A stretch of DNA of 34,973 bases from Candidatus Roizmanbacteria bacterium RIFCSPHIGHO2_12_FULL_38_13 (GTDB taxonomy: Bacteria > Patescibacteriota > Microgenomatia > UBA1406 > GWC2-37-13). Under the pieces are notes generated by a model, which was given only the letters and a program-made list of their open reading frames with translations, searched no databases and had not been told where the DNA came from. The DNA lies in the NCBI GenBank assembly GCA_001789555.1, contig MFZZ01000014.1:6009-40981 (forward strand). The letters run 5' to 3'. The position numbers and the translations under genes are program-made. Every line of letters begins with the position of its first letter. Positions within the stretch are counted from its first letter, which is position 1. Positions 1 through 34,973 of the stretch are shown one piece after another.

Positions 1-20
1 GTTTTTATTTCACTTTGATT

Positions 21-189
21 ATGTTGTCAAAACAAGCCATAGAAGAGTATCAAAAAAATAATGAAAGAAGAGTTTGGGCAAGATATTACTGTTGCTGAAG
101 CGGAAGAACAAGGAACCCGGCTGCTAAAGTTTTTTGAATTACTAATTGATATTGATCAAAGAGCAAAACAAAAGATAAAAACAAAATGA
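21..189 (+). pseudogene. ~50 aa small protein related to the 1927-2076 ORF, apparently frameshifted in a poly-A run (around 52-58); intact downstream part is 61-189
   Basis: MLSKQAIEEYQK.../MKEEFGQDITVAEAEEQGTRLLKFFELLIDIDQRAKQKIKTK; the two frames join if one A is removed from the A7 run; stop overlaps the next ATG (ATGA). Confidence 0.55.
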
Positions 190-1904
190 AAATTACTAAA
201 GTTTTGATTGATAATTACAAAAGTATCAAACACCTAGAGTTTGTTCCTAATAAAGGTATTAATTCGTTTGTTGGTGCAAACAGTACTGGTAAAAGTAACA
301 TTTTCGAGGCGATGACATGGCTTCTTGCGCCAACATATCCATCTTTTAACTCAACGAAAAAAGAAGATCGTTTTTTAGGAGAGGATACAAACAAAATTAA
401 GGTAAAACTTGATTTTGATGATGGTCATTACCTCGAACTTGCTGAGGAGTGGACAGACACTTATGGTAGATTAAAATCTGGGTTAAACTTCAATGGCAAC
501 TATTGTAATTCTGAACAGCGAGAACAGTACTGTTGTGCGTATTTGGACACTGAACGTAAAATACTTGACTACCTTCCTTCCTCAAAGTGGACATTGGTAG
601 GAAGAATACTTCAAGAAGTAAACAAGATGTTTTTGACTGAGTCTATGGTGCATAAAGGACAAAATAAACTCAAAAAAATTTGGTTAAAAGAATGGCTTAC
701 AACTATTCGCGATAAACTGCTGTTCTCCGTTAAAGACCCAAGCGGTCAAGATATAATGAAAAAGTTTTTGGATATTTTACAGGAAGAAAGCGCAAAACAG
801 CTAAACAGACCAAAAACCGATCTAACTGTCGATCTTAGTCTTTATGATCCTTGGAACTTCTATAAAACACTTCAGTTGATAGTAAAAGAACCCGATATGG
901 ATTTAGAGTTTCAGGCATCTAACTTAGGCATGGGCGTTCAGGCGTCAATCTCGATAGCTATTCTGAAGGCTTATTCAGAACTCAATTTAGCTAATAAAAG
1001 TCCGATTTTCATTGATGAGCCAGAATTATATTTACATCCACAAGCGCAAAGAAACTTTTATCAGATTTTACAAGACTTAGCTGAAGACAAATATGATGAA
1101 GCAGGTAATCTTGTCAGGGAAGGTACCCAGATTTTTTATACTACTCATTCACCAAACTTTTTGTCAGCAGGTAATTTTAGTTCAATATACATTGTTAGAA
1201 AAACCAGAGATGAAGGTACATACCTCAAATATGGAGACGTTGATGCCTTTGTAGAGGATTTGTCAGTAAGACTTGAAATTACGAGTACATCGGAAGATTT
1301 GTTACTTAGATACAAAAATGCCTATGAAAATACAGGAGATACGCAGAAAGCTAACGAAGGATTTTTTGCAAAAAAAATAATACTTGTTGAAGGTCAAACG
1401 GAGGTATTACTATTGCCTTTGTTTTTTGATTATCTTTCCTTCGATTATATCAAGGAAGGTATTTCGATTGTGAGATGTGGTAACAAATCAGAAATTGACA
1501 GGTTTTACAGGCTTTATACAGAGTTTGGGATACCTTGTTTTATAATTTTTGACGGAGATAAGCGCCTTGAGGGAACTGATGAAGAAGCTGAAAACATTAA
1601 ACGTAACAAGGCTGTTCTTTCACTTTTTAACAATGGATCAAACTATCCCGATAACAATGTAAAGGATAAATACTTAGGATTTGAAGATGAGTTAGAAGCT
1701 AATTTGGGATTTCAAACTACCAATAAAGGACTTGAGTTGTATATTCAAATGAAAGAGAAACTAAAAGACGGTAGTGTTACTGTACCCACTTGGGTATCGG
1801 AAGTTCAACAAAAAATATCTGAGCTTTCTGATCTTGGTGTTTTGAGCATACTCAAGAAAAGAACGGCATCTGGAGATGCTACACCGGAAGATTTGGCAGC
1901 ATGA
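186..1904 (+). CDS. OLD family ATP-dependent endonuclease (AAA ATPase + TOPRIM)
   Basis: N-terminal IDNYKSIKHLEF...GANSTGKSNIFEA (Walker A), IFIDEPELYLHPQAQR (Walker B), C-terminal TOPRIM-like IILVEGQTEVLLLP...FIIFDGDKR. Confidence 0.88.
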   Translation: MKITKVLIDNYKSIKHLEFVPNKGINSFVGANSTGKSNIFEAMTWLLAPTYPSFNSTKKEDRFLGEDTNKIKVKLDFDDGHYLELAEEWTDTYGRLKSGLNFNGNYCNSEQREQYCCAYLDTERKILDYLPSSKWTLVGRILQEVNKMFLTESMVHKGQNKLKKIWLKEWLTTIRDKLLFSVKDPSGQDIMKKFLDILQEESAKQLNRPKTDLTVDLSLYDPWNFYKTLQLIVKEPDMDLEFQASNLGMGVQASISIAILKAYSELNLANKSPIFIDEPELYLHPQAQRNFYQILQDLAEDKYDEAGNLVREGTQIFYTTHSPNFLSAGNFSSIYIVRKTRDEGTYLKYGDVDAFVEDLSVRLEITSTSEDLLLRYKNAYENTGDTQKANEGFFAKKIILVEGQTEVLLLPLFFDYLSFDYIKEGISIVRCGNKSEIDRFYRLYTEFGIPCFIIFDGDKRLEGTDEEAENIKRNKAVLSLFNNGSNYPDNNVKDKYLGFEDELEANLGFQTTNKGLELYIQMKEKLKDGSVTVPTWVSEVQQKISELSDLGVLSILKKRTASGDATPEDLAA

Positions 1905-1926
1905 AAAAACAAATAACTGAATAAAT

Positions 1927-2076
1927 ATGTTATCTCAAAAAGCAATTAGCGATTTCAAGAGGATTTGGAAGAAAGAGTTCAAAGAAGAAATAAGTGATGA
2001 AAAGGCAGAGGAAAAGGGGTTAGAGCTATTGAAGTTTATTAAACTGATCTACAAGCCAATTCCAAAAACGAAATAA
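1927..2076 (+). CDS. small hypothetical protein (49 aa), paralogue of the ORF at 21-189
   Basis: MLSQKAISDFKRIWKKEFKEEISDEKAEEKGLELLKFIKLIYKPIPKTK; shares the MLSxxAIxx(F/Y)...EFxxxI(S/T)xxxAEExGxxLLKF pattern. Confidence 0.65.
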   Translation: MLSQKAISDFKRIWKKEFKEEISDEKAEEKGLELLKFIKLIYKPIPKTK

Positions 2077-2541
2077 CAAGTTTGTAGAAGAAAATCTTTA
2101 ACCTTAATTTACGTTAAAACTTTTGAAAATCGTTGTATTGTTATTATGGTTTGATAGTCTATAAGGATACAGCAAGGTTAAGCTGTTTCACGCTCGGCGA
2201 GAAGATATTAAATAGATCAAGCAGATTAGCTATGAGCTGGTTCGGATCTGGTATACTTAGGGTCACCAAAAAGGAAATCGAGACGGAAGTTGGAGCAGCG
2301 CTGGCTGCGCCCGCCTCCGCAGACAGCGCGCGCTGAAAATAAGCGAGACCGAAGGCTGAGCGTACAAATAGTGCGGCGGCTGGTACGGTCAGACGCCGCT
2401 ACCTTTGAAATACGTTCGAATTTTTTCAAAAAACGTTCACCATTCAAATAGAACCCTGTAACATCACAAAACTAGTAGGTAATACAGTTTCAAAAAGACT
2501 TATAGTTGTTAGCTTTTTATAAAATTGCTATAATATGCTGT

Positions 2542-3339
2542 ATGAAAAGAATAATTCTATTCCTTATAGTAATAGTCATAGTTGTAGTTGCCGTATTTAA
2601 TAGTAAAGGTTACATAAAGTTTGAACACGATTCATATATCAACACATATTCACGAAACCTTTCTAATAAGACTATAGTAACCAACTCAGTTACTCAACAT
2701 ATAGCAAATAATGCTTCGGACTGCAGGTATATTGCCGGTTTACTGTATCAGGATCCCATTTTCATCATTCGTGACAAAGTTACTGGTCACATACAAGAAT
2801 ATACGATTACTTCACCCAAAAAGGATAGAAGGATAGTTATTAATGGGGGTCTGACAAGCGTAGATCAGGATTATACCTTACTCTTTGTTCGTTATATGAA
2901 CACAGATCGTGAGTGCTTCCGTTCAGATTCTTGGGGAACCATAGTAATAAATGGTAATGGAGATGTTTCAAACATTAATATTCCACATATTGAGTCTAAT
3001 ACTAATATAAAAGTGGTACATAATGGAACAGAAGAAGTGCTTTCTATGTATCCACATTATATAAAAAGTTCATATTCTGATTGGAATAATGATGGGCTAG
3101 GTGATGTATTTCTTTACACACCTGATTTAAAAAATAAGGAAGAGCATCGTGTGATAATAGTGGATGAGCAAAGTTGGAAACCAAACATCTGGTTTAATAA
3201 TGGAAAACTGCTGATAACTGATGAGAATGTGTCTAAAATATCTGATGATTGGACTAAGCATCGTAATTTTATTCGCCAATACAGTACTGATAAAATACCT
3301 ACTGCTGAAGAATTGATTCCAAATAATACTGAAGTCTGA
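2542..3339 (+). CDS. hypothetical exported/membrane-anchored protein with an FG-GAP/VCBS-like motif
   Basis: N-terminal hydrophobic helix MKRIILFLIVIVIVVVAVF; SDWNNDGLGDVFLYTPD; start placed at 2542 because the -10 box TATAAT lies at 2529-2534. Confidence 0.6.
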   Translation: MKRIILFLIVIVIVVVAVFNSKGYIKFEHDSYINTYSRNLSNKTIVTNSVTQHIANNASDCRYIAGLLYQDPIFIIRDKVTGHIQEYTITSPKKDRRIVINGGLTSVDQDYTLLFVRYMNTDRECFRSDSWGTIVINGNGDVSNINIPHIESNTNIKVVHNGTEEVLSMYPHYIKSSYSDWNNDGLGDVFLYTPDLKNKEEHRVIIVDEQSWKPNIWFNNGKLLITDENVSKISDDWTKHRNFIRQYSTDKIPTAEELIPNNTEV

Positions 3340-3498
3340 ATAACTTATTAACACGTATTATGACAGTAAATATACGTTTTAGCTGTTAATATATTGAGTT
3401 CCATTTAAAGGGCTAGCGGTTCACTTATTTACCAGGCAACTCGATACTGTAATTAAATTTATTTTCAAAATTTCCTTTGCTTTATTTCCAAGTAACAA

Positions 3499-3562
3499 GC
3501 GGGATTAGTTAAGCGGTCTAATGGTACCTTACCAAGGTAGAGTGACATGTTTGCAATCCATG
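3499..3562 (+). pseudogene. degenerate tRNA-Gly-like relic
   Basis: GCGGGATTAGTTAAGCGGTCTAATGGTACCTTACCAAGGTAGAGTGACATGTTTGCAATCC resembles tRNA-Gly; D and anticodon stems nearly form, 3' acceptor strand missing. Confidence 0.45.
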
Positions 3563-3617
3563 GCAAAGGCAAAGGGAGTGCATTAGAATTTATTCAGAAA
3601 GATCGTTCATCACACTA

Positions 3618-3788
3618 ATGAATTTCCTCATCTTAGATACATCTGTAGCGGTAAAGTAGTTAAATCAGGATAATGAAGAAAATATAGAACAATCTAACCA
3701 AATTTTAGAAGATGCAAAAAATAGAAAAGTTGAGCTGTTAGCTCCTGAATTATTAAAGTATGAAATTGGAAAAGTTGGTTTGAAATAA
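3618..3788 (+). pseudogene. PIN-domain (VapC-like) toxin pseudogene
   Basis: MNFLILDTSVAVK*LNQDNEENIEQSNQILEDAKNRKVELLAPELLKYEIGKVGLK*; in-frame TAG where PIN proteins usually have W, truncated at 57 codons. Confidence 0.6.
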
Positions 3789-3959
3789 GATGCATTCGGG
3801 TCAACCAAGCGGGATATCAATATTCTCAAACTCGTAAATATATCTACATAACGGGCTAGTTATATTATTTTCCAAAATCTACTATTTTGCCTTATCATAA
3901 TCTTGTAATTTAGCCTCGAAATGAATTCGAATCTTTTCGGCATGTTTAATTAAAAGCTC

Positions 3960-3988
3960 TTGACAAATTGTATATTAACTTTTAATAT
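3960..3988 (+). promoter_or_regulatory. promoter of the AbiE-like operon
   Basis: TTGACA (3960-3965), 17-nt spacer, TAATAT (3983-3988). Confidence 0.6.
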
Positions 3989-3997
3989 ATAAACTAT

Positions 3998-4018
3998 ATG
4001 TTAGTTTAAAGCTAACAT
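3998..4018. promoter_or_regulatory. inverted repeat, candidate operator of the AbiEi-like antitoxin
   Basis: ATGTTAGtttaaagCTAACAT between the -10 box and ATG 4030. Confidence 0.5.
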
Positions 4019-4029
4019 CCAGTACACAT

Positions 4030-4614
4030 ATGCAAAAGGGTGATTACTTAACTACGATATTAAGATCAAGTAAAACTGTCCTGACTCTTAAGGATATTGC
4101 GCTTTTATGGCAAGATTCCAACACTGATGCCGCTAGAGTTCGACTTAACTATTATGTCAGAAATGGCGATCTTTATCGAATCAGAAGAGGTATATATGCC
4201 AAAGGAAGAGAATATAATAAACTTGAGTTGTCTTCGCGTATATTTACACCCTCATATGTCAGCTTTGAAACAGTTCTGGCTAAAGATGGAGCGATTTTTC
4301 AATACCAAACTACAATTACTGTTGCCTCGTATTTAACCCGTGACGTTGTTATTGAAAATCAAACCTATTCTTACAAAAAGATTAAAAATTCGGTACTTAC
4401 AAATAATATTGGAATCGAACAAATCAATGAAATTTCTATTGCCACCAAAGAACGGGCCTTTTTAGACACCCTATATATAAACACCAATTTCCATTTTGAC
4501 AACATACGATCACTCGATTGGAATAAAGTTATTGTCATATTACCAATTTATGATAATAAACGTATGGCAAAAACTGTCGCTCAATTATTTAAACAATCAG
4601 AAACAACTAAATAA
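4030..4614 (+). CDS. AbiEi-like antitoxin / transcriptional regulator (type IV TA)
   Basis: N-terminal wHTH-like LTLKDIALLWQ...NYYVRNGDLYRIRRGIYAK; followed 5 nt later by an AbiEii-type nucleotidyltransferase. Confidence 0.75.
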   Translation: MQKGDYLTTILRSSKTVLTLKDIALLWQDSNTDAARVRLNYYVRNGDLYRIRRGIYAKGREYNKLELSSRIFTPSYVSFETVLAKDGAIFQYQTTITVASYLTRDVVIENQTYSYKKIKNSVLTNNIGIEQINEISIATKERAFLDTLYINTNFHFDNIRSLDWNKVIVILPIYDNKRMAKTVAQLFKQSETTK

Positions 4615-4619
4615 ACATT

Positions 4620-5321
4620 ATGACTTTAGATATTTCGGTTCATAAGACCATTTTGTTTCAAATTTTAAAAGATATTTATTCTGAAACAACTATTGCTCCT
4701 TTTTTAGGATTCAAGGGAGGAACTGCCGCCTTAATGTTTTATGGACTTGACCGGTTTTCTGTTGATCTTGATTTTGATCTTTTAGATAACAGCAAAGAAG
4801 ACGAGGTTTTTGAAAAAGTGATTGGAATTGTAAAAAAACACGGCATTTTAAAAGAATCATATAAAAAACGCTTTAACTTATTCTGCTTATTATCATACGA
4901 AGAAGAAGCCTATAATATCAAAGTTGAGATAAACCGACGGCAATTCGGGTCAAGGTATGAAATGAAGACTTATTTAGGAGTATCAATGATGGTTATGATC
5001 CGTGAAGATATGTTTGCCCACAAACTAATGGCAATGCACGAGCGTATACTTAAAACTAGCCGGGATATTTATGATGTCTGGTTTTTCCTTTCAAATAGAT
5101 CTCCTGTAAATAAGAAAATTATAGAAAAACGATCGGGCTTATCTTTTGAACAATTGATAAAAAGATGTATTGAACAACTTGAAGCAGTAAATAACCGACA
5201 TATTTTAGACGGAGTCGGTGAACTATTAACGCAAAACCAAAAAGATTGGGCTAAATCTAAGCTTAAAGATGAGACTATCAGTTTGTTGAAACTGCGTTTA
5301 GAAGACAGGGAAATTAATTGA
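4620..5321 (+). CDS. AbiEii/AbiGii-type nucleotidyltransferase toxin
   Basis: FLGFKGGTAALMFYGLDRFSVDLDFDLL (GGT...RxSxDLDF motif). Confidence 0.85.
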   Translation: MTLDISVHKTILFQILKDIYSETTIAPFLGFKGGTAALMFYGLDRFSVDLDFDLLDNSKEDEVFEKVIGIVKKHGILKESYKKRFNLFCLLSYEEEAYNIKVEINRRQFGSRYEMKTYLGVSMMVMIREDMFAHKLMAMHERILKTSRDIYDVWFFLSNRSPVNKKIIEKRSGLSFEQLIKRCIEQLEAVNNRHILDGVGELLTQNQKDWAKSKLKDETISLLKLRLEDREIN

Positions 5322-5563
5322 CTTTTTTCGTATAATAACGAGGAAGAGACCTTGATGACAGACTTTTAGGAAGTGGTTGTTTCATTTCTTGGAGGGGATA
5401 AGCAAGCATTAGTTTGTAGATCCAAGCAAGAAATGGTTCGAAATAAAGTGCATTGGGGTCACAAATCTTAAGTGTTCTTTCTTCCAGAATTTAACATAAG
5501 AGCTTCCCGAGTAAAACTCAATAATTTTGACAAGATATAAGGTTTATGGTATTTTTCACATAA

Positions 5564-6148
5564 GTGTTACTAAAATTGATATTAAAATTAAAATTCGTTA
5601 GTAGTTTTCTTAGAAATCTCGATCAAAGTCGTATCGACAGTATAATAACGCGTATTGAACCTTTTTTGTCCAAAAAGAATAAAATAATTGACATTGGTGT
5701 TGGTCTTGGCTTGCTTTCTAGCGCCATACAAAAGAAAGGGTATTATTTATGTCCGGTAGATGTTCATAATATTTCTATTGCGAAAGACATAAAACCAGTA
5801 CTTTTTGATGGACAAGCACTTCCGTTTAAAAATAACTCATTTGACACGGCATTGCTTATCACTGTATTACACCACACTCCAAACCCCGAGAAAATAATAC
5901 TTGAGACCTCACGCGTTGCCAAAAAAATCATCATCATGGAAGATATTTTCGAAAGTACCATTCATAAGTATTTAACATTTATAATGGATAGTATCATGAA
6001 TTTAGAGTTTTTTGGACACCCACATACGAATAAATCAGATAGAGGTTGGCGAAAGTTGTTTGAAAAAAATAAATTTACAGTTTTAAAATACGATCGCAAA
6101 CCCTATTGGAATTTTTTTATAAGTGCAATTTACGTTATTTCAAAGTAA
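5564..6148 (+). CDS. class I SAM-dependent methyltransferase
   Basis: IIDIGVGLGLLSSAIQKKG motif I, FDTALLITVLHHTPNPEKIILE; GTG start 8 nt after a -10 box. Confidence 0.75.
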   Translation: MLLKLILKLKFVSSFLRNLDQSRIDSIITRIEPFLSKKNKIIDIGVGLGLLSSAIQKKGYYLCPVDVHNISIAKDIKPVLFDGQALPFKNNSFDTALLITVLHHTPNPEKIILETSRVAKKIIIMEDIFESTIHKYLTFIMDSIMNLEFFGHPHTNKSDRGWRKLFEKNKFTVLKYDRKPYWNFFISAIYVISK

Positions 6149-6206
6149 AATGATAAGTGTAAAATACCCCTTTACAAAAGTTATATAATTGTATATAAAT
6201 AAATAT

Positions 6207-6755
6207 ATGAAAAAAGATAAAAGCGGTGCCAAAGAAACCGAATCAAACAAATGTCCTGTGTGCGGATCTGATTTACAACCAATTGAAGAACTTCCATCGG
6301 GAAAACGGTTACAAAGATGTTCAAAGGGATCTTGGAACTCGGAAACAAAACAGGTTGAAGGGTGTAAATTTGTACGCTGGTTCAATCCTGATCCCGAAAA
6401 ACTAGATGAAAAATGTCCAAAATGCGGCAATCCTCTCATCATGATCACAACCCGTTCCGGCAAAAAGCTCAAAAAATGCAGCACTGCTGGTTGGGATCGT
6501 GAGAAACGTGAAGCAACCGGATGCGACTACGTCGAATGGTTCCAGGGTTCAAAAGAAGAACTTGATGAAAAATGTCCGAAATGCGGAAATATTTTACAGC
6601 TCGTGACTACTTCAAACGGCAAAAAATTGAAAAAATGTAGTACGGCAGGATGGGATCGTGAGACTCGAAAGGCAACGGGGTGTGATTATGTCGAATGGTT
6701 AAACGAAAAGAAACCAAGTAATGGCGATGAAAATTTTCCTGACCACGAGATTTGA
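6207..6755 (+). CDS. protein of three tandem topoisomerase-type zinc ribbons
   Basis: three CPxCG...L(K/Q)(K/R)CS...GC(D/K)(Y/F)V(E/R)W modules; ORF track start 6189, internal ATG 6207 more likely. Confidence 0.7.
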   Translation: MKKDKSGAKETESNKCPVCGSDLQPIEELPSGKRLQRCSKGSWNSETKQVEGCKFVRWFNPDPEKLDEKCPKCGNPLIMITTRSGKKLKKCSTAGWDREKREATGCDYVEWFQGSKEELDEKCPKCGNILQLVTTSNGKKLKKCSTAGWDRETRKATGCDYVEWLNEKKPSNGDENFPDHEI

Positions 6756-6761
6756 GATTTT

Positions 6762-7445
6762 TTAAGAAAGTAATAGTGTTATTTCGCCTTTATATTTTCT
6801 TTTCTCGAGTTCTGACGGTTTGCCTCTGACAGCTTCCTCAAATTTTTTTGTCAATTCGCGAGCTACCACTACTTCGATATCGGGTAAAATGTCGCTGATC
6901 ATTTGTAATGATTTTTGAATTCGATTAGGTGATTCAAAAGCAATAAATACAGCATCAGGAAAAAGTGTTTTTATCTGTCTAATTTTATATAGTAATTTAA
7001 TTAGTTCGGCCCTCCTTTTTGGTAAAAACCCGACAAACATTGAGTTCTCGGCTTTAAATCCGGAGTGGGTCAGCGCCGTCGTGACCGCCGACGGCCCTGG
7101 CACAACTGTAAAAGGTAGACCTTCCTTTATTACTGTCGATACGAGCAAGTAGCCCGGGTCGGAAATAACAGGCATACCGGCTTGGGATATAAGAGATATT
7201 TGCAAACCATCTTCAATATACTTTAGTACCGATGGCAGTCGTTCAAACTCTTTTTCTTTGTAATAGGAAACGAGTTTTTGAGTTTTCTTCTTTTTAAACC
7301 CAAAAAGTGACTCAATCTTTTGAAGTAAAAAGACGGTTGTTCTCGTATCCTCTGTCAAAATTATATCTGACGAAGCCAGTATTTTTCCCTGTCGATAAGA
7401 CAGATCCTCGAGGTTGCCTATTGGAGTTCCGACAATGTAAAGCAT
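6762..7445 (-). CDS. rsmI: 16S rRNA (cytidine-2'-O)-methyltransferase RsmI
   Basis: MLYIVGTPIGNLEDLSYRQ...LTEDTR...SQAGMPVISDPGYLLV...VVPGPSAVTTAL; ORF extends to 7481 but the start is probably 7445. Confidence 0.9.
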   Translation of the reverse strand: MLYIVGTPIGNLEDLSYRQGKILASSDIILTEDTRTTVFLLQKIESLFGFKKKKTQKLVSYYKEKEFERLPSVLKYIEDGLQISLISQAGMPVISDPGYLLVSTVIKEGLPFTVVPGPSAVTTALTHSGFKAENSMFVGFLPKRRAELIKLLYKIRQIKTLFPDAVFIAFESPNRIQKSLQMISDILPDIEVVVARELTKKFEEAVRGKPSELEKRKYKGEITLLLS

Positions 7446-7451
7446 ATTCGT

Positions 7452-7537
7452 CATGCCGAACTTGTTTCGGCATCCCATCAACTATTAATAACTATAGTAT
7501 AGCTTGTAAAGATCCTGAAACAAGTTCAGGATGACGC
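7452..7537. repeat. pair of inverted 'ATGCYGAACTTGTTTCRGCATC' dispersed repeats
   Basis: CGTCATGCCGAACTTGTTTCGGCATCCC ... GATCCTGAAACAAGTTCAGGATGACGC in opposite orientations; same design at 25674-25733. Confidence 0.7.
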
Positions 7538-7554
7538 AATGTATAATACATTCC

Positions 7555-9558
7555 ATGTCATTTAATCTAAAATCCGACTTTAAGCCCACCGGTGACCAGC
7601 CGCAGGCAATCCAAAAACTTATTTCCGGAATAAAGCTACATCACAAAAATCAGGTTTTACTGGGAGTTACCGGATCGGGTAAAACATTTACTATAGCCAA
7701 TGTCATCCGTAAACTCGATATGCCCGCGCTGATTATTTCTCATAACAAAACTTTGGCCGGTCAGCTTTATCAGGAATTTAGAGATTTTTTTCCGAGTAAC
7801 GCCGTTTCCTACTTTGTTTCATATTACGATTATTATCAACCCGAAGCTTATATGCCGGCAACCGATACCTACATTGAAAAGGAAGCAGAGGTAAATGAGC
7901 TTATTGACAAACTGCGATTGCAATCAACAACGAATATTCTTGCCCGTCGTGACGTCATCGTCGTTGCCTCGGTTTCATGTATCTACAACATCGGTTCACC
8001 CAAAGAATATGAACGCTTTGTTTTTAAGATAAAAAAAGATGATATCGCCGACTGGAGATTAATCTCCGTTAGATTGACAGAGCTACTTTATGAAAGATCG
8101 GAGTTTGATTTCAAGCGCGGGACTTTCAGGGTTCGTGGCAATCATCTTGATATTTATCTGCCTTATGAAGATCATGGTGTCCGCCTAATTGAAGAAGATG
8201 GGAGGATTTCTAAAATCGAATCATTTGAGCCGCTTTCCGGAAAAAAACAAAAAATTCTTGGCAGTTCAATCGCGATTTATCCAGCAAAACTATATCTTAT
8301 GGACCCCGCCGTGTTTAAAAGTGCGGAAGCCCGTATACGTGAAGACCTGCAAAAGGAATACAAAGGTTTAAAAAAATTAGGCAAAGAACTTGAAGCGCAG
8401 CGGTTATTAAGAAAAGTAAATTACGATCTTGAGATGATCAAAGAAGTCGGTTACGTCAACGGAATAGAAAATTATTCACGGTATTTTGACGGTAGAAAAC
8501 CAGGTAATCCTCCTTATAGTTTACTTGACTATTTTAGACTAACATACGGTGACGAGTTCCTTGTTTTTATTGATGAATCTCACATGACCGTACCTCAAAT
8601 ACGCGGTATGTATAACGGCGATCACAGTCGCAAAAAGGTACTTATTGATTTCGGGTTTAGGCTAAATTCCGCATACGACAATCGTCCACTCAAATTTGAT
8701 GAGTTTTACAAAATTCCTTCGAACTTTATCTATGTCTCGGCAACTCCTGATGAATGGGAAATTGGACAATCAAAACAAGTTGTTGAGCAGCTTATCAGGC
8801 CAACAGGTATAATCGATCCCAAAATCACCATCCGTCCATCGTCTTCTGAAATACCTGATTTGATTGAAGAAATCGAAAAAAGGGCAAAAAAACATGAAAG
8901 AGTATTGGTAACGACACTTACAAAAAAAACAGCCGAAGATCTGACCGAATATCTCAAAGATAAAAAGGTCCGTGCAGCCTATTTACACTCCGACATCCAT
9001 ACACTTGAACGCTCGGACATCCTTGATAAGCTTCGCAAAAACGAGTTTGACGTGCTTATTGGTGTAAATTTACTTAGAGAGGGACTCGATCTTCCCGAGG
9101 TAACACTCGTTGCGATACTTGATGCCGATAAGGAAGGATTTTTGCGCTCCAGGACATCGTTGGTTCAAACTATGGGACGCGCTGCAAGAAATGTATCCGG
9201 TGAAGTGATCATTTATGCCGATAAAATTACCAATTCAATAAAACATGCTGTTGAGGAAATAGAAAGACGCAGACGATATCAGACCGAATACAATAAAAAG
9301 CATAATATTAAACCTAAAACTATTTATAAACCGGTGCGGGAAAAGATCGTTGAAAGTGATGAGGAAAGCGAGCTTATGTTTGACAAGATTCAACGGGAGT
9401 TTGATCTTGAGTCATTAAATAAACTTGATCCAAACTCAATGACAGATTACGACAAAAAGAAAATTGTTAAAAAGCTTGAAAAGGAAATGAGGATCTACGT
9501 TGATGACATGAACTTTGAAGCAGCCATACTAATTAGAGATAAAATAAAAGGATTTTAA
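7555..9558 (+). CDS. uvrB: excinuclease ABC subunit B
   Basis: FKPTGDQPQAIQKL, GVTGSGKTFTIANVI, YYDYYQPEAYMP, INLLREGLDLPEV-like region, C-terminal UVR motif; start reassigned from 7531 to 7555. Confidence 0.97.
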   Translation: MSFNLKSDFKPTGDQPQAIQKLISGIKLHHKNQVLLGVTGSGKTFTIANVIRKLDMPALIISHNKTLAGQLYQEFRDFFPSNAVSYFVSYYDYYQPEAYMPATDTYIEKEAEVNELIDKLRLQSTTNILARRDVIVVASVSCIYNIGSPKEYERFVFKIKKDDIADWRLISVRLTELLYERSEFDFKRGTFRVRGNHLDIYLPYEDHGVRLIEEDGRISKIESFEPLSGKKQKILGSSIAIYPAKLYLMDPAVFKSAEARIREDLQKEYKGLKKLGKELEAQRLLRKVNYDLEMIKEVGYVNGIENYSRYFDGRKPGNPPYSLLDYFRLTYGDEFLVFIDESHMTVPQIRGMYNGDHSRKKVLIDFGFRLNSAYDNRPLKFDEFYKIPSNFIYVSATPDEWEIGQSKQVVEQLIRPTGIIDPKITIRPSSSEIPDLIEEIEKRAKKHERVLVTTLTKKTAEDLTEYLKDKKVRAAYLHSDIHTLERSDILDKLRKNEFDVLIGVNLLREGLDLPEVTLVAILDADKEGFLRSRTSLVQTMGRAARNVSGEVIIYADKITNSIKHAVEEIERRRRYQTEYNKKHNIKPKTIYKPVREKIVESDEESELMFDKIQREFDLESLNKLDPNSMTDYDKKKIVKKLEKEMRIYVDDMNFEAAILIRDKIKGF

Positions 9559-9679
9559 ACTAAGTTTGCTATCTTTATTGTTTCAATAACCATATTTGTA
9601 AAAAGTATTATACAACTAACATGCTAAAGTACCTTGAAAGACAAAGTAAATAGTAGTAAACTAATAGACTGTCAAATTT

Positions 9680-12553
9680 ATGCTAGATCATATCCACGTG
9701 CAGGGAGCCCGTGAACACAATCTGAAAAATATTGATGTCAAAATACCTAAAAATAAGTTTGTAGTATTTACTGGTGTTTCTGGATCGGGTAAATCTTCAC
9801 TTGCTTTTGATACCATTTATGCAGAAGGCCAAAGGCGCTATGTCGAATCACTGTCTGCTTACGCCAGACAGTTTCTGGGGATAATGGATAAACCTGATGT
9901 CGATTTTATTGACGGCCTGTCTCCGTCGATTTCTATAGATCAGAAAACAGTCACCCACAATCCACGCTCAACTGTCGGAACTATAACAGAGATTTATGAT
10001 TATCTGCGGGTTCTTTTTGCTCGAGTCGGTCACCCTCACTGTCCAAACTGCGGTATCGAAATCAAAAAACTGTCAATCGATGAGATCGTGACAAAAATAC
10101 TGGATCTAATAAAATCAGCTGTAATAAAGGATAAAATAAAGCCTCATCTGATTACATTAATGTCCCCGATTGTCCGGGCAAGAAAAGGTGAGTTTCGGGA
10201 CTTGTTTCAAAATCTTCAGCAAAAAGGCTTCAGACAAGTAAGGGTCGACGGCCATATGATGGAACTTTCAGAAGATATTGATTTGATAAAAACGAACAAG
10301 CACACCATTGAAGCGATAATCGATGTTATATCTCTTACCTATAAAGATATTAAGGATAAAGTCTTTATGGCAAATTTACGAACAAGAATGTCAAACAGTG
10401 TCGAACAAAGTACAAGTCTCTCCGACGGATTGGTTTTATTAAAACTAGAAAACGAAGAGCATCTTTTTTCGGAGAAGTTTTCCTGTCCAAACTGCGGTCT
10501 TTCCTTACCCGAGATTGAGCCACGTATGTTTTCCTTTAATTCGCCGCTTGGAGCCTGTCCAGAATGCAAAGGGATAGGTCGCGTATTTAAAATCGACCCA
10601 GAATTACTCTTAAATCCCGGTTTGACCATCAATGAAGGTGGGCTGCAGCCATATCCTAAGTTTTATTTTCAAGGTACCTGGTATTTACGATTACTTAAAA
10701 CCGTTTGCGACGAAGAAAACATAAATCTGAATATCGCTGTTGGATCATTGCCTGAAGCTAAAAAACATATTCTGCTTTATGGAACGGGAAAAAACTATGT
10801 TGTTGAGGGTGAAAACCGATTTGGACGGACAACGTATATAAATGAAAAATTTAATGGCTTGGTTAATGACATGCAGAAACGTTATTTTGAAAGTGAGGGA
10901 AACGCTTACGAAGTATCAAAATATATGCGCGAGGAGACTTGTGATGTCTGTCATGGAGCACGGCTGAAACCTGAAGTACTATCGATAACAATTGACGGTA
11001 AAAATATTTCGAAATTGACCAATCTGCCAATCAGCAGATTAAAAGAGTATTTTACAAACAAAATTAACAAAATCTTAAACAAATACGAGATTGAAATCGC
11101 AGTGTCGATACTCAAAGAAATCGTCACTCGTTTGAGCTTTCTTGACAATGTAGGCTTGAATTATCTCACCGTATCAAGGCCGGCAAAAACTTTGTCAGGT
11201 GGAGAACTACAACGAATACGCTTGGCCTCACAGATCGGCACAGGGCTGACAGGTGTTTTGTATGTGCTTGATGAACCTTCGATTGGACTACACCCACGTG
11301 ATGTTTCGACATTGATAACTTCGCTACATAGTTTGAAAGACCTTGGTAATACACTTATCGTTGTCGAACATGACCAAGAAACAATTGAATCGGCAGACCA
11401 TTTGATAGAGCTTGGACCAAAAGCCGGTAAAGAAGGTGGGAAAGTTATTTTTTCAGGAAATCTTGATGACATAAAAAAAGATAAAAACTCGTTGACCGGC
11501 AAATATCTTTCTAAGAAATATATTATCAAAAAATCTGATCGTGAAATGGTTGACAACAGAGGCTCTATTCTGCTTCATGAAGCAAAACAGTTTAATTTGA
11601 AAAATATTACCGTTAAAATTCCGTTGAACAATCTTGTTGTGATAACCGGAGTCTCTGGTTCGGGTAAGTCGACCTTGATTACCGAGACTTTATATCCTGC
11701 TTTGAAAATGCACCTAAATAACGAATGGAACGGAACTATAGGCGAGTACAATCGTATAGAAGGATTTCATCATCTTGATCGCGTTTATTTGGTTGACCAG
11801 TCACCGATTGGAAGAACACCAAGGTCAAATCCGGCCACATATGTAGGATTGTTTGATGAGGTGCGAGATATATTTGCCGGCACGGTCGAGGCTCGCGCTC
11901 GTGGATACAAAAAAGGTCGTTTTTCTTTTAATGTCAAGGGCGGTCGCTGTGAAAAATGTCAAGGCGCGGGGGTAATAAAAATCGAGATGCAGTTTTTAGC
12001 AGATGTATACATAAAATGTGATGTCTGTGACGGCAAACGTTATAATCGTGAAACACTAGAAGTTAAATATAAAGATAAAACAATTTACGACGTCTTGAAG
12101 TTTACTGTCGATGATGGTGCCGACTTTTTTAAAAATCATCATAAAATCTATCAAAAACTTTTTTTTCTGCAAAAAGTTGGCCTTGGTTATATCCAGCTTG
12201 GACAACCGGCTCCAACATTTTCCGGAGGCGAAGCTCAACGTATAAAGCTTGCCGATGAATTATCAAGATCGTCAAGGGGACACACAATGTATATACTTGA
12301 TGAGCCGACAACCGGCCTGCATTTTTACGATATTCAAAAACTTCTTCATGCTTTAAACGAACTCGTTGACCAAGGGAACACTGTTATTGTAATCGAACAC
12401 AACCTTGATGTAATTAAAAATGCGCAGTATATCATCGACCTTGGACCAGATGGCGGAGATGATGGAGGAGAGGTAATCTACCAAGGTGAGCTGAAAGGAA
12501 TTTTAAACGAATCACGATCTAGTACTGGAAAATACCTGCAAAAAGTTATGTAA
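9680..12553 (+). CDS. uvrA: excinuclease ABC subunit A
   Basis: [67 protein letters not shown]; two ABC domains, zinc-finger cysteines. Confidence 0.98.
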
Positions 12554-12599
12554 TTAAATATATTGACTTTTAATTTTTTATAATCTAAAATGAGTTTTT

Positions 12600-12875
12600 A
12601 TGTCATTAACAAGGAATGATATTCAAATATTGAAGGAGATTTTTCACCCTCAATTCGATCGCATCGATCAACAATTTGATAAGATCGATAAACGGTTTGA
12701 TGAAATTATTGTGTACATGAATAAACGCTTTAATGAGAATGAAAAGGATCATGACAGAATCATTACTCAACTTATTGGTGATCTATATACCATTTATACT
12801 CCGCGAGAAGATTTTAAAAACCTTGAAAAAAGGCTCACGAAAGTAGAAAATAAACTTCAACCCCAGTCTTCATAA
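12600..12875 (+). CDS. small coiled-coil hypothetical protein
   Basis: heptad-like FDRIDQQFDKIDKRFDEIIVYMNKRFNENEK; own TTGACT-17-TAAAAT promoter. Confidence 0.7.
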   Translation: MSLTRNDIQILKEIFHPQFDRIDQQFDKIDKRFDEIIVYMNKRFNENEKDHDRIITQLIGDLYTIYTPREDFKNLEKRLTKVENKLQPQSS

Positions 12876-12938
12876 TTGTTTGCTGTCCAAAAGCTAGGTA
12901 TAGAATTCATCCTACTAATCTTTAGATATAATGTAACA

Positions 12939-14243
12939 ATGGGAAAATCAGTAATAAAAGCCAGTCGGGATAATCTAAGAAAGGTTCCTACCATGATCGG
13001 TGTCTATATTTTTGAAAAAAATGATAGACCAATTTATATCGGTAAATCAATAAATTTGAAAGCCCGACTTATTTCACACTTCGAAAGCGCCAAGATAGAT
13101 AGTAAAACTGCAAATTATGTTTATGGGGCAGATAAAATCAGTTATTTTCTGACAGATTCGGAGTTCAAAGCACTTTTACTCGAATCGAAACTTATTCAAA
13201 GTCATAAGCCAAAATACAATGTACGTTGGCGGGATGACAAAAGTTATTTGTATATCAAAGTCACAATTAAAGACACTTATCCTAAGTTTTTTATCAACCG
13301 TAAGGAAGATAATAAAAATGCGAAATATTTTGGACCGTTTCAATCGGTGAGAGTAGCAAGCAATATTCTTCGAGAAATCAGAAAAATATTTCCGTTTTGT
13401 ACACAAAAAAAGATTACTAAACAGCGCTGCTTTTATTCAAAAATTAAACTCTGTAATCCATGTCCGAATATGATAGAAAAAATTGCTGACCCAACTTTGC
13501 AATTGCAAGAAAAGAAAAGATACAAAAGCAATATAAGACAGGCTATAAAGGTGCTAAAGGGTAATATTGAGGTGGTCTCAAAAGATCTTTATCGACAAAT
13601 TGAGTTACTTACAAAACAAAAAAAATTTGAGGAAGCCATACCATATCGCAATCGTCTTTACCGTTTAGAAGGGCTGGTCTCACACCAAAGGTTTGATACC
13701 GACCAGGATGAGTACTACAATATGTCGGAAAAGTTTATGAACGGCCTAGAACACTTGTTAAAACAATTTTTTCCCACAATCAATAACCTAAGTAGAATTG
13801 AGTGTTACGATATCAGTAATTTGAATTTTGAAAATGCTACAGCTTCTATGGTGGTTTTTACCAATGGTTTAAGTGATAAAAAAGAATACAAAAGATTTAA
13901 GATAAAAAACAAGAAAGCACAGTCGGATTTTGAGATGATCGAGGAGGTGATTGAGCGTAGATTAAAACATAAATCTTGGAAATGGCCGGATTTACTGGTT
14001 ATCGACGGAGGGAAACCTCAAGTTCGGTCAGTATTAAAAGTAATGAAGAAAGCTTCAAGCAATATACCAATGATCGGTATTGCCAAACGACCGGATAGGC
14101 TGATCATCGCCACCGATAATCTGTTTTCTATTCGGCCACCTTCTGGCCATCCGGGATTCAAATTATTACAAGCTCTAAGGGACGAATCTCATCGCTTTGC
14201 TAGGTCATATCACCTCAAGCTTAGAAGGAAAAAAATGTTATAA
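12939..14243 (+). CDS. uvrC: excinuclease ABC subunit C, short form without C-terminal HhH
   Basis: GIY-YIG domain (GVYIFEKNDRPIYIGKSINLKARL), UVR motif, UvrC RNase H-like domain (IECYDISNLNFENATASMVVF...LLVIDGGKPQ); start revised to 12939. Confidence 0.92.
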   Translation: MGKSVIKASRDNLRKVPTMIGVYIFEKNDRPIYIGKSINLKARLISHFESAKIDSKTANYVYGADKISYFLTDSEFKALLLESKLIQSHKPKYNVRWRDDKSYLYIKVTIKDTYPKFFINRKEDNKNAKYFGPFQSVRVASNILREIRKIFPFCTQKKITKQRCFYSKIKLCNPCPNMIEKIADPTLQLQEKKRYKSNIRQAIKVLKGNIEVVSKDLYRQIELLTKQKKFEEAIPYRNRLYRLEGLVSHQRFDTDQDEYYNMSEKFMNGLEHLLKQFFPTINNLSRIECYDISNLNFENATASMVVFTNGLSDKKEYKRFKIKNKKAQSDFEMIEEVIERRLKHKSWKWPDLLVIDGGKPQVRSVLKVMKKASSNIPMIGIAKRPDRLIIATDNLFSIRPPSGHPGFKLLQALRDESHRFARSYHLKLRRKKML

Positions 14244-14256
14244 TCATACTAGTTTT

Positions 14257-14475
14257 ATGAAAACAATATTACTAATAGTAAACATTATCTTATCTATTGC
14301 AATCGTGGCTCTGATCCTGCTTCAAGGAAAGGGAGCCGGACTTGGAAGCGCTTGGGGTGGAGGAGGAGAATTTTATCAAACAAGACGTGGAGTTGAAAAA
14401 ATTACAATGCGATTGACTTATATCCTTATTTTTCTCTTCTTTTGCCTTTCTGTGGCCAATTTTTTTATACAATAA
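14257..14475 (+). CDS. secG: preprotein translocase subunit SecG
   Basis: MKTILLIVNIILSIAIVALILLQGKGAGLGSAWGGGGEFYQTRRGVEKITMRLTYIL. Confidence 0.85.
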   Translation: MKTILLIVNIILSIAIVALILLQGKGAGLGSAWGGGGEFYQTRRGVEKITMRLTYILIFLFFCLSVANFFIQ

Positions 14476-14479
14476 ATTA

Positions 14480-15847
14480 ATGGTTTTTCAAACGAAGGGA
14501 ATAAGATACATAGTTTGGGTATTTACTGCATTTTTAAAAAAAAACCTACAGGTTTTGCTTTTAAGTTTTTTACTAAGTTTACTGGGAGTCATTGCTTTAG
14601 TTTCATTTTCACCATATCTTTTAAAATTCATAACTACAAATCAAATCGTTATAGGAATTACTGGTGTTTACACACCTGACAAACTACCAAGCGAGATACT
14701 TTCCAAGTTTTCAAACGGACTACTGTATATCAACGATAAAGGCGAAATGATACCGCTATTGGTTGATTCTTGGGAGCCGGTTGATGGAGGTCGCGAGTAT
14801 AGGTTTCATTTGAAAAAAGATCTTACCTGGAATGACGGGGTACCTTTAAAAGCCAAAGATATTCAATATTCTTTTAAAGATATAGCAACCGAGGCTCCAA
14901 ATGATTATCTACTTGTATTCAAACTCCCAAAACCCTTGCCGATTTTTCCTACCTTTCTAACCAAGCCTCTTACAAAATATCCGCTGATAGGAATTGCTGG
15001 AGTATACCGTGTCGGCGACATTAGAATAAGGGCAGGCAATGTCCAGGAGGTGCAATTAATCCCAAATCAAGAAGATATGCCTCGACTAGTATATAAATTT
15101 TACGATACCGACACCAAACTAATTGATGCTTATAAACTAGGAGAAATAACACTGATGACGACAAATAAGAAGAATGTTGTAGATCAGTTTAAGCAATGGA
15201 AAAATACCAATATCAAACGGGAAGTCGATTATACTAAAGTAATGGCGCTATTTTATAATCTTGATAACCCTTACTTTAAAGATAATAAGGATCTACGACA
15301 AACCATTGCCCAATCGATCGACCAGCAAATATATAGTGAGTTTGGTGAGCGAGCTTACGGACCAATTCCTCCTACTTCCTGGGCATATGAAACGGATACC
15401 AAAAAATTTTCATACAATCCAAACGCTGCCTCAAAAATTATCGATAAATTCAACGAAGCATCGGAATCGGCAACGTTGAAAATAAGTACTTATTACGACA
15501 ATCTGACATTGGCAGACGGTATAAAAGATAATTTAGACGCTGCTGGAGTGAAGACTCAAGTTGAAGTTTTGACCGGAAATCTTCCGGTCGATTATGATAT
15601 CTTTTTGGCGCAGCTCATCCTGTCAAAAGATCCTGATCAATATTTTTTTTGGCACTCGACACAAATTAAGGGAAATATCACGCATTATACAAATGTAAGG
15701 ATAGATAAACTTCTTGAAGACGCTCGTAACACTTTCAATATTGCAAACAGAAAAGCTTTTTATTCGGATTTTCAAAAAATACTTGTGGACGACATGCCTG
15801 CATATTTTTTATATCATCCATACATGTATACGATAGAGAGGAAGTAG
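14480..15847 (+). CDS. ABC transporter substrate-binding protein, family 5 (OppA/DppA-like)
   Basis: TDKLPSEILSKFSNGLLYI...PLLVDSWEPVDGGREYRFHLKKDLTWNDGVPLKAKDIQYSF; N-terminal TM segment. Confidence 0.85.
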   Translation: MVFQTKGIRYIVWVFTAFLKKNLQVLLLSFLLSLLGVIALVSFSPYLLKFITTNQIVIGITGVYTPDKLPSEILSKFSNGLLYINDKGEMIPLLVDSWEPVDGGREYRFHLKKDLTWNDGVPLKAKDIQYSFKDIATEAPNDYLLVFKLPKPLPIFPTFLTKPLTKYPLIGIAGVYRVGDIRIRAGNVQEVQLIPNQEDMPRLVYKFYDTDTKLIDAYKLGEITLMTTNKKNVVDQFKQWKNTNIKREVDYTKVMALFYNLDNPYFKDNKDLRQTIAQSIDQQIYSEFGERAYGPIPPTSWAYETDTKKFSYNPNAASKIIDKFNEASESATLKISTYYDNLTLADGIKDNLDAAGVKTQVEVLTGNLPVDYDIFLAQLILSKDPDQYFFWHSTQIKGNITHYTNVRIDKLLEDARNTFNIANRKAFYSDFQKILVDDMPAYFLYHPYMYTIERK

Positions 15848-15853
15848 TAGAAT

Positions 15854-15951
15854 GGGTTAATGTCTGGTAGAATTACCAATTACTAATGACTAATTTCTAA
15901 TAAATACTATGCTAGACTAGCATTAACGCATTTGTGATTAGACATTAAACC
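15854..15951. repeat. word-type imperfect hairpin (locus F)
   Basis: arms GGGTTAATGTCT / AGACATTAAACC, interior TACTAAT-GACTAAT-TTCTAAT words and GCTAGACTAGC. Confidence 0.5.
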
Positions 15952-16041
15952 ATGCGCACAGTCATAAAATTAAGGTATGTGGTAAGTTGTTTATTTACTA
16001 AAAAGTGGTCAAGGAAGAGATGAAATAAAAGGTTGGATTTA

Positions 16042-16123
16042 GCCCGGGTGGCGGAACTGGCAGACGCGCAGTCTTGAGGGGGCTGTGCCGCAAGGCGTGG
16101 AGGTTCAAGTCCTCTCCCGGGCA
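16042..16123 (+). tRNA. tRNA-Leu (anticodon GAG)
   Basis: GCCCGGG acceptor / CCCGGGC, anticodon arm CAGTC-TTGAGGG-GGCTG, long variable arm, GTTCAAGTC T loop. Confidence 0.93.
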
Positions 16124-16251
16124 CTAATAGGGACATGGATTTAGTTGGCTGTGTTAATTGCACCTGCCCCCATACTAATTAACCAAACAAACACTCAATG
16201 CGTTAATAGAGATTTTTAGATATATAAAATGCACTTTCTAGAATACAATAC

Positions 16252-18315
16252 TTACTGTGTTTTGATACTAAGCTGATAAGCGCCTAATCGGAGTATAATG
16301 ATAAAAAGCCAATGAGCATAAATAAGCAGATAATTTTCTCGGAACATAAGTGCGTGAGATACATTATTTCGTAAGTTGTACCCACTTATTTCCATCAAAA
16401 CATACTTCATTAGGAACAACAGGTCATCCCCAAAGATCTCACTCGCGTATGATTCTCGAAGTAGCTCATCCAATCCTTTTTTTTCAGTTACCTGTTTACC
16501 ACCGCGTTCAGTTTTAATTTTAGTAACTGGTTTATCGATTGTCTCATAGAATTCTCTAATAATTCCTTCAATTTTGGGAGATAAGGAATCAACGGCTAAG
16601 ATTAAACTATTTCTTCCACCTTTTATATCTTTATTTTTAATCATTGATAAAGCATTTAGGTAGGCCTGTATTCCTGGTGTTAAAATATCGATCCATTTCC
16701 TTGACTTAAAAATAACTTTTTTAGTTTCCGTATCTCGTAAGTCATATTCTTTTCCGTACCATAAACATTTAATCATATATTTTTGGATTGCATCTAGATC
16801 CAATTTTTCAGCTTCTACCAATTCTTCAAATAAAACTGTAACTAAAGGTTCACTGGTCATTAAAGAAAAATAATACTGGTGTAATAGCGAAAGATATTCC
16901 TTTTCCAGCTCTGTGTCATATTTGCGAGGAATATCTCCTGATTCGTCAACCAACACATGCGAGAATAAAAAAGAAATAGGGTATTCTTTTTTATTCTTTT
17001 CAGCTTGTTGCTTTACTTCTTCGTATTTTGGCAAAATTGATCGATCCATTGTTAATCTGACTAATAATTGTTCTTTAGACTCCTTCTCGACGATCGTTTT
17101 AAATCGTGTGCGGATTTGGGCAACCCATTCTGATATATCCATCTTTTTTTCAAAAGTTTCAAACTTCATATTTTGTTTTGATTCTTGAAGATTTTTTTCT
17201 AATTCTTCAACTTTTGCATTGTCCCCAAGTCTCCTATACTCTGTAATAGCTTTAACAAGAAATTCAGATTGAACAAAACTTTCTTTATGTTTTTCTGCTT
17301 CCTGTTCAAGTGATAATGCAATTTTTTGCCTCCATTTTTTATCGTCCAGTTTAAAAACTGATTTTTCAATTTTTTCTCCTAATTCAAGGAAATTTCTAGC
17401 AAAGAAAAGATTGTTTTTTTCTTCTTGTTCGTCAGCCATTTTTTTACAAATTTTGATTGTATTTTCCCAAAAGTCTTCGCCGTATTCTTTTTTGTTTGTA
17501 AGCGCCAAACCTATAAGCCTACGTGTAATAGCCCACCTAGATGAGCTTTGATTATCAAAATTAAGAATTGTATCCGCTATGCTTTGATTTACCTTATTAA
17601 CGTTGTAGTTAACTTTTTTTGCTATTGTATAAGCGCTTTGAAGTGCTTTTGAAATTTCAAAAGCAGGTGTATTTTTAGGTTCATTTGTAATTAACCCTTT
17701 AAGTTTGGTAGCAACTACAAGATATTGATCTACTGCAAGTTGTGCCATTTTATGATCTTTTTCTATCATCCATAAAAAATGAGCTATGCGAGAAATAATT
17801 TTTGGATGCTTATATTTGGTTAGAAATATTCTCAGAAATTTAATATCGGCTTGCTGAAATTCTTTGATGTTAGGAAATGACCAAAATTCTCCGGAATCGT
17901 CAGTTCCTGACATTTTTGGTCTAAATTCATCTTCATATACTTCAAAACTAAAAACATTAATAAGCGCTTGAAACTGATCACTCATCTTTTTATCCTCCAA
18001 AATAAAAAAGGCTAAATCTCTAGATGTTCGAAAATGGTCACCAAGGGAAAAACTATATTTAGATTCTTCTGCAATTTTTTCAAGAGTAGCCAAGCTCTCA
18101 TCTATTTTTATTCTAGCTTCTTTTTTATTGTCAGTGCCTAGTCTTACTATGTCCTTAAAATTAGTTAGCTTTTCTAAATTATACCGTCTGTCACCCCGTT
18201 CGTTAATTTTTTCAGCTTGAAGTTTTTTCGTTCGATCCCACCTACGAAGCGTCTCGGGATGAACACCTAAAAATTCTGCTGCCTCTGCTATGGAGTAATG
18301 TGTTTTTTTAGTCAT
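16252..18315 (-). CDS. MerR-like HTH protein with C-terminal DUF4209/HEPN-like domain
   Basis: N-terminal HYSIAEAAEFLGVHPETLRRWDRTKKLQAEKINERGDRRY; C-terminal SYASEIFGDDLLFLMKYVLMEISGYNLRNNVSHAL with an RNxxxH motif. Confidence 0.7.
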   Translation of the reverse strand: MTKKTHYSIAEAAEFLGVHPETLRRWDRTKKLQAEKINERGDRRYNLEKLTNFKDIVRLGTDNKKEARIKIDESLATLEKIAEESKYSFSLGDHFRTSRDLAFFILEDKKMSDQFQALINVFSFEVYEDEFRPKMSGTDDSGEFWSFPNIKEFQQADIKFLRIFLTKYKHPKIISRIAHFLWMIEKDHKMAQLAVDQYLVVATKLKGLITNEPKNTPAFEISKALQSAYTIAKKVNYNVNKVNQSIADTILNFDNQSSSRWAITRRLIGLALTNKKEYGEDFWENTIKICKKMADEQEEKNNLFFARNFLELGEKIEKSVFKLDDKKWRQKIALSLEQEAEKHKESFVQSEFLVKAITEYRRLGDNAKVEELEKNLQESKQNMKFETFEKKMDISEWVAQIRTRFKTIVEKESKEQLLVRLTMDRSILPKYEEVKQQAEKNKKEYPISFLFSHVLVDESGDIPRKYDTELEKEYLSLLHQYYFSLMTSEPLVTVLFEELVEAEKLDLDAIQKYMIKCLWYGKEYDLRDTETKKVIFKSRKWIDILTPGIQAYLNALSMIKNKDIKGGRNSLILAVDSLSPKIEGIIREFYETIDKPVTKIKTERGGKQVTEKKGLDELLRESYASEIFGDDLLFLMKYVLMEISGYNLRNNVSHALMFRENYLLIYAHWLFIIILRLGAYQLSIKTQ

Positions 18316-18330
18316 AACTTATACTTTCTA

Positions 18331-18370
18331 CTTATACAGTATTGTGGTTTCGTTGTCAATCTGATATAGT
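18331..18370. promoter_or_regulatory. overlapping divergent promoters of the 18315(-)/18377(+) gene pair
   Basis: minus: TTGACA (18354-18359 complement), 17 nt, TATAAG (18331-18336 complement); plus: TTGTGG (18342-18347), 17 nt, TATAGT (18365-18370). Confidence 0.65.
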
Positions 18371-18376
18371 GATTTC

Positions 18377-19831
18377 ATGCCGAATTTACATGAAATTGGA
18401 AGAAATGATCGATGTCCTTGTGGGAGCGGTTTAAAATATAAGAAATGTCATATAGGTAGGACTCTCCAAGTTTTTCCTGAACCATTCAAAGGCAGATCAA
18501 TCAGAGAAAGAAATATTATTCTACTTAATGCAATTACAGATATTTTCTTTGGAAAAGGCGAAGATTGGAACGAGATGCGAAATACACTTACAGAAGATAA
18601 AGTAAGGGAGTTGTACAAAATTGTGGCATGGTTATGGCCACCTCAAACAGATATTACTTCATTGCTCCCTAAACCCAGTAAGACGTTGAGAGGCTTATAC
18701 ACTGGAGATACAAGGCCGCAAGATATTTTAAAAAATATTGTAAGGTATAGCCTCTACACTGAAGAAATAATTGTTGTCTCTCCATTCTTAGCCCCACTTA
18801 CGATGAAAGAAGAATTTAGCCCTTTGTATAACCCAAGTAAATACAGGGCAGATACATTGGAACTCATATACTTTGCCGTAGCGCTTACACCATGGATTGA
18901 AACTGGAATTGTAAACATGATACCTAATCCAATGGATTTTGACTATCGTCTCAGAAAAGAAATATATAGTATGGCTACTGCACGATATGAAGCTAATAAA
19001 GAAGAATTTGACAAAGAAATAATAGCAATTGCACATGTAGAGGGAGAACACGAATATAAACGGATGATGATGAGAATGCCTGTGGATTCATTTAGAAAAA
19101 GAATTAAAGAATTCAAACCCAATCTCTCGAAGGCAGAAGTAGATAAACACGTAGAATACTTCTTAAAACAACGTAGGAATGACCCTTTATTATTAGATGA
19201 AGAAATGTCTTCCACAACAGAAATGAAGATAAAAAGGATGGGGGCAAATCTTGAATTAGGCCTATATCTAGGACAGGCAACAGGCTCTTATCTATATACA
19301 AATAGCACCTTTCAATGGAAAGAAATAATGTCAGCTAAACAACAAACTACTGATGATTCTGATGAATGGACTCCGCTAACACGAGCATTTCAATCACTTG
19401 ATTTTACATTCCTTAACAATGTGGATGCACGCTTTGCTTATAAACTTAAAGAAGAAGGCCGCTTGGGAGGATTTAGAAACTACTTACGTAAAATTTGGCG
19501 CAAGATTGAGGAAGACAATAGCCCTACACAAGCAAATAGTGCTGCACGGGAATTTAGCGACGAATTACAGGATGAGTACAGAAAAACAAAGGAGGAATGG
19601 GCAAAAATTGATAAATCAATCGTTAAATTTATGACAGGACCAAGAGGTATCGCTACAATACTTTCTCCACTTATATTAGGTGGATTGGATTGGAGAATTC
19701 CGGCTCTCGGTTTCTCAGTCTTAGGAATTGGCAAATTACTATCTGCAAGATATAAAAGAAATGAATTTAAAGCCAATGTTCCCCTTGCCGTATTGCTTGA
19801 TTTAGAAAAAAAGAATAGAAAATTAAAATAG
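18377..19831 (+). CDS. N-terminal SEC-C motif protein with large uncharacterised body and hydrophobic C-terminal segment
   Basis: IGRNDRCPCGSGLKYKKCH SEC-C zinc motif at N-terminus; C-terminal GPRGIATILSPLILGGLDWRIPALGFSVLGIGKLLSARYKR. Confidence 0.75.
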   Translation: MPNLHEIGRNDRCPCGSGLKYKKCHIGRTLQVFPEPFKGRSIRERNIILLNAITDIFFGKGEDWNEMRNTLTEDKVRELYKIVAWLWPPQTDITSLLPKPSKTLRGLYTGDTRPQDILKNIVRYSLYTEEIIVVSPFLAPLTMKEEFSPLYNPSKYRADTLELIYFAVALTPWIETGIVNMIPNPMDFDYRLRKEIYSMATARYEANKEEFDKEIIAIAHVEGEHEYKRMMMRMPVDSFRKRIKEFKPNLSKAEVDKHVEYFLKQRRNDPLLLDEEMSSTTEMKIKRMGANLELGLYLGQATGSYLYTNSTFQWKEIMSAKQQTTDDSDEWTPLTRAFQSLDFTFLNNVDARFAYKLKEEGRLGGFRNYLRKIWRKIEEDNSPTQANSAAREFSDELQDEYRKTKEEWAKIDKSIVKFMTGPRGIATILSPLILGGLDWRIPALGFSVLGIGKLLSARYKRNEFKANVPLAVLLDLEKKNRKLK

Positions 19832-20003
19832 CAAAATTTTATTAATATAACTCTTGGAGAATACTGCGACAGTGCTTTCATTAAGAACAAGGAGGAAATC
19901 TACTGTATTACTAAAAAATCACGAGATTCATATAATAATATGCTTATAAAAATTCGTCCGAATAGACCTAACAAATGGGTGCAAGTATAAATTGATAAAA
20001 TCT

Positions 20004-20177
20004 TTAATTCTTGACTGAATCAATTTCCGCTTTGATCATCCTAGTCATTATGTCCCGCATCCCATCATCTTTCATCATTTCTCTCATGGATAGTCCCGGT
20101 TTAGACATAAACTTTTCATCAAGATATTTGTCTAAACTAGATGAGTATTTGGAGTTTGATTTTTTTAATTTCTTCAT
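20004..20177 (-). CDS. small hypothetical protein (57 aa), coupled to the upstream gene
   Basis: MKKLKKSNSKYSSSLDKYLDEKFMSKPGLSMREMMKDDGMRDIMTRMIKAEIDSVKN*; ATGA overlap with stop of the 20174-20440 ORF. Confidence 0.55.
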   Translation of the reverse strand: MKKLKKSNSKYSSSLDKYLDEKFMSKPGLSMREMMKDDGMRDIMTRMIKAEIDSVKN

Positions 20178-20440
20178 GAACGATCACCTCTTTTCTTTTT
20201 AAACTTCTCAGCGACTTTTACCATCATCCCCACAACGCCTTCCGCATATTCTTGAGTGGCATGTTCAGGTTCGCTGTTTTGCAGCATCGTTAATATGGAT
20301 TCGGTTACCTGTGGTCTTTTGTCTTCATCAAGTACCAGCTTAAAAACAGCAGGGTCAATTCCTTTGAGGAAATTCTTGTATTTCTCTTCACTGATAAGCG
20401 GTTCTATCTGAGCCCATGCGAGTGGTTTTGACTTTGACAT
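20174..20440 (-). CDS. small hypothetical protein
   Basis: MSKSKPLAWAQIEPLISEEKYKNFLKGIDPAVFKLVL...; ORF extends to 20467. Confidence 0.55.
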   Translation of the reverse strand: MSKSKPLAWAQIEPLISEEKYKNFLKGIDPAVFKLVLDEDKRPQVTESILTMLQNSEPEHATQEYAEGVVGMMVKVAEKFKKKRGDRS

Positions 20441-20521
20441 AAAAGTATTATAAATCAAAAGCCTCATAAAATAATAAAAAAATATTTGCCAGCAGAAAAA
20501 CCAGTGCTATACCATAGATAT

Positions 20522-20737
20522 ATGGATAATCCACAGACCAGACAGGAAGTCGGGCGAAAACTCAAAGAAGCTCGCACGAATAAGAAAATGACACAGGCCG
20601 AAGTAGCAAAAAAAGCCGATCTGAATACCAATTACTATGCCTGTATTGAACGGGGAGAAGTAAACCCTTCTATGGAGAAACTGGAGAGTATCATAAAAGT
20701 CCTGGGTGTAAAGTCAGCAAAGATATTACCGTTTTGA
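20522..20737 (+). CDS. XRE-family HTH transcriptional regulator
   Basis: VGRKLKEARTNKKMTQAEVAKKADLNTNYYACIERGEVNPSMEKLESIIKVLGV. Confidence 0.88.
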   Translation: MDNPQTRQEVGRKLKEARTNKKMTQAEVAKKADLNTNYYACIERGEVNPSMEKLESIIKVLGVKSAKILPF

Positions 20738-20748
20738 GAGCCTTTATT

Positions 20749-20970
20749 ATGGCTTCCCATAAACAAAAACAAGATCCAAGACGAGGATATCTCTTCAATC
20801 TCTCTACAGAAGAGCGAATCAATATATTGGCCAATGCCATTGTAGACAGGACGATTGAAGAAGAGAAGAAGTTTAAAGAGAGACAAAAGAAAGACCCGAA
20901 AGCAAAAAGGATTTATGAAATGTGTGAATGTTCAAGATGCAAACAAAACAGATCAAATAAGCCTGCCTAA
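20749..20970 (+). CDS. small hypothetical protein with a CxxC-type tail
   Basis: MASHKQKQDPRRGYLFNLSTEERINILANAIVDRTIEEEKKFKERQKKDPKAKRIYEMCECSRCKQN. Confidence 0.5.
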   Translation: MASHKQKQDPRRGYLFNLSTEERINILANAIVDRTIEEEKKFKERQKKDPKAKRIYEMCECSRCKQNRSNKPA

Positions 20971-21426
20971 TCCCGTAAAACGAAACATCTCTTCAGCCCA
21001 TTCCTTCCCTTCAATTCTCCTCATAATCTCCATACTCCGACTCTGAGAGAGTATATTCAGGCTACCTTCCCAGAGAATTTTCCGGTCAATGATGGCAAGC
21101 TTGCGGTGATGATAACCACGAAGCATTACCGTATTGATTCCCATCTCATGACACGTCAGTATCTCGTTTGTTGCCTGGTGGCGGTAGAATTCTTCATGTT
21201 CGACCGGATCGCGGGTAATGATATGGATTTTTACTTTTTTGCGGAGTAAATCTTTCAGTCCAGGGTAAAGCAGTTCCATGCGGGAAGCCGTGATATACGG
21301 GCTTTCGATAATGGCTTCTTGCTTGCACTGTTGCAAATCGGAAATGAAGACATCGTAAAAACCAATTTCATCAAACAGTTTGCTTTTAAATGAATCATTC
21401 CTGTTCCGGAAGAAGAAAGGGATCAT
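20953..21426 (-). CDS. phospholipase D-like phosphodiesterase/nuclease, single HKD motif
   Basis: AIIESPYITASRMELL...GYHHRKLAIIDRKILWEGSLNILSQ (HxKx4D). Confidence 0.78.
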   Translation of the reverse strand: MIPFFFRNRNDSFKSKLFDEIGFYDVFISDLQQCKQEAIIESPYITASRMELLYPGLKDLLRKKVKIHIITRDPVEHEEFYRHQATNEILTCHEMGINTVMLRGYHHRKLAIIDRKILWEGSLNILSQSRSMEIMRRIEGKEWAEEMFRFTGLGRLI

Positions 21427-21556
21427 TCTGCGTCCTCCTTTCTTCGGATCATCAGTTTACCGTCATCAGCAAGGTAAAACTGCATGAGGTCGTGAAAGTG
21501 TGCTACAATTAGTTCAACGAGAGTAGTCTCCCGGGCACATGAAAATCTATTTAGTA

Positions 21557-22732
21557 TTACTCGATCACTTCAATCTTATACTCTTCCGAAGGTATTACAT
21601 TGCCAGGAAAAATTCGTACCACTTTTCCACCACTGTTTTCATATTTTTTTAAGTGTTCTTGAGCATGTCCATCAGGTATTTGTTCTCTTCCTGCCTCATC
21701 AACAACAAGCGTAGTAGCTTTACGTTCCTCTAATCGTTCTGCTGACAAAAGATGGCCATTATTACCTCGCAAAACTCCGTTCTCATCAATGCGTGCCAGC
21801 AATATCCCTTGTTTTGCGGGTAATAGTTGCTGTAACTCGGCAAGTGCTGTTGTTTTGCCAAAATTGTTTGGTGCTTGAATTCCTCTTTTTTCAGTTGAGC
21901 CAGTGATACCTTCTAGAACGTGGTCAAGTGCCCTTGCAAAACGTGTAAAACGTTGAGCATCAAATGAACGGTCTGGTACAGGTGTTTGGTCGTATACACC
22001 ATCCTTTGATGAGACAACTCTGGCAAACTTGCCTATCCAATGGGATCCATATCCAGAATCTGCTTCAATTTGTTCTGCCGAAGCACGAATAACAAGAGTA
22101 CTCATGTAATGCCCAAAATTATCGAACATATAGAAACCAAGTTCTGAAGCATGCTCTCCATATCCATCGACTATTACCATTGGTAATCTTCTATCGTGTT
22201 TATCTGCAAAGTTTTTGAGTAGTGTGGGAATACTCAATCCGCTCCCTTTTTTGCCTAAATTGTCTGGTGTTGTATCCGTAAAATCAAGAACTAATGGTTT
22301 TTCTATACTTGCTTTTTCTAAAGCGTCTTCAAGTGTGTAACTGAAACGATCACGTGCATCTCCATTAAGTTCACGAGCACCAACTTTTATATCTTTAGAA
22401 AAAATAAAATGGACAAGTGGGCATCCTTTTGCTAGGAGCATATCTTTCTCATCAAAAACAGGAGTTTTACTAACTCTAGTTCCATTTGCTTCTTGGTGAA
22501 GTTGAATGAGTTGCTCCACCTGTTTGTCAAATGTGTCATGAACAAGTTGTTGTTCGTCTGCTCCAACTGTTGGAGAAATGACATACAATGTGCGCTCCAG
22601 AGGAGTTGATACAAATCGAGACTCCATATCTATTCTCCACTGGACAGCAGATTTCACTCGTTCTTCCCAGGGTGGTAAAGATACGCCTAAATTTAGTAGT
22701 TGTTCAGATGGTTGAATAAACTCATCACTCAT
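21557..22732 (-). CDS. uncharacterised protein with C-terminal P-loop NTPase motifs
   Basis: C-terminal APNNFGKTTALAELQQLL (Walker A) and TTLVVDEAGREQIP (Walker B-like); start 22732 supported by TTGATA-17-TACAAT 7 nt upstream. Confidence 0.65.
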   Translation of the reverse strand: MSDEFIQPSEQLLNLGVSLPPWEERVKSAVQWRIDMESRFVSTPLERTLYVISPTVGADEQQLVHDTFDKQVEQLIQLHQEANGTRVSKTPVFDEKDMLLAKGCPLVHFIFSKDIKVGARELNGDARDRFSYTLEDALEKASIEKPLVLDFTDTTPDNLGKKGSGLSIPTLLKNFADKHDRRLPMVIVDGYGEHASELGFYMFDNFGHYMSTLVIRASAEQIEADSGYGSHWIGKFARVVSSKDGVYDQTPVPDRSFDAQRFTRFARALDHVLEGITGSTEKRGIQAPNNFGKTTALAELQQLLPAKQGILLARIDENGVLRGNNGHLLSAERLEERKATTLVVDEAGREQIPDGHAQEHLKKYENSGGKVVRIFPGNVIPSEEYKIEVIE

Positions 22733-22786
22733 GGATAGAATTGTATCAAATTCTCTAGATGATATCAATACTATAGGTATAAAAAC

Positions 22787-22976
22787 GCTTGATAAAACGT
22801 ACTCTCATCGTATAATATTAGACGTTGTAACATCTGAAACAGGTTTGAAGAGATTGAACCAGTTCACTATTTTTCTTCCTTTTTGAAATGAGAAATTGCA
22901 ATAAGAAGAGCAGTTTTTTTTGAGGATCAATTTTGGAGTTTAAATAGGTTTGAAACATCGTCCTAGATGGTGCACC
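22787..22976 (+). repeat. dispersed repeat R, copy 1 (long form, lacks central palindrome)
   Basis: GCTTGATAAAACGTACT...CTTTTTGAAATGAGAAAT-GCAATAAG-AGAGCAGTTTTTT...GATGGTGCACC; aligns with 25790-25995. Confidence 0.8.
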
Positions 22977-23031
22977 AAACAGAACTTTTTAGATTAAGCT
23001 AATTTGTTCTTTGTTATAATTTTTACTTCAC

Positions 23032-23979
23032 ATGATAGACCTACAATTACAAGCAGTAGAAGCTCTTCGAAGTATTTCTCGCAACGAAAAAATTAAAAAA
23101 TATCTCCTACAGAATCCGTCTTTATATAAGATCGTTCTGAGAGCAGCGATGCGTTTTATTGGTGGAGAAACTCTTGCTGAATGTTTTCATATAGCTCAAC
23201 AGATAACAGTCAATGGACATGCGTTTACTATTGATTTCATAGGAGAAAGTACGAGAGACGAAAAAGCAGTAAATCTAGCTACAGAAGAGTTTTTAAGAGT
23301 CGTTAGTAAAATTAAAAAAACACGAAGCACTGCTTCGATCTCCTTAGATCTTTCTCATATCGGTTCAGTAATCGATAAAGAACTTGGACATACCAATGCA
23401 GTAAGAATTGCGGAGGCTTCAAGAAAAGCTGGTATTGAGATGATGATTAGTATGGAAGGGATAGATCGTACTGATTCTATTTTAGAGGAATACTTCCGAC
23501 TGAGTAAAACATATGAGAATGTTGGCATAACGATTCAGGCATACCTTCATAGGACAAAAAAAGATCTTCAGGAAGTATTAAAACGGAGAGGGAAAATAAG
23601 ACTGGTAAAAGGAGCGTATAAAGTACCAGAAACTGAAGCATTACCTTTAGGATCAAAGACAGATAAAGCATATAAGAAATACATAGAAACTATTCTTTCA
23701 CAGAATTACCTCTGCTCTATCGCAACACATGATGAAAATCTACTTATGCATGCCGATACTATTATAAAAAGGCATAAACTGAAGATTAACAAAATGGAAT
23801 TTGAGATGTTACATGGTGTCACTCCAGATCGACTTTTACAGCTACATCAGAAAGGATACAAAACACGCGAATATTTGCCCTATGGTAAAGAATGGTATCT
23901 CTATTTGTGCCATCGACTTGCGGAAAATCCTGCCAATATTTACCAGGCGCTTGCAGATGCTGCAGGCAACGTATTGTAA
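23032..23979 (+). CDS. proline dehydrogenase (PRODH) family protein
   Basis: SLDLSHIGSVID...GIEMMISMEGIDRTDSILEEYFRL...VGITIQAYLHRTKKDLQEVL..GKIRLVKGAYKVPE...YLPYGKEWYLYLCHRLAENPAN. Confidence 0.88.
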   Translation: MIDLQLQAVEALRSISRNEKIKKYLLQNPSLYKIVLRAAMRFIGGETLAECFHIAQQITVNGHAFTIDFIGESTRDEKAVNLATEEFLRVVSKIKKTRSTASISLDLSHIGSVIDKELGHTNAVRIAEASRKAGIEMMISMEGIDRTDSILEEYFRLSKTYENVGITIQAYLHRTKKDLQEVLKRRGKIRLVKGAYKVPETEALPLGSKTDKAYKKYIETILSQNYLCSIATHDENLLMHADTIIKRHKLKINKMEFEMLHGVTPDRLLQLHQKGYKTREYLPYGKEWYLYLCHRLAENPANIYQALADAAGNVL

Positions 23980-23986
23980 CTATGCT

Positions 23987-24670
23987 ATGTTTAAAAACGA
24001 AAGATTGGGCATAACTATACCACAACAGGAACATGCGCGATTTGCAGGAGTTTTAGCTTTTAATTGGGGTAATGATACTTTTGATAAACCCAGATATGGC
24101 ATGGAAGCTTTAACAAAAGGGGTAACGTTCCATCATACTGGTTACGGAATAAATGATACGGTTGCTTTTGAAGAAATGTCCGAAAAAGATTTAGTAGGAA
24201 TCTTTGAAAGAGATATACAAGTAGATCTTCAAAACGTGGATGCAGAATTAGTCAATTTATTTCATCAACTTCGTCTTATAAAAAATCGAATAGAAAGATC
24301 AGGCACTGATACTCTCGATGAGGTTCAAAATACAGTAGAAAGAATAATCGAAACTAAATTGGCTTTATCTAAATTGAAAAGGGAAGATTTTGAACGAAGT
24401 AATTCCATTGTACATGTTTGTGATAGGGTATCTTTTAATTTTTGTTTTGGGAAAATTATTGAATCTGAGATACCTGTATTCACAAGAAATTCAGATGAGT
24501 CAGTTCTTGTTCAACATACTATAGATCATCATGGAGTAATTCAAATTAACCCTTGGCCATTTGCAATATCGAATTTTGAAGGCTTTGTTATTGGTTATAG
24601 CTCTGACCAATATCCAGATCAGTTGATTCCACAAATTTTACGTTATAGAGTTGCTCCATCGACCAAATAG
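23987..24670 (+). CDS. DUF3891-like protein
   Basis: IPQQEHARFAGVLAFNWGNDTF...; start revised from 23801 to 23987. Confidence 0.5.
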   Translation: MFKNERLGITIPQQEHARFAGVLAFNWGNDTFDKPRYGMEALTKGVTFHHTGYGINDTVAFEEMSEKDLVGIFERDIQVDLQNVDAELVNLFHQLRLIKNRIERSGTDTLDEVQNTVERIIETKLALSKLKREDFERSNSIVHVCDRVSFNFCFGKIIESEIPVFTRNSDESVLVQHTIDHHGVIQINPWPFAISNFEGFVIGYSSDQYPDQLIPQILRYRVAPSTK

Positions 24671-24691
24671 TAAAGGTAAGTATGCTGATAA

Positions 24692-24818
24692 AAAGTTTAC
24701 ATCAATTTGAATCTAGAAATGGCAATAAGGAGAGCAGTTTTTCGTTAGGATCAATTTTGGAGGTTAAGTAGGCCCGAACACCTGCCACGTCTGACGTGGT
24801 CGTCCCAGATGGTGCACC
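24692..24818 (+). repeat. dispersed repeat R, copy 2
   Basis: AGAAATGGCAATAAGGAGAGCAGTTTTTCGTTAGGATCAATTTTGGAGGTTAAGTAGGCCCGAACACCTGCCACGTCTGACGTGGTCGTCCCAGATGGTGCACC. Confidence 0.85.
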
Positions 24819-24846
24819 CGTGTTGACAATTTCACTTTTTTTTAGC

Positions 24847-25278
24847 CTACTTCTCAAGAATTGAAAGAAAGTCGTTAGGAGTTACGATCTTAATTGCTTC
24901 ATATTCTTTTAGATCTAATAAATGATCATCTCCGCTCACAATATAATCAGCATGAGCATCAATAGCTGCATAGAGAAATTTGTCATCTTTTGGATCCTGT
25001 TTAATAATTATCTCCTCTGGGATTACTGATTCTAATGTTACATAACTTAACTTTACTAACAGTTCCATAATTTCTTTCCGTTGTTCTAAAGTACGTTTAT
25101 GATATTTAATCACTCTTTCTCTGTTAATAACATCCTCAACTTCTGCTAAAATTGAAGGAGACGTTATTAAAAGAAATTGTTGTCTCATAAATGCTTTATA
25201 GAGTTGTAGTGGGGGAGATGTCTTTGTGGTGATTAACGCACTAACTAAAATATTGGTATCTAATACTGCGCGAATCAT
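24847..25278 (-). CDS. PIN-domain toxin (VapC-like)
   Basis: MIRAVLDTNILVSALITTKTSPPLQLYKAF...DPKDDKFLYAAIDAHADYIVSGDDHLLDLKEY; ATGA overlap with upstream antitoxin. Confidence 0.88.
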   Translation of the reverse strand: MIRAVLDTNILVSALITTKTSPPLQLYKAFMRQQFLLITSPSILAEVEDVINRERVIKYHKRTLEQRKEIMELLVKLSYVTLESVIPEEIIIKQDPKDDKFLYAAIDAHADYIVSGDDHLLDLKEYEAIKIVTPNDFLSILEK

Positions 25279-25589
25279 ATATTGTTATTTTTCTTCTCAT
25301 CTCGTACCTCTAGTATCGTTTGATTAACCTCTTTTTGAATCTCTTCAGGATGAGCTTTAGGTATATCTGCTCGTATTGCATCAAGATTCTGAACTGCTTT
25401 GTCCCATTGGGATTTAGTTAATCGTTTTGTAGGATCAAGAAGTTTCTCATAATCTTCAACACTTAAAAGAATTGCTGCATTACGGTTGTATTTTTTAATG
25501 ACAACTCTGTCTTTGCCATACATAACACGACCAACAAGATCGGCTAAATTTACTCTAAATTCTTCAATGGAAACGGAGTTTTTTATCAT
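25275..25589 (-). CDS. Phd/YefM-like antitoxin
   Basis: SIEEFRVNLADLVGRVMYGKDRVVIKKYNRNAAILLSVEDYEKL. Confidence 0.78.
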   Translation of the reverse strand: MIKNSVSIEEFRVNLADLVGRVMYGKDRVVIKKYNRNAAILLSVEDYEKLLDPTKRLTKSQWDKAVQNLDAIRADIPKAHPEEIQKEVNQTILEVRDEKKNNNI

Positions 25590-25673
25590 ATAAAGACTAT
25601 ATATTAAATCTTAAGATTTGTCAAGTCTGTAGGATGTCTGGTAAGACTTCACAAATCTTGACACAATACTCGT

Positions 25674-25733
25674 CATGCTGAATTTATTTCAGCATCTTAA
25701 CAAGGAGATTCCGAAATGAGTTCGGAATGACGT
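25674..25733. repeat. inverted pair of 'ATGCTGAA..TTTCAGCATC' dispersed repeats
   Basis: CGTCATGCTGAATTTATTTCAGCATCTT...GATTCCGAAATGAGTTCGGAATGACG, same design as 7452-7537. Confidence 0.7.
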
Positions 25734-25789
25734 GATATAGATTGATCTAGATTTGTCAAAGACCGTGAACTCTCACATCACCCATGAAT

Positions 25790-25995
25790 GCTTGATAAAA
25801 CGTACTTTCATCATATAATATAGATGGCGCTATATCTGGATCGGGTTTAAAAAGTTGAACCAGTTCATTGTTTTACATCCTTTTTGAAATGAGAAATGGC
25901 AATAAGGAGAGCAGTTTTTTCGTTAGGATCAAATTGAGAGGTTAAATAGGTTCGAACACCTGCCACGTCTGACGTGGTCATCGCAGATGGTGCAC
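25790..25995 (+). repeat. dispersed repeat R, copy 3 (long form)
   Basis: GCTTGATAAAACGTACT...GGTTCGAACACCTGCCACGTCTGACGTGGTCATCGCAGATGGTGCAC. Confidence 0.88.
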
Positions 25996-26037
25996 AAATA
26001 TAAAAGTTTTTCATACTCTAAAGTATATAATAGGCTT

Positions 26038-26442
26038 ATGAAAAAAATTTCTTGGATGCAGAATAAACAAATTACATTATTTTTGCTTTCTTCATTAGCT
26101 TGGTACTTCCTGGCATGGACTGAATATGATTATGAAAAAATGCTTCCACAAGTACACATGGGTGCATATAACTCATGGCCTTTGTATTTTTTTTTGATAG
26201 ATACGTTTGCTATAGGATTAGTACTGTTTTATGGAAGTATATTGTGGGTGAATAGAAAATCTAAACAATTATTCCGATATGTCTTATTAGGTCTTCTTCT
26301 TTTATATCCTTTGCTTTTGATCTATGCTACCTATGACGATCTATATTCACGAGTTTGTATAAAATTAGACCCCGTTGCCCGTAATTGTAAAGAGTATAGA
26401 CCACATCCTGACTTAAGTAATATATATTTCGAATGGGAATAA
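26038..26442 (+). CDS. hypothetical membrane protein
   Basis: MKKISWMQNKQITLFLLSSLAWYFLAW... three hydrophobic segments; start revised from 25987 (inside the repeat) because TATAAT is at 26026-26031. Confidence 0.65.
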   Translation: MKKISWMQNKQITLFLLSSLAWYFLAWTEYDYEKMLPQVHMGAYNSWPLYFFLIDTFAIGLVLFYGSILWVNRKSKQLFRYVLLGLLLLYPLLLIYATYDDLYSRVCIKLDPVARNCKEYRPHPDLSNIYFEWE

Positions 26443-26517
26443 TTGAGAGTAGAGTAATTGTTTGGATCTATAGTTGGCGTCAGATAGACCCGCTTCACCA
26501 AAGCTTCAGCGAGGCGA

Positions 26518-26572
26518 GTTCGAACACCTGCCACGTCTGACGTTCCAGGCAGGTCGTCCCAGATGGTGCACC
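26518..26572 (+). repeat. dispersed repeat R, copy 4 (core only, variant stem)
   Basis: GTTCGAACACCTGCCACGTCTGACGTTCCAGGCAGGTCGTCCCAGATGGTGCACC. Confidence 0.85.
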
Positions 26573-26643
26573 ATAGTGGATGATGAACTTTTCAAACCGG
26601 TATATCGGCTGATCTGGGACAGAGAGTTTCTAATAGATAAACA

Positions 26644-27669
26644 GTGATAAAATATGGTGTGAGTGATTCAAAGATAACAAGCTCTGTACGAGATATAACT
26701 GATAATGTGATTGACAAAAAACTTCGTATTTCTTATGGCATAACGCCTACACGCATTAAGCGGTTTTCACATGGCACAGAAAGTGTTGCGTGGCGGATTG
26801 AAAGCAATGCTGGTAATTTTATTGCCAAGCTGTTTGGGGGTGAAGAAAGCACTATTGAAACAGTCACAGAAGAAATAGAGCTCTATAACTACATAAATAA
26901 AAAGGGACGACCATTCGATATACGAGCACCACGTATTGTATACGATAGTCAAGATGCACCTCTAACTTCTGTAAAAAACTTTCCTTTAATACTGATGAAA
27001 TATGAAAACGCTAGGAAGTTGTTTGTCTCTACTATTACTCACGATGAGGTTACCGCATTATCAAAAGCAATTGCTCATATACATATGATACTTCAAAATA
27101 AAATGAAAGACTATAAAAAGTTAAATTATTCACATTGGAATTTGGATTATAATAAAGATGCTTATGAGACTCTGATAAATTCACCAAATGTCAAAGAATA
27201 CTCTGCTTTTGAGGTTGATCAATATAAACAACTTACAGCTAAGATAGTATCGTACCTTGAAAAGAAAAAATATCCGGATGATCTAAAGGAGTCTTTGCTA
27301 CATAGCGACATTGCCTTTGAACATATTAGAGTATTGCAAGATGGAACATCTTACTTTTTTGACTGGACAGATAAACAAAGAGGTCCCGTGGCACGTGACC
27401 TTTCTGTATTTTTATTTCATGCATACAGAGAAAGCGATATTGACTTCAAACGTTGGAATGAGTTGAGAAAATGGATTCTTGAAGGATATGTTAAAGTCAA
27501 TAAATTGGAAGATGACGATATTGGAGTAATTGTCCCGTTTATGTTTAGAAGATGTCTCGATGATGTGAAATATTTATCAAATCTCGCTATTGAAACCAAG
27601 ACAGTTATAGATGTATCTGGAATTAGAAGGAGATATGAACTAGCTAGTCGGCTGATTCAAAAAAAATAA
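26644..27669 (+). CDS. aminoglycoside phosphotransferase/homoserine kinase-like protein
   Basis: ESVAWRIESNAGNFIAKLF...ALSKAIAHIHMIL...SLLHSDIAFEHIRVLQDGTSYFFDWTDKQRGPVARDLSVFLF; GTG start. Confidence 0.72.
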   Translation: MIKYGVSDSKITSSVRDITDNVIDKKLRISYGITPTRIKRFSHGTESVAWRIESNAGNFIAKLFGGEESTIETVTEEIELYNYINKKGRPFDIRAPRIVYDSQDAPLTSVKNFPLILMKYENARKLFVSTITHDEVTALSKAIAHIHMILQNKMKDYKKLNYSHWNLDYNKDAYETLINSPNVKEYSAFEVDQYKQLTAKIVSYLEKKKYPDDLKESLLHSDIAFEHIRVLQDGTSYFFDWTDKQRGPVARDLSVFLFHAYRESDIDFKRWNELRKWILEGYVKVNKLEDDDIGVIVPFMFRRCLDDVKYLSNLAIETKTVIDVSGIRRRYELASRLIQKK

Positions 27670-27692
27670 ATAGAAAAGTGTTATAAAATTAG

Positions 27693-27800
27693 TTCAAACT
27701 CGGTCAGCACCGTGGCACTACTAAATATGCACAACCTTATGAGGTAATGCAAGAACTACTCGATGCAAAAGATATTCGAATGTCTGCTATAAATCAATAA
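27693..27800 (+). pseudogene. C-terminal fragment of an unidentified gene
   Basis: open frame FKLGQHRGTTKYAQPYEVMQELLDAKDIRMSAINQ* without start codon. Confidence 0.35.
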
Positions 27801-27870
27801 CCTTGGTAAACTTTTCAGGTTTGTATATCGTATGATTGCAATTTATCTAGGATTTTAATAGAATAGTTGC

Positions 27871-28104
27871 ATGAAAAAACGAATTTTAGAATACACTGCA
27901 GTATTTCAGGAGGAAAAAGAGGGCGGATTTTCTGTGTGGGTCCCTGATCTTCCTGGATGCGCCTCACAAGGTGAAACATTTGAAGATGCTTTGAAAAATA
28001 TTAAGGAAGCAATTGAGTTATATCTAGAAGACTCAAATGAAACATCTAAAGATACTGATGAATTTAAAAAACAATTTGTAGTACCTGTACAGATACATGC
28101 CTAA
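27871..28104 (+). CDS. hicB: HicB-like antitoxin
   Basis: YTAVFQEEKEGGFSVWVPDLPGCASQGETFEDALKNIKEAIELYLED. Confidence 0.92.
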   Translation: MKKRILEYTAVFQEEKEGGFSVWVPDLPGCASQGETFEDALKNIKEAIELYLEDSNETSKDTDEFKKQFVVPVQIHA

Positions 28105-28321
28105 ACTACCTGTTGTATCGGGAAATGATCTTATAAAAGTCTTTAAGAAAATTGGATTTATTATCGTCACACAAAAAGGATCTCACTTAAAGATGAAAAA
28201 TGAAGACGGAAGAGTTGTTACCATACCTAATCATAAAGTTATTAAACGTGGTACCCTAAAAAAGGGGATTTTGAATCCATTAGGAATTACAGTAGAACAA
28301 CTTATTAAGCTACTTAAATAG
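28097..28321 (+). CDS. hicA: HicA-like mRNA interferase toxin
   Basis: VSGNDLIKVFKKIGFIIVTQKGSHLKMKNEDGRVVTIPNHKVIKRGTLKKGIL; overlaps hicB. Confidence 0.92.
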   Translation: MPKLPVVSGNDLIKVFKKIGFIIVTQKGSHLKMKNEDGRVVTIPNHKVIKRGTLKKGILNPLGITVEQLIKLLK

Positions 28322-28379
28322 GTCCGACTATGTTCCGATATGTAAAACACTTTTCATAAAATTAATTACACATCTCAAA

Positions 28380-28952
28380 ATGCAACAAATAGAAACTCTC
28401 TACTTTCGGGGGATTAATTGGTTAATGCAGAAACGAGGAATTGGTACTGTGAAAAATTATACTCCCAAGGAATTTCAACAACTGATGGTAGAGCAGATTC
28501 GAAGTGCAAGAGATACAAAAATATCACTAAGTGACTCGTCTTTATATGCATTAAATTTACCTGATTTTTTACTCCCAGACGATTGGGAGCAAATTGAAAA
28601 AATGATGGCGGCTCAGATAAAACTTAATGGTAAAGGTATTCATGTTGTAAGCCCTCCACAAGGATCAACACCAGAAATTGCACGCGGCTGGATAGATGTA
28701 AAAATACCATTTGCATATGATCTTCCACCACTTGCATTCGTTAACAATTTTATGAGAGAAAATAGAATGTCAAGCGCAAACGGAAGCGTGTATGTTGTAA
28801 GAGGTTTGGATGCCGTTTCAGCTTTACAGAAGCAATTCCCTACGACAAGTTTTATTTACGAAAGATATAATCCAGATTTCCATTTGCAGGCTTTGATTTT
28901 TGATAGTCCAAGTTGTGAAGTTATTGATTCTAGTAATCAAAGTCAGGCTTAA
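28380..28952 (+). CDS. hypothetical protein
   Basis: 190-aa ORF with no recognised family. Confidence 0.6.
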   Translation: MQQIETLYFRGINWLMQKRGIGTVKNYTPKEFQQLMVEQIRSARDTKISLSDSSLYALNLPDFLLPDDWEQIEKMMAAQIKLNGKGIHVVSPPQGSTPEIARGWIDVKIPFAYDLPPLAFVNNFMRENRMSSANGSVYVVRGLDAVSALQKQFPTTSFIYERYNPDFHLQALIFDSPSCEVIDSSNQSQA

Positions 28953-29356
28953 AAATTTTCTGCTACTATTATTGCCTCTTTGCATCCATGTAATGCTTCA
29001 ATATTATCTAACTCGTTTAAACTAAACCAGCGGTATTCAGTCGCTTCTTCATTCAATATTATTTCAGAAGTGTTTTTTAATTTACAAAGATACGTTATGA
29101 AGACCATCTGACGATCGATAAAAATATCCGTATCAATATACGGAACAAGAGAAATAACTTCAACTTTGACTCCTAATTCCTCCATCACTTCACGATAAAG
29201 CGTTTCATAAATCCCTTCACCATATTCCATGCCACCGCCAGGAACCTGCCATTTGTTGTTCATCTTCGGATTTGAATCACGTCTTAAAGTAAGCAAATAC
29301 TTATCACCTTCTTTTATGAGAGCGAGTACAACAATGCTGATAGTATTTTTTGACAT
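28949..29356 (-). CDS. NUDIX hydrolase
   Basis: PGGGMEYGEGIYETLYREVMEELGV (Nudix box GX5EX7REUXEEXGU). Confidence 0.92.
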   Translation of the reverse strand: MSKNTISIVVLALIKEGDKYLLTLRRDSNPKMNNKWQVPGGGMEYGEGIYETLYREVMEELGVKVEVISLVPYIDTDIFIDRQMVFITYLCKLKNTSEIILNEEATEYRWFSLNELDNIEALHGCKEAIIVAENF

Positions 29357-29363
29357 TTTTTTG

Positions 29364-29437
29364 TGAGCCCAGTCGGAATCGAACCGACAGTCTATTCCTT
29401 AGAAGGGAATTGCTTTATCCAATTAAGCTATGGGCTC
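29364..29437 (-). tRNA. tRNA-Arg (anticodon TCT)
   Basis: GAGCCCATAGCTTAATTGGATAAAGCAATTCCCTTCTAAGGAATAGACTGTCGGTTCGATTCCGACTGGGCTCA on minus strand. Confidence 0.95.
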
Positions 29438-29454
29438 ATATTTTAGCTATCTGC

Positions 29455-29507
29455 GCTTAGCTGTCAGCAATTAGCTCTAAAAATTTGCTAAAAGCTAACA
29501 GCTAATA
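29455..29507. repeat. word-type imperfect hairpin (locus A)
   Basis: GCTTAGCTGTCAGCAATTAGC ... GCTAAAAGCTAACAGCTAATA. Confidence 0.65.
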
Positions 29508-29511
29508 CATG

Positions 29512-29583
29512 AGCCGACTGTCGGATTTGAACCGACGACCCACGCTTTACAAAAGCGTTGCTCTACCGCTGAGCTAAGTCGGC
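29512..29583 (-). tRNA. tRNA-Thr (anticodon TGT)
   Basis: GCCGACTTAGCTCAGCGGTAGAGCAACGCTTTTGTAAAGCGTGGGTCGTCGGTTCAAATCCGACAGTCGGCT on minus strand. Confidence 0.95.
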
Positions 29584-29589
29584 AAAAAG

Positions 29590-29671
29590 TGGCCGAGGCG
29601 GGACTCGAACCCGCACGTCTTGCGACACAAGATTTTAAGTCTTGCGTGTATACCGGTTTCACCACTCGGCC
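29590..29671 (-). tRNA. tRNA-Leu (anticodon TAA)
   Basis: GGCCGAGTGGTGAAACCGG...CAAGACTTAAAATCTTG...GGGTTCGAGTCCCGCCTCGGCCA on minus strand. Confidence 0.95.
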
Positions 29672-29677
29672 TTTTTT

Positions 29678-29763
29678 CTTGTAACTCGAAACTTATAACT
29701 TGAAACTCAAGAAAAGTTAAATTGCTTTTAAAAAGTTATGAGTTACAAGCTTCAAGCTACAAG
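29678..29763. repeat. word-type imperfect hairpin (locus B)
   Basis: CTTGTAACTCGAAACTTATAACTTGAAACT ... AAGTTATGAGTTACAAGCTTCAAGCTACAAG. Confidence 0.7.
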
Positions 29764-29772
29764 AAGATTATA

Positions 29773-30777
29773 TCAAATCAGCTTGTCCTGTTCTATGATT
29801 TCTTGTGTCACTTTTATGTTGAGATGTTTGCAGCCTTTCGGAGTAACTATGCGACCTCGTGTAGTTTTTTTTATAAAACCAATTCTCAATAAATAAGGTT
29901 CAATAAATTCCTCAATTGTACGCCGATCTTCACTTAGGGCGCTTGATATGGTTTCAACACCGACCGGAGAATTCTGAAATTTTTCGGCAATAACTTGCAA
30001 ATACTGTTTATCAAGATCTCCCAATCCATAATTGTCAATCTCAAGCATATCAAATAATTTTTCGACAACATTTTCGTCTATAGTTTTATGCTTGTCTACT
30101 TGTACAAGATCTCGGGCTCTTTTTAGAATCCGATTTGTAATTCTTGGAGTTCGACGAGAACGTTTTGCTATCTCTTCAACAGCTTTATCCGAAATTGGAA
30201 TGTTCATAATCTGGGCTGAACGTTTGACGATCTCGATCATCTCGGAATCTGTGTAATAATCAAGCCTCAACACTAAACCAAACCGATCGCGAAGCGGGGC
30301 AGAAAGTAATGCTAATTTTGTGGTGGCACCAACTATTGTAATTCTTGGAACCGGTAAACGAACTGTGCGCGCAGATGGTCCTTTGCCAATGATTATATCG
30401 AGCGCAAACTCTTCGATCACGGGATAAAGCATTTCTTCAACCGGTTTTGGAATACGGTGAATTTCATCTATAAAAAGTACATCTTGGTCTTTTAAATTTG
30501 TGAGAATTGCGGCAAGATCACCTGTTTTTGTAATCGCCGCGCCTGATGTGACTCTGATATTTCCCTCAAGTTCGTTGGCGATGATGTACGAAAGAGTGGT
30601 CTTACCGATTCCAGGTGGACCATAAAAAAGAATATGCTCTGTAGCATCACCGCGCTGTTTTACCGCTTTTAAAAACAGCTGTAATGTTTTGATTACATTT
30701 GCCTGACCGACATAATCCTTCAATGTCTTTGGTCTAAGAATAGACATGTCAGTGACCGTTTTTTCTTTTGATTTCAT
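29773..30777 (-). CDS. ruvB: Holliday junction branch migration ATPase RuvB
   Basis: LRPKTLKDYVGQANVIKTL...HILFYGPPGIGKTTLSYIIANE...DVLFIDEIHRIPKPVEEMLYP. Confidence 0.97.
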   Translation of the reverse strand: MKSKEKTVTDMSILRPKTLKDYVGQANVIKTLQLFLKAVKQRGDATEHILFYGPPGIGKTTLSYIIANELEGNIRVTSGAAITKTGDLAAILTNLKDQDVLFIDEIHRIPKPVEEMLYPVIEEFALDIIIGKGPSARTVRLPVPRITIVGATTKLALLSAPLRDRFGLVLRLDYYTDSEMIEIVKRSAQIMNIPISDKAVEEIAKRSRRTPRITNRILKRARDLVQVDKHKTIDENVVEKLFDMLEIDNYGLGDLDKQYLQVIAEKFQNSPVGVETISSALSEDRRTIEEFIEPYLLRIGFIKKTTRGRIVTPKGCKHLNIKVTQEIIEQDKLI

Positions 30778-31358
30778 CTTGATTTATTTCCTGATAAAAT
30801 TTGTATAGCTTTTGTAATTTTATCTTCAATTCTCAACTCTTTTGGTAAATTTGCAATAGTCTTCCGTATCTCCTTATTGGCAAAGCCAAGAGATGTAAGT
30901 GCTTCGATCACGGTTTTATCGTCTTCGGAAACTTCCCCGTCTTGGAAAGTAAATTCGGTTTTAAATTTTTGGGATAACTCCAATATGATTTTCAGAGCGG
31001 TTTTTTTGCCAAGACTTTTGATATTTGTGAAAAATTGGACGTCATTTTTTTTGACGGCAGCGACAAGGTCGTCATTTTTAGTATTAGAAATCACTGTAAA
31101 TGCGCTTTTTGGGCCAATGCCGGGTACACTTAATAAAAGAAGAAAAAGCTTGTGTTCCTGTTTCGTTTCAAAACCATATAAAACATGAGCATCCTCTCGA
31201 ACCTGAAAATAAGTATAAACATCAATAGGATTTGAAACCTGGTGTTTGCTAAGTAAGTTTGTCGTTAAATAAACCTGATAATAAATACCCGAAGCAGTTT
31301 CAATAAGTCCGATGGTACCGTCAATTTCAGAAACAGTACCACGTATACGTCCGATCAT
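30774..31358 (-). CDS. ruvA: Holliday junction branch migration protein RuvA
   Basis: MIGRIRGTVSEIDGTIGLIETASGIYYQVYL...LLLSVPGIGPKSAFTVIS...SLGKKTALKIILEL. Confidence 0.93.
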   Translation of the reverse strand: MIGRIRGTVSEIDGTIGLIETASGIYYQVYLTTNLLSKHQVSNPIDVYTYFQVREDAHVLYGFETKQEHKLFLLLLSVPGIGPKSAFTVISNTKNDDLVAAVKKNDVQFFTNIKSLGKKTALKIILELSQKFKTEFTFQDGEVSEDDKTVIEALTSLGFANKEIRKTIANLPKELRIEDKITKAIQILSGNKSR

Positions 31359-31378
31359 GTAGATAGTATACATCAAAG

Positions 31379-31450
31379 AAGATTTCCGATGTCAGATTTC
31401 TGATTTTCGAACCTAATTTTTTCAGAAATCGGTAATCAGAAATCAATCTT
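31379..31450. repeat. word-type imperfect hairpin (locus C)
   Basis: AAGATTTCCGATGTCAGATTTCTGATTTT ... TTTCAGAAATCGGTAATCAGAAATCAATCTT. Confidence 0.65.
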
Positions 31451-33779
31451 TTTTGTGAAGCTTTTTTTCAATATCATAAATAAGTGCACGAGTTCGATTG
31501 ATCGCATCGGGATTGACTGAAACGCTAGTCACACCACGTTTGACCAAACGTTCAACGATTTCAGGGTAATCGGATGCAGCTTGACCACAAATAGAACATG
31601 TAATACCGGCATCGGCACAGGTTTGAACTATGTGATCCAGCATTGATAAGACTGCTGGATGACGCTCATCATAGATATGAGCCACTTCACTACTGTCGCG
31701 ATCAACTCCAAGCACCATCATCGTCAGATCATTGGTACCAATCGAAACTCCGTCAATACCAATGTCGATAAACTCATCAAGCATTATTGCTGCGCCCGGA
31801 ACCTCGACCATCATCCAAAGCTTGAAGCCTTTGTTATTTAAAAGCCCATGATCTCGAACAATATCTTTTATACGAACCATCTCCCACGGTACACGAACAA
31901 AAGGAATCATAAGATGCATGTTGTTATAACCTAGATCCCAAATTTTCTGCAAAGCATCAAGTTCGAGCATAAATACCTCGGGATCTGAAATATATCTTGA
32001 CGCACCTCGATAACCAAGCATCGGATTTTCCTCATGTGGCTCATAAAGTGCTCCGCCTTTTAGATGACGGTATTCATTTGTTTTAAAATCTGTCGCTCGA
32101 TAAACGACAGGTTTTGGTGCAAAAGCTTTTGCAAAAGTCTCAAGATCGCGTGAAAGTTTATGAATAAAAACGCTTTGTTTTCCCTGCTTGATAAACTCTC
32201 GTGGATGCATGCCAATCTCGGCGATCATGAACTCGGCTCGCAGTAAACCTACACCGTCAGGATTTAGTTTGGCGACTTCCATCGCTTTTTCCGGTTCAGC
32301 AAGATTTACATAAACATGTGTCAGTGTTTTTACGTGACTGACGTGTTCTTCTTTTTTTACAATACCGTGCTCTACACCACGCTTCAAAATACTGCCTTTG
32401 AATACTTCTCCAGTAGCACCGTTGACCGAAACAACCATCTCATCTTTTATTATTTTTGTAGCATTTTCAGATCCGACAACAGCCGGAATACCAAGTTCGC
32501 GCGATACAATCGCAGCATGTGAAGTGCGCCCTCCTTTGTCAGTGACGATAGCCGATGCCTTCTTCATTGCGGGAACATAATCAGGGTTTGTCTGCGGAGC
32601 AACAAGTACATCGCCGTGTTTTACTTTGGAAATTTCCTTCGGGGACAAGACCACGATCGCCGGACCGACACCGATTCCAGGTGATGCTGGAGCGCCTACC
32701 ACAATTGGAGGATTCTTGGTTTCTGTGTTGACTTTTTCATCGAGTTTTTTATTTTGTGTCGTTGTGATAGGCCGTGACTGTACTATGAAAACTCGCCCCT
32801 TTTCAAGAGCCCATTCAATGTCCTGCGGAAAGTAATAATGATTTTCGATACTTTTGACGAGCAAAGCCACTTCGGAAATTTCATTTTCAGTTAATTTTTG
32901 TTGCGAACCATCTTTCTTGTTCAGCGGAACCTCCTGATTATTGTGTCCCACACGAACGAATTTTACGTCTTGATAAGACGTTTGTTTTTTTGTGATAACA
33001 AAAGTTGTCTTATCAACCTCATAGTGATCCGGAGTCACTTTGCCCTGGACGATGTATTCTCCAAGTCCGAAGACAGCCTCGATCACGATTTTTCTTTTGT
33101 CGTTTGTCACTGGATCTATGCTGAAAGCAATTCCCGATTTTTCCGACTGGATCATCCTCTGGACCACCGCAGCCAGTCCTACCTTGAAATGATCAAATTT
33201 CTTTTCTTGTCGGTAATAAATTGCCCTTGCTGTAAAAAGCGAGGCCCAGCATTCTTTGATCTTTTGAAGCAATTGAGTTTCGCCGTGAACATTCAGGTAT
33301 GTATCCTGCTGACCGGCAAAAGATGCGTCCGGTAGGTCTTCGGCCGTCGCTGAAGAACGTACCGCGACGAGAGGATCGGAATAGACTTTTTTTATCTTAT
33401 GAAGGGCTTTGTACAAAAAGTTGTGCTTCTTTGTCAAATATTCATCTTCTTTTTCCGCAAGCATACCGTAAAAATGTATTATTTGCTTCGTAAGATAATC
33501 GGGTGTATCGGATTTCAAAATTACATCGCGGATATGATCGGAAGCTTGTTCTATCTCCGTTGTATTGTCATAATTTACCATTGACAGCAGTTGACGAAGT
33601 TTGCCTTCGATGTTGGCATGTTTAACAAAATCAAAATAAGCATGAGATGTAAGGATAAAGCCGTAGGGAATAGGTAGGTTTGCGGTTGTCATTTCGCCTA
33701 AATTGGCTCCTTTGCCGCCGACCAAACCAACATCCTCTTTTCCCACTTCTTCAAACCAGACAATCGGTTTTTTTGTCAT
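31443..33779 (-). CDS. ppsA: phosphoenolpyruvate synthase
   Basis: WFEEVGKEDVGLVGGKGANLGEM...VRSSATAEDLPDASFAGQQDTYLN...TDKGGRTSHAAIVSRELGIPAVVG...GFKLWMMVEVPGAA. Confidence 0.97.
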   Translation of the reverse strand: MTKKPIVWFEEVGKEDVGLVGGKGANLGEMTTANLPIPYGFILTSHAYFDFVKHANIEGKLRQLLSMVNYDNTTEIEQASDHIRDVILKSDTPDYLTKQIIHFYGMLAEKEDEYLTKKHNFLYKALHKIKKVYSDPLVAVRSSATAEDLPDASFAGQQDTYLNVHGETQLLQKIKECWASLFTARAIYYRQEKKFDHFKVGLAAVVQRMIQSEKSGIAFSIDPVTNDKRKIVIEAVFGLGEYIVQGKVTPDHYEVDKTTFVITKKQTSYQDVKFVRVGHNNQEVPLNKKDGSQQKLTENEISEVALLVKSIENHYYFPQDIEWALEKGRVFIVQSRPITTTQNKKLDEKVNTETKNPPIVVGAPASPGIGVGPAIVVLSPKEISKVKHGDVLVAPQTNPDYVPAMKKASAIVTDKGGRTSHAAIVSRELGIPAVVGSENATKIIKDEMVVSVNGATGEVFKGSILKRGVEHGIVKKEEHVSHVKTLTHVYVNLAEPEKAMEVAKLNPDGVGLLRAEFMIAEIGMHPREFIKQGKQSVFIHKLSRDLETFAKAFAPKPVVYRATDFKTNEYRHLKGGALYEPHEENPMLGYRGASRYISDPEVFMLELDALQKIWDLGYNNMHLMIPFVRVPWEMVRIKDIVRDHGLLNNKGFKLWMMVEVPGAAIMLDEFIDIGIDGVSIGTNDLTMMVLGVDRDSSEVAHIYDERHPAVLSMLDHIVQTCADAGITCSICGQAASDYPEIVERLVKRGVTSVSVNPDAINRTRALIYDIEKKLHKKD

Positions 33780-33897
33780 AGATTAAATATAAATGAAACA
33801 CTAACTTATATTCAAGTGTTTATGAAAATTTACTATATGTCGCGGAATTTTAATAGAAATTGAAGGAATATATACCATGTAAACAAGTAGATCTCAT

Positions 33898-33961
33898 CAT
33901 CCCGAGCCTGCCTGCGGCAGGCAGGCTTGACTTCAGTAGGCAGGTGAGTTCAACATGACAA
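33898..33961. repeat. degenerate dispersed repeat with GCCTGCCTGCGGCAGGCAGGC palindrome
   Basis: CATCCCGAGCCTGCCTGCGGCAGGCAGGCTTGACTTCAGTAGGCAGGTGAGTTCAACATGACA. Confidence 0.6.
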
Positions 33962-33998
33962 GATTTCGGAAAGAACTGAACAAATACTTACAATCACC

Positions 33999-34027
33999 TT
34001 GACATCTCAAATTGACCTCGCTATAAT
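33999..34027 (+). promoter_or_regulatory. consensus promoter of the tRNA-Ala/23S transcription unit
   Basis: TTGACA (33999-34004), exactly 17 nt, TATAAT (34022-34027). Confidence 0.85.
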
Positions 34028-34087
34028 ACTTTTTACATGATTTTAAAGCGACTTTCATAAAGGCGCTATTGGAAGCACTACTAGACA

Positions 34088-34100
34088 TGCTCTCCTAACA
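34088..34100 (+). promoter_or_regulatory. boxA-like antitermination element in the rRNA leader
   Basis: TGCTCTCCTAACA, similar to boxA TGCTCTTTAACA. Confidence 0.4.
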
Positions 34101-34138
34101 GCCTCCAAAAGTTGAGTAAATAGACTGGGATCCGAAAC

Positions 34139-34212
34139 GGGCCTGTAGTTCAGTTGGCTAGAACATCTCATTTGCAATGAGAAGGTCACCGGTTCGAGCC
34201 CGGTCAGGTCCA
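34139..34212 (+). tRNA. tRNA-Ala (anticodon TGC)
   Basis: GGGCCTGTAGTTCAGTTGGCTAGAACATCTCATTTGCAATGAGAAGGTCACCGGTTCGAGCCCGGTCAGGTCCA. Confidence 0.96.
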
Positions 34213-34217
34213 CAAAA

Positions 34218-34279
34218 TTGGACGATGGTCTTTAGTCTTTGGTCATTAGAAGTACTAATGTCTAAAGACTATAGTCCAA
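34218..34279. repeat. word-type imperfect hairpin (locus D)
   Basis: TTGGACGATGGTCTTTAGTCTTTGGTCATTAG ... CTAATGTCTAAAGACTATAGTCCAA. Confidence 0.65.
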
Positions 34280-34383
34280 ATGACTATTGAGCACTTTGAC
34301 AATTAGAAGCGGTTTTATTTGTTCAAATAAGAAACGTAGGTAGAAAAATCTAAGAAAAGTGAGACTTGACAAATGAGAGAGAT

Positions 34384-34973
34384 GGGAGAGTCAATGCCAT
34401 TGGTGGATGCCTTGGCAGTTTGAGCCGAAGAAGGACGCGTGTTCGAGCGCGAAAACATCGATGAGTCCTTAAACAGACGTTATCAATCGATGGTTTCCGA
34501 ATGGGGAAACCCCACCTTGCGAAAGCAAGGTGAATACCCGTTTCGCAAGGAAGTTACGAGTTGGTGAGTTACGAGTTTGTAAATTCAATTATTGACTTAC
34601 AAACTTACAGACTTTCTGACTTACTGACTCCCTCGCGAAGCGGGTGTTGGGAACCTGGTGAACTGAAACATCTAAGTAACCAGAGGAACAGAAATCATCA
34701 TGAGATTCCGTAAGTAGCGGCGAGCGAAAACGGAACAGCCTAAACCCCGCCTTCGGGCGGGACTATGCGGGACCGCAATATCCGATGAAATATCGATAAA
34801 AGAATGATCTGGAAAGATCAGCCATAGACGGTGACAGCCCAGTATTTGACATCGATGTTTCCGGTAGCGGATTCCCAAGTACCACGTGGCACGGCAAACC
34901 ATGTGGGAAACAGGGTCGGTCACGATCCAAGGCTAAATACTCAAACTGACCGATAGTGAACTAGTACTGCGAA
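34384..34973 (+). rRNA. 23S rRNA, 5' part (continues beyond window)
   Basis: GGTGGATGCCTTGGCAG, CCGAATGGGGAAACCC, GAACTGAAACATCTAAGTA, AGTAGCGGCGAGCGAAA, CCAAGGCTAAATACTC...GACCGATAGTGAACTAGTACTGCGA. Confidence 0.97.
34536..34645 (+). other. expanded hairpin inside 23S rRNA (word-type, locus E)
   Basis: ACCCGTTTCGCAAGGAAGTTACGAGTTGGTGAGTTACGAGTTTGTAAATTCAAT pairs imperfectly with ATTGACTTACAAACTTACAGACTTTCTGACTTACTGACTCCCTCGCGAAGCGGGT. Confidence 0.75.

Follow-up and report, generated by a model that had tools for sequence, protein, structure and literature searches.

We examined a 34,973-nt stretch (hereafter, the window) of contig MFZZ01000014.1 from Candidatus Roizmanbacteria bacterium RIFCSPHIGHO2_12_FULL_38_13, a member of the Patescibacteria with a small genome (1.2 Mb, 46 contigs). 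Two divergent open reading frames (ORFs), encoding proteins of 687 and 484 aa, are genuine genes that lie next to a tRNA-Leu gene (Table 1). The original prediction had placed them in a tRNA-adjacent accessory island, and this setting is supported by a 12-nt repeat of the 3' end of the tRNA gene, of which about 1.7e-4 copies would be expected by chance given the composition of the flanking 13.9 kb. This arrangement suggests a 5.4-kb insertion that holds both genes, a gene with an XRE-type helix-turn-helix (HTH), a gene for a PLD-like protein and small ORFs, with no recognizable recombinase. The region between the two divergent genes is 61 nt long, not 40 nt as first given.

Table 1 Features of the divergent gene locus and the surrounding island (window coordinates)
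Feature	Position	Strand	Evidence
tRNA-Leu(GAG), probable integration site	16042..16124	+	
687-aa HTH-DUF7380/TPR-like-DUF4209 (HEPN) protein, PDC-S39 family	16252..18315	-	Pfam, PADLOC, R-x4-H invariance
DUF4209 (HEPN-superfamily) domain, residues 582-675	16291..16572	-	Pfam E 3.1e-10; PMC3710099
HEPN active-site motif LRNNVSHAL, residues 648-656	16348..16374	-	R-x4-H invariance in family
DUF7380, residues 150-241; opens TPR-like helical middle	17593..17868	-	Pfam E 5.6e-12; TPR-type fold matches
MerR-type (HspR-like) HTH, residues 7-59	18139..18297	-	MerR_1 E 6.6e-9
Upstream element ATACTGTATAAGTAGAAAGTATAAGT, direct repeat GTATAAGT-N5-GTATAAGT; proposed autoregulatory operator	18317..18342	-	Conserved vs orthologue
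Sigma-70-like promoter TTGACA-N17-TATAAG into HTH-HEPN gene	18331..18359	-	Relaxed hexamer search
484-aa SEC-C protein, DUF4238-less member of DUF4238-SEC-C family; not conserved partner	18377..19831	+	Pfam, tblastn, AlphaFold2
SEC-C zinc-binding motif, residues 9-25	18401..18451	+	Pfam E 1.7e-9
XRE-type HTH (HTH_3), island passenger	20486..20737	+	
PLD-like nuclease domain protein, island passenger	20953..21426	-	Pfam
12-nt repeat of tRNA-Leu 3' end (TCTCCCGGGCAC), candidate right end of 5.4-kb insertion	21527..21538	+	

The 687-aa protein consists of an N-terminal MerR-type HTH, a helical middle part that starts with DUF7380, and a C-terminal DUF4209 domain. Matches to all three Pfam families exceed the curated cut-offs; the HspR model also hits the HTH (E=1.3e-7), with a score far below its own cut-off. 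The MerR-like HTH and the C-terminal RNxxxH motif with DUF4209 had been correctly recognized from the sequence, and DUF7380 had been missed. Most of the length of the PADLOC profile PDC-S39 is covered by this protein (E=3.5e-52), with the best match in residues 107-465 and an additional stretch at the C-terminus. Anantharaman and colleagues assigned DUF4209 to the HEPN superfamily under the name C6orf70 and predicted an active site for it (PMC3710099). The R-x4-H signature, which conforms to the HEPN catalytic motif R-x4-6-H, is unbroken in 23/23 family members compared; these come from Patescibacteria, Hymenobacter, Sinorhizobium, Pseudoalteromonas and proviral contigs, and mostly show 15-22% identity to the 687-aa protein. 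Thus, the proposed relationship to HEPN-type RNases is well supported by the published family assignment, the PDC-S39 match and the invariance of the motif.

Structural modeling of this protein was less informative. The AlphaFold2 model, built from 11 sequences, is weak (mean pLDDT 64.7, below 50 around the motif); the C-terminus, where the all-alpha four-helix HEPN fold would be expected, is predicted, at low confidence, to be helical, and no solved structure related to it was found by sequence search. The middle part of the model resembles TPR proteins such as LGN, KLC and gamma-SNAP, with low TM-scores; all fold matches of the model were of the TPR type.

The 484-aa protein carries the N-terminal SEC-C motif that had been noticed initially, and its residues C13, C15 and C24 are invariant in 21 aligned sequences. 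The protein shares homology with the C-terminal portion of approximately 800-aa proteins from Pseudomonadota and others that start with DUF4238 (tblastn E-values down to 2e-55); DUF4238 is fused in front in 39 of the 41 relatives with adequate coverage. Pfam detected no DUF4238 in the 484-aa protein, and this domain is also absent in or near its orthologues from Gottesmanbacteria (75% identity) and Amesbacteria (51%), at loci L096 and L097. By its C-terminal core and SEC-C motif, the protein is nevertheless assigned, on sequence grounds, to the DUF4238-SEC-C family.

The hydrophobic C-terminal segment of the 484-aa protein, originally taken as the mark of a possible membrane effector, does not hold up as such: hydropathy in this segment reaches 1.29, and in the AlphaFold2 model the segment belongs to a beta strand within a globular domain. 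No transmembrane-grade segment was detected anywhere in the protein, with the maximum 19-residue hydropathy of 1.43 located outside the C-terminal segment, and the model as a whole is globular alpha/beta (mean pLDDT 86.5). A membrane pore effector was therefore rejected. Foldseek identified no known fold for the core (best E-values 0.45 in PDB and 1.3 in BFVD, a viral library), and since neither a PIN domain nor any other fold was matched, we do not claim a PIN-like reading suggested by the sequence motif TGSxIVTDSxxRW. Given the lack of a fold match in PDB, the structure of a DUF4238-SEC-C protein would be informative. At L097, the Amesbacteria locus, a gene encoding a LexA-DNA-methyltransferase fusion (4409-5830, 473 aa) lies divergent from the SEC-C gene, and the element, located beside a tRNA-Leu gene, contains a serine recombinase.

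We examined the distribution of both families beyond the window. When the complete proteins served as queries, small MerR proteins and SecA C-termini, which are unrelated, dominated the results, so the searches were redone without the HTH and SEC-C regions; an initial scan of the genome contigs with the 687-aa protein gave no match. The two divergent genes had been read as one two-gene defence system, a regulator/RNase paired with an effector, and the divergent layout over a short shared intergenic region as well as the mobile or defence contexts of both families fit such a system. The families do not co-occur, however: no SEC-C-protein relative is present in any of the 24 PDC-S39 loci, and the 54 loci of the SEC-C family likewise contain no HEPN-protein relative. 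A lack of co-occurrence in other genomes is an outcome that the original prediction itself had named as refuting the pair. Orthologues of each gene are found without the other. A genome from another genus of the same family (G488) encodes an orthologue of the HTH-HEPN protein that is 68% identical over the full length, HTH included, and lacks the SEC-C gene; the divergent position is occupied by a gene for a 189-aa protein that, on visual inspection, resembles PIN proteins and has no Pfam match. Conversely, G406, which falls in the same class as the window genome, and G425 possess the SEC-C gene (75% and 54%, respectively) and no HTH-HEPN gene. Together with the conserved upstream DNA, which stops on the HTH-HEPN side (see below), these observations make a two-gene system very improbable, and the defence pair was rejected. 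Since each gene occurs without the other and no locus is shared, the two are independent cargo, and the SEC-C gene, a DUF4238-less representative of the DUF4238-SEC-C family, is a single-gene cargo in its own right and not a partner of the HTH-HEPN gene. The attractive divergent 'pair' is thereby corrected to two independent cargo genes.

The DNA immediately upstream of the HTH-HEPN gene contains a direct repeat, and the -10 box of the predicted promoter falls within its first GTATAAGT copy. This promoter was seen with relaxed hexamers; a stricter scan that demanded T at position 6 lists no site. A 26-nt block, ATACTGTATAAGTAGA(A/T)AGTATAAGT, is identical in 25 of 26 positions upstream of both HTH-HEPN orthologues, whose coding DNA is 67% identical. 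None of the 2036 coding windows of the same length reached 25 identities, and the maximum among 300 shuffles of the intergenic sequence was 20. Beyond the block, towards the divergent gene, identity is low. No second operator site with up to 3 mismatches is present in the genome that contains the window. A survey of 72 genomes from the family yielded sites free of mismatches in two only, precisely those that carry the HTH-HEPN gene; sites with three mismatches, being no commoner than in the reversed control, were left out. The simplest reading of this element, as conserved in two genomes, is that of a putative operator through which the fused HTH would regulate its own gene.

The HEPN family is rare and scattered, with representatives in 4/373 genomes of the class and 7/380 genomes sampled across the phylum. 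Such sporadic distribution, along with the location of the gene in mobile islands, argues against a housekeeping RNA-processing regulator of the lineage; notwithstanding that the eukaryotic C6orf70 proteins that also carry DUF4209 are conserved cellular proteins (PMC3710099), we consider this role highly unlikely. The family has no fixed partner gene by neighbour clustering. When the genes around the SEC-C-family and HEPN-family loci were clustered and annotated with Pfam, serine recombinases turned out to be the sole widely recurring neighbours (8 loci). A defence context is apparent for some PDC-S39 relatives only: BREX genes adjoin the one at L092, an MmeI-type restriction enzyme gene adjoins the one at L006, and others reside in proviral contigs.

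These neighbourhoods bear on another explanation, under which the HTH-HEPN protein, a toxin with an in-cis repressor, would mainly serve its mobile element as a selfish stabiliser or as a stress regulator rather than act against viruses. The recombinases in the element context of many relatives and the HTH with its putative operator are compatible with this possibility, and the HspR-like character of the HTH might indicate a response to proteotoxic or heat stress. Nevertheless, no antitoxin is adjacent, the family profile is that of a defence candidate, and some relatives have BREX or restriction genes as neighbours or belong to proviruses, so we regard this explanation as rather unlikely.

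It seems fairly probable, from the PDC-S39 match, the domain content, the conservation of the motif and of the upstream element, the scattered distribution, the defence or proviral setting of some relatives and the lack of a partner, that the HTH-HEPN gene is a stand-alone, self-regulated HEPN defence module of the PDC-S39 family, which probably acts by abortive infection. The gene would be a cargo of a small mobile island inserted at tRNA-Leu in a Patescibacteria genome. The N-terminal MerR-type HTH would bind the two GTATAAGT repeats over its own -10 box and keep expression low, as the conserved, gene-specific element suggests; the TPR-like middle part may sense a cue of infection or stress. 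The HEPN domains at the C-terminus, which probably dimerize, would then cut RNA via R649 and H654, halting growth or phage propagation, with a presumed antiviral benefit. As a further possibility, which we rate somewhat short of even, this could be an antitoxin-less HEPN immune module in a single polypeptide, with repressor, sensor and RNase fused, that moves together with its single operator between genera on Patescibacteria mobile elements.

The original interpretation is supported in part, and 'undescribed' does not hold for the HEPN half. This half is of a known candidate kind, namely PDC-S39, a single-gene phage-defence candidate in PADLOC (PDLC05011/PDLC05012), with which the 687-aa protein shares the DUF4209 C-terminus and the stand-alone organization in addition to the profile match; PDC-S39 has the status of a phage-defence candidate only. 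What the 687-aa protein adds is the fused N-terminal MerR-type HTH and the dedicated, conserved putative operator, and this HTH-HEPN fusion with an upstream element that travels with the gene is new here. The same holds with respect to the DUF4209/C6orf70 HEPN family (PMC3710099): the DUF4209 match above the Pfam cut-off and the invariant R-x4-H are shared, the HTH fusion is found in the window protein, and the HEPN fold and RNase activity are predictions. The proposed arrangement, a repressor-like HTH acting on its own promoter, is also reminiscent of the autoregulation of type II toxin-antitoxin systems; in the window gene, unlike in those systems, the HTH and the putative toxin are joined in one polypeptide and there is no separate antitoxin. 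Experiments have clarified the workings of few defence genes in Patescibacteria, and a control site predicted to the base pair allows a direct test, through binding, derepression and RNA cleavage, of how a lone HEPN nuclease could be kept safe without an antitoxin.

For the SEC-C protein, the closest link to defence is a single-gene DUF4238 protein of P2-like phages that protects E. coli from T7 (PMC9122126). Relatives of the SEC-C protein share an N-terminal DUF4238 with this system, whereas the 484-aa protein lacks that domain. The DUF4238-SEC-C relative P0010 gave no match at 1e-3 to the PADLOC DUF4238 defence models, so we treat the anti-T7 connection as a lead rather than an assignment.

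Among the PDC-S39 relatives, several (P0003, P0005, P0006 and P0009) lack an HTH, and no close relative with the same MerR-type fusion was found beyond one family. At L077 (8296-10242), a Patescibacteria DUF4209 protein of 648 aa starts with an HTH of another type, the excisionase-like HTH_17. This seems to be a separate fusion, so that fusion of a regulator to the HEPN protein may have arisen more than once in this phylum. In two other Patescibacteria loci (L075, 6343-9208; L076, 7351-9601), the PDC-S39 gene is followed by a second gene. The products of these second genes (359 and 366 aa, 44% identical to each other) bear an RNxxxH motif of their own (LRNHIIHG) and match no family in Pfam or PADLOC; this gene pair is a possible two-HEPN operon. 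Genes that appear PIN-like by eye and have no Pfam match adjoin DUF4209 genes at L157 (10492-11061) and L078 (7034-8422), one being divergent from its neighbour and the other forming an overlapping operon with it.

Elsewhere in the window, imperfect direct repeats of 20-80 nt (D1-D8; 22784-22976, 24706-24818, 25787-25996 and 26518-26585) are scattered over 22.8-26.6 kb in the surroundings of two genes, one for a PIN protein and one for an APH-type phosphotransferase, and possibly represent an array resembling recombination sites. The window also contains a proline dehydrogenase-like gene (23032-23979; Pro_dh E=3.2e-31), a catabolic gene that is unusual in so small a genome.
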